NCBI GenBank assembly: GCA_012719395.1
Contig: JAAYAL010000020.1
Location: forward strand, 1 to 43,012
Reading direction: 5' to 3'
From: Gaiellales bacterium
GTDB taxonomy: Bacteria; Actinomycetota; Thermoleophilia; RBG-16-64-13
DNA length: 43,012 nucleotides
Below the pieces are notes generated by a model. The model was not told the DNA's origin. It ran no database searches and saw nothing but the letters and a program-made list of their open reading frames with translations. Below are positions 1 through 43,012 of the stretch, piece after piece. Positions within the stretch are counted from its first letter, which is position 1; each line of letters begins with the position of its first letter. Both the position numbers and the translations under genes were made by a program.

Positions 1-94
1 ACACAATATCATTATCACATGGTCTCAAAGCCGCAGGCCTCAAGGCCGATATTCGATATTGGGGGTCATAGGCCTTCGGGTAGCGAGGGGTGAA

Positions 95-295
95 ATGATT
101 TACTACGTCATTCCCCGCGAACTCGCGGATGAATACTACGAAGCATTCAAGCAGCGATTCGCGGATGTGGAAGGTGTCGAGGTGATCATCGATCGCCGCG
201 TGGCGGAGCGCCGCGCGGGGCAAACCGGAGGAGGCCAACGCGTCCTCCGTGACAGGCGTCGTCGCCGGGCGGGGGGATCCTTCGCTGACGTGTAG
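95..295 (+). CDS. small conserved Arg-rich hypothetical protein
   Basis: A 66-residue protein. It opens with a hydrophobic, acidic half (MIYYVIPRELADEYYEAF) and continues with a short beta-like stretch ending in DRRVAERR and a strongly basic tail. Small proteins of the form YVIPRELADE...VDRRxxERR occur widely in bacteria without a known function (from memory; not searched). I chose the ATG at 95 over the upstream in-frame start at 59 because a purine-rich GAGGGG lies just before it and the conserved-looking part begins there. The 3' end overlaps the start assigned to the next gene by 47 bases. Function unknown; the basic C-terminus would suit nucleic acid or phosphate binding, but that is a guess. 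Confidence 0.6.
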   Translation: MIYYVIPRELADEYYEAFKQRFADVEGVEVIIDRRVAERRAGQTGGGQRVLRDRRRRRAGGSFADV

Positions 296-1052
296 CAGAT
301 TGTCAGCTGCGGCTGTGTCGCCGCCGCCTCAACGGCGGTCATGGCACTTGGACCTCCACAATCACACCCGCTATTCGCGCGACGGGACCATGACGCCGCA
401 AGAGTTGCTGGAGCGGGCGGCGGCCAGGGGGGTGGATGCGCTGGCGGTGACCGACCATGATTGCCTGCGGGGAGCCCTGGAATGCGCCGCCCTGGCCGCC
501 GCCGATCCTTCCTTGCCACGCGTGATCGTGGGCGAGGAGATGGCGTCGTGCCAAGGGGATCTCGTGGGTCTCTTCCTAACGCGCCAGATCCCTGGTGGGC
601 TCGACGTGCTGGACACCATCTCCCTCGTCCGGGAACAGGGTGGCCTGGTCTATCTTCCTCACCCTTTCGATTCCCTTCGTCGCGCGACCATGGCTCCGGA
701 TTGGGTGGACAGGGTGGCGGCCGCCGCCGACGTGGTGGAGGTGGCCAATGGGCGCGCGCTCACCTGGGAGGCGAACCGCCGGGCGCTGCAGCTCGCCTCT
801 CGGCACGCCACGCGGCTGGGAGCGGGAAGTGACGCGCACTACCCCGGCGAAGTTGGTCGGACGTACCTGGAGCTTTCGTCTCCCCTCTCCCTGGGCGTGC
901 CCTCTGCTTTTCTGCGGGGCCTTCGCCGGGCACGCCCGTGTGCCACGCGTCCTTTGGTCGGTCTGTCCCGGTCATGGTTCTTCTGCCTGCGTACGGGTCT
1001 GCTCATGGCGTTGCGCCGGCGCAGCGGTTTGCATGGGGCCGATGGGGGATAA
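249..1052 (+). CDS. PHP-domain metal-dependent phosphoesterase
   Basis: This protein belongs to the PHP (polymerase and histidinol phosphatase) superfamily, metal-dependent phosphoesterases often related to the YciV/RnaAM type. The first metal motif HLDLHNHTRYSRDG is near residues 33-46, followed by TDHD and EE (around residues 70 and 98), an internal HPFDS, and the late motif GAGSDAHYPGEVG, which carries the last His/Asp ligands. The last ~50 residues are basic and Arg/Leu-rich without a recognisable domain. The start is uncertain: the GTG at 249 has GGAGGAGG 14 bases upstream but lies inside the previous gene; a TTG at 300 is an alternative, and the PHP core only begins around 350. The substrate (nucleic acid end or phosphorylated metabolite) cannot be told from sequence. 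Confidence 0.82.
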   Translation: MTGVVAGRGDPSLTCSRLSAAAVSPPPQRRSWHLDLHNHTRYSRDGTMTPQELLERAAARGVDALAVTDHDCLRGALECAALAAADPSLPRVIVGEEMASCQGDLVGLFLTRQIPGGLDVLDTISLVREQGGLVYLPHPFDSLRRATMAPDWVDRVAAAADVVEVANGRALTWEANRRALQLASRHATRLGAGSDAHYPGEVGRTYLELSSPLSLGVPSAFLRGLRRARPCATRPLVGLSRSWFFCLRTGLLMALRRRSGLHGADGG

Positions 1053-1093
1053 GTAGAGGGAAGCAGCCAGGACGAGAGCAAGGGGGCGGGGAG

Positions 1094-2158
1094 ATGGTGT
1101 CGGCCGGCGGAGCGGCGCCTGCGCTTCTGTGGAAGACGTGGCGGGGTGGCCCTGCGGTTCATTGTTACCTGTGCGCGCACCACTGCCGGGTCGAGCCGGG
1201 AGAACGCGGCAGGTGCGGCGTGCGCGAGAACCGCGAGGGAGTGCTGCATACGCTGGTGTTCGGGAACCCGGTGGCAGTGGCGGTTGATCCCATCGAGAAG
1301 AAACCGTTGTTCCACTTCCTGCCGGGGACGTTGAGCATGTCCGTGGCGGCGGTGGGCTGCAACTTCACGTGCCTGTTCTGTCAGAACTTCGACATCAGTC
1401 AGATGCCGCGTGATTGGCGGCGCATCGACGGCTCTGCGTTGCCGGCGGAGCGGGTGGTGCAGGGGGCGGTGCAGGCGCGGTGCGCCTCCATCTCCTATAC
1501 GTACACCGAGCCCACCGTCTTCTTCGAGTACGCTGAAGCCTGCGGGTTGAGGGCGCTTGAGTCCGGGTTGAGGAATGTGTTTGTCACCAACGGCTTCATG
1601 ACCAAGCAGGCCTTGGAACGCGCGGCCTGCTTCGTGCACGCGGCCAACGTCGATCTCAAAGGCTTCACAGAGGAGTACTATCGCAGAGTAGTGGGCGGGC
1701 GCCTGAAGCCCGTGATGGACAGCATCAGGCGAATGGTTGAGGCGGGGATCTGGGTGGAAGTGACCACGCTCCTGGTTCCCGGCCATAACGATTCACCGGG
1801 TGAACTTCGGAACCTGGCGGCATTCCTGGCAGGGTTGAGCCCGGATCTGCCCTGGCATATCTCGCGTTTTCATCCCAGCTACCGCATGATGGACGTGCCG
1901 GTGACCCCGCTGGCCTCCATCGAGCGGGCGGTCGCCATTGGGCGGGAGGCAGGACTGCGCTACGTGTATGCCGGAAACGTTCCCGGACACGACAGCGAGT
2001 CCACGCGGTGCCCCTCATGTGGGGAGGTGGTCATAGGGAGGTCGGGATTCACGGTGACCAGCCGCCACCTGCAGGATCATCGCTGTGGGAAGTGCGGGGA
2101 GGTGGTGGCTCTTGTCACTGCCGGGGAAGGTGACGGCCGGGTACCCCACGGAAGGTAG
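1094..2158 (+). CDS. amrS: AmmeMemoRadiSam system radical SAM enzyme
   Basis: A 354-residue radical SAM protein. The cluster motif is CNFTCLFC (Cys89, Cys93, Cys96), which would bind a [4Fe-4S] cluster that cleaves S-adenosylmethionine. The N-terminus has the family's extra cysteine region (CYLCAHHC...GRCGVRENR), and the C-terminus ends in a zinc-ribbon-like pair (CPSCGE and CGKCGE). The frame stays open upstream to 938, but the ATG at 1094, preceded by AAGGGGGCGGGGAG, is the better start and gives the usual family length. The next two genes encode a LigB-like protein and an AMMECR1 protein, which with this enzyme make up the conserved AmmeMemoRadiSam set. The reaction of the set is not established; the genomic association is well known. 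Confidence 0.9.
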   Translation: MVSAGGAAPALLWKTWRGGPAVHCYLCAHHCRVEPGERGRCGVRENREGVLHTLVFGNPVAVAVDPIEKKPLFHFLPGTLSMSVAAVGCNFTCLFCQNFDISQMPRDWRRIDGSALPAERVVQGAVQARCASISYTYTEPTVFFEYAEACGLRALESGLRNVFVTNGFMTKQALERAACFVHAANVDLKGFTEEYYRRVVGGRLKPVMDSIRRMVEAGIWVEVTTLLVPGHNDSPGELRNLAAFLAGLSPDLPWHISRFHPSYRMMDVPVTPLASIERAVAIGREAGLRYVYAGNVPGHDSESTRCPSCGEVVIGRSGFTVTSRHLQDHRCGKCGEVVALVTAGEGDGRVPHGR

Positions 2159-2191
2159 TGGGGGACGGAACGGCCGAGAGGAGGTGGGCTC

Positions 2192-3016
2192 GTGGGACTG
2201 GTGGGTTGTCTATTCATGCCTCATCCTCCCATCGTGGTTCCGGCGGTGGGGGGGGAGCGTGTGCACGAAGTGCAGGCCACGCTGGAAGCCATGCGGGCGG
2301 CCGGAAGGGAGGCAGCCGACCTTTGCACGGAGGTCATCGTGCTCTTGTCGCCACACGCTCCCTTGGATGCCGACAGGGTTACCGTATGCACGGCCCCCCG
2401 CTATGTGGGGTCTCTGGCCATGTTCGGTGCTCCGCAGGTACGGGCGGACCTCAGGGGGGAAGTGGCGCTGGCTCGCGCCATCATTCATGAGGCTGCGGAG
2501 AGACACGTCCCGCTGCTGGAATATGGAGAGGGAAGTGAGCGCGTGGCGCTGGATCATGGTGCGTTGGTTCCGCTCGCCTTTCTGCTGGAGCAACTGGGGC
2601 CTCCTCCAGCCTTGGTGGAGCTGAACTTCTCCTTCCGAAGCCCCCAGGTGCATCTGTCCTTCGGCGCGGCGGTCGGCGCCGCCATTGACTCCTATCCGGC
2701 CCGAGTCCTCTATGTGGCCAGCGGGGACCTCAGCCACCGGCTCACCCCGGACGCTCCCGCCGGATACGCACCGCGTGGGGCGGACTTTGACCGTCAAGTG
2801 GTTGAGGCTCTACGTGAGGGGGACCTGGAGTCGCTCAGCCTCATCCCACCGGGATTGACCGAGGAGGCCGGGGAATGTGGGTACCGCTCGCTGCTGGTGC
2901 TGGCCGGGCTGCTCCGCGGCCGTTCCTCCGGTACCCGGCTCCTGTCCTACGAAGGCCCGTTTGGTGTCGGTTACATGGTGTGTGTGATCGACCTGCGGAA
3001 CAAGGATGGTGATTGA
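2192..3016 (+). CDS. LigB-like (class III extradiol dioxygenase fold) protein of AmmeMemoRadiSam set
   Basis: A 274-residue protein of the LigB/Memo structural superfamily. It has the N-terminal MPHPPIVVPAVGG motif, an SPHAP motif near residue 52, and a later SGDLSHRLTPDAP segment whose His/Asp residues resemble metal-site positions in the fold. In many anaerobes this domain is fused to the AMMECR1 domain in one polypeptide; here they are separate genes overlapping by one base (TGATG), so the arrangement is a split version. The GTG start is supported by GAGAGGAGGTG seven bases upstream. The fold suggests metal binding, but these proteins are not proven dioxygenases, so I make no substrate claim. 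Confidence 0.85.
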   Translation: MGLVGCLFMPHPPIVVPAVGGERVHEVQATLEAMRAAGREAADLCTEVIVLLSPHAPLDADRVTVCTAPRYVGSLAMFGAPQVRADLRGEVALARAIIHEAAERHVPLLEYGEGSERVALDHGALVPLAFLLEQLGPPPALVELNFSFRSPQVHLSFGAAVGAAIDSYPARVLYVASGDLSHRLTPDAPAGYAPRGADFDRQVVEALREGDLESLSLIPPGLTEEAGECGYRSLLVLAGLLRGRSSGTRLLSYEGPFGVGYMVCVIDLRNKDGD

Positions 3017-3552
3017 TGGAAGGGACGCCCAAGACCGCGGCCGATCCGCTGGTGGATCTGGCACGACGAACCGTGGAGTCCTACGTGCGCAGCGGCACGA
3101 CCCCCCCGGCTGAGCTCCCTGCGGGAGTGGGTCTGGAGCGGTCGGGGGTGTTCGTCTCTCTCCACCTGCCTGACGGCTCCCTCCGCGGCTGCATCGGCAC
3201 CGTCGGCTCCACGCGCCCCGACGTGGCCCAGGAGATCGTCAACAACGCCGTGTGCGCCGCCACGCGTGATCCTCGTTTCCCGCCCCTCAGGCCCGAGGAA
3301 CTGCCCGGGCTGGACATATCGGTGGACGTCTTGGGCAGGCCCGAACCCGTGGAGGACATCACGGAGCTTGACCCCAAACGCTACGGCATCATCATAAAGG
3401 CGGCAGACGGTCGGCAGGCACTTCTGCTGCCGGACTTGGAGGGGGTGGATACCGTGCAGCAGCAGATATCCATTACCTGCCGCAAGGGCTACATCGATCC
3501 GGAGAGGGACAACTACGATATCTTCCGGTTCGAGGTGGAACGCCATCACTGA
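3016..3552 (+). CDS. amrA: AMMECR1-domain protein (AmmeMemoRadiSam system protein A)
   Basis: A 178-residue AMMECR1-domain protein. The family signature LRGCIGT is clear (residues ~57-63), followed by FPPLRPEELPGLDISVDVL and GRQALLLPDLEGVDTVQQQ, all typical of the domain. The ATG at 3016 shares its A with the stop of the LigB-like gene, which implies translational coupling; a TTG one codon earlier is less likely. The stand-alone length agrees with bacterial and archaeal AMMECR1 proteins. The biochemical role is unknown in any organism I can recall with certainty; its constant partners are the radical SAM enzyme and the Memo/LigB-fold protein, both encoded just upstream, so the three probably act together. 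Confidence 0.9.
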   Translation: MEGTPKTAADPLVDLARRTVESYVRSGTTPPAELPAGVGLERSGVFVSLHLPDGSLRGCIGTVGSTRPDVAQEIVNNAVCAATRDPRFPPLRPEELPGLDISVDVLGRPEPVEDITELDPKRYGIIIKAADGRQALLLPDLEGVDTVQQQISITCRKGYIDPERDNYDIFRFEVERHH

Positions 3553-3619
3553 GCAGGCGGGAGCCGCCCACCACGCCAGTGCTATCATCAGGGAGCAATC
3601 TCCAAACAAGGAGTGCCAC

Positions 3620-4060
3620 TTGAGTTCATATGCCGAAAGAATCCGCGGTGCCGCCGGGTTCAGCAGTTCCCGCCCAGACTCCGTGCGTGTCGTTTCCGAA
3701 ATTGCCGCTCAGACCCACCGCCTGCGGGAGATGGGGTGGAACTTGACGGTTGCGGCCATGGAACGTTTTGCTGGTCATCGGCGCGGGTTGGGCAACAAGG
3801 ACTTTCACATGAGCGCTTCGGTGCGGGACCTGGTTGCGCGCACGGGGAAAGGAGCGCGGAGCGAGGTGGACGCGTTCGCGCAATCCGTCATGCGCGCGGG
3901 TCACTACACCAAGGATGAAGCCGCGCGCGCGGTACGCTCCGTGGTGGTCAGCCTGGAGGAGCGCGTGCCTCCTGAAGTGCTGCTGAGACTCGCGGACTGT
4001 CTGCACGGCGAGGAGGCGGAGGTCTTGCGGGCCCGGGTGGAGCGGCGCTCTAGCCTTTGA
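3620..4060 (+). CDS. DUF2267-like helical protein
   Basis: A 146-residue, probably all-helical soluble protein. Its C-terminal half (EVDAFAQSVMRAGHYTKDEA, then SLEERVPPEVLLRLADCL) has the layout of DUF2267 proteins, where a helix pair is followed by a 'eRLP..ea..La..LP' segment. The match is by eye and not strong. The TTG start is supported by AAGGAG six bases upstream; no better start is visible. The gene stands alone after the AmmeMemoRadiSam genes, separated by 67 bases, and its last 11 bases overlap the 3' end of the convergent rtcB. Function unknown. Confidence 0.6.
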   Translation: MSSYAERIRGAAGFSSSRPDSVRVVSEIAAQTHRLREMGWNLTVAAMERFAGHRRGLGNKDFHMSASVRDLVARTGKGARSEVDAFAQSVMRAGHYTKDEAARAVRSVVVSLEERVPPEVLLRLADCLHGEEAEVLRARVERRSSL

Positions 4061-5519
4061 TGACCCCCAGGGGTCGCAGGCGGGCCACGCGGGGTGAGAT
4101 GCCCGCGCGGCCCATGACGCCCACCACCGCCTCTACATCCTTGTAGGCTTCCGGCATCTCCTCGCCCAGGGTCTTTCGGCCTTGAGCCCGCGCGACGATA
4201 CCCTTCTCCCCCAGTTCCCGCTCGATGGCTCTTCCCCGGGCGCGCTTCAGCGCCTGCGCCCGGCTCATGACTCGGCCTGCACCGTGACAGGTGCTGCCGA
4301 AGGTCTCCTCCATGGCCTGCCGCGTGCCCTTGCAGACGAAAGACGCCGTCCCCATGTCGCCCGGGATGAGCACCGGCTGCCCCGTGCTTCGGTAGACGGC
4401 CGGGACCTCTGGATGCTGGGGGCCGAAGGCACGGGTGGCGCCCTTGCGGTGCACACAGAGAGTCATGGCCTTTCCCTCCACCGTGTGCTGTTCGATCTTG
4501 GCGATGTTGTGGGCCACGTCATACACCAAGCGGAGGCCGAGCGCCTGGGGTGAGAGGGACAGGGTGCGGAGCAGGGCCTTTTCGATGAGGTGCATGAGCA
4601 TCTGGCGGTTGGCCCAGGCGTAGTTGGCCGCGCAGGCCATGGCTGCCAGGTAGCGCCTGCCCTCAGGTGAGGTCACCGGGGAGCAGGCCAGTTGGCGGTC
4701 GGCCAGGCGGATGCCGTAGGCGGCCGCGGCGCGGCCCATGACCCCCAGATAGTCGTCGCAGATCTGGTAACCGAAGCCGCGGGAACCCACGTGGATCATG
4801 AGGGTGATCTGTCCCTCCGCGAGCCCAAAGGCGGTGGCTGCTTCTCGATCGAAGATCTCCTCCACCACCTGCACCTCTAGGAAGTGGTTTCCGGCGCCCA
4901 GGGTACCCACTTGGTCCGTGCCGCGGGCAAAGGCCCGTTCGCTGACGGCGGAGGGGTCCGCCCCGGGCAAGGCGCCTCCGGCCTCTGTCCGCTCCAGGTC
5001 TGCGGGAGTCCCGTAGCCATTCTCCACCGCCCAGGCCGCACCCCTGACGCAGATGGTCTCCAACTGTCGACGGCTGAGCTTCTGGATGGCGCCACTGGAA
5101 CCCACTCCGGCGGGGATATCGCGAAAGAGCTGGTCGATGGTGCGTTTCAGCGCGGGCTCAATGTCTTCCCGGTGCAGATCGGTGGCCAGCAGGCGCACGC
5201 CGCAGTTGATGTCGTAGCCCACGCCGCCCGGCGAGATCACCCCGTCCTCCACGGAGAAAGCGGCCACCCCTCCTATGGGGAAGCCGTAGCCGAAGTGGAT
5301 GTCCGGCATGGCCAGCGAGTAGCGCACGATCCCCGGCAGCGTGGCTACATTCCGCACCTGGGCCAAGACATCCGACTGCCCGGGGGAGGACAGCAGTTCC
5401 TTGGTGGCATAGATGCGTCCCGGGACCCGCATGTCCCCAGTAGCCGGAATTTCCCAGATCACGTCGTTGCAGGGAATGAGGCGGGGTGGGATCCCAGCGG
5501 TGTCCAGGTCTGCATTCAT
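4050..5519 (-). CDS. rtcB: RNA-splicing ligase RtcB (3'-phosphate RNA ligase)
   Basis: A 489-residue RtcB, the GTP- and Mn-dependent ligase that joins RNA 2',3'-cyclic phosphate or 3'-phosphate ends to 5'-OH ends through a guanylated histidine. Diagnostic segments are present in order: MPDIHFGYGFPIGG, GGVGYDINCGVR with the metal-binding Cys, GAGNHFLEVQ, HVGSRGFG, and STCHGAGRVMSR, where His412 is the expected guanylation site. No intein interrupts the frame, although RtcB is a common intein host. I prefer the ATG at 5519, with GAAGGA ten bases upstream and 13 bases after the archease stop, over the TTG at 5543. It sits directly downstream of archease, its known activator, in the same minus-strand operon as lon. 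Confidence 0.96.
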   Translation of the reverse strand: MNADLDTAGIPPRLIPCNDVIWEIPATGDMRVPGRIYATKELLSSPGQSDVLAQVRNVATLPGIVRYSLAMPDIHFGYGFPIGGVAAFSVEDGVISPGGVGYDINCGVRLLATDLHREDIEPALKRTIDQLFRDIPAGVGSSGAIQKLSRRQLETICVRGAAWAVENGYGTPADLERTEAGGALPGADPSAVSERAFARGTDQVGTLGAGNHFLEVQVVEEIFDREAATAFGLAEGQITLMIHVGSRGFGYQICDDYLGVMGRAAAAYGIRLADRQLACSPVTSPEGRRYLAAMACAANYAWANRQMLMHLIEKALLRTLSLSPQALGLRLVYDVAHNIAKIEQHTVEGKAMTLCVHRKGATRAFGPQHPEVPAVYRSTGQPVLIPGDMGTASFVCKGTRQAMEETFGSTCHGAGRVMSRAQALKRARGRAIERELGEKGIVARAQGRKTLGEEMPEAYKDVEAVVGVMGRAGISPRVARLRPLGVIKG

Positions 5520-5532
5520 GGTGGCCAGTCCT

Positions 5533-6069
5533 TCACACGTCAAACAGGATCGTCGCCCGCCAAGCGCCCGGTTCTGTCTGCTCGGTCAACAGCCGGTGGT
5601 AGGTCACCGCCTTGATCTCCGTCTGTAGCTCATGGCGCGACCTATCCACATTCTCCCCCCACAGCGTGACAACTACGCCCACGGTTCCTTCGCCTCCCTC
5701 CCAGCGCACGCCGGCCGCCGCGGCCAGGAACCCTTCCAGGTTGAACAGTGCCAGGGCCTCGGTCAGGGTGTGCCGCAAGGCGAGCGTGAGGTCGGCCTCC
5801 CGCACGGAGAACGTGCGCCGCCGGACGAGGCGGACGGTCCGCAGGTCAACGATCTGGTCGAAAAGGGCGAACAGGGCGTGCTCCAGGAGCTCCGCCGGGT
5901 CCCGGCCTTTGATCTCCAAGAAGAGGTCCGCCGGGTGCTCGAGCTCGGTGTAGAAGCTGGCGGCGCGGCCATGGCACCAGCGCGAAGGACGATCCTGGCT
6001 GGAGGATGGCACTGCGCCGCCGGCTATGCGCTTAGTCTGAGGCCAGGGCACTGCCGGAGCCTGATACAC
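5533..6069 (-). CDS. archease (RtcB activator)
   Basis: An archease-family protein (Pfam Archease, MTH1598/TM1083 type). Archease speeds RtcB turnover and widens its nucleotide use. The family opening is visible as TELEHPADLFLEIKGRDPAELLEHALFALFDQIVDL, and the C-terminus has the typical LLTEQTEPGAWRATILFDV ending, with EIKAVTYH before it carrying metal-site-like residues. The core starts about 40 residues in, and the first 40 residues (Pro/Ser/Arg-rich) are atypical. Three in-frame GTG codons (6069, 6051, 6012) are possible starts and none has a strong ribosome site, so the N-terminus may be shorter than given. As given it overlaps lon by 38 bases. The gene lies 13 bases before the preferred rtcB start. 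Confidence 0.85.
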   Translation of the reverse strand: MYQAPAVPWPQTKRIAGGAVPSSSQDRPSRWCHGRAASFYTELEHPADLFLEIKGRDPAELLEHALFALFDQIVDLRTVRLVRRRTFSVREADLTLALRHTLTEALALFNLEGFLAAAAGVRWEGGEGTVGVVVTLWGENVDRSRHELQTEIKAVTYHRLLTEQTEPGAWRATILFDV

Positions 6070-8545
6070 GGCGCCGCCTGGTGCCGGCCGCGCTCGCCGC
6101 GGCCGTGTTGGTGCCGGGGGCGGCGGCCGGTTTCCGCCGCCGCCTCAGCAGCACCCGTTTGATGACCTCGTCCACGTGTTCCACGAAGGCGAATTCCACG
6201 TCCTCCACCAACTCCGCTTTGATCTCAGACACGTCCACCTCGTTGCGGTCCGGCAGGAATATCTTGTGGATGTCCGCGCGTCGGGCGGCCAGCACCTTCT
6301 CCTTGATGCCGCCCACCGGCAACACTTGGCCGGTGAGGGTGATCTCGCCGGTCATGGCTATCTCCGGGTTGACGGGCCGCCGGGTGACCATGCTGGCCAA
6401 CGCCACGGCCATAGCCACTCCTGCGGAGGGGCCGTCCTTGGGCACGGCTCCGGCCGGCACGTGCACGTGGATGTCGTGCTTGCGGAAGTAGTCGGCCGGG
6501 GCTTTGAGATCGGCGGCTACGCTACGGATGTAGGTGAGGGCCGCCTCCGCCGACTCCTTCATAACCTCGCCCAGCTGTCCGGTGAGGATCAGCCGTCCGG
6601 TTCCGGCCATGGCCCTGGCCTCAATGAAGAGGATGTCGCCGCCGGTGGGGGTCCAGGCCAACCCGGTGGAGACACCGGGATCGGCAGTGCGGCGCTTGCC
6701 CTCGGCGAACACCTTCTGTCTTCCCAGGAAATCCGGGACCTGGGTGGCGTCCACCACCATGGTTTCCTGCTTCTCCTCCGCCACCATACGGGCGTACTTG
6801 CGTGCCACCGTCCCGATCTGGCGCTCCAGGTTTCGCACCCCCGCCTCGCGCGTGTAGTTGCGGATGACGGTGCGCACGGCCTCCTCGGTGAGCTCCAGTT
6901 GGCCGGGGTTGAGGCCGTTGCGGTCCAGCTGGCGGGGGATCAGGTAGTTCCGGGCGATGTGTACCTTGTCGTCCTCGATATACCCGGCCAGCGAGATGAT
7001 CTCCATGCGATCCTGCAGTGGGCCGGGGATGGTGTCCAGCATGTTGGCCGTGGTGATGAACATCACCCGGGACAGGTCGAAAGGCAGGTCCAGGTAGTGA
7101 TCCCGGAAGCTGCTGTGTTGCTCCGGGTCGAGGACTTCCAGCATGGCGCTGGAGGGGTCGCCGCGCCAGTCGGAGCCCATCTTGTCGATCTCGTCAATCA
7201 TGAAGACGGGGTTGTTGCTTTCCGCGTCGCGTAGGGCGCGCATGATGGTGCCGGGCATGGCGCCGATGTACGTGCGGCGGTGCCCGCGCACCTCCGCCTC
7301 ATCGCGCACGCCTCCCACGCTGATGCGCACGAACTTGCGCCCCATGGCCCGGGCGATGCTCTGCCCCAGGCTGGTCTTGCCTACCCCCGGAGGTCCCACG
7401 AAGCAGAGGATGGGGCTCTTCACTTCGCGCTTGAGCTTCTGCACGGCCAGGAACTCCAGGATGCGGTCCTTGACGTCTTCCAGGTCGTAGTGGTCGGTGT
7501 CCAGCACTTCGCGGGCGTGAACGATGTCCAGGTTGTCTTCGGTGGAGGCGCTCCAGGGCACGGCGAGGATCCAGTCGAGGTAAGTGCGGATGACGCCGTA
7601 CTCAGCCGCCGCCGCCGGCAGCTTGGACAGCCGGTCCAGCTCCCGCCGCGCCTGCTTGTCCGCCTCTTCCGGCAGACCCGCCGCGTCGATGCGGGCGCGC
7701 AGTTCGTTGATCTCCGCTTGGGTCTCGTCAGTCTCGCCCAGCTCTTCTTGGATAGTCTTGAGCTGCTGGCGTAGCAGGTACTCCCGCTGATTCTTGTCTA
7801 TCTCCGACTGCACCTGGCTCTGGATCTTGGAGCCCAACTCCAGCACTTCCAGTTCGCGATTCAGTATGGTGGTGAGCCGGCGCAGGCGTTTGGCCACGTC
7901 CACCTCTTCCAGCAACGACTGCTTCTCCGGCGTCTTCATGCGCATGGTGGAGCCGACGAAGTACCCCAGCGTGGCCGGATCTTCTATGTTGACGGCCGCC
8001 ATTTGCAGCTCTTCCGGTAGATAGGGCACCAGCTTGACTATCTGCAGGAAGATGGCCACCAGGTTCCGTTGCAGGGCCTCCAACTCGGTGCTTTCCTCTG
8101 CCATATCCGGCAGTTCTGCCACCCGTGCCTGCAGATAGGGCTCTTCGGCCGTCCACTCCTCGATCTTCAGTCGCCGCAAGCCTTGCACCACGATGCGCAG
8201 AGTCCCGTCCGGGGCCTTGATCATCTTCTGAACGGAAACCAGCGCTCCCACTTCATACACATCGCTGGGCGCGGGCACGTCAATACCCTCGGTCCTGACC
8301 GCCGCCACTGCCATGAGCCGGTCCTTGGCCAGGACGTCCTCGATCAATTGCACCGAGCGGGGCTGTCCCACCGCCAGCGGCATCATGGTGTCCGGGAAGA
8401 CCACGGTGTCTTTCAGGGGAAGCACAGGCATGGTTTCGGGAAGGGCCTGCGTGTCCGGATTGACGCCAGACATCTCCTCATCAGGGCTGAGCATCTCTTC
8501 CAGCATCTGATCCAGTCTGACCGCGCTCATACCGGCGTCCATCAT
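6032..8545 (-). CDS. lon: ATP-dependent protease Lon
   Basis: A full-length 837-residue LonA, the homo-oligomeric cytoplasmic AAA+ protease that degrades misfolded and regulatory proteins. The N-terminal substrate-binding domain covers roughly residues 35-230 (MPVLPLKDTVVFPDTMMPL). The ATPase has Walker A GPPGVGKTS (Lys390) and Walker B PVFMIDEID. The S16 protease domain has the catalytic Ser707 in KDGPSAG and Lys750 in GGIKEKVL, 43 residues apart as in E. coli Lon. The C-terminus ends in an extra Ala/Arg/Ser-rich tail. Its ATG overlaps the hsp20 stop (ATGA), with GGGAGG six bases upstream, so the two are translationally coupled. I saw no HAIR- or CIRCE-type heat-shock operator upstream of the operon. 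Confidence 0.97.
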   Translation of the reverse strand: MMDAGMSAVRLDQMLEEMLSPDEEMSGVNPDTQALPETMPVLPLKDTVVFPDTMMPLAVGQPRSVQLIEDVLAKDRLMAVAAVRTEGIDVPAPSDVYEVGALVSVQKMIKAPDGTLRIVVQGLRRLKIEEWTAEEPYLQARVAELPDMAEESTELEALQRNLVAIFLQIVKLVPYLPEELQMAAVNIEDPATLGYFVGSTMRMKTPEKQSLLEEVDVAKRLRRLTTILNRELEVLELGSKIQSQVQSEIDKNQREYLLRQQLKTIQEELGETDETQAEINELRARIDAAGLPEEADKQARRELDRLSKLPAAAAEYGVIRTYLDWILAVPWSASTEDNLDIVHAREVLDTDHYDLEDVKDRILEFLAVQKLKREVKSPILCFVGPPGVGKTSLGQSIARAMGRKFVRISVGGVRDEAEVRGHRRTYIGAMPGTIMRALRDAESNNPVFMIDEIDKMGSDWRGDPSSAMLEVLDPEQHSSFRDHYLDLPFDLSRVMFITTANMLDTIPGPLQDRMEIISLAGYIEDDKVHIARNYLIPRQLDRNGLNPGQLELTEEAVRTVIRNYTREAGVRNLERQIGTVARKYARMVAEEKQETMVVDATQVPDFLGRQKVFAEGKRRTADPGVSTGLAWTPTGGDILFIEARAMAGTGRLILTGQLGEVMKESAEAALTYIRSVAADLKAPADYFRKHDIHVHVPAGAVPKDGPSAGVAMAVALASMVTRRPVNPEIAMTGEITLTGQVLPVGGIKEKVLAARRADIHKIFLPDRNEVDVSEIKAELVEDVEFAFVEHVDEVIKRVLLRRRRKPAAAPGTNTAAASAAGTRRRRVSGSGSALASD

Positions 8546-9063
8546 TGCTCGCCTCCCTTGCTTGAGGCGGGGCCGGCGACTCCTTTGTCGGCCCCGCCCC
8601 CCGCCTGACCGGGCGATTCCTTGACGTTCACGGGTATGGTGCGAGAGCCGGTCGGTGCCGGCAGGGGCAGCATGATCTCCAGGAACCCGTTCTCATACCG
8701 GGCCTCGGCCTTGGCCGGCTCGATGACGGCAGGAAGGGTGATCACGCGCTCGAAGTATCCGTAGTCGATCTCCATCTGCTGATAGACCTTGTCTGCGCGC
8801 TCCGGATCATGCCGTTCCCCTCGGACCCTCAACACTCGTTCCTTGGCCTCCAGCTGAATGTGGGTTGGATCGATGCCGGCCAGATCCATGCGCACGATCA
8901 TGGCGTTTGCGGCTTTGCTGAAGTACACGTCGGCGTGTGGCCGGAACACGGGGCTGGCCTGCCGCAGGACGCGGTCCGCTCCCGTGAGCTCCAACAGCAA
9001 CCGGTCGGCCTCCTGCCGCATGCGCTGCAGGCTGTCCTGGTTGCCACTACGCTTCCTCTCCAT
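8542..9063 (-). CDS. small heat-shock protein, Hsp20/alpha-crystallin family
   Basis: A 173-residue small heat-shock protein, an ATP-independent holdase. The alpha-crystallin domain spans about residues 43-135: it begins PHADVYFSKAANAMIVRMDLAGI, includes LEAKERVLRVRGERHDP, and closes with the ENGFLEIMLPLP strand that carries the family's G-x-L-like motif. The C-terminal extension contains TIPVNV, which fits the I-x-I/V oligomerisation motif, followed by a Gly/Lys-rich tail. The start is either the GTG at 9066 or the ATG at 9063; both follow GAGGAGAGAGG and differ by one residue. It is the first gene of a minus-strand operon with lon, archease and rtcB, so proteotoxic stress may also induce RNA repair. 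Confidence 0.93.
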   Translation of the reverse strand: MERKRSGNQDSLQRMRQEADRLLLELTGADRVLRQASPVFRPHADVYFSKAANAMIVRMDLAGIDPTHIQLEAKERVLRVRGERHDPERADKVYQQMEIDYGYFERVITLPAVIEPAKAEARYENGFLEIMLPLPAPTGSRTIPVNVKESPGQAGGGADKGVAGPASSKGGEQ

Positions 9064-9236
9064 CACGGGATACCTCTCTCCTCGCGTCCCGATACTTGTC
9101 CATGCAGGGATATCCCCCGGCGTGCCGCTCCCAAACTGATGGTTTCAACGCACCCCAGCGGAGGATAGAATTCAGGCACGGGAGTCCGAGTGCATTCCTT
9201 TCCCCGCAGCCGGCCGCTCTGAACCCGGAGGTGGCG

Positions 9237-10421
9237 ATGCGTGCGTCATGGAAGCTGTTCCGGGTCTTCGGCATTGAAGTCCGGGTGCACATCACCTTCC
9301 TCCTCATCGTGGCCTACTTCGCGTATCTCTGGGGCAGAGTCTACGAGCCGGGCGGCTGGGTAGGTGCCGCATACGGCGTGCTCATGGTTATTCTACTTTT
9401 CGGATTGGTCACCATCCACGAATTGACCCATTCGCGAGTGGCACAGCACTACGGGGTGAAGGTGGCGGGGATCACGTTGCTGCCCATCGGGGGCATGGCG
9501 CAGATGGAGGAGATCCCGCGCGAGCCTCGGAAAGAGCTCTTCATCTCTGTGGCCGGCCCCCTTTCCAACATTGCCATCGCCCTCCTCATGTTCGTCGGGG
9601 CCCTGTTTCTGCTGAGCGCGGAGGAGCTCACGGTAGAGGGCCTCACCGACCTCCTGCTGCAGCGCAGCTTCAGGGGCGCCTATGTGTATCTGATGCTGGT
9701 GAATCTCACTCTGGCTGCCTTCAACCTGCTGCCCGCCTTCCCCCTGGACGGGGGCAGGGTGTTCCGAGCGCTGCTGGCCTTGAAGCTGGGCCGGGAGCGG
9801 GCCACGCGGACGGCGGTGGTGGTGGGGCAGGCGCTGGCCCTGGCTCTGGGGCTGTGGGGACTGCTGGGTGGAGGCATCTTCCTCCTGCTCGTGGCCGTCT
9901 TCATCTTCTTGGGCGCGTCGGGCGAGGGGCAGGGCGCAGAGACCGGGCGGGTGTTGGGGAGCGTGAGGGTGGGCCAAGCCGTCAACGCTGGGGTGGAATA
10001 CGCCCGGCCCGGCCAGGTGGTGGGAGAGTTGGCTGCCCGGCTCTTCCACACGTATCAGACGGACTTCCTGGTGGTGGATGCAGAGGAGCGTCTGGTCGGC
10101 CTCGTGACGCGAGACATGCTCATTCGGGCCCTTTCTCAGCACGGGCGCTTCTATCCCGTGGCACAGGCCATGATGGTGGATTTCCCTTCTTTGGCTCCGC
10201 AAGACTCCCTTCTTGACGCCTTCAACAGTATGCGGGCGGCAGGCACGAAAGCGGCTGCGGTGGTCGATGAGGGGCGCTTGGTGGGGATGCTGTCCATGGA
10301 GGACATCAGCGAGGCCTTTTCCTTGCTGGCAGCGGGTGGCTCGGATCTGGCGGCGGAAGTGGGGGCGGTCAATGCTCGCTTCCACCCCTTGGCCGGCGGG
10401 GGACCTCAGCGTCCTGTCTGA
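9237..10421 (+). CDS. site-2 protease family (M50) membrane metalloprotease with CBS domains
   Basis: A 394-residue intramembrane zinc metalloprotease of the S2P/M50 family. The zinc motif is HELTH (His61, Glu62, His65) in the second membrane segment, and the third ligand is Asp171 in NLLPAFPLDGG. About six hydrophobic helices fill residues 15-225. The C-terminal half (about 245-380) carries two CBS-like repeats (QTDFLVVDAEERLVGLVTRDM and AGTKAAAVVDEGRLVGMLSMEDI), which usually bind adenosyl nucleotides. The ATG at 9237 has GGAGG five bases upstream; the frame is open further up but without membrane or catalytic content. Substrates could be anti-sigma factors, inferred from the family. The 3' end overlaps the convergent UPF0182 gene by 16 bases. 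Confidence 0.93.
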   Translation: MRASWKLFRVFGIEVRVHITFLLIVAYFAYLWGRVYEPGGWVGAAYGVLMVILLFGLVTIHELTHSRVAQHYGVKVAGITLLPIGGMAQMEEIPREPRKELFISVAGPLSNIAIALLMFVGALFLLSAEELTVEGLTDLLLQRSFRGAYVYLMLVNLTLAAFNLLPAFPLDGGRVFRALLALKLGRERATRTAVVVGQALALALGLWGLLGGGIFLLLVAVFIFLGASGEGQGAETGRVLGSVRVGQAVNAGVEYARPGQVVGELAARLFHTYQTDFLVVDAEERLVGLVTRDMLIRALSQHGRFYPVAQAMMVDFPSLAPQDSLLDAFNSMRAAGTKAAAVVDEGRLVGMLSMEDISEAFSLLAAGGSDLAAEVGAVNARFHPLAGGGPQRPV

Positions 10422-13363
10422 GCGCGCAGGGTCTCCAGCACCCGGCCCAGCTCTTGGACCAGCCGGCCGTATTCCGTCCAGTTGCCCGCGCGCTGTGCCT
10501 CCAAGGCGGCTTGGTAGAGTTGATCAGCCAGTATGATGAGCGACTCGCGGTCCGTGGGAAGCTGGATGCCGGTGGTGGTGGTCTCACCCGGCGCCAAGGT
10601 GCCCGTGGTGGTGACCGGCGTGGTGCTGGTGGTGGTGCTGGGGGCAGGGACGGTGGTGGTAGTGGTCTCGCCCTGCGGCTCCGTGGTGCCGGGTGTTGCC
10701 TCGCCGAAGAGCCGGGCCAGGGCATCAGCCAGAGTGGGTTCCATCACCACGCGATCAGCGTAGCTCACGATCACCCGCTTGAGGGCGGGGATGGCGCTCT
10801 GCTCGGCCTGCAGGAACAGCGGCTCCACATAGATCAGCGAGTCCTCCAGGGGGACGACGAGGAAGTTGCCGCGGATGACGCGGCTGCCCGACTGGTTCCA
10901 CAGGCTCAGTTGGGCGGAGATGACGGGGTCGCTGGAGATGGTGGCCTCGATCTGGGAGGGCCCAAACACCAGCTTGTCCTTGGGGAAGCCGTAGACCTGG
11001 ATCTGCCCGTAGTCCTCCCCGTCCATGCGCACGGCCATCCAGGCGATCATGTTGCTCTTGTCCAGGGGTGAGAAGGGCTGCATGAGGAGGAATTCCTCCT
11101 CGTTCTCCCCGGGTAGGCCCATGATGACGTAGTAGGGATCCACCGGGACCTGCTCTGCCTGGTAGATCTCATTGGGGATCTGCCACACATCCTCCTTGTT
11201 GTAGAAGACCTGAGGGTCCTGCATGTGGTAGACAGACAGCACCTGGGCCTGGATGGAGAAGAGATCCTCCGGGTAGCGCAGGTGTTGGCGCAGATCGGCT
11301 GGAAGCTGGTCGGCCGGGGTCATGAGGCCCGGGTACATGCGGGCGTACGTAGTGGCCAGGGCATCGTCAGGATCCATCTGGTAGAAGGTGACGTTGCCGT
11401 CATAGGCGTCGATGACCACTTTCACGGAGTTGCGGATGTAGTTGATGCCGTTCGGGCGGGGCTCTGAATAGGGGAAACGGTTGGAGACGGTGTAGGCGTC
11501 CCACACCCAGGCCAGGGAACCGTCTTCTCGTATCACCAGGTACGGATCCTGATCGTACTGGAGGAAGGGGGCGATTGCCCTTACGCGTTCCTGGATGGTG
11601 CGCCGGAACATGACTCGGGACTCCGGGGTGAGGTACTCGGAGAGCAGGAAGTTCATGTCTCCGAAGCGCATGGCAAAGGCCAGGCGCCGAAACACAGAGG
11701 TGAGGGGCACGCCGCCGCCGCCCTCGTAGGTGGTGAAGACATTCTCATCGCCCTTGGGGTAATCGAACTCCTTGGCGTTGGTGCGCACCACCACGAACTC
11801 GTTCCCCATCTCGCCGTAGTAGATCTCGGGCCGGCTGATCTCCAGATTCGTCGTCGTCTGCGGCGGGATGTTCTCCACGAAGAAGGTGGGTAGCCCGTCG
11901 GTGGTCACCTCGTTGACCGCGCTGACCACCACGCCGTAGCCATGGGTGTAGGAGAGGTGCTCATTCACCCAGGTCTTGGCCTGGTCTTGCAGCTGTTCTT
12001 GGTCCAGTTCGCGTGTGGAGAGCATCACTTGGCGGTAGTTGCCATCAATAGAGTAGCGGTCCACGTCCACATCGCGGAAGCGATAGTAGAGGCGAATCTC
12101 CTGTAGCTGCGTATAGGTCTCCAGAAGGGAGCGCGTGTCCCACAACCTGATGTTCTGGACGGTGGCCTCGTTGTTCTCGATGTTGGCCAGGGTGAGGTTC
12201 TCATTGGCCGGGAAGGACCGTGTGGCGACGCCTTCGAGGCCAAAGGCCCAGCGAGTGGTCTTGATGTTGTGGGCGATGTAGGCGCTTTCGACTTTGATCT
12301 CGTTGGGCGAGACACGGTATTGGTGCACGATGGCCGGGTAGATCTGCCCGGCGCCGATCCACATGACCACCAGCAGCCCGATGGCTGTGAGAGGCAACCG
12401 CCAGCCGCGGTAGTGGATGTTGCCCAGGAAGATGGCGGCCGACACCAACGAGACCACGGCCAGGATGCGCAGCACGGGAAGCTGCGCTACGGCGTCGGTG
12501 TAGCTGGCGCCGAACACCACGCCACGGGTGGAGTAGAGAAGCTCCCAGGATTGCAGAAGGAAGTCGGCGGCCTGTCCCACCAGCAACAGCGCTGCCAGCA
12601 CCGAGATGTGGGCTTTCACGTGAGGCGCCAGCGAGAGGCGGCGGGCACTGGGGAAGCTGATGGCGCGGTCGAAGAGGTACACACCGATGACGCCGAGGAG
12701 CGACCAGATGAGGGCACCGGTGAGGAAGCCCAGGACGCGGCGCAGCACGGGCAGGGTGTAGACGAAGAAGGAGGCATCGTGGTTGAAGAGGGGATCGGTG
12801 TAGGAGAAGGGGGCCTGGTTGATGCAGCGTAGGAACTCCTCCCAGGCGCCTCCGGCGCTGACGGCGAAGAACAAGCCGATGACTACCGAGATGACCACAA
12901 TGATTCTGGTCACGCGCCGGTCGGAGGTGGGCATCAGCTCCAGGATCTCGGCATCGGCGGCGTCACCCCCAGCCTGCTGCAGGGCCGTTCGCGGAGAGAG
13001 CAGACGAGCCAGCAGTAGATTTCCCAGGAAGATGGCGGTGAACACCAGCAGCCCCGCCACCGCGAAGAGCAGAGGCGCCCAGATGCGCGTCCAGAAGATG
13101 TTGGCATGGCCCAGTTCTTCAAACCACAGCGCATCTGTCCACATCTTCGACAGCCAGAACGCCAAGAGGAGCGCAGCGACGAGCGCCGCCGCCGCCACGA
13201 GGAGGTTGCGGGCCCAGCGGGGGAGATTGCGACGACGCCGTGGCTTCGGGCGGGTGCGCGGCGGCGGCTCGCTCTGCGCGGCACGTTTCGCGATCTCGAA
13301 CAGCACGTCTCGCCACCCCCGTTGGGGATTTGGGGGGGTCTCCACGCCGTCGGCGGCGGCCAA
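10406..13363 (-). CDS. UPF0182 family large membrane protein
   Basis: A 985-residue UPF0182 protein, a family found in Actinomycetota and some other phyla with no established function. An Arg/Pro-rich N-terminus is followed by about seven membrane helices (residues ~50-350), then a large domain predicted outside the membrane that starts near SPNEIKVESAYIAHNIK. The tail holds a Thr-rich linker (ETTTTTVPAPSTTTSTT) and a closing helix (LIILADQLYQAALEAQRAG) typical of the family. The start is uncertain: the TTG at 13363 has no clear ribosome site, while an in-frame CTG at 13405 has AAAGGAG four bases upstream and may be the true start, adding 14 residues. It is divergent from a LysR gene and converges on the M50 protease gene. 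Confidence 0.94.
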   Translation of the reverse strand: MAAADGVETPPNPQRGWRDVLFEIAKRAAQSEPPPRTRPKPRRRRNLPRWARNLLVAAAALVAALLLAFWLSKMWTDALWFEELGHANIFWTRIWAPLLFAVAGLLVFTAIFLGNLLLARLLSPRTALQQAGGDAADAEILELMPTSDRRVTRIIVVISVVIGLFFAVSAGGAWEEFLRCINQAPFSYTDPLFNHDASFFVYTLPVLRRVLGFLTGALIWSLLGVIGVYLFDRAISFPSARRLSLAPHVKAHISVLAALLLVGQAADFLLQSWELLYSTRGVVFGASYTDAVAQLPVLRILAVVSLVSAAIFLGNIHYRGWRLPLTAIGLLVVMWIGAGQIYPAIVHQYRVSPNEIKVESAYIAHNIKTTRWAFGLEGVATRSFPANENLTLANIENNEATVQNIRLWDTRSLLETYTQLQEIRLYYRFRDVDVDRYSIDGNYRQVMLSTRELDQEQLQDQAKTWVNEHLSYTHGYGVVVSAVNEVTTDGLPTFFVENIPPQTTTNLEISRPEIYYGEMGNEFVVVRTNAKEFDYPKGDENVFTTYEGGGGVPLTSVFRRLAFAMRFGDMNFLLSEYLTPESRVMFRRTIQERVRAIAPFLQYDQDPYLVIREDGSLAWVWDAYTVSNRFPYSEPRPNGINYIRNSVKVVIDAYDGNVTFYQMDPDDALATTYARMYPGLMTPADQLPADLRQHLRYPEDLFSIQAQVLSVYHMQDPQVFYNKEDVWQIPNEIYQAEQVPVDPYYVIMGLPGENEEEFLLMQPFSPLDKSNMIAWMAVRMDGEDYGQIQVYGFPKDKLVFGPSQIEATISSDPVISAQLSLWNQSGSRVIRGNFLVVPLEDSLIYVEPLFLQAEQSAIPALKRVIVSYADRVVMEPTLADALARLFGEATPGTTEPQGETTTTTVPAPSTTTSTTPVTTTGTLAPGETTTTGIQLPTDRESLIILADQLYQAALEAQRAGNWTEYGRLVQELGRVLETLRAQTGR

Positions 13364-13497
13364 GCGGCTGCGGGCGGCGGCGTCGGCTGTGTCCGAGAAG
13401 GCCAGGGCGCTCCTTTCCGCGCGTGCGATACTTCAAATCGAACAACCGTAGCGTAGCAGAGTAAGGTGAGGGTCTGGTCATATCGGGGGTCTTGGGC

Positions 13498-14403
13498 ATG
13501 AACCTCAAATACCTGGAGACTTTCCTCATGCTGGCGGAAGTGCGCAGCTTCACCGAGGCCGGGCAGAGGCTGGGTCTCACTCAGTCCGCGGTCAGCCTGC
13601 AACTTCAGAAACTGGAACGCGATCTTGGGGCCCGCCTGGTGGATCGCAGCCGGCAGCCGGTGACATTGACGGCGGCCGGCGAAGCGCTGCTGAGAGAAGG
13701 CGTTCCGGTGGCACGGGATGTCAAGAGGGCTAGGGAGGCGGTGCAGGCGGCCTCGGATGAGGTGGCGGGAGCACTGACCTTGGTCGCTTCCACCATTCCG
13801 GGGGAGTATGTCCTACCCGGGATTCTGGTCTCGTTCTGCCGGACATATCCGAAGGTTGTCCCGCAGATGCTGGTCAGTGACAGCGCGGGCGTGTTCTCCC
13901 TGTTGTCGTCGTCGGGGGCCACCTTCGGTTTCGCCGGGAGCCGGCGGGAGGACTTGGGCCTGACGTTCGAGGCGCTGCTCGAGGACGAGATTGTCATGGT
14001 GGGAAGCCGGGAGGTGGCCCGGGGTGTTGCTTCAGGGGAGGATACGAGTGCCCTCCCTCTCCTGGCTCGGGAGGAGGGCTCAGGCACGCAGGCCATGGCG
14101 GCCGAGGCGGTGGGACGGTCGCTGTCGCCGCCGCGGATGGTGCTTGGCTCCACGCAGGCGCTGATGGAGGCCGTGCGCCTGGGCGCGGGTGTGGCCTTCG
14201 TTTCGCGCAGCGCCGCAGCCCGCCTGATCCGCCAGGGGGAGCTTGCAGAGGTGCCCGTGCAAGGGCTGCCGCTGAGGCGCACGCTGTGGATGGCGTACGA
14301 TCCAGCTCGGGCCACCGGGGCGCTGAGGACGGCCTTCCTGGAGCATGTGCGGCGCTTCTCCGCCGGTGGTGGCGACCCGGCCCCCGAGGGGTCGTTGGTA
14401 TAA
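13498..14403 (+). CDS. LysR-family transcriptional regulator
   Basis: A 301-residue LysR-type regulator. The winged helix-turn-helix fills the first ~60 residues (MNLKYLETFLMLAEVRSF, then LTQSAVSLQLQKLERDLG). From about residue 85 the substrate-binding domain has the periplasmic-binding fold pattern (GALTLVASTIPGEYVLPGIL), closest in feel to the CysB/CysL-like or molybdate/sulfur group, but I cannot name an effector. I use the ATG at 13498, with GGGGGT seven bases upstream, over a TTG two codons earlier. It is transcribed away from the UPF0182 gene. Its stop codon lies inside the -10 element of the next gene, so the two genes are adjacent but the second has its own promoter. Confidence 0.92.
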   Translation: MNLKYLETFLMLAEVRSFTEAGQRLGLTQSAVSLQLQKLERDLGARLVDRSRQPVTLTAAGEALLREGVPVARDVKRAREAVQAASDEVAGALTLVASTIPGEYVLPGILVSFCRTYPKVVPQMLVSDSAGVFSLLSSSGATFGFAGSRREDLGLTFEALLEDEIVMVGSREVARGVASGEDTSALPLLAREEGSGTQAMAAEAVGRSLSPPRMVLGSTQALMEAVRLGAGVAFVSRSAAARLIRQGELAEVPVQGLPLRRTLWMAYDPARATGALRTAFLEHVRRFSAGGGDPAPEGSLV

Positions 14404-14404
14404 T
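14396..14404 (+). promoter_or_regulatory. extended -10 promoter, probably leaderless
   Basis: TGGTATAAT is a perfect extended -10 (TGn plus TATAAT) that ends six bases before the ATG at 14411. Transcription would begin at or next to the start codon, so the message is predicted to be leaderless; no Shine-Dalgarno sequence exists there. No good -35 is visible, which is usual with an extended -10. The TAA inside the element is also the LysR stop codon. Confidence 0.7.
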
Positions 14405-14410
14405 TCCGCT

Positions 14411-15307
14411 ATGCCAACACCCGCCGTGGAAGAGTGCCTCGAGTCCATCTACAAGCTGCAGGCGCGCGGCGTGCGGGTCATCGGCGCCCGGTTGGCAGAG
14501 GACCTGGGTGTGTCCGCGCCCACTATCACCGAGTTGCTGCGCCGTCTGTGCCGGCAGGGGTTGGCGGAGATCGGGCCGGAGCGTCAGGTAGGGCTGACGG
14601 ACGCCGGGCTCAGGGAGGCGGAGTCGCTCATTCGGAGGCACCGTCTCTCCGAGAGGCTGTTGACGGACATCCTCGGCATGTCCTGGACCCAAGCCCACGA
14701 CGAGGCCTGCCGCCTTGAACACGCCATCTCGCCGGAGGTGGAGAAGAAACTGGCGGCAGCGCTCTCCTACCCCACCACCTGCCCTCACGGCAACCCTATC
14801 CCAGGCCTGTCGGCGGCCGGTGCGGATCTCACACGCCTGAGCGATCTGCGGGAGGGAGATGCAGGGGTTGTGAGCTGCATCGATGCGGAGGATGAAGAGT
14901 TCCTGGAGTATCTGCAAGGATTGGGGTTGTTTCCCGGCGCCCGCGTGGAATTGATCTCCCGGGCACCGTTCGAAGGCCCCCTTGAGCTCAGAGTGGGCGA
15001 GACGGTTGGCTATATCGGCCGCGCCGCCGCGGAGCGATTACTTCTGGAGGAGGAATCGTCGGTTGCGGGTGCGGGACGAAGTGGAGGAGGAGAGGAAGGC
15101 ATGGCGGCAAGCACGTACAACGTCCCGGCGGTCTCCTGTGCCCACTGCAAGCGTGTCATCGAGGAAGCTCTGGGCTCTCTGGAGGGGGTTACGTCCGTGC
15201 ACGTGGATGTAGACACCAAGCAGGTCGAGGTGGTGTTCGACGATGTGCGGGTGACGGAGGATGTGCTGAAAGAGAGGCTGGCGGAAGAAGGCTACCCGGC
15301 GGCCTAG
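14411..15307 (+). CDS. DtxR/MntR-type metal regulator with FeoA-like and C-terminal HMA domains
   Basis: A 298-residue fusion. Residues 1-60 form a DtxR-family winged helix (VEECLESIYKLQARG, then VSAPTITELLRRL). Residues 61-125 are the metal-binding dimerisation domain, with HRLSERLL, DEACRLEHAIS and CPHGNPIPG. Residues 140-215 are an FeoA/SH3-like domain (LREGDAGVVSCIDAEDEEFLEYLQGLGLFPGARVEL shortened here to its pattern). After a Ser/Gly/Glu linker, residues 231-298 form a heavy-metal-associated domain with SCAHC (Cys243, Cys246), as in CopZ chaperones. An internal ATG (15101) with its own strong ribosome site could also yield the HMA domain alone. The gene probably senses Fe or Mn; the HMA domain suggests a link to Cu or another soft metal. 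Expression is likely leaderless. Confidence 0.9.
   Translation: MPTPAVEECLESIYKLQARGVRVIGARLAEDLGVSAPTITELLRRLCRQGLAEIGPERQVGLTDAGLREAESLIRRHRLSERLLTDILGMSWTQAHDEACRLEHAISPEVEKKLAAALSYPTTCPHGNPIPGLSAAGADLTRLSDLREGDAGVVSCIDAEDEEFLEYLQGLGLFPGARVELISRAPFEGPLELRVGETVGYIGRAAAERLLLEEESSVAGAGRSGGGEEGMAASTYNVPAVSCAHCKRVIEEALGSLEGVTSVHVDVDTKQVEVVFDDVRVTEDVLKERLAEEGYPAA
15082..15103 (+). promoter_or_regulatory. internal ribosome site and start for a free HMA protein
   Basis: GGAGGAGGAGAGGAAGGC lies directly before an in-frame ATG (codon 231 of the DtxR fusion). This is a far stronger ribosome site than most in the window, placed exactly at the domain border. Initiation here would make a 68-residue CopZ-like protein with SCAHC. 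The purine-rich run also encodes the Gly/Glu linker, so coincidence is possible. Confidence 0.5.
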
Positions 15308-15326
15308 GGAGGCGAGGCCGGAAGGG

Positions 15327-16583
15327 GTGGCTTTGGCTCGGGCGGTGGAGACCGAGGTGCTGGTGGTCGGCGCCGGGCCCGCCGGGTCCGGCGCCGCGTT
15401 GTCTCTGGCGCGTAGCGGAGTCCAGTCCCTCGTTATCGATAGGGCACATTTTCCTCGGGACAAGGTGTGCGGAGATGGTCTCCCGCCCCGGGCTGTGGCC
15501 GCTCTGCGGCGGGTGGGACTGGAGGCAGCCCTCCGCGAGCGTGGCTACCGGCCGGTTGAGCACTGCCGCATCGTGGGCACGGGCGGCGGGCATCTGCTCA
15601 CGGATCTGGCGCCCCGTGACTGTTTCCCCGGTTACTCCTACGTGGTTCCCCGCCGCGAGCTCGACCATGTTCTGGTGACTGCAGCGCGTGCAGCCGGCGC
15701 GGAGGTCTGGGAGGGAGTCCAGGGACTCGGCCTTCTTGACGGGGACGGCGCGCCCGTGGTAGAGGCGGTGGACGGGGCAGGCACAACGCTGCATCTCCGG
15801 GCACAGGTGGTCATTGTGGCGGATGGGTCTCGCGGCTCCTTCTCCCGCCGCGTCCTACCGAAAGAGCACCTGCAGGCCGGCGGCGTGGCCATTCGCCTCT
15901 ATATGGAGGGCGTGCACGAAACGGGTGCCCTGAGCTTCTTCCTGGATCGCCGGTTGCTCCCCGGCTATGGTTGGGTCTTCCCGGGAGGGGCAGCCGGCCT
16001 GCCGGCCAACGTGGGCGTGGGGATGGAGGCTCGCGCGTTGCGTGCCGGGAAGGTGGGATTGCGCAGTCTGCTGAGGTGGTTTGTGGGACCAGGGTCGTTG
16101 GCCTGGCCCTACCTGTCACGTGCCCGGGCGGTGTCTGAGCCCGCGGCGTTCCCCCTGCAGTTCAGTTACCGGCGTGGGTTGCGCCGATCGGGACGCCTGT
16201 TGTTCGCGGGGGACGCCGCCAATCTCGTCAGTCCGCTGAGCGGGGAGGGAGTGGCCTACGCGTTGGAAAGCGGCGAAGAGGCTGCTCGGGCGGCGGTTGG
16301 AGCTCTGCGCAGCGGAGATATGTGTAGGCTTGCTGCCTACGACCGTGCCGTCCGGCGGCTTCTGGCGGCTGACTACCTGGGTGCCTATCTCCTCCGGCGG
16401 GCGCTGGTGCACCCCACGGTGAACAACGCCGTGGTGGGACTGCTGCGCAGGGATCGGGAGATGGCGCGTGGAGGGGTCGGCATTCTCACGAATACCGTGT
16501 CCCCGCTGCATCTGCTTCATCCCGGAGTGTGGGTCAGGATGCTGTCCCCCCACCGGGTGGTCTCCATGCTGCGAAACGGGTAG
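15327..16583 (+). CDS. geranylgeranyl reductase family FAD-dependent oxidoreductase
   Basis: A 418-residue flavoprotein of the geranylgeranyl reductase/ digeranylgeranylglycerophospholipid reductase family, which saturates isoprenoid double bonds. The FAD-binding Rossmann motif VVGAGPAGSGAALSLARSG is at residues ~13-31, then the family motif KVCGDGLPPRAV, a middle ADGSRGSFSRR segment, and the second FAD motif LLFAGDAANLVSPLSGEGVAYALESG. In bacteria such enzymes often act on the menaquinone side chain or polyprenyl lipids; the substrate here is inferred only from the family. The GTG at 15327 follows GGAGGCGAGG; a TTG two codons later is an alternative. It begins 19 bases after the DtxR fusion and may share its transcript. 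Confidence 0.88.
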   Translation: MALARAVETEVLVVGAGPAGSGAALSLARSGVQSLVIDRAHFPRDKVCGDGLPPRAVAALRRVGLEAALRERGYRPVEHCRIVGTGGGHLLTDLAPRDCFPGYSYVVPRRELDHVLVTAARAAGAEVWEGVQGLGLLDGDGAPVVEAVDGAGTTLHLRAQVVIVADGSRGSFSRRVLPKEHLQAGGVAIRLYMEGVHETGALSFFLDRRLLPGYGWVFPGGAAGLPANVGVGMEARALRAGKVGLRSLLRWFVGPGSLAWPYLSRARAVSEPAAFPLQFSYRRGLRRSGRLLFAGDAANLVSPLSGEGVAYALESGEEAARAAVGALRSGDMCRLAAYDRAVRRLLAADYLGAYLLRRALVHPTVNNAVVGLLRRDREMARGGVGILTNTVSPLHLLHPGVWVRMLSPHRVVSMLRNG

Positions 16584-16634
16584 GGTAGGGGGCCGGTTGA
16601 GCCTCGACCCTGCCGCTGGGTGGTCGCGACGCGG

Positions 16635-17291
16635 TCACCGGGCGTGCTCCAGGACCATGGTGGTGGTTTCAGCCGGCAGTGTCTCCAGGGTTATCTCCAA
16701 CGTGGAACCGGCGATCCGCATGACCCGTGACTGGGTTCGCAGGAAGTCCTCCACTGGGGCTATGGGCATGTCCACCAGGTCGGTCTTGTAGTGCATGGGG
16801 ATGACTACCTGTGGCTGCAGTGCCTGTACCGTTCTTGCTGCCGCCGTGGCGTCGATGGTGTAGAAACCGCCTACAGGGATGAGAAGCACATGCACCATGC
16901 TTACGTGGGCGCGGCCGGCGGCGTCGAGTTCGTGCCCCAGGTCTCCCAGATGGGCCACACGCAGACCCTCTACGTCTACCACTATAATGGTGTTGTCACC
17001 GCGCTTCCGGCCGCTTTCCGTATCGTGGAAGGTCGGGAGGCCGGTGATGGTGAAGGGGCCTATATTCAGGCTGCCCGGGTGTATGGCGCAGAGGGGATGG
17101 CCGGGTATGGTATCCGTGGCCCCGTGGTCGTCGTGCGCGTGGCTGGCCACTACGGCATCGGCCGTGTCGCCGATGGGAGCGTAGCGCAGGGTGTTGGAGA
17201 ACGCGCCGGAGCGGTAGGGGTCGATGATGATCCGCGTGCCGTCGCGGGCTTCCAGTAGGAAGGCGGAGTGCCCATACCAGGTGAGTCTCAT
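16635..17291 (-). CDS. MBL-fold metal-dependent hydrolase (UPF0173-like)
   Basis: A 218-residue metallo-beta-lactamase-fold hydrolase of the UPF0173 type. It opens MRLTWYGHSAFLLE, has the metal motif SHAHDDHG, a later HLGDLGHELD and the C-terminal MHYKTD, together supplying the His/Asp ligands of a two-metal site. Many proteins of this kind are annotated only as metal-dependent hydrolases; the substrate is not known. The ATG at 17291 has AAAGGAG five bases upstream and matches the family N-terminus; the frame stays open another 48 codons upstream without recognisable content. It converges on the flavoprotein gene, 51 bases away, and diverges from the thioredoxin operon. Confidence 0.88.
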   Translation of the reverse strand: MRLTWYGHSAFLLEARDGTRIIIDPYRSGAFSNTLRYAPIGDTADAVVASHAHDDHGATDTIPGHPLCAIHPGSLNIGPFTITGLPTFHDTESGRKRGDNTIIVVDVEGLRVAHLGDLGHELDAAGRAHVSMVHVLLIPVGGFYTIDATAAARTVQALQPQVVIPMHYKTDLVDMPIAPVEDFLRTQSRVMRIAGSTLEITLETLPAETTTMVLEHAR

Positions 17292-17425
17292 TCCGGCTCC
17301 TTTCGGGTTATGCCCGTGCAGGGCTGGGTACCAGTAACAGGATAGTGGATGAGGCATTGATGAGGTCCGAAGGGTCGTCCGGCCGGCGTGGGACCGAGTG
17401 GCCGGCGTGGTTCGGGATGGCGCCG

Positions 17426-17469
17426 TTGCCCCCAAGGCTCGGAGCTGTTAGTATACCCCCATGGGTATA
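17426..17469 (+). promoter_or_regulatory. promoter with CsoR/CstR-like operator for the thioredoxin operon
   Basis: A perfect 7-base inverted repeat with a 4-base spacer, TATACCC-CCAT-GGGTATA, spans 17452-17469. It has the form of operators bound by CsoR-family repressors (copper-sensing CsoR, persulfide-sensing CstR). It overlaps a plausible promoter, TTGCCC at 17426, 17 bases, TAGTAT at 17449, covering the -10 and start site as a repressor site would. The nearest downstream gene is the thioredoxin, 80 bases on. No CsoR-family gene is in the window. Confidence 0.6.
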
Positions 17470-17548
17470 AAGGAGCCGGGTATCACCGGGGACAAAGGTC
17501 GGCCGGACGATCGTGGGGCTGCAAACGACAAGAGCGAGGAGACGGTCG

Positions 17549-17875
17549 ATGGCAAGTGAGTTCGTCAAGGAACTGGACGGTCAGTCGTTCGAAACCGAAG
17601 TGATCGGTGCACCGGGTCGGGTCGTGGTTGACTTCTGGGCTCCTTGGTGCGGCCCGTGTCGCATGGTGGGGCCGGTGTTGGAGAAGTTGGCCAGCGAGCA
17701 CACTGAGGCTCTCAAAGTAGCCAAGATCAATGTGGACGAGAACCAGGCGCTGGCTGCACGCTTTGGCATCATGAGTATTCCCACCGTCATCCTCTTCGAG
17801 AACGGCAAGGTCAAGGCCCAGATTGTGGGCGCGCGGACGCAGAAGGACTACGAGAAAGAGTTCGGTTTGGAGTAG
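17549..17875 (+). CDS. trxA: thioredoxin
   Basis: A 108-residue classical thioredoxin, a small cytoplasmic dithiol reductant. The active site WCGPC (Cys34, Cys37) sits in VVVDFWAPWCGPCRMVGP, and the cis-proline loop is SIPTVILF (around residue 75). Length and order match the family. The ATG at 17549 has AGGAGA seven bases upstream; the GTG at 17513 is an unlikely upstream start. It is the first gene after a CsoR/CstR-like operator and lies 65 bases before a thioredoxin-fold gene with an in-frame UGA, so both may serve one redox task. The last codons and stop are duplicated in tandem just downstream. Confidence 0.97.
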   Translation: MASEFVKELDGQSFETEVIGAPGRVVVDFWAPWCGPCRMVGPVLEKLASEHTEALKVAKINVDENQALAARFGIMSIPTVILFENGKVKAQIVGARTQKDYEKEFGLE

Positions 17876-17895
17876 AGGGCTTTGGAGTAGAAGGC
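17866..17895 (+). repeat. 15-base tandem duplication at the trxA stop
   Basis: TTTGGAGTAGAGGGC is followed at once by TTTGGAGTAGAAGGC, 14 of 15 bases identical. The first copy contains the last codons and stop of trxA; the second lies in the gap before the next gene. It looks like a recent local duplication. Confidence 0.8.
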
Positions 17896-17940
17896 TTGTC
17901 TGGGGCGGCCTCAAGCCCGGCGAGCCTGATGGAGGTGACC

Positions 17941-18270
17941 ATGGATCAGGTCAAGAGCAAGGAGATGGTCATCCTGGGGTCCAGGGCGGCCGATGCATGT
18001 CATGCCGGTGGTTGAGGTCCCTCTCTGTCTCTGGAGGAGACAGTGGGGTACATCAACCGCTACCTGCGTGAAGATTACGGCGAAGACGTCGGCGTGACGT
18101 ACCTGGACATATCGGATAGGGTCATCCAGGAATACCCGGCGTTGGCCGAGGCTCTGGAGGCGGGCAAGCGGCTTCCTCTGGTTCTGGTGGGTGATGAGGT
18201 CAAGCATCCTTGGTCGCTCTCTTTCTCCTGGGTGGTGAACGAGCTCAAGGGCCTGGGAGTCGTGGAGTGA
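17941..18270 (+). CDS. probable selenoprotein, thioredoxin-like (SaoT-like), UGA read as Sec
   Basis: If the UGA at 18013-18015 is read as selenocysteine, the gene encodes 109 residues with one continuous frame. The N-terminus reads as a first beta strand (KEMVILGSRAADACHAGG), then Sec25, then GPSLSLEETVGYINRYL, a strand (VGVTYLDI) and a closing RLPLVLVGDEVKHP region, the order expected of a thioredoxin fold of the YuzD-like or SaoT-like kind. A cysteine, Cys20, precedes the Sec (C-HAGG-U). The ATG at 17941 has GGAGG five bases upstream. A hairpin fitting the bacterial SECIS rules follows the UGA. Without readthrough only 24 residues are made, or a headless 75-residue product from a GTG at 18043 that lies inside the hairpin. 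The family name SaoT is from memory and not certain. The stop overlaps the next start (TGATG). Confidence 0.72.
18013..18048 (+). promoter_or_regulatory. candidate bacterial SECIS element
   Basis: Directly after the UGA (18013-18015), CTGTCTC (18025-18031) pairs perfectly with GAGACAG (18037-18043), leaving the loop UGGAG. A lower stem (18020-18023 with 18045-18048) adds four pairs after one U-U mismatch. The loop starts 17 bases after the UGA and has G at its second position, which fits the published bSECIS rules (loop 16-37 bases from UGA, short loop with G in the first two positions). Read by eye; folding energy was not computed. Confidence 0.65.
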
Positions 18271-18470
18271 TGGGCAGCTTCGATCTCCACTGTCGTGCGT
18301 GTGGGAGGGATTTCGAGGTGTTCGTGCAGGGCTTCCTGAAGGAAACACACAAGGTGTGCCCTGATTGCTGCAGCCGCGAGGTGGAACAGCGCTTGACAGG
18401 CGGGTTCGTTCATCAGTCATCCAAGCCCGTGGGCGGTGGTTCGCACACGTGTGGTCCCAGCTTCGGCTGA
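18270..18470 (+). CDS. FmdB-type zinc ribbon protein
   Basis: A 66-residue protein with the FmdB/putative-regulatory zinc ribbon: Cys8-x2-Cys11 (HCRACG) and Cys30-x2-Cys33 (CPDCCS), spaced as in that family, where the knuckles bind zinc. The tail is Gly/Ser-rich and ends HTCGPSFG, with one more cysteine. The ATG shares its A with the stop of the selenoprotein frame, so it is translationally coupled to it; this overlap also supports that the upstream frame is truly translated to 18270. Function unknown; zinc ribbons of this kind often accompany redox or metal operons. Confidence 0.8.
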   Translation: MGSFDLHCRACGRDFEVFVQGFLKETHKVCPDCCSREVEQRLTGGFVHQSSKPVGGGSHTCGPSFG

Positions 18471-18538
18471 GCGCACTAGGGAGGCCGGTCGGCCTTCTTG
18501 AGATCGAGAACCCCGGTACGTGTATGATGCGGTAAGAG

Positions 18539-18576
18539 GCGGCGCCGGGCGGCCCTCACGGGCCGCCCGGCGCCGC
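18539..18576 (+). terminator. long GC hairpin between the redox operon and lgt
   Basis: A perfect 17-base-pair stem with loop TCAC: GGCGCCGGGCGGCCC (18541-18555) pairs with 18560-18574, extended by two more pairs. Only three T follow, so it would be an intrinsic terminator of the U-poor type. A promoter-like TTGAGA (18498) and TATGAT (18523), 19 bases apart, lie upstream, so the hairpin could instead stand in the lgt leader. Confidence 0.6.
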
Positions 18577-18599
18577 AGCCTTTGACAGGTAGGGCATAG

Positions 18600-19493
18600 A
18601 TGCATCCAGAGCTTCTGCGAATCGGCTCTTTGACCATCAACTCCTATGGTCTCATGATGGCCTTGGGCTTCATCGCGGCCGGGGTCCTTGCCGCGTGGGG
18701 CTTCAAGCGCCGTGGCCTGAACCCGGACAGCGCCATTATCGGCCTCATGGCCGCTATGGTGGGTGGGCTGGTAGGTGCCAAGCTCCACTACCTCATCATC
18801 AATCCCGGCAGCTTCCCTGAAGCGGTATTCAGCGGGCGGGGGCTGGTATGGTACGGAGGGCTGCTGGGGGGGACGCTGGGCGTGATCCTGGCGCTGCGGT
18901 GGCAGAAGGTGCCGATAGGGCCGGCGGCGGATGCCGTTGCACCCGGCCTGGCGGCGGGTTACGCCTTTGGCCGGATCGGATGCCTCCTCAACGGATGCTG
19001 CCACGGCAGCGAGACCTCGCTGCCGTGGGGCATGGTATTCCCGGTGGGCTCTCCTCCCACCAGCGTCCCCGTGCATCCCACTCAGTTGTACGAGAGCCTC
19101 GCGTCACTGCTCATACTGGGTGTCCTGCTGTTCCTCCTTCAGCCGCGCCTGCGGCGCACTGGGGCGCTCTTCTGGGCGTATGTGGCGCTGGCCGGCCTCG
19201 AGCGGCTGCTGGTGGAGTTCCTTCGCATCAACAGGCCGGTGTGGTTGGGTCTCACTCAGCAGCAGCTCATCAGCGTGGGCATGATCGTTGCCGGGTTGGT
19301 CGGCGTCATCTGGCTCTACCGTCGGGGAGCGGAGGTGGAGCCCGTGAGCCTCAGGTCGGCGGGGGAGACTCACGGTGCAGCCGGGGCCGGGCTCCGTGGG
19401 GGGGCTGTTGCCGGCCGCAAGGCCGGAGCCAACACCGCCGGTGCCAGAACACGTGGTGGAGGCGCTGTCGGCAGTGCGGGTAAGCGCTCGTAG
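18600..19493 (+). CDS. lgt: prolipoprotein diacylglyceryl transferase
   Basis: A 297-residue Lgt, the integral membrane enzyme that moves diacylglycerol from phosphatidylglycerol to the lipobox cysteine of prolipoproteins. About seven membrane helices are visible. The signature region is GRIGCLLNGCCHGSETSLPWG (residues ~122-142), followed by HPTQLYESLASL and the late GLERLLVEFLRIN, all typical of Lgt. The C-terminal ~50 residues are an Ala/Gly/Arg-rich extension with no membrane segment, common in high-GC genomes. The ATG lies 23 bases after a strong hairpin; the ribosome site (AGGTAGGG) is modest. A DUF4349 lipoprotein elsewhere in the window would be one substrate. Confidence 0.94.
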   Translation: MHPELLRIGSLTINSYGLMMALGFIAAGVLAAWGFKRRGLNPDSAIIGLMAAMVGGLVGAKLHYLIINPGSFPEAVFSGRGLVWYGGLLGGTLGVILALRWQKVPIGPAADAVAPGLAAGYAFGRIGCLLNGCCHGSETSLPWGMVFPVGSPPTSVPVHPTQLYESLASLLILGVLLFLLQPRLRRTGALFWAYVALAGLERLLVEFLRINRPVWLGLTQQQLISVGMIVAGLVGVIWLYRRGAEVEPVSLRSAGETHGAAGAGLRGGAVAGRKAGANTAGARTRGGGAVGSAGKRS

Positions 19494-19611
19494 TCGCCGT
19501 AGCCTGAGTCCTGATCATGGGAGTGGTACCAGTTGGCCCCGGCCGTGCCGGCCTGACCGCTGCATGTTGCTCACGGAGGGGAGAGCGACGAGCGAAAGGG
19601 GAACGCACGTG

Positions 19612-19839
19612 ATGCAACGGCGCAGATTGCGGGCCATGCGGCGGGGCCCGGCCGTGGGGTTCCGGCGCTCGGAGACGGGGTGCGCCGGGGGGCGTGGCAG
19701 GGAGCCCGGTCGGGCATCATGTTGATCATGCTGGCGGTGCTCGCCTTGGCCCTGGGCGGATGAGGGCGGACACATCATCGGCACTCGAGTGGGAACCACG
19801 ACCGCGGACCAGATGGCCGGACTGGTGAATGGCGACTGA
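19612..19839 (+). pseudogene. remnant of a lipoprotein-like gene
   Basis: A basic N-terminus (MQRRRLRAMRRG) starts at the ATG 19612, but its frame stops at 19725. A second frame then carries a signal-peptide-like core, LIMLAVLALALGG, which ends in a TGA (19761-19763) where a lipobox cysteine codon would stand. A third frame (GGHIIGTRVGTTTADQMAGL...) runs to a stop that overlaps the ccdA remnant. Joined, these pieces resemble a short lipoprotein broken by at least two shifts and one stop. No family is recognisable. Sequence errors could give the same picture. Confidence 0.35.
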
Positions 19840-20336
19840 GTCCATCAACGTCGGCGCGTTCCTCCTCGCGCTGCTCGCTGGCGCGGCCACCTTTCTCAGC
19901 CCATGCGTGCTTCCCCCTCTTGCCCGGATGCCTTTCCTTCGTCTCCGGTCTCTCCGTTGACCATTTGGATTCCGTGCGCCGGCGCGCGCTCGACCCCGTG
20001 CTCGTCTTTGTCCTCGGCTTTGCGTGGTTCTCACGCCGGCCGGGGCCGGAGCGGTGCTGATAGGGGATGCGCTTCACCGGTACGAGCGGGAGTTGCAGAT
20101 CGTTTCGGGGGCGTTGTTGATCGTGCTGGACTTGGTGGTGGCGGGCGTGGTGCCGGTGTCTTGGCGGGAGCGCTCTTCCGCCGCATACTTGGGTGGCTGG
20201 GCTGGGTGACGCGGCACTTCAAGCCGGTGAAGGCCGTGGCCGGGGACTGCTGGCTTTCTATGGTCTGCCCATTCTCTTGGGCCGGCTCACGTGGCTTTCG
20301 GCGCAGTTGGGTCGGTTCCGCTTCTTCGAGTTGTAG
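19829..20336 (+). pseudogene. ccdA-like (cytochrome c biogenesis/thiol-disulfide transporter) pseudogene
   Basis: Five stretches in shifting frames make a recognisable CcdA/DsbD transmembrane protein: INVGAFLLALLAGAATFLSPCVLP (trimmed), then LPGCLSFVSGLSVDHLDSV, AGAGAVLIGDALHRYERELQ, VLAGALFRRILGWLGWVTRH and a C-terminal LPILLGRLTWLSAQLG. The SPCVLP motif with its redox cysteine is intact. Four frame changes are needed, the first at the C5 run 19913-19917 and others near 20024, 20165 and 20245. The total (~169 codons) is shorter than a usual CcdA (~230), so deletion is also likely. An active CcdA would pass electrons across the membrane, often from thioredoxin, which is encoded 2 kb upstream. 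Either a decayed gene or a poorly sequenced one. Confidence 0.7.
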
Positions 20337-20421
20337 GGGAGGCACAACGTCGGGCAGAGATCGGGACCCTTGGGAGGAATATGAGCACTGGCGATTGGGA
20401 CGTGTCAGAGTTGCGGGGCGC

Positions 20422-20676
20422 GTGAACCAGATGCTCGGCTCGCGACCGGTGGTTCTGCCCACCGCGTTCTTGGCCGTAGGGGCGGTGCTGCTGGCGGTGG
20501 GGTTGCTGTTGCCGGACGTGCCGGAGGACAGCGGCATCGCATGGCTGAGCCCACTGCTCATGGGAGTGGGTGGTCTGTGCGGTGCTCTGGGCCTGGGAGG
20601 GTTGTTCTCCGCCCTGCTGGTGCGCATCTTTGGTGCCGACCCTTCTACCAAGGGAGGGAAGCGGCCGTGGGTATGA
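20422..20676 (+). CDS. small two-helix membrane protein, possibly frameshifted at its 5' end
   Basis: An 84-residue frame with two clear membrane helices (VVLPTAFLAVGAVLLAVGLLL and the segment around WLSPLLMGVGGLCGALGLGG) and a basic end (TKGGKRPWV). The GTG at 20422 has no good ribosome site. A strong site, GGGAGG, stands before an ATG at 20381, whose frame (MSTGDWDVSELRGA) stops at 20425 right where the membrane frame begins. One base change in length near 20422 would join them into a ~98-residue protein. I do not recognise the family. Its stop overlaps the start of the CooC-type gene, suggesting one operon with it. Confidence 0.5.
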   Translation: MNQMLGSRPVVLPTAFLAVGAVLLAVGLLLPDVPEDSGIAWLSPLLMGVGGLCGALGLGGLFSALLVRIFGADPSTKGGKRPWV

Positions 20677-21449
20677 AGCTGGCCGTGACGGGCAAGGGGG
20701 GCACGGGGAAAACCACCCTGGCCGCCACGCTGGCGCTGGTGCTGGCCGAGGAGGGGATGCGGGTGCTGGCGGTGGACGCCGACCCGGACGCCAACCTGGC
20801 CGGCGCCCTGGGCGTTGCTCCGGAGCGGGCTGCGGCGCTGACCCCCGTATCGGAACTGCGGGACCTGATCGCTGAACGAACTGGGGTCACCCCGGGCACC
20901 TTGGGCGGCTTCTTCAGAATGAATCCGCGGGTTGACGATCTCCCGGAGCGTCTGAGCCTCTCCGTCAACGGCGTGCGGCTCATGGTCATGGGCACGGTGA
21001 AGAAGGGGGAGGGCGGATGCGTCTGCCCGGAGTCGGTGCTGTTGAAGTCACTGATCAAACACCTCTTGATAGCCCGGGACGAGGTCGTGATCCTGGACAT
21101 GGAGGCCGGTATCGAGCATCTGGGTCGCGGCACAGCGGCGGGCGTGGGGGCCATGCTGGTGGTGGTGGAGCCGGGAGCCCGCAGCGTGCGCACGGCGGAG
21201 GCGGTCAGGCGGCTGGCGCAGGATATCGGCATACCCCGGCTCCTCGTGGTGCTCAACAAGGCGCGCCCGGGTGACGAAGAGCGCATGTCGGCCGTGCTGG
21301 ACGGCTTCGAAATGCTGGGGTCGCTCCCTTTCAGTGAGGGCGTGCTGCAGGCGGACCTGCAGGATCAGGTGCCCTACGCCACGGCACCCGAGTACGTGGC
21401 CGCAGTACGTGATCTGGCCCGCGAGTTGCAGAAGCGTGTGGCGCCATAG
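20667..21449 (+). CDS. CooC-type nickel-insertion/ATP-binding protein
   Basis: A 260-residue P-loop ATPase of the MinD/SIMIBI class, closest to CooC, which supports nickel insertion into carbon monoxide dehydrogenase. The deviant Walker A is KGGTGKTTLAA at the N-terminus, with AVDADPDANLAGALG following (switch I). GGCVCPE (about residues 112-118) carries a C-x-C, as in CooC proteins that bind Ni or Zn at the dimer interface. The later segments LDMEAGIEHLGRGT and VVVEPGARSVRTAEAVRRLA are highly typical of CooC. The GTG at 20667 has GGAGG nine bases upstream; an ATG two codons later is possible. No CO dehydrogenase gene is in the window, so the client is not shown. Confidence 0.88.
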   Translation: MGMKLAVTGKGGTGKTTLAATLALVLAEEGMRVLAVDADPDANLAGALGVAPERAAALTPVSELRDLIAERTGVTPGTLGGFFRMNPRVDDLPERLSLSVNGVRLMVMGTVKKGEGGCVCPESVLLKSLIKHLLIARDEVVILDMEAGIEHLGRGTAAGVGAMLVVVEPGARSVRTAEAVRRLAQDIGIPRLLVVLNKARPGDEERMSAVLDGFEMLGSLPFSEGVLQADLQDQVPYATAPEYVAAVRDLARELQKRVAP

Positions 21450-21489
21450 GGATGGCCGCGCCGTCCGGCGTGCTTCGGGGGCGTTCAGC

Positions 21490-22416
21490 CTAGACGAGGA
21501 CGCGGAGCGCGTCGGGCATTAGCCTCGCGTGTAGCGGGCCGTCTCCCGGGTGCTCTCCGTCAATGTCCAGAGGAAGCGGCCCTTCGCCCTCCACCCGCAC
21601 CTCGCGCCCTTGGTAACAGAGCACGCGTGGGTGCGTGATGTGCGTTCCGCGGTAGATGTGGGGAAGCTGGCTGAGGAGGTCCCGCTTGGTGATGTCCGCG
21701 ATGACCAGGATGTCCAGGATGCCGTCGTCGGGCTGAGCCATGGGCGCGATCTTGACGCCTCCGCCGAAGTAACTGCCGTTCGCTACCACCACGGTGGCCG
21801 ATTTCCCTTGGTAGACTTCTTTGCCGTCGATGGTGACGATGACCGGCACGTTTTCGTAGGTCCAGAAACCGGAGACGATGGCCCAGAGGAAGCCGATGGT
21901 GCCTCCCAGCGGATTGCGCGAGTTGTTGACGATCTCCGTGACGCGTCCGCCCAGGCCGGCGTCGGCGATGTTGATGAAGTGTCGCTGGAGAGGCGCCCCG
22001 TCCGGCCCCACCATGGAGCAGTCGACGGCGTCCAGCGCCCGCTCCCGGCGCCGCAGCAGGCGCTCCACTGCGGCATCAAGCCCCGGTCTCAGGCCCAGGC
22101 TCCTGGGGAGGTCTCCTCCCGTGCCGCGTGAGAAGGAGGCCAGCGCCGGCCTCTGCTCGCGGGGAAGGTGCAGGATCCCGTTGGCCACCTCGTTGGCGGT
22201 GCCGTCGCCTCCCACGTAGATCACGACGGGGAACCCACGGCGGCCTCCCTCCTCTGCGAGCCTGGTGGCGTCGCCTGGGTGCCGGGTGAAGGTCTCCTCC
22301 AAGGCCACGCCGGCATCCCGCACCGTCTTGCGTGCCTCCTCCCAGAAGCGTCCGGTGGTGGCTGCGGCGGAAGCCGGGTTGATGACGGCCAGCACAGATT
22401 CCCGCTTGTTTCCCAT
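21490..22416 (-). CDS. diacylglycerol kinase family lipid kinase
   Basis: A 308-residue lipid kinase of the YegS/BmrU/DgkB family. The nucleotide-binding motif VGGDGTANEVANGI is near residues 68-81, preceded by LAVINPASAAATTGRFW at the N-terminus, and followed by SFSRGTGGDLPRSLG, FINIADAGLGGRV and GSYFGGGVKIAP, the usual motif order. Such enzymes phosphorylate diacylglycerol or related lipids to keep membrane precursors in balance. The ATG at 22416 lacks a good ribosome site; a TTTACT at 22429-22424 (minus strand) seven bases before it may make this a leaderless message. The gene converges on the CooC-type gene and diverges from the Lrp gene. Confidence 0.92.
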   Translation of the reverse strand: MGNKRESVLAVINPASAAATTGRFWEEARKTVRDAGVALEETFTRHPGDATRLAEEGGRRGFPVVIYVGGDGTANEVANGILHLPREQRPALASFSRGTGGDLPRSLGLRPGLDAAVERLLRRRERALDAVDCSMVGPDGAPLQRHFINIADAGLGGRVTEIVNNSRNPLGGTIGFLWAIVSGFWTYENVPVIVTIDGKEVYQGKSATVVVANGSYFGGGVKIAPMAQPDDGILDILVIADITKRDLLSQLPHIYRGTHITHPRVLCYQGREVRVEGEGPLPLDIDGEHPGDGPLHARLMPDALRVLV

Positions 22417-22541
22417 GGCCCACAGTAAAGCACAGACGTTATCCCGAATGCGGACTGCGAAATGAGCGCACTTCGCCCGGTATAGACGACGATGCTCAAG
22501 GTAGAATAAGAGATACCATCCGAATATCGAGGAATGAGGCC

Positions 22542-23021
22542 GTGGACGACATTGATCGCACCATCTTGACGGAGTTGCAGGAGGACGGGCGGGCTTCCTT
22601 CACGGATATCGCACGCAAGGCGGGGGTGTCGGAGACAACCATCCGTTCGCGTCATCGTCATCTCACTGAGTCCGGCGTGGTGCAGACCGTGGGAGTGGTT
22701 GACCCCTACGCTCTGGGATACCTGGCGCCGGCCATTGTGGGCGTGGAGGTGGCGCCGGGCCACGGCGACCGGGTGGCACGCGCTATCGGCGCGTTGCCGG
22801 AGGTCAGCTACGTGGTGATGACCCTCGGCAAATTCGACCTCATCATCGAGGTCTTCTGTCGGGACCTTCCCCATCTCACCCAGCTGGTGACCGGCACCCT
22901 CCAGCTCATGCCCGGAGTGGTCCGCACGGAGACGCTGATGATCGCTCGCAGCTACAAGCTCGCGTATCGCTGGAATGTCGCCTTGCTCGCCGAGAAGGCG
23001 GAGGAGCACCCGGAGGTGTGA
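22542..23021 (+). CDS. Lrp/AsnC-family transcriptional regulator
   Basis: A 159-residue Lrp/AsnC regulator. The N-terminal helix-turn-helix is MDDIDRTILTELQEDG followed by ARKAGVSETTIRSRHRHL; the RAM (ligand-binding, oligomerising) domain covers about residues 65-150, with the pattern VEVAPGHGDRVARAIGALPEV and later TLGKFDLIIEVF. The GTG start follows GAGGAATGAGG. A TAGAAT at 22502-22507 could be the -10. Its stop overlaps the ribosome site of the reductase gene, so it is the first gene of the lysine-pathway operon, and an amino acid such as lysine is a reasonable effector (inference). Confidence 0.92.
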   Translation: MDDIDRTILTELQEDGRASFTDIARKAGVSETTIRSRHRHLTESGVVQTVGVVDPYALGYLAPAIVGVEVAPGHGDRVARAIGALPEVSYVVMTLGKFDLIIEVFCRDLPHLTQLVTGTLQLMPGVVRTETLMIARSYKLAYRWNVALLAEKAEEHPEV

Positions 23022-23023
23022 CC

Positions 23024-24499
23024 ATGCAGAAGAGGTGCGTCGGCCTGCGCCGGGAAGACAAGAGTGTGTGGGAGCGCCGGGTGGCCGTGACGCCGGAGGA
23101 TGCGCATGTGCTGCAGGAGCAGGGTATCGAAGTCTGGGCGCAGCCTTCCCTCACGCGCATCTACCAGGACGCGGAACTGGAGCAGGCTGGGATCAGGGTG
23201 GCTGAAGACCTGAGTCACTGCTCCGTGGTCTTCGGCATCAAGGAGATGCCCGCCGGCTTCTTCCGCCCCAACGGCGTGTACGTCTTCTTCTCTCATACCA
23301 TCAAGGGACAGCCTCACAACATGGCCATGCTGCGGCGGCTGCTGGAACTGGGTTGTACCCTTATCGACTACGAGAGGGTGGTGGATGATCAGGGGCGGCG
23401 CCTCATCTTCTTCGGCCGGTTCGCGGGGCTGGCCGGCATGGTGGAAACCCTGTGGGCTCTGGGCCGGCGCCTGGAGTACGAGGGGCTCGACACGCCGCTG
23501 GTCGAAGTGACTCACGCCCACCAGTACCATGATCTGCAACACGTGCGCGAGGCCATGGTCCGCTTGGGCGCTCAGATCGCGGAGCACGGCCTGCCGGAAG
23601 CCGTCACTCCCCTGGTGGTGGGCGTGGCCGGCTATGGAAATGTGGGGCAGGGGGCGCTGGATATACTGGATCTGTTGCCGGCCGCGGCGGTGGAGCCCCA
23701 AGAGGTTCCCGAGTTGGTGCGCGGGGGAGGGTCTCGCTTCAGCATCTACCGTGCGGTGTTCAAGGAGGCGGACACGGTGGAGCCGGTGGAGCCCGGCGCC
23801 GTCTTCAATCTGGCCGACTTCCGCAACCACCCGGAGCGTTACCGCGGGGCGTTCGAGCGCTACGTTCCCTACCTCAGCGCCGTGGTCAACTGCGTGTACT
23901 GGGAGCCTCGTTTCCCGCGTCTTCTCACGAAGGGCTTCCTGCGCCGACACTGGCTGGAGGACCGCCCGCGGCTCCGCGTGATCGGCGATATCACCGCGGA
24001 CCTGGAGGGCTCGATCGAACCTACGGTGCTCCTCACTGAGCCGGGCAGCCCGGTTTACGTGTACGATCCGTTGACGGGTTGTGCGAGCGAGGGCGTGGAA
24101 GGTCGGGGACCGGTGATCATGGCGGTTGATATCCTTCCTTCGGAGCTTCCGCGCGATGCCTCGGCGTACTTCAGTGGGGTGCTGCTCGACTACATCCCCG
24201 CCATCGCCTGCGCGGACTACACGGTGAGGTGGGAAGATCTGGCATTGCCGCCAGAGGTCAAGCGGGCCGTCATTACCTACCAGGGCCGGTTGACTCCGGC
24301 GCACGATTACCTGAGTGAATACCTCCATATGGGAGCGGACGGAAGGACGCGGCATGAAGCGGATTCTTGTATTGGGCGCGGGGATGGTGGCTGGAGCGCA
24401 TGTGCAGTACCTGCTGGCACAGCCCGAGTTCCAGGTCACGGTGGCCGGTCGCACGGTCAGCAAAGCTCAGGAGGTGGTGGGCGGTCATCCGCGGGGTGA
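23024..24499 (+). CDS. lysine-ketoglutarate reductase-like protein (AlaDH/PNT N-domain), saccharopine pathway
   Basis: The protein has the alanine dehydrogenase/transhydrogenase N-terminal fold seen in the LKR half of LKR/SDH: CVGLRREDKSVWERRVAVTPEDAHVLQ at the start, VVFGIKEMP and YVFFSHTIKGQPHNMAML, then a nucleotide-binding GVAGYGNVGQGALDILDLLP (around residue 203) and VIGDITADLEGSIEPT. It would form saccharopine from lysine and 2-oxoglutarate, or run in reverse. The ATG at 23024 has GGAGG seven bases upstream. The natural end is probably near 24355: the last 48 codons overlap the next gene by 146 bases and look like out-of-frame sequence, while another frame stops exactly at the ATGA start of that gene, so a one-base indel near 24320 is likely. 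Confidence 0.85.
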   Translation: MQKRCVGLRREDKSVWERRVAVTPEDAHVLQEQGIEVWAQPSLTRIYQDAELEQAGIRVAEDLSHCSVVFGIKEMPAGFFRPNGVYVFFSHTIKGQPHNMAMLRRLLELGCTLIDYERVVDDQGRRLIFFGRFAGLAGMVETLWALGRRLEYEGLDTPLVEVTHAHQYHDLQHVREAMVRLGAQIAEHGLPEAVTPLVVGVAGYGNVGQGALDILDLLPAAAVEPQEVPELVRGGGSRFSIYRAVFKEADTVEPVEPGAVFNLADFRNHPERYRGAFERYVPYLSAVVNCVYWEPRFPRLLTKGFLRRHWLEDRPRLRVIGDITADLEGSIEPTVLLTEPGSPVYVYDPLTGCASEGVEGRGPVIMAVDILPSELPRDASAYFSGVLLDYIPAIACADYTVRWEDLALPPEVKRAVITYQGRLTPAHDYLSEYLHMGADGRTRHEADSCIGRGDGGWSACAVPAGTARVPGHGGRSHGQQSSGGGGRSSAG

Positions 24500-25691
24500 G
24501 GCGCGGACTCTCGACATCACCAACGAGGCGGCGCTGGAAACTGCCATCGCTGAGCACGATCTCGCCGTGAGCCTGCTGCCCTGGGCCTTCCATCCGCTGG
24601 TGGCGCGGCTGTGCGTGAAGCACCGCAGGCCCATGGTCACCACCTCTTACGTGAAGGAGCCCATGGCGGCTCTTGACGGGCCGGCCCGAGAAGCGGGCGT
24701 GCTGTTGCTCAATGAGATGGGCGTGGACCCCGGTATCGACCACATGACCGCCATGCGCGTCATCAACAAGGTCAGAGCCGACCAGGGCCGCATCGTTGAG
24801 TTCACCTCCTGGTGCGGTGGACTGCCTGCGCCCGAGGCCAATGACAACCCCTTCGGCTACAAGTTCTCCTGGAGTCCGCGCGGTGTTTTGCTGGCCGGGG
24901 TCAACAACGCCCTCTACCTGGATCAGTGCCGGCAGGTCTACGTGGATGGCAAGCGCCTGTTCGAGGCAGCAGTGCCGGTCATGGTGGAGATCGAGGGCCG
25001 TGTCACAGAGTTGGAGGGCTATCCCAACCGAGACAGCATTCCCTACATGAAGACCTATGGCATTCAGGACGCGCGGCGCATGTTCCGCGGCACGCTGCGG
25101 AACAAGGGCTTCAGCAAGATTATGGCCAAGCTGCGGGATCTGGGCTATCTCCGAGAAGATGTGGGCTCGGGCCTATCCAACCTCACCTTCCGGGAGTACA
25201 CGGCCTGGTTGGCCAGGAGGGGCAGGGGTGTGGGCTTGGACGTCAAGCAGGCGGTGGCCGATCGCCTGGGAGTCGGCGTGGAGGACGAGTCCATCGCCGC
25301 CATGGATTGGCTGGGACTGTTCAATGACGAGCCACTGCCCATTGACAAGGGCGCCATCGTGGATGTGCTGACGGAGCGCATGCTGTCGAAGATGTGCTAC
25401 CGGCCGGGCGAGCGGGACATGTTGGTGCTCCAGCATCAGTTCTTGGCCGAGTTCCCAACGAGGGCGGAACGGATCGAGTCCACCATGATCGATTTCGGGC
25501 AGCCCGGCGGATTCAGTTCCATGAGCCGGACGGTGGGATTGCCCGCGGCTATAGGTGTGAAGTTGATCTTGGAGGGCAAGCTGGCTCTGACCGGCGTCCA
25601 CATCCCGGTGCTGCCTGAGATCTACGAGCCGGTGCTGGCCGAACTGGAGCAGCTCGGTCTGCACTTCCAGGAGAGGTGGTCGACGGCGTAG
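24354..25691 (+). CDS. saccharopine dehydrogenase-like oxidoreductase
   Basis: A 445-residue protein of the saccharopine dehydrogenase (LYS9/SDH) family. It opens with the Rossmann motif RILVLGAGMVAGAHVQYLL and continues with DLAVSLLPWAFHPLVARLCVKH, the diagnostic LLNEMGVDPGIDHMTAM and FTSWCGGLPAPEANDNPFGYKFSWSPRG (trimmed), which match the SDH domain closely. The expected reaction is oxidation of saccharopine to glutamate and aminoadipate semialdehyde, the second step of lysine breakdown; biosynthetic use is also possible. It follows and overlaps the reductase-like gene and precedes a LOR/SDH-domain gene, so all three parts of eukaryotic LKR/SDH lie in one operon under an Lrp gene. Confidence 0.93.
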   Translation: MKRILVLGAGMVAGAHVQYLLAQPEFQVTVAGRTVSKAQEVVGGHPRGEARTLDITNEAALETAIAEHDLAVSLLPWAFHPLVARLCVKHRRPMVTTSYVKEPMAALDGPAREAGVLLLNEMGVDPGIDHMTAMRVINKVRADQGRIVEFTSWCGGLPAPEANDNPFGYKFSWSPRGVLLAGVNNALYLDQCRQVYVDGKRLFEAAVPVMVEIEGRVTELEGYPNRDSIPYMKTYGIQDARRMFRGTLRNKGFSKIMAKLRDLGYLREDVGSGLSNLTFREYTAWLARRGRGVGLDVKQAVADRLGVGVEDESIAAMDWLGLFNDEPLPIDKGAIVDVLTERMLSKMCYRPGERDMLVLQHQFLAEFPTRAERIESTMIDFGQPGGFSSMSRTVGLPAAIGVKLILEGKLALTGVHIPVLPEIYEPVLAELEQLGLHFQERWSTA

Positions 25692-25761
25692 CCGTCGCGG
25701 AGTGGCCCGGCTGGGCCGGCATTCAAAGAGGCAGTGCAGGCGCGAGTAGAGGAGCGCAGCC

Positions 25762-26994
25762 GTGTCGGTGTATGAGGATGTCAAGCTCGAGGGGCACATC
25801 ATCGATTCCCTCGTTCTGCCCGTGGTGCTGGACGACATCCTTGATCTGGGAGGTGACTTCCGGTTCCTCTCCTTCCGCGTAGGGCGGGAGAAGAAGGATC
25901 GCTCGCGCGCCGTCCTGCGTGTGGGGGCTCCGGACGACGTCCTGCTGGAGCGCATCATCACGCGCATCCAGCGGCATGGAGCGGAGGCGGTGGATGCCGA
26001 AAGCGTGGTGCTGGAGCCCGCTCCCGCGGACGGCGTCTTCCCTGAGGGCTTCTACTCCACCACGAATCTGGAGACCTTCATCCGCTTGGACGGCCGTTGG
26101 CTCCCGGTGTCCTTTCCGGAGATGGACTGCGGCATCCGGGTGCGGATCGGAGAGGGGCTGACTCCTCCCCAGGCGGAGACCGTCGCGCTGTTCGATGTTC
26201 GCCGGGGAGATCTGCTGGTGGTGGGCCGGAAGGGGTTGAGGGTGGTCCCGCTGGAGCGTCCGCGGGCGGCAACCAGTTTCGAGTTCATGAGTTCTTCGGT
26301 TTCCTCGGAGAAACCGAAGAGACTGGTGCTGGGCGAGGTGGCGCGGCTGATGCGTGCCACCCACGAGAATGGACAGAAGATCCTGGCCGTGGCCGGGCCG
26401 GCCGTGGTGCACACGGGAGCGGCGCAGGCCTTGGGCCGGCTGGTGCATGCCGGCTGGATAGACGTTATCTTCGGTGGCAACGCCGTGGCGGTCCATGACC
26501 TGGAAGCCTCCATGTACGGGACGTCGCTGGGTATCAACATAGAGCATGGCTACGCGGTGGAGGGTGGCCACGAACATCATCTGAGGGCCATCAACCGCAT
26601 CCGCGGCTGCGGTGGTATACGCCAGGCGGTGGAAGAGGGGGTGGTGACCGGCGGCCTCTTCTTTGAGGTCATTCGCAAGGGCATCCCCTTCGTGCTGGCC
26701 GGCTCCATCCGCGACGATGGCCCCCTGCCCGACGTCATCACCGACGCCATGCAGGCACAAAGGGCCATGCGCGCACACACCCGCACGGCCGGCATGTGCC
26801 TACTGCTGTCCACCATGCTGCACTCCATCGCCACGGGAAACCTCCTTCCCGCCTCGGTGCACACCGTGTGTGTTGACATCAACCCGGCGGTGGTGACCAA
26901 ACTGGCGGATCGGGGAAGCTGGCAGACCATCGGCATTGTCACCGACATCGGGCTGTTCTTGGGGGAACTGGCTCGCGAGCTGGGCGAGACGTAG
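25762..26994 (+). CDS. LOR/SDH conserved-domain protein (TIGR00300), putative ornithine cyclodeaminase type
   Basis: A 410-residue protein of the TIGR00300 family, named for its match to a region of the bifunctional LOR/SDH enzyme. The N-terminal domain (EDVKLEGHIIDSLVLPVVLDDI) and C-terminal half with GPAVVHTGAAQAL, DVIFGGNAVAVHDLE, FVLAGSIRDDGPLPDV and IGIVTDIGLFLGEL are typical. Members from methanogens and the C-terminal part of cyanobacterial ArgZ/AgrE are reported to act as NAD-dependent ornithine cyclodeaminases, giving proline and ammonia; I infer the same only loosely here. The GTG at 25762 has AGAGGAG eight bases upstream. Position after the two saccharopine genes suggests a linked role in basic amino acid breakdown. 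Confidence 0.9.
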   Translation: MSVYEDVKLEGHIIDSLVLPVVLDDILDLGGDFRFLSFRVGREKKDRSRAVLRVGAPDDVLLERIITRIQRHGAEAVDAESVVLEPAPADGVFPEGFYSTTNLETFIRLDGRWLPVSFPEMDCGIRVRIGEGLTPPQAETVALFDVRRGDLLVVGRKGLRVVPLERPRAATSFEFMSSSVSSEKPKRLVLGEVARLMRATHENGQKILAVAGPAVVHTGAAQALGRLVHAGWIDVIFGGNAVAVHDLEASMYGTSLGINIEHGYAVEGGHEHHLRAINRIRGCGGIRQAVEEGVVTGGLFFEVIRKGIPFVLAGSIRDDGPLPDVITDAMQAQRAMRAHTRTAGMCLLLSTMLHSIATGNLLPASVHTVCVDINPAVVTKLADRGSWQTIGIVTDIGLFLGELARELGET

Positions 26995-27059
26995 TCCGGA
27001 TGCTGCCCACGTCCCGCATTGCGGCGCCCGTTGATGCGGTGGCCCGCGGCGCGGGACTC

Positions 27060-27089
27060 GTCTCACCGGCAGCCTGTCTCACCGGCAGC
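27060..27089 (+). repeat. two direct copies of GTCTCACCGGCAGC
   Basis: The 14-base unit occurs at 27060-27073 and again at 27076-27089, two bases apart, in the 215-base gap before the lipoprotein gene. It may be a chance duplication or a paired protein-binding site. I see nothing else identifiable in this gap. Confidence 0.5.
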
Positions 27090-27209
27090 GCGCCGGCTTC
27101 AGACGAGCGAGCCGGTGGCAAGCCGGGGCGGCAAGTCTCTTCGGAACCCTCCCTATGCCTACCTCGTCTCAGGGGGGCAACAGCATGCGCATTGGGGAGG
27201 GAGAAGGTC

Positions 27210-28421
27210 ATGAAACGCATCCGCGTCCTCTGTGTGTCTCCGGTTTCTGCACGCGGCGGCGCGCCTCGGCATCCGGTGTGCGGCGGAGCGAGGCGCGTGG
27301 TGGTCGCGGGCCTGCTGCTGACCGCTTGTGCCGCCGGCCTCCTGCTCCTGGGTGGCTGTGGCGGCGACGAGGTGAGTCGGGATGGCGGGTACGACTCAAC
27401 CGCCGCGGGGCAAATGACCGAGACAACGTACGCTGCCACTACCACCTACGCGGCCCCCGCAGGGGATGCGGTGTCGGAAGAGGCAGCCTCGGGCACGCCG
27501 AGCTACAAGGGAGAGACCGGGGTGGTCCTGGGTACTCTCTCCGCTGGCGAGCACAAGGTGATCAGCAACGCCTCCTTGCAGATCGAAGTGGAAGAATGCA
27601 AGTTCCAGGCTGTCTTCGACCAAGCCTCCCTCCTGGCGGACAAGTACGGCGGCTACATCCTCTCCGCCAACAGCAGCGCAACCAGTCAGGAGTCCATCAT
27701 CCGCAGCGGGGTGGTGGCCATCCGCGTTCCCTCCGAGTCGCTGACCCTGGCGTTGAGTGACGCCGCCACACTGGGCAAGGTCACCGCGCAGCAGCTGAGT
27801 TCGCAGGATGTCACCGAGGAATATGTAGATCTGCAGGCCAGGCTCAAGAACGCCCAGGCGCAGGAAGAGGCGGTGCTGCTCCTGCTGCAAAGGGCGGAGA
27901 CCGTGGAAGACGCCCTGCGGGTGCGCGAGACTCTCATGTACATCCAGGAGGAGATCGAGCAGTACAAGGGGCGCATGGCGTATCTGGACGAGCACGCCTC
28001 CTTCGCCACGCTGACAATGTCCGTGTATGAGAAGGGTGGCATGGTGGTGGCGGGCCAGGGCTGGGGGTTCGTGGATGCGCTGAAGAGGGCGGCGCGGGCA
28101 CTGGTGGGGACCATCAATGAGCTCATTGTCTTTCTGGGAGGCGCGCTGCCCGTGCTGGTGGTGCTGGCGCTGATCGGATGGATTGCCTACTTGATCGTGC
28201 GGGCTGTGCTGCGTCGGCAGCGCCGCGTGCGCGAGAGCGCCTACCTCGCCCAGGCCGAGGCCCAAGCCGCTGCCTTCGCAGCACACGGCTACCAGGCTGC
28301 CCCGGCTGAAGCAGGGCCCGCGCCGGTGCCCGGCCCGCCGGCCGGGATGGAACCGGCCGCCGGCGTCTCCGAGACAGTTCCCCAGGCGGGGGCCGGGGCT
28401 CAGGAGCCGAGCCGCTCATAG
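27210..28421 (+). CDS. DUF4349 lipoprotein with C-terminal membrane helix
   Basis: A 403-residue exported protein. A long basic N-region leads into the hydrophobic core VVVAGLLLTACAAGLLLL and the lipobox LGGC, so it should be lipidated by Lgt and anchored outside the membrane. The DUF4349 domain starts near HKVISNASLQIEVEECKF and includes SGVVAIRVPSESL, SQDVTEEYVDLQARLKNA and a heptad-like helix (EEAVLLLLQRAETVEDALRVRETL), ending in SFATLTMSVYE. A membrane helix (LPVLVVLALIGWIAYLIV) and a Pro/Ala-rich cytoplasmic tail follow. The ATG at 27210 has GGGGAGGGAGAAGG upstream. Members of this family are often near anti-sigma factors; function unknown. The next gene, rpsF, is separated by a promoter. 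Confidence 0.9.
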   Translation: MKRIRVLCVSPVSARGGAPRHPVCGGARRVVVAGLLLTACAAGLLLLGGCGGDEVSRDGGYDSTAAGQMTETTYAATTTYAAPAGDAVSEEAASGTPSYKGETGVVLGTLSAGEHKVISNASLQIEVEECKFQAVFDQASLLADKYGGYILSANSSATSQESIIRSGVVAIRVPSESLTLALSDAATLGKVTAQQLSSQDVTEEYVDLQARLKNAQAQEEAVLLLLQRAETVEDALRVRETLMYIQEEIEQYKGRMAYLDEHASFATLTMSVYEKGGMVVAGQGWGFVDALKRAARALVGTINELIVFLGGALPVLVVLALIGWIAYLIVRAVLRRQRRVRESAYLAQAEAQAAAFAAHGYQAAPAEAGPAPVPGPPAGMEPAAGVSETVPQAGAGAQEPSRS

Positions 28422-28435
28422 CATCGCGGCTGGTG

Positions 28436-28586
28436 TATACTGCTACTTCTTGCGCGGAGCCCTCAGGGTTCCGCGCCCGCAACCTGACCATCGTGCTCGC
28501 GTGATGGGGGTTGCCGGCGCTCAAGGCGCCACCAACATAGCACCCCTGCTCCGGCACTAGGGCCGGGGCCGCTCAGTCCAGAGGAG
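28436..28586 (+). promoter_or_regulatory. rpsF operon promoter and structured leader
   Basis: A -10 box TATACT (28436-28441) is followed by a leader with two hairpins. The first is an 11-base-pair stem, GCGCGGAGCCC (28452-28462) with 28466-28476 and loop TCA. The second, about 28506-28552, pairs GTTG..GGCGC with GCGCC..CAAC inside an outer GGGG/CCCC pair and has an unpaired CC next to G. rpsF leaders in many phyla bind the S6:S18 complex through an element with a bulged CCG, and this second structure might be that element; the match is not confirmed. Confidence 0.4.
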
Positions 28587-28988
28587 GTGACCCAACTGAA
28601 CAGCTACGAGCTGATGATCATCATGCGCCCTGATGCGAGTGACGAGGCGCGCGCTGCCATCCTCGATCGCGTTCGCGAGATCATCGCGAGTGAGGAGGGG
28701 ACGGTCGGCAAGACCGACGAGTGGGGCAAGAGGCGTTTCGCCTACGAGATCGCCCATCTGAATGAGGGCTACTACTACGTCATGTACTTCAAGGCCGCAC
28801 CGGCCACTCTCGAGGAAGTCACCCGTGTCCTGAAGATCTCGGACAACGTGCTACGCATCATGCCTGTGCGGCTGCCTGACAAGGTGACCATTGCGGCGCA
28901 AGAAGCCGCGCCGGCGCCGGTTCCGGTGGAGGCGGCGGAGGAAGCCGCAGCTCCGGTGGAAGCAGCGGCAGCAGCAGTCGAGGAGTGA
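28587..28988 (+). CDS. rpsF: 30S ribosomal protein S6
   Basis: Ribosomal protein S6, which pairs with S18 in the platform of the 30S subunit. SYELMIIMRPDASDEARAAI at the N-terminus and GTVGKTDEWGKRRFAYEI, with YYYVMYFKA after it, match S6. The C-terminus adds an Ala/Glu/Val-rich tail of about 35 residues (PVPVEAAEEAAAPVEAAAAAVEE pattern), as in many high-GC species. The GTG at 28587 lies inside the perfect ribosome site GAGGAGGTGA, so it probably is not the start; an in-frame CTG at 28596, eight bases after AGGAGG, would give a protein beginning (M)NSYELM. It is first in an operon with ssb, rpsR, a DUF2232 gene, rplI and dnaB. Confidence 0.95.
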   Translation: MTQLNSYELMIIMRPDASDEARAAILDRVREIIASEEGTVGKTDEWGKRRFAYEIAHLNEGYYYVMYFKAAPATLEEVTRVLKISDNVLRIMPVRLPDKVTIAAQEAAPAPVPVEAAEEAAAPVEAAAAAVEE

Positions 28989-28991
28989 GAG

Positions 28992-29456
28992 ATGGCCAGG
29001 GGCTTCGCCCACGTGACTTTGGTCGGCAATCTCACGCGTGACCCGGAGCTGCGCCAGACCCCGCAGGGCAAGAGCGTCTGTCAGTTCGGGGTAGCCGTGG
29101 GGAGATCGTATAGAGATGCATCCGGCCAACTGGTGGATGCAGCGAGCTTTTTCGACGTGGTGGTGTGGGGCGTGCAGGGTGAGAACTGCGCCAGGTATCT
29201 CACCAAGGGCCGCCCCGTGGCCGTCGATGGCCGCCTGGACCAGCGCAGTTGGGAGGCGCAGGACGGCACCAAGCGCAGCAAGGTGGAGATCGTGGCCAAC
29301 GACGTGATCTTCCTTGGCGGTGGTGCACAGGGTGAGGGCTCCGGTGGCGGATACAGCAGCGGTGGCCGTGCGCCCCGCACGCCGTCGGCGGGCCAGGGCC
29401 CGGCCAACGATTTCAAAGACATAGACTTCGGCGACGAGGATGACATCCCGTTCTAG
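28992..29456 (+). CDS. ssb: single-stranded DNA-binding protein
   Basis: A 154-residue SSB, which coats single-stranded DNA in replication and repair. The OB-fold covers about residues 1-110 (FAHVTLVGNLTRDPELRQTPQG, then FFDVVVWGVQGENCARYLTKG and VEIVANDVIFLGGG). A Gly/Ser/Pro-rich linker follows, and the acidic tip DIDFGDEDDIPF is the standard protein-interaction tail, so the gene is complete. It begins three bases after the rpsF stop. The placement between rpsF and rpsR is the common bacterial order. Confidence 0.97.
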   Translation: MARGFAHVTLVGNLTRDPELRQTPQGKSVCQFGVAVGRSYRDASGQLVDAASFFDVVVWGVQGENCARYLTKGRPVAVDGRLDQRSWEAQDGTKRSKVEIVANDVIFLGGGAQGEGSGGGYSSGGRAPRTPSAGQGPANDFKDIDFGDEDDIPF

Positions 29457-29480
29457 CCGGTATCCGGGAGGTTTGTGACA

Positions 29481-29732
29481 GTGGCATTTGCCAGGAGGCG
29501 GCGCCCCCGGCCTTTGTCGGGCTCGCGCAGGCGGAAGTACTGCTTCTTCTGCAAGGAGAAGGTCGAGCAGGTCGACTACAAGGACTTCAACACGTTGCGG
29601 CGTTACATGTCGGACCGCGGCAAGATCAGGTCGCGGCGCACCACCGGTGCCTGCCGGCGCCACCAGCGCCAGATAGCGCTGGCCGTGAAGCGGGCCCGCG
29701 AAGTCGCGCTGCTGCCGTACTCGTCGCGCTGA
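29481..29732 (+). CDS. rpsR: 30S ribosomal protein S18
   Basis: Ribosomal protein S18, 83 residues. The diagnostic region is [32 protein letters not shown] (trimmed in family terms), then [29 protein letters not shown]. It keeps cysteines (YCFFC plus GAC), the zinc-binding or C+ form of S18. The GTG at 29481 is nine bases after GGGAGG; a GTG at 29475 is too close to that site but cannot be excluded. The stop lies five bases before a strong hairpin. Confidence 0.95.
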
Positions 29733-29737
29733 GCCGC

Positions 29738-29762
29738 GGCGGCCGGCCTCCGGCCGGCCGCC
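29738..29762 (+). terminator. GC hairpin after rpsR
   Basis: GGCGGCCGGCC (29738-29748) pairs perfectly with 29752-29762, loop TCC. No T run follows. It sits between rpsR and the DUF2232 gene, so it could reduce read-through or stabilise the upstream ribosomal-protein mRNA rather than fully terminate. Confidence 0.5.
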
Positions 29763-29772
29763 CACAGCCATC

Positions 29773-30744
29773 ATGACGGCCATGAGGTCACTCTCCGCAT
29801 CCGCTCTGGCACTGGGGGCCAAAGGAGCTGCGCTGACGGTAGCGCTGGCGTTGGCCTTTGCCTTCCTGCCGGTTGTCTCTCTCGCGGTGGTGCCGTTCCT
29901 CCCCCTTCCCACGGCCTACGTCTGCCTGCGTCAAGGCGGTATGGCGGCGGCGATCTCGGCGGTGGCGGCCTCCTTGATGGCGGGAATCATCAGCGGCGTG
30001 GGCTCCGGTCTCTTCACCTTTGCCTTGGCAGTGTTGGCGGGCGTGGCCCTGGGGTTGGCCCTGCGCCGCAACCGTGGTTTCTCCGGTGTGCTGCTTGCCA
30101 CCGCTGTGGCTACGGCGGCCGGCTTGGTGCTGTGGGTGGGAGGCGTGTGGGTCGTCACCGGAATGACGGTGGAGCAGTTCGGGGCGCTCATGGATACGTC
30201 CTTCCAGGCTGTGGCGCAGATGTACGCGGGCATGAACATGGATGCGGAGGCGGTGGCACAGGCGGAGGAGGGCGCCCGCAGCATGCTGGCCATGCTTCCC
30301 TATCTGGCTCCGGGCATCGTAGCCTCCGTGGGAGTGGCGTTGGCGGCTCTGACCCTGGCCTTGGCCTCCCTGCTCTTCCCGCGGTTGGGGCATGCCACCA
30401 CGCCGGCCCTCTCTTTTCACGAGTTCCGGCTGCATTGGGCCACTCCCTATGGTTTCATTTTGGGGCTGCTGTTGATCTTGATGGCGGGTTGGTGGCCGCA
30501 CGGTGGAGAAGCAGCGCGCCTGGCCGGCATCAATCTGGTCCTTTTCTTCGCCACGCTGTTCTTCGTGCAGGGCTTTGCTGTGGCGCGGTGGTTCATGCTG
30601 AAGCGGGGCGTGAAGGGAGGCGCGGCGGTGGCGTTCTACGGTGCGGCTCTGTTGGGGCAGGTGTTCTTCCAGCTGCTCAGCTGGGTGGGAGTGGTGGATT
30701 GCTGGCTGGACTTTCGCAAGCGAATGACGCCAAAGCTGGTGTAG
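29773..30744 (+). CDS. DUF2232 membrane protein (YybS-like)
   Basis: A 323-residue polytopic membrane protein of the DUF2232/YybS group, with about eight hydrophobic helices. The first half is rich in Ala/Val helices (LTVALALAFAFLPVVSLAVV, then MAAAISAVAASLMAGIISG); a polar loop around residues 135-180 (TVEQFGALMDTSFQAVAQM) is followed by further helices and the typical LFFVQGFAVARWFMLKRGV near the C-terminus. In Bacillus, yybS sits at the same place next to rpsF-rpsR and rplI-dnaB, so the position is conserved; the function is not known. The ATG follows a hairpin and has no clear ribosome site. Confidence 0.88.
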   Translation: MTAMRSLSASALALGAKGAALTVALALAFAFLPVVSLAVVPFLPLPTAYVCLRQGGMAAAISAVAASLMAGIISGVGSGLFTFALAVLAGVALGLALRRNRGFSGVLLATAVATAAGLVLWVGGVWVVTGMTVEQFGALMDTSFQAVAQMYAGMNMDAEAVAQAEEGARSMLAMLPYLAPGIVASVGVALAALTLALASLLFPRLGHATTPALSFHEFRLHWATPYGFILGLLLILMAGWWPHGGEAARLAGINLVLFFATLFFVQGFAVARWFMLKRGVKGGAAVAFYGAALLGQVFFQLLSWVGVVDCWLDFRKRMTPKLV

Positions 30745-30798
30745 ATGTGGGCTGAAGCCCAAAGGCGTGGGGTCAAGGGAAATCAGGAGGAGATATAC

Positions 30799-31254
30799 AT
30801 GCAAGTGATTCTGCTCAAGGACGTGGAAGTGCTGGGCGCCAAAGGAGAGATCGCCAACGTGACCGACGGCTACGCCCGCAATTTTCTCTTCCCGCGCAAG
30901 CTGGCGGAGATGGCGACGCCGGGACGTGTGGCGGCGGTGCGCAAGGCCATGCAGGACAAGGAGGACATGGAGCGCCGGGAAGCAGAACGTGCCGGTGAGA
31001 CTCGTGATCTGCTGGGCCGCACAGTGCTCACCATCCCCGCTCCCGCGGGTCAGGCTGAGAAGCTGTTCGGCTCGGTGACCAACCAGGACATTGCCTCGGC
31101 CATCTGGACGGCGCGTAAGATCCGGGTGGACAAGCGCAACGTCATGCTGGAAGAGCCCATCAAGTCACTCGGCACGCATATGGTGCTGGTCGATGTGCAT
31201 CCCAGTGTGGAGCCGGTGGAGGTCAAGGTCATCGTCACGCCGGAGGATGCCTGA
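30799..31254 (+). CDS. rplI: 50S ribosomal protein L9
   Basis: A 151-residue L9, which binds 23S rRNA through its N-domain and extends from the ribosome surface through a long helix. [36 protein letters not shown] is the N-domain signature (family motif G-x2-GxxVxVxxGYARNxLxP). The connecting helix ([21 protein letters not shown]) and C-domain ([17 protein letters not shown]) follow. The ATG at 30799 has CAGGAGGAGAT close upstream. A small stem, TGGGC-TGAA-GCCCA (30748-30761), lies in the 54-base gap after the DUF2232 gene. Confidence 0.97.
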
Positions 31255-31308
31255 CCACCGGTCTAGAGGAGACCATCTCTCGGTAGGCTCTGGTTATTCA
31301 AGGGAGCG

Positions 31309-32712
31309 GTGATCGCGGCCATGGATGGAGCGCGGCGCAAGGTGTCGGTAGCACCCGCAGGCGACGTGGGGCATCTGCCGCCTCAGAACCTGGAGGCGGA
31401 AGTGTCGGTGCTGGGCGCGGTCATGCTGGCTCCCAATATGATCGCGGCGGTCACCGAAGTCCTGCAGCCCAAGCATTTCTACCGTCTTTCACATCAACGA
31501 TTATACGAGGCGGTGCAGGCCCTTTATGCCCGGGGCGAGCCGGTGGATCCCATCACCGTCTCCGAGGAACTGAGCCGCTGCGGTCTTCTCGAGGACATCG
31601 GCGGGCGGGCCTTCGTGCACAGTCTGGTCTCCGCCATCCCCGCGGTGACCAACGCCCGCAACTACGCGGAGATCGTGCGGGACAACTACCTGTTGCGTTC
31701 GCTCATCAAGGTAGGAACGGAGATCGCGGAGATGGGCTACGCGCGACAGGGAGAAGCTCGCGAGCTCATCAACAACGCGGAGCAGGCGGTCTTCGAGATC
31801 TCGCAGACACGCACCAGCGAGGACTTCAGCAACCTGGGCGAGCTCATCAACGAGAGTTTCGCTGAGCTGGAGCGGATCATCACCGAGGGGAGGCACAGCA
31901 ACGGTGTGGAGACCGGCTTCCGCCGGCTGGATGATCTGGTGACCGGCCTCCAACCTGCCAATCTGGTGATCCTGGCGGCGCGTCCCTCTATGGGCAAGAC
32001 GGCATTGGCGCTCAACATCGCCCGCAACGTGGCGGTGGAGCAGAACCGCGGCGTGGCCATCTTCAGCTTGGAGATGTCCAAGACGGAGGTGGTGCAGCGC
32101 ATGCTGTGCTCGGAGGCGCGCGTGGACAGTCACCGCCTCCGCCACGGTCAGCTGCAGCCCAGCGAATGGAGCAAGCTCACCGCGGCGTGCGCCCCCTTGT
32201 TCAAGGCGCCCATCTTCATCGACGACACCCCCTCCATCAACATGATGGAGATTCGCGCCAAAGCTCGGCGGTTGAAATCCAGGGAGAAGGACCTGGGCCT
32301 GGTGGTCATCGACTACCTGCAGCTCATGATGGGAGACAGCTCGGCGGACAACCGCCAACAGGAGGTCTCTCTCATCTCTCGTTCGCTCAAGATCATGGCC
32401 CGCGAACTGGGCGTGCCGGTGCTTGCCCTCTCCCAGCTCTCCAGGCAGGTGGAGCAGCGCTCCGGCAACCGGCCGGTGCTGTCCGATCTGAGGGAATCCG
32501 GAGCCATAGAGCAGGATGCGGACGTGGTCCTCTTCATCTACCGTGACGAGGTTTACAACAAGGACAGCCAGGACAAGGGCACGGCAGAGGTCATCGTGGG
32601 CAAGCAGCGCAACGGCCCCATCGGGTTCTGCAAGTTGGCTTTTATCCAGAACTACACGCGTTTTGTGGACATGCCGGGTGACGAACGACCCGGTGGGATG
32701 GCGCGGGCCTGA
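31309..32712 (+). CDS. dnaB: replicative DNA helicase DnaB
   Basis: A 467-residue hexameric replicative helicase. The N-terminal domain starts PPQNLEAEVSVLGAVML. The RecA-like motor has Walker A AARPSMGKTALAL (Lys230), VAIFSLEMSKTEVV, Walker B LGLVVIDYLQLM, and the late QLSRQVEQRSGNRPVLSDLRESGAIEQDAD block (trimmed in family terms). No intein interrupts it, although DnaB is a common intein host in Actinomycetota. The GTG at 31309 is only two bases after AGGGAG, and an ATG at 31321 is 15 away, so the exact start is uncertain. Last gene of the rpsF operon. Confidence 0.97.
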   Translation: MIAAMDGARRKVSVAPAGDVGHLPPQNLEAEVSVLGAVMLAPNMIAAVTEVLQPKHFYRLSHQRLYEAVQALYARGEPVDPITVSEELSRCGLLEDIGGRAFVHSLVSAIPAVTNARNYAEIVRDNYLLRSLIKVGTEIAEMGYARQGEARELINNAEQAVFEISQTRTSEDFSNLGELINESFAELERIITEGRHSNGVETGFRRLDDLVTGLQPANLVILAARPSMGKTALALNIARNVAVEQNRGVAIFSLEMSKTEVVQRMLCSEARVDSHRLRHGQLQPSEWSKLTAACAPLFKAPIFIDDTPSINMMEIRAKARRLKSREKDLGLVVIDYLQLMMGDSSADNRQQEVSLISRSLKIMARELGVPVLALSQLSRQVEQRSGNRPVLSDLRESGAIEQDADVVLFIYRDEVYNKDSQDKGTAEVIVGKQRNGPIGFCKLAFIQNYTRFVDMPGDERPGGMARA

Positions 32713-32795
32713 ACGTCTGCTGCGGGGGAGCAGGACGGCCGGTTTGCCCGGGGGACGGTAGGTGTGGCTGAGCCGACGGGTGTGATCGCGGGGGG

Positions 32796-34220
32796 ATGAT
32801 GGTGGCGCCGAGCAGCGGCAAGACAAGCTCCCAATACGACGTGGCCGTGGTGGGCGCGGGGCCGGCCGGCATCTTCGCCGCTCTGGAACTGGCCAAGAGC
32901 TCTCGGCTGCGCATCCTGGTGCTGGAGAAGGGTCGGGACATCTCCCGGCGCCACTGTCCCGCGCGGGAGCGTGGGCGCTGCGCCGGCTGCGTGCCGTGCG
33001 CCATCACCTGCGGATGGGGCGGGGCGGGAGCTTACTCGGACGGGAAACTGACCCTCAGCCCGGATGTGGGCGGGTGGCTGGAGGAGTACCTACCACGACA
33101 CGTGCTGGAGTCGCTGTTCGAGGACGTGGATCGTACGTGGCGGGACTACGGCGCACCGCAGGAGGTCTTCGGTACCAATACCGATGCTCTGGCGGTGTGG
33201 CGGCGCAAGGCGCTCAGACACGGCCTGCGCCTGGTGCAGTCCCCTCTTCGCCATGTGGGCACCGAGCGCTGCGCGGATCTGTTGCTCAACATGCGTCGTG
33301 CCCTGGAGTCCCGGGTGGAGGTGCGGACGGAGACCGAGGTGCAGTCCATCCTGACCGAGGGGGGGCGGGTCACCGGCCTGCGCTTGGAGGACGGCCGGGA
33401 GGTGCGGGCGGCGGCGGTGATCGTGGCGCCGGGCCGCGAGGGAGCCGGCTGGCTCAAGGCGGAAGCGGCCAATCTGGGACTGTCGGTGGTGAGCAACGCC
33501 GTGGACATCGGCGTGAGGGTGGAAGTGCCCGCCTTTGTCTTGGAGCAGATCACGGCCGACCTCTACGAGCCCAAGCTCATCTATACCGCGCCTCACTTCG
33601 AAGACCAGGTGCGCACCTTCTGTGTGAACCCCGGCGGGGAGGTCTGCCGTGAGAGCTACGGGGACGTGGTCACCGTCAATGGCCACTCCTACGCCGACGC
33701 CTCGCGTGCCACGCTCTGCACCAACTTTGCGCTGCTGGTGTCCACCCGCTTCACCGAGCCCTTCAAGGAGCCCATCGTCTACGGCAAGTCCATCGCCCGC
33801 CTGGCCAACGTGCTGGGGAACGACATCATTGTGCAGCGCCTGGGCGACCTGCTGGGTGGCCACCGCACCACTCGGGAGCGACTGGCGCGCGGTGCCGTCC
33901 GGCCCACGCTGGCCGATGCCACTCCGGGCGACCTCAGTTGCGTGCTCCCCTATCGCCATCTGCAGGATGTGATGGACATGCTGGAGGCCCTGAACAGCTT
34001 GTTGCCGGGCGTGGGGGGTCGAGACACGCTGCTGTATGGGGTGGAGGTGAAGTTCTACTCCTCGCGGATGGAGCTGGACGGCACGCTGCAGACCAAGGCG
34101 GCCGGTCTCTATGCGGTGGGGGACGGGGCGGGAGTGACACGCGGGATCATGCAGGCGTCCGTGTCCGGGTTGGTGGCGGCACGGGGGGTGCTGGCGTCAT
34201 TCGTCGCCGCAACAGGATAG
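32796..34220 (+). CDS. FAD-dependent dehydrogenase (COG2509-like)
   Basis: A 474-residue flavoprotein of the uncharacterised FAD-dependent dehydrogenase group. The Rossmann motif is DVAVVGAGPAGIFAALELA (residues ~15-33), followed by LVLEKGRDISRRHC. An unusual Cys-rich stretch, CPARERGRCAGCVPCAITCGWGGAGAYSDGKL in outline (residues ~50-80), matches members of this group that may hold a metal or redox disulfide. The second FAD motif is LYAVGDGAGVTRGIMQASVSGLVAARG near the C-terminus. The start is the ATG at 32796 or the next codon. It stands between the rpsF operon and the purine genes, 84 bases after dnaB. Electron donor and acceptor unknown. Confidence 0.88.
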   Translation: MMVAPSSGKTSSQYDVAVVGAGPAGIFAALELAKSSRLRILVLEKGRDISRRHCPARERGRCAGCVPCAITCGWGGAGAYSDGKLTLSPDVGGWLEEYLPRHVLESLFEDVDRTWRDYGAPQEVFGTNTDALAVWRRKALRHGLRLVQSPLRHVGTERCADLLLNMRRALESRVEVRTETEVQSILTEGGRVTGLRLEDGREVRAAAVIVAPGREGAGWLKAEAANLGLSVVSNAVDIGVRVEVPAFVLEQITADLYEPKLIYTAPHFEDQVRTFCVNPGGEVCRESYGDVVTVNGHSYADASRATLCTNFALLVSTRFTEPFKEPIVYGKSIARLANVLGNDIIVQRLGDLLGGHRTTRERLARGAVRPTLADATPGDLSCVLPYRHLQDVMDMLEALNSLLPGVGGRDTLLYGVEVKFYSSRMELDGTLQTKAAGLYAVGDGAGVTRGIMQASVSGLVAARGVLASFVAATG

Positions 34221-34275
34221 GTCTGCTTTCCGAAGTGGGTTCCGCCGCAGCGCGGAGATAGCGTCGCCCCTCTGA

Positions 34276-35646
<1,371 letters not shown>

Positions 35647-35658
35647 GAGGCGGCGAAG

Positions 35659-36939
35659 GTGGGACTGCGTGTGCTGGTGGTGGGCGGGGGCGGTCGGGAA
35701 CACGCATTGGTGTCCGGGATCGCCGGCAGCCCGCGTCTGGAGGCCCTGTTCTGCGCGCCGGGCAATCCGGGGATAGCGGCGGAGGCGGAGCCGGTTCGCG
35801 TTTCCCCCGAGGATCTGGAGGGGCTGGCGGCGCTGGTGGAGCGGGAGGATGTCGACCTGACGGTGGTGGGACCGGAAGCACCGTTGGTGAGTGGGCTGGC
35901 GGACCTGCTGGCGGCGCGCGGCCGGGCCGTGTTCGGCCCGGCCCAGGCGGCCGCCCGGCTGGAGGGGTCCAAGGCCTTCGCCAAGGAGATCATGGAGGCG
36001 GCGGGTGTGCCCACCGGTCGGGCCGCCGTTTTCACCATGCTGAATCCCGCCTTGGCCTTCCTTGAGGAGCATGGTGCACCCGTGGTTATCAAGGCCGACG
36101 GGCTGGCGGCAGGAAAAGGGGTGGTGGTGGCCACCACCCGGCAGGAGGCGGAGGATGCCTTGCGCGCCTGCCTGAGCGAGCGTGCGTTTGGTGACGCGGG
36201 CAAGACCGTCCTCGTGGAGGAGTACCTGGAGGGTGAGGAGGCCAGCCTTCTGGCTCTCGTGAGCGACGGCCGCGTGCTCCCTCTTGCTCCCGCCCAGGAC
36301 TACAAACGGGCCCTGGACGGAGATCAGGGTCCCAACACCGGCGGCATGGGATCCTACTCGCCCGTACCCGGCGTGGATGCCCAGATGTATGACCATATCG
36401 TGCACACCATCATCCGGCCCACGGTGGCGGAGTTGGCCGACCGCGGCATCTCCTACCGCGGCGTGCTCTACACCGGTGTCATTCTGACCGCCGACGGTCC
36501 CCGGGTCCTGGAGTTCAACTGCCGCTTTGGGGATCCGGAGACGCAGGTGCTCATACCCCGTCTCAAGAGCGATCTGCTGGACCTGTTGTGGGCCACCGCC
36601 ACCGGTGCGGACCTCCCGGAAACCGCGGAGTGGCACCCCGGCGTCTGCGTGGGGGTGGTGATCGCCTCCCGTGGCTACCCGGCCTCCAGCTCCAAGGGCG
36701 ACGCGATCGAGGGTGTGGAGGCCGCCGCCGGTCTCCCCGACGTGAAGGTGTACCAGGCGGGCACGGCCTGCAAGGAGGGGCGCCTGGTGACGGCCGGGGG
36801 GCGGGTGCTGGTGGTGGCCGCTCGCGGTAAGGACTTCGCCACCGCCCGGGAGCGGGCCTATGAGGGTGTGGGCAAGATCAGCTTCCCGGGGATGCAGTGG
36901 CGAACGGACATCGCTCAGAGGGCCGCCGGCAGGGGATAG
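35659..36939 (+). CDS. purD: phosphoribosylamine-glycine ligase
   Basis: A 426-residue PurD (GAR synthetase), an ATP-grasp enzyme that joins phosphoribosylamine and glycine. It begins [15 protein letters not shown], has [19 protein letters not shown], the ATP-grasp loop [16 protein letters not shown], the diagnostic [15 protein letters not shown], and [16 protein letters not shown]. The GTG start has AGGAGG eight bases upstream and lies 12 bases after purA. Length is normal. Confidence 0.97.
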
Positions 36940-36982
36940 GTTGGCGCCGGAGGGCGCGGCCCGTGGTTGGGAGGGAGGAAGG

Positions 36983-37564
36983 GTGGCCGAGTCATTCTTG
37001 GAGGCCCAGTCGCGACTGGACGCGGAGACACAGATCCAGGCCATGCTGGATGAGATCGAGGGTAACCCACCGCTGGTGGGGATCATCATGGGCTCGAAGT
37101 CGGACGAGGGTGTCATGGCCGCGGCAGCGCAGGAACTGGCAGCGCGGGGGATCGGCTTTGAGGTCAACGTGCTGTCCGCCCACCGGGATCCGGACGCTGT
37201 GCGTCAGTACTCCGTGAGCGCGGAGAGCCGTGGGCTCAAGGTCATCATCGCCGGAGCGGGGAAGGCGGCGGCGTTGCCCGGCGTGGTGGCGGCGTATACC
37301 GAGCTGCCGGTGATCGGCGTGCCCATCAAGACATCGGACCTGGGGGGCTTGGATTCGCTGCTCTCCATGGTGCAGATGCCGTCGGGTGTGCCGGTGGCCT
37401 GCGTAGCCATCAATGGCGCCCGGAACGCCGCCATCCTGGCCGCGCGCATGTTGCGGCTGTGCTGGCTCTCGCCGCGGGCGGTGGGGCTGGGTGGGCCGCC
37501 GGAGGGCGGCGGCGAGGGGGGCGAAGGCGAAGCCCCGGACGACGTGGACGACCCGCTGCAATAG
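36983..37564 (+). CDS. purE: 5-(carboxyamino)imidazole ribonucleotide mutase
   Basis: A 193-residue class I PurE, which moves the carboxylate of N5-CAIR to C4. The core is [75 protein letters not shown] in family terms. It has extra ends: about 25 helical residues before the core ([24 protein letters not shown]) and a Gly/Glu/Asp-rich C-terminal tail after the last helix. The GTG at 36983 follows GGAGG. The companion purK is not in the window. Confidence 0.95.
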
Positions 37565-37577
37565 CTGGAGGGCAAAG

Positions 37578-38879
37578 GTGATCGAGCGCTACTGCACACC
37601 GGAGATGGCGGCTCTCTGGACCGACGAGGCCCGCATGCAGACCTGGTTGGAGGTGGAGATCGCGGTCTGTGAGGCCTGGGCGGAACTGGGCCAGATCCCG
37701 TCTGAAGCAGTAGAAGAGATCAAGGCCAGGGCGGCTTTCGACGTGCGGCGGGTGTTGGAGATTGAAGAGGTCACCCACCACGACGTCATCGCCTTTCTCA
37801 CCAATGTGGCGGAGTACGTGGGAGACGCCTCCAAGTACATCCACTACGGTATGACCTCCTCGGACATGCTGGACACGGCGCTGGCGCTGCAGATCAAGCG
37901 TGCGGGCGACCTATTGCTGGAGCAGGCGCGCGAATTGGGACGCGTATGCCGGCGGCGGGCGCTGGAGCATCGGGACACGGTGATGATCGGTCGTAGCCAC
38001 GGCGTGCATGCCGAGCCCATCACCTTCGGCATGGTGCTGGGGTTGTGGGCCTTCGAGGTGCAGCGGGACATCGATCGGCTGGAAAGGGCCACGGCCCAGG
38101 CGGCAGTGGGGAAGATCTCGGGCGCGGTGGGTACCTACGCCAACATCGATCCGCGGGTGGAACAGAGCGTCACCACCAAGCTCGGTTTGGGCTACGAGCC
38201 CATCTCCACCCAGGTGGTGCAGCGCGACCGCCACGCCGAGTTCCTCTCCGCCCTGGCATTGCTGGCCACCACCATCGAGAAGATTGCCGTGCAGGTGCGG
38301 CACTACCAGCGCACCGAAGTACTGGAGGCGGAGGAGTACTTCGCCCCGGGCCAAAAGGGCTCTTCGGCCATGCCGCACAAGCGCAACCCCATCATCTCCG
38401 AGCGCTTGGCCGGTCAGGCGCGCATCATCCGGGGCAACATGGTGGCCGCCTACGAGAACGTTGCCCTGTGGCACGAGCGGGACATCAGTCACTCCAGCGC
38501 CGAGCGGGTCATCCTGCCGGATAGCACCATCCTCCTCCACTACATGCTCAAGAAGGCGGTGTGGCTGGTGGACAAGCTGCTGGTCTACCCGGCCAACATG
38601 GCGGCCAATCTGGACAGGAGCTACGGTCTCATTCACAGCCAGCAGGTACTGCTGGCACTGGTGCGGGCCGGCTTCCTCCGCGAGGAGGCCTATGCCCTGG
38701 TACAGCGCAGCGCCATGCGGGCCTGGCAGGAGAAGACCTCCTTCAAAGACCTGCTGCTGGCGGATGCGGAGGTGACCGCCAAGCTCTCGCCGGATGAGAT
38801 CGAGGCCGCCTTCGACACTTCCTACGCGCTCCGTAACATGGGGGCCATCTTCGCGCGGGTGGAGGCGCTGGAGTTCTAG
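37578..38879 (+). CDS. purB: adenylosuccinate lyase
   Basis: A 433-residue PurB, which releases fumarate from adenylosuccinate and from SAICAR. It begins IERYCTPEMAALWTDEARMQTWLEVE, and contains TSSDMLDTALAL, GRSHGVHAEPITFG, and the superfamily signature SSAMPHKRNPIISERLAG with its mobile catalytic serine (residues ~265-280). The GTG at 37578 has GGAGG six bases upstream. Last gene of the purine operon; a disordered region follows. Confidence 0.97.
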   Translation: MIERYCTPEMAALWTDEARMQTWLEVEIAVCEAWAELGQIPSEAVEEIKARAAFDVRRVLEIEEVTHHDVIAFLTNVAEYVGDASKYIHYGMTSSDMLDTALALQIKRAGDLLLEQARELGRVCRRRALEHRDTVMIGRSHGVHAEPITFGMVLGLWAFEVQRDIDRLERATAQAAVGKISGAVGTYANIDPRVEQSVTTKLGLGYEPISTQVVQRDRHAEFLSALALLATTIEKIAVQVRHYQRTEVLEAEEYFAPGQKGSSAMPHKRNPIISERLAGQARIIRGNMVAAYENVALWHERDISHSSAERVILPDSTILLHYMLKKAVWLVDKLLVYPANMAANLDRSYGLIHSQQVLLALVRAGFLREEAYALVQRSAMRAWQEKTSFKDLLLADAEVTAKLSPDEIEAAFDTSYALRNMGAIFARVEALEF

Positions 38880-38923
38880 ATGCTCCACTCATCGTCCTGG
38901 GCCGGCGCTGCGCGCGGGCGGCG

Positions 38924-39343
38924 TTGCGGGATTGGCCACGTCAACGCCACCAGAAACGGGTGAACCGGGCCGGACCTCGTGGAGAATCGGCCGTCTCGCG
39001 TTCCGGCCCATTCAGTTGGCGGCCCTGCCGGCCCCTGGGGGCTGTGCCTCTGCAGGCGGCGGCCGTCACGGTGAACGACCAGATTGGTGCTCCCCTTGAG
39101 GTCTTCCTGACCGCTTTGGATGCCGCGACGCGGCTCTGAGGGTCCAAGCCCAGCGCGGAACTGGAGACGAGCCTGCTACTGGTCCAGCGGAATGGCAAGC
39201 TCCTCTACGTGGACTTCGGTTGCGCGGAGGTCGGGAACGGGGCGTCCTTCCGTCGCGAGAATCCGGAATTCGGCCGCAAGGTGGACTCCGGCGTGTTCCC
39301 GCTGCTGTCGGCCGGAGCGGGGCTGACCGCGGCGCTGGAGTAG
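38924..39343 (+). pseudogene. interrupted reading frame after purB
   Basis: One frame reads through a TGA (39137-39139) and ends at TAG (39341-39343). The middle looks protein-like: TVNDQIGAPLEVFLTALDAATRL before the TGA, then SAELETSLLLVQRNGKLLYV, DFGCAEVGNGASFRRENPEF and SGVFPLLSAGAGLTAALE. After the TAG the same frame continues ILPHFG for a few residues. The first ~45 residues look random. I recognise no family. No SECIS-like hairpin follows the TGA, so a broken gene is more likely than a selenoprotein. The rest of 38880-39604 shows no other gene. Confidence 0.35.
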
Positions 39344-39495
39344 ATCCTGCCTCACTTCGGCCGGGTGTGCCGGCCGGGCTCTTCCGCTCCTTGGCCCTCG
39401 CGTGGATTGCGGCCTTCAGCCTCGGGCATACCAATCGTGTCGGGCATCGGACGGCGGTGGACCGATACGGACTATCAACTGGACGCTGCTAGGTG

Positions 39496-39512
39496 TAAGA
39501 TACATCTAGATG
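39496..39512 (+). promoter_or_regulatory. candidate promoter with palindrome before the DUF5320 operon
   Basis: TAAGAT (39496-39501) could be a -10. It is followed by the perfect 10-base palindrome CATCTAGATG (39503-39512), placed over the expected start site as an operator would be. No clear -35. The DUF5320 start is about 95 bases further; an 18-codon frame (39510-39566) begins in the palindrome. Confidence 0.35.
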
Positions 39513-39604
39513 CGGGGTGCGATCATGCGTGATGTGTTCGGGCTACCGCCAGGATATGCGAGCTGACGCCGGTGCAGGCCGGTGCAAAGTGAGGAGGTGT
39601 GGTC

Positions 39605-39841
39605 ATGCCGGGTGGAGATGGAACTGGGCCGTTGGGCAAGGGACCGCTGACGGGCAGGGGAGCCGGCCACTGCCGGGGTGGAGATCCGACGGGCAAAGCC
39701 GGAGGGTTCGCCCCGATGGGTCTGGGGCTGGGCGGCCGTCTGGCCGGGCGCATATGGGGAGGACGTGGTCGCGGAATCCGTGACCGGCGCTTCTCCTCCA
39801 GTCAGCCCTGGTGGGCGTGTTGGCGCAGGTTCGGCAGATAG
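39605..39841 (+). CDS. DUF5320-family small protein
   Basis: A 78-residue protein with the DUF5320 N-terminal signature MPGGDGTGPLGKGPLTGRGAGHCRGG, a Gly-rich segment found in small proteins near NifX/MinD-ferredoxin genes in anaerobes. It lacks the acidic coiled-coil tail usual in the family and ends instead in a basic, Trp-containing stretch. The ATG at 39605 has GAGGAGG eight bases upstream. The stop is one base before the start of the DUF364 gene. A second DUF5320 gene lies 2 kb downstream in the same operon. Function unknown. Confidence 0.8.
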   Translation: MPGGDGTGPLGKGPLTGRGAGHCRGGDPTGKAGGFAPMGLGLGGRLAGRIWGGRGRGIRDRRFSSSQPWWACWRRFGR

Positions 39842-39842
39842 C

Positions 39843-40655
39843 ATGGGCATAGCCGAGAGAATCCCTGAGGCCATGGAGGCGGCTCCGCCGGCCAAGGTGG
39901 TGGAGGCGCGCGTGGGCCGCAAGTACACGGCCGTCACCTTGCAGGATGGTGCCGTGGGCGTGGCGCTCACCCAACTGCCCGAGCCGCTCGGTTGTTGCGG
40001 GGAACATGACCTTGCGCCTCAGGCCGGGGGCGAGGCGGCCAGGGTCCTGGCGGAGGCCAATGAAAGGTTGGCGGGCCTTCGGTGGTCGCGGGATGTCGTC
40101 GCGCTTCTGGCATCAGATAACTCGGTGGAGAGGGCGGCCGGCTTGGCCTGCGCAAACGCCTTGGCAAATCGCACCACCGTGCCCATGCTGCCCGGAGATC
40201 TCTTGCAGCATCTCCGCGTCCGCCCGGAGGATGTGGTGGGCATGGTGGGCTTCTTCGGGCCGCTGGTGGGACCTCTCCAAGCCAAAAGCGCCCGACTCCA
40301 CGTCTTCGAGCGCAAGGACGGTGACGGTTCCCTGCTGCCGGCGGAGGCCGCCTTTGATCTCCTGCCGCGCTGCGACATCGCCGTCATCACCAGCGGGACG
40401 ATCACCAACGGCACCATCGACCGCCTGCTGCAGGCGGCCGGTTCTTGTCGCGAGGTGGCAATGGTGGGGGCATCCACTCCGTTGCTGGCCGCCGTCTTCC
40501 GAGACTCCCCCGTGACCTGGCTCTCCGGCTCTGTGGTCACGGAGGGGGAACTCACGGTGAAGGTCATCTCCGAAGGTGGGGGCCGGAAGGAATTCAACTC
40601 GTACCTACGCAAGGGGAACATCCCCTGCATGCGGCGGGTCGAGCCCGTGCCATGA
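39843..40655 (+). CDS. DUF364-type Rossmann-like protein, putative heavy-metal chelation domain
   Basis: A 270-residue protein with the DUF4213/DUF364 layout: an N-terminal domain (VEARVGRKYTAVTLQDGAVGVALTQ shortened) and a Rossmann-like C-terminal domain with DVVGMVGFFGPLV, CDIAVITSGTITNGTIDRLL and VAMVGASTPLL, ending in the typical segment near GGGRKEFNSYLRKGN. A CC pair (GCCGEH, around residue 43) is a possible metal site. Family members are linked by annotation to metal chelation, without firm proof. The ATG at 39843 lacks a ribosome site but follows the DUF5320 stop by one base, so it is probably coupled. The stop overlaps the next start (ATGA). Confidence 0.82.
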   Translation: MGIAERIPEAMEAAPPAKVVEARVGRKYTAVTLQDGAVGVALTQLPEPLGCCGEHDLAPQAGGEAARVLAEANERLAGLRWSRDVVALLASDNSVERAAGLACANALANRTTVPMLPGDLLQHLRVRPEDVVGMVGFFGPLVGPLQAKSARLHVFERKDGDGSLLPAEAAFDLLPRCDIAVITSGTITNGTIDRLLQAAGSCREVAMVGASTPLLAAVFRDSPVTWLSGSVVTEGELTVKVISEGGGRKEFNSYLRKGNIPCMRRVEPVP

Positions 40656-41710
40656 GCCCCTACCGCTACGTGTTTGGGCCTGTGCTATCGCGCCGGCTGG
40701 GCCGGTCCCTGGGGGTGGACGTCATCCCTCTGAAGACGTGCAACTGGAACTGCGCGTACTGCCAGTTGGGTCGCACCCGCCACCTGGCCAATGATCGTCG
40801 CCCCTATGGCGCCGTCGACGACATCCTGGGGGAGGTGCGCGACGCGCTGGCGGAGCGTGGCGGTGCCGGGAGCAGCGTGCCGGGCATCGATTGGGTGACG
40901 TTCGTCGGCTCGGGTGATCCCCTCCTCAATAGCGACTTGGGCCGGCTGATCAGTGGCGTCAAGCGACTGACCGATGTGCCGGTGGCTGTGCTGACCAATG
41001 GCGCGCTTTTCCACAATGTGGCCCTCTGGGACGAACTCGCGGAAGCGGACGCGATTCTCCCCTCTCTGGATGCCGGCTCAGCCCTCGTCTACCGGCGCAT
41101 CAACCGTCCTCATCCCCAACTTGACTTTGAGCACTACGTCGATGGTTTGGTGGCCTTCAGCCAGGGCTTCGCGGGAAGGGTGTGGGTGGAGGTGATGCTG
41201 GTCAAAGGGCTGAACGACGGGGATCAGGCGGTCGGCGACATGGCCGCCGTGCTCAAGTGGATGAGGGTGGACGAGGTGCAGGTCAACACCCCCATTCGTC
41301 CAGCGGCGGAATCCTGGGTGCGGGCCCCCGAGCCCGGGCGCGTGGCGGAGATCGTCCACGTACTGGGTACCAGGGCGCGGGGAGTGCCGGTTTCGGCGCC
41401 ATCACTCTTGTCGTGTGAGCCCGAGCCATCGCCAGTCCAAGAGCCGCGGGTGCCGTCTGCGGTGGCCGAGTTGATTGCCTCGGTGGTGGCCCGTCACCCG
41501 ATGCGGGCCGAGGAGATCGGCCGGCTAATGGGGTGCCCGGAGGATGAGATCGAACGTGCTCTTGCGTTTCTGATGAGCCGGTGTCGCATACAGGCGATCG
41601 ACCGCCGGGGTACCCGCTTCTGGGGGCCGGCAGGGGCGAGCTATGCGCGTCCGCGCGTCAACGAATCAAGTACCGATACTGAAGGGAGGATCAGCCATGC
41701 CGAGAGGTGA
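40652..41710 (+). CDS. radical SAM protein with C-terminal winged-helix-like domain (COG0731-like)
   Basis: A 352-residue radical SAM enzyme. The cluster motif is CNWNCAYC (Cys30, Cys34, Cys37) in VIPLKTCNWNCAYCQLGR, then VTFVGSGDPLLNSDLG and VAVLTNGALF, the usual AdoMet-barrel order. It starts with YRYVFGPVLSRRLGRSLG, as in the COG0731-like group. Residues after ~275 form a helical domain (EEIGRLMGCPEDEIERALAFLMSRCRIQAIDRRGTRFW pattern) resembling a winged helix. The ATG overlaps the DUF364 stop by four bases and the end overlaps the second DUF5320 gene by 14. Substrate unknown; the operon suggests metal-cluster work. Confidence 0.9.
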   Translation: MSPYRYVFGPVLSRRLGRSLGVDVIPLKTCNWNCAYCQLGRTRHLANDRRPYGAVDDILGEVRDALAERGGAGSSVPGIDWVTFVGSGDPLLNSDLGRLISGVKRLTDVPVAVLTNGALFHNVALWDELAEADAILPSLDAGSALVYRRINRPHPQLDFEHYVDGLVAFSQGFAGRVWVEVMLVKGLNDGDQAVGDMAAVLKWMRVDEVQVNTPIRPAAESWVRAPEPGRVAEIVHVLGTRARGVPVSAPSLLSCEPEPSPVQEPRVPSAVAELIASVVARHPMRAEEIGRLMGCPEDEIERALAFLMSRCRIQAIDRRGTRFWGPAGASYARPRVNESSTDTEGRISHAER

Positions 41711-42011
41711 TGGGACGGGTCCCATGGGGATGGGCCCAGGAACAGGCTGGGGAGCAGGATGGTGCGGCGGTTGCGGCCGGCCGGGGCCGTGGGTGATGCC
41801 GTGGGGCGGCCTTGGGGGTCGACGCGGTCGCTGGATGCAGGAAGCGGTGTACTCCCCGCAGGGGTGGAATGCTCCTCCGGCTGGGGCGCGTGCAGCGGCG
41901 GAGGGAAGCCCGGAGGAGGAGTGCGAGTTCCTGCGCCGGAACGCGGAGAGGCTGCAGGCGGAGCTTGACGCCATCCGCGAGCGTCTGGATATGCTCAAAG
42001 AGGAGGAGTGA
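41697..42011 (+). CDS. DUF5320-family protein with coiled-coil tail
   Basis: A 104-residue DUF5320 protein of the full-length type. MPRGDGTGPMGMGPGTGWGAGW is followed by CGGCGRPGPW, a Cys pair that could bind metal, and by a C-terminal acidic coiled coil (EEECEFLRRNAERLQAELDA). The ATG at 41697 has AAGGGAGG seven bases upstream and overlaps the radical SAM gene. Two bases separate it from the NifX-family gene. It is clearly related to the shorter DUF5320 protein at the start of the operon, so a duplication is likely. Confidence 0.88.
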   Translation: MPRGDGTGPMGMGPGTGWGAGWCGGCGRPGPWVMPWGGLGGRRGRWMQEAVYSPQGWNAPPAGARAAAEGSPEEECEFLRRNAERLQAELDAIRERLDMLKEEE

Positions 42012-42013
42012 AC

Positions 42014-42376
42014 ATGCGGATCGTTTTCACCACGGCGGGCAACGACCTGGAGGCGGCCCTCGATCCACGTTTCGGCCGCGCACCCGGATTTCTCCTGTAC
42101 GACACGGAGGGCGGGGCTACGCAGACGTTGAGCAACGCGGAGGCGACCGCCTCGGGCCACGGTGCGGGTATCCAGGCTGCGCAGACCGTCGCCGGGCTGA
42201 AACCGGATGTTCTGATCACGGGGCACTGCGGGCCAAACGCCTTTCGCGCCCTGCAGGCCGCAGGCATACAGATCTGCCAGACAGATGCCCGGACGGTGCG
42301 GGAAGCCCTTGACGCGTTCACCTCCGGCCGGCTGACGCCGGCCACGGAGGCGGACAAGGCAGGGCATTGGACCTGA
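42014..42376 (+). CDS. NifX/NifB-type dinitrogenase iron-molybdenum cofactor family protein
   Basis: A 120-residue NifX-superfamily protein (Pfam Nitro_FeMo-Co). MRIVFTTAGNDLEAALDPRFGRAPGFLLYD is the family start, then SGHGAGIQAAQTVAGLKPDVLITGHCGPNAFRAL in outline and an end near GIQICQ. Family members bind metal clusters; in sulfate reducers the orange protein ORP, of this family, holds a Mo-Cu sulfide cluster and lies beside MinD-like ATPases. The ATG at 42014 has AGGAGG seven bases upstream. No nitrogenase genes are in the window, so a nitrogenase role is unlikely. Confidence 0.93.
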   Translation: MRIVFTTAGNDLEAALDPRFGRAPGFLLYDTEGGATQTLSNAEATASGHGAGIQAAQTVAGLKPDVLITGHCGPNAFRALQAAGIQICQTDARTVREALDAFTSGRLTPATEADKAGHWT

Positions 42377-42390
42377 GGAGCGGTGGGGGC

Positions 42391-42951
42391 GTGATACTGG
42401 CCATCGCCTCGGGCAAGGGAGGCACCGGGAAGACCACGGTCACCGTCAATCTGGCGCGCGTCATGGGCTCACGTGTGCAGGTTCTCGACTGCGATGTGGA
42501 AGAGCCCAATGCCCAGCTCTTCCTCAACGGCGAGCCCATGCGCAGCCGCACGGTGTCCGTACTTGTGCCGGAGGTGGATGAATCACTGTGCGATGGGTGT
42601 GGCGACTGCGCGCGGGTGTGCCAGTTCAACGCCATCGTCTCCTTCGGCACGGCTCCCCTGGTCTTTCCGGAGTTGTGCCACGGCTGCGGCGGGTGCAGCC
42701 GCGTATGCCCGAAACAGGCCATCGGCGAGGTGGAGCGCCGCATCGGCCTGGTGGAGACGTACGTGGCGGGCGATATCACGCTGACCCAGGGCACGATGGA
42801 TGTGGGCGTGGCCATGGCGCCGCCTTTGATCAGAGCGGTCAAGGATGCCATCAACGACGGTGCCCCTGCCATCCTGGATGCGCCGCCTGGAACTTCCTGC
42901 CCGGTCATCACCACGCTGCGTGGTGCCGACTGCGTGGTGCTGGTCACTTAG
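42391..42951 (+). CDS. MinD/Mrp-family ATPase with ferredoxin insert, interrupted by an amber codon
   Basis: A P-loop ATPase of the MinD/NBP35-like type with a two-[4Fe-4S] ferredoxin insert, found in NifX/ORP loci. It starts ILAIASGKGGTGKTTVTVNLA (Walker A), then LDCDVEEPNAQLFL. The insert has CDGCGDCARVCQF and CHGCGGCSRVCPK (residues ~64-110). DAPPGTSCPVITTL follows. The frame stops at TAG (42949-42951), yet the next codons read PTPFGLHDLTLAVDVVRDLG, the direct continuation in this family, where Glu (GAG) stands at the stop. So the gene is either truncated by one base change, misread, or suppressed; the coding continues past the window edge. The GTG at 42391 fits the family start, ten bases after GAGGAG. 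Confidence 0.85.
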   Translation: MILAIASGKGGTGKTTVTVNLARVMGSRVQVLDCDVEEPNAQLFLNGEPMRSRTVSVLVPEVDESLCDGCGDCARVCQFNAIVSFGTAPLVFPELCHGCGGCSRVCPKQAIGEVERRIGLVETYVAGDITLTQGTMDVGVAMAPPLIRAVKDAINDGAPAILDAPPGTSCPVITTLRGADCVVLVT

Positions 42952-43012
42952 CCCACGCCCTTCGGGCTCCACGATCTCACACTGGCCGTGGACGTGGTGA
43001 GAGATCTCGGGA

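Follow-up and report, generated by a model that had tools for sequence, protein, structure and literature searches.

A reading frame that continues across UGA

Does the UGA at codon 25 of a short gene in a Gaiellales bacterium end translation, or is it read as selenocysteine (Sec), and what might the full-length protein do? The gene lies within the 43,012-nt stretch of DNA analyzed here (hereafter the window; contig JAAYAL010000020.1, assembly GCA_012719395.1), which belongs to an incomplete assembly of 92 contigs. From an ATG at 17,941–17,943 on the forward strand, preceded on that strand by a GGAGG ribosome-binding site at 17,931–17,935, the frame is open to a terminal TGA at 18,268–18,270 that overlaps the next ATG (18,270) by one base, and it is interrupted by a single internal stop, the TGA at 18,013–18,015, exactly as the initial annotation had described. 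Read through, the gene (17,941–18,270) encodes 109 amino acids, with Sec25 in the sequence GSRAADACHAGG-U-GPSLSLEET and Cys20 in the motif C-HAGG-U. Because the UGA falls at codon 25, gene callers would lose this gene; the same annotation had expected them to split or lose it, and the standard ORF list gives an ORF from GTG 18,043 to 18,270. Based on comparative sequence evidence, we consider it highly probable (about 0.93–0.95) that the UGA is decoded as Sec and that the gene represents a new selenoprotein family.

The gene is the second of an apparent operon on the forward strand. The first operon gene is trxA (17,549–17,875), encoding a thioredoxin with a WCGPC active site (Pfam Thioredoxin, 102.5 bits), and the Sec gene is followed by a gene for an FmdB-type zinc ribbon (18,270–18,470), whose start overlaps the Sec gene stop (Zn_ribbon_8, E 3.7e-8; 33.7 bits with a cut-off of 34.4). 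The examined loci of the window's family (f1) share this order of trxA, Sec gene and FmdB-type zinc ribbon, the last with its start overlapping or close behind the Sec gene stop. Further along the same strand, at 19,800–20,400, a CcdA-like membrane protein is split over two frames, either as a pseudogene or through assembly frameshifts; it is intact in two relatives (L042, L051).

A search of the order found homologs in 12 of 18 genomes; for the class, it was 27 of 299, with 12 carriers in f1 and 15 in a second family, f6, at 30–72% identity to the window protein. Each of the 27 class carriers has exactly one internal stop, which is always TGA and always at the aligned codon; including seven distant relatives with UGA at this codon, neither UAA nor UAG ever occurs there. 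Invariant residues are found on both sides of the UGA and include G13, S14, D18, G24, Sec25, P27, S30, L31, E32, E33, N39, L42, Y54, D56, and P79. The most conserved stretch, codons 26–34, lies right behind the UGA and ahead of any downstream start, and pN/pS is below 0.4 both upstream and downstream of the UGA.

These patterns bear directly on the reading of the UGA as a true stop, with a 24-aa leader and an independent 75-aa ORF starting at GTG 18,043, or with a decayed gene. The presence of that ORF in the standard list is what such a reading would predict, but the coding constraint is unbroken across the UGA, residues 26–34 are the most conserved of the protein, and the UGA is retained in all homologs together with a covarying hairpin (described below), all of which makes termination at codon 25 very improbable. 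Homologs that end before the UGA would have spoken for it; instead, the UGA and the downstream coding sequence are kept. A false UGA through sequencing or assembly error is hardly credible, given that separate genomes from many genera carry the identical UGA, even if the broken CcdA-like region indicates that errors or decay can occur close by.

When 396 genomes of the phylum were searched with a profile, two further Sec groups came to light, f51 (CFSGG-U-GPSWTPAE) and f29 (CGFG-U-GSYGLSQAE), as well as one Sec candidate whose UGA is shifted (L063). The same search yielded Cys forms with Cys at the aligned place (L066, GGCG; L073, NICGSF) or shifted (L068), and Cys is also found at the aligned place in ArsD (VCGPS) and YuzD (ASCVN). 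No close Cys form was found in these searches; all Cys forms are distant from the window protein. The homologs thus bear out the expectation of Sec at the aligned position, or Cys in distant relatives. In the shifted relative (L063/L085, from genome G521) the UGA lies some codons ahead of the aligned Cys (GGUGPVCEPADCGP) and is accompanied by its own strong hairpin, possibly representing a second Sec position within the same fold. The core branch has Sec in every member found, with Sec relatives in further actinobacterial families.

The SECIS hairpin and the selenocysteine machinery

Behind the UGA, on the forward strand, lies a candidate bacterial SECIS hairpin at 18,025–18,043, CUGUCUC-[UGGAG]-GAGACAG, in which 18,025–18,031 pairs with 18,037–18,043 in a perfect 7-bp stem and the loop UGGAG occupies 18,032–18,036. 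Published rules for bacterial SECIS elements specify a loop of 3–9 nt, a stem of 4–16 bp, a spacing of 16–37 nt, an MFE of −7.5 kcal/mol or lower, and a G within the first two loop positions (PMC13188914). The window hairpin conforms to all of these, with a UGA-to-loop spacing of 16 nt, a 7-bp stem, a 5-nt loop with G as its second base, and an MFE of −9.5 kcal/mol for the 19-mer by itself; the segment 18,013–18,060 folds with an MFE of −21.1 kcal/mol (z −2.23). The stem, loop and G that the initial annotation had reported are all present, with support from folding and covariation. Of the window's 1114 TGA trinucleotides, counted on both strands, just 7 (0.6%) are followed by a comparable stem, loop and spacing, and since this fraction has a hairpin as good, the structure by itself is modest evidence; it becomes decisive because it is conserved and covaries among homologs. 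An Rfam scan of 17,300–18,700 gave no match.

The hairpin is found in all UGA-bearing members of f1, f6, f51, and f29, a few of which have single mismatches in the lower stem, and L063 carries a different one. Across 16 distinct 21-mers from the four families, 96.9% of cells are paired, changes on both sides of the stem occur in 19 cells compared to 6.8 in shuffles, and the covariation score is 0.524, compared to 0.182 or less when the structure is slid by 1–3 columns. The apical pair is seen as UA, CG, AU, GC, GU, and UG with an invariant GG inside it, in agreement with the published loop pattern N1-G[G/U]-N-N2 (PMC13188914). Protein conservation alone does not explain the hairpin, because the residues encoded there differ among groups (SLEE, SPAE, TPAE, SQAE, SRAE) while the RNA helix is retained. 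Similarly, synonymous differences are reduced about threefold in the hairpin codons (pS 0.21, compared to 0.62–0.65 outside), and UCU is the Ser codon in every Ser-encoding hairpin, a codon that accounts for 8.6% of Ser codons in ten ORFs of the window.

The machinery to decode the UGA is encoded in the window genome (G000), as the initial annotation had asked to be checked: a tRNA-Sec (76.7 bits; anticodon TCA by ARAGORN), SelB and SelA clustered on contig C20, and SelD (L090; G000:C8:15431–16357). The SelD gene has a UGA inside its UxxK motif, and its product is itself predicted to be a selenoprotein. SelB and tRNA-Sec would decode the UGA at 18,013–18,015 by means of the hairpin at 18,025–18,043, and translation would run on to 18,270, giving a 109-aa cytoplasmic selenoprotein.

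Among the genomes of the class, tRNA-Sec was detected in 22 of the 27 carriers vs. 104 of 272 non-carriers (Fisher p 1.5e-5, a value from which relatedness has not been removed), and SelA is present in all five carriers where tRNA-Sec was not detected, so that 27 of 27 have tRNA-Sec and/or SelA. SelA is absent from both genomes that have Cys forms only (f16). Two observations weigh against Sec decoding: genus g11 includes four genomes with the Sec machinery that lack the Sec gene, and in one distant UGA-bearing carrier (G385 of f29, a 97% complete assembly) neither tRNA-Sec nor SelA was found, perhaps owing to an assembly gap.

A probable branch of the DUF1462/ArsD-like thioredoxin group

AlphaFold2 models (pLDDT 83.5 and 84.3, with low confidence in the Sec loop itself) have the element order strand, Sec-bearing loop, helix, strand, helix, and Pro79-strand-strand-helix, which is thioredoxin-like. 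In these models, Sec25 is predicted to lie in the loop before helix 1, the site of the thioredoxin active-site cysteines, with Pro79 at the cis-Pro position. The top Foldseek TM-scores were to ArsD (3ktb, 0.58/0.61), followed by a TM-score of 0.55 (rmsd 5.0) to the DUF1462 structure 1xg8, with weak E-values of 0.03–0.08. Profile comparison (hhalign) gave a probability of 76 for ArsD and of 80 for DUF1462/YuzD, the latter with an approximate YuzD profile of two rows in which the 1xg8 sequence had been recovered with a YuzD probe sequence. Of the distant Sec relatives scanned, two, L064 and L067, score above the DUF1462 Pfam cut-off (35.0 and 31.2 bits; cut-off 25 bits). Both ArsD and DUF1462 are included in the thioredoxin clan (PMC3091736).

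DUF1462/YuzD (PF07315; solved as 1xg8, Staphylococcus aureus SA0789/SA0798) may have its thioredoxin-like fold in common with the window protein, whose Cys/Sec site aligns with the second Cys of the YuzD CxxC; the first Cys is not conserved (AGGU here). Unlike YuzD, the window protein has Sec in place of Cys and an extra GSRxxDxC motif before the site, and it does not reach the Pfam cut-off. With ArsD (PF06953, NF033727; 3ktb, 3kgk, 3mwh) it shares the C-x4-C/U spacing followed by GPS, as well as a similar LP-LVLVGDE strand region. Unlike ArsD, it has Sec, has neither the adjacent CC pair nor the C-terminal Cys pairs, and has no Pfam or NCBIfam match; where ArsD has the three-Cys As(III) site CC-x4-C, the window protein has one non-universal Cys and Sec. 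SaoT (NF040730), Sec.1/Sec.2 (PF13192), and HUIPC (NF047660) are likewise small thioredoxin-fold proteins with UGA-coded Sec, but their motifs (UxxC, CxU, and UxC) differ from that of the window protein, which none of their HMMs matched.

The window protein had no significant match to NCBIfam (20.0), Pfam or PADLOC models, and a direct sequence search of the PDB returned nothing credible. Membership in YuzD or ArsD was rejected, as scores were below the curated cut-offs, and both are retained as a relationship. SaoT identity was also rejected: none of the 27 members matched the NCBIfam model, and the motif after U is U-G-P-S, not UxxC. Of the two family resemblances initially proposed, the one to YuzD is thus supported by profile and, tentatively, by the predicted fold, and the one to SaoT is not. 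The core of that proposal, a new type of selenoprotein with a thioredoxin-like fold, agrees with the homologs, the SECIS element, the Sec machinery and the absence of a family model match. The family is missing from published lists of 87 and 119 prokaryotic selenoprotein families (PMC9312934, PMC13188914). In the literature, which was partially covered and in which absence is not proof, no paper joining selenoproteins and YuzD was found, and the available part of the single DUF1462 paper found contains no discussion of selenium. We place the family as a mostly Sec-using and previously unlisted branch of the DUF1462(YuzD)/ArsD-like thioredoxin group, adding to the list of 119 prokaryotic selenoprotein families and subfamilies.

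Possible functions: sulfur, general reduction or metalloids

Our tentative proposal for the function is a selenol-based persulfide/polysulfide reductase or sulfur carrier. The Sec25 selenolate would attack the sulfane sulfur of a persulfide or polysulfide, or, acting as a carrier, accept sulfur; the Se-S bond so formed would be reduced by the thioredoxin from trxA just upstream. The operon may be induced through a CsoR/CstR-family repressor acting on a putative operator, the palindrome TATACCC-CCAT-GGGTATA at 17,452–17,469 (no strand assigned), about 85 nt before trxA, with the core TACCC-N4-GGGTA at 17,454–17,467. The type 2 CsoR operator is ATATACCCCTNAGGGGTATAT (PMC3902906). Both have a TAC/GTA dyad bridging two C/G tracts, with a spacer between TAC and GTA of 9 in the CsoR/CstR operator and of 8 in the window palindrome.

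The palindrome is present in all 11 f1 loci with a complete gene and upstream DNA, 419–503 nt ahead of the Sec gene, and with one mismatch in the 12th, which has a partial gene. It also lies upstream of the gene in three of four f29 loci and two of three f51 loci (one mismatch in the third). Only one of the 15 f6 loci has it (L035, position −91), and it is therefore not claimed for f6. The window genome has five exact sites vs. three for a reversed control pattern, so the count alone is weak. Another exact palindrome lies about 80 nt before the type III sulfide:quinone reductase (SQR) of the window genome (621 bits, cut-off 525; Cys form, HANC), and a one-mismatch palindrome precedes its only CsoR-family gene, followed by trxB. 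Compared by eye with CsoR/CstR sequences, this repressor appears to keep two Cys and to have Arg at the CsoR His position; no CstR model matched it.

In S. aureus, CstR is the regulator of sqr (PMC5480029). As in CsoR/CstR operons, where SQR is under such a site, SQR stands behind one here, and so does the operon of trxA, selenoprotein and FmdB. In G483 of f29 (L083:58–2470), OsmC, a type III SQR, an 84-aa helical protein with no Pfam match, and a Sec-containing DUF1462-like gene form one apparent operon, in which the SQR has its own in-frame UGA (HATU), matching the published HxxU motif. The selenoprotein subtype of type III SQR (NF049943), with Sec or Cys, thus shares with the new family an operator-like site (window genome) or an operon (G483). 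As a flavoprotein of about 400 aa with unrelated sequence, it would be a partner, not a homolog. Taking SQR, the palindrome and the G483 neighbors together, we tentatively favor reactive sulfur, whether as signal or as substrate. If this is true, the Sec protein, thioredoxin and a type III SQR that sometimes has Sec itself would constitute a selenium-based sulfide response under control of a CstR-like repressor, linked by a candidate shared control site. Weighing against a sulfur function are a distant Sec relative in an arsenic operon (L085), the lack of the palindrome in most of f6, the spacer one base short, and a site count that is not rare.

The protein could instead be a selenol reductase of general use, acting with thioredoxin on disulfides or peroxides and not specially tied to persulfide or metalloids. 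This type is common among prokaryotic selenoproteins (PMC13188914), and the thioredoxin fold, trxA in the operon and a CcdA-type gene near relatives are all in keeping with this role. We nonetheless regard it as rather unlikely, as the putative operator is common to SQR and there is no conserved resolving Cys. Three genera (g2, g3, g4) of the window's own family have W or T in place of Cys20, so that the C-HAGG-U redox motif initially proposed holds for Sec25 and not for Cys20 as a universal partner. A universal Cys20-Sec25 redox pair is ruled out by this loss, and an obligatory C-x4-U pair is only partly supported.

A third explanation, to which we assign a low probability, is an ArsD-like selenoprotein whose Cys20/Sec25 site would bind or hand over arsenite or a different soft metal(loid). 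The sequences C-HAGG-U-GPS and C-STGV-C-GPS (ArsD) are alike in spacing and sequence, ArsD has the best TM-score and a profile match probability of 76, and the Sec relative of G521 is flanked by arsA and acr3, in an operon that also encodes ArsD. That operon (L085) combines the Sec relative and, behind it, FmdB (TIGR02605, above cut-off) with ArsD, ACR3 and what we take, from sequence by eye, to be ArsR and two ArsA-like genes. However, the adjacent Cys pair of ArsD is missing, Cys20 gives way to W or T in the three genera noted above, no ars genes were recognized among the listed neighbors of the larger f1 and f6 loci, and both the putative operator and the connection with SQR speak for sulfur. 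The family offers a testable proposal for where selenium serves sulfide/persulfide, or arsenic, chemistry.

Some other features of the window genome and its relatives were also recorded. Beside the f6 Sec genes of three listed loci lies a ThiI/MnmA-like PP-loop protein with an NFACT-R domain (L046:7273–8304, L047:5674–6768, L048:6837–7898), which resembles ThiI-type enzymes of sulfur transfer and is named by Pfam in L046 and by resemblance in L047 and L048. Near one palindrome of the window genome (L093:53–771; G000:C9), translated repeats VAPRAGAWIET and FQSTPPRGER are typical of a CRISPR array, and this palindrome is probably not regulatory. Another palindrome, TTATACCCCATAGGGTATATA (L094:1501; G000:C24:16873), lies ahead of an MgtC-family gene.
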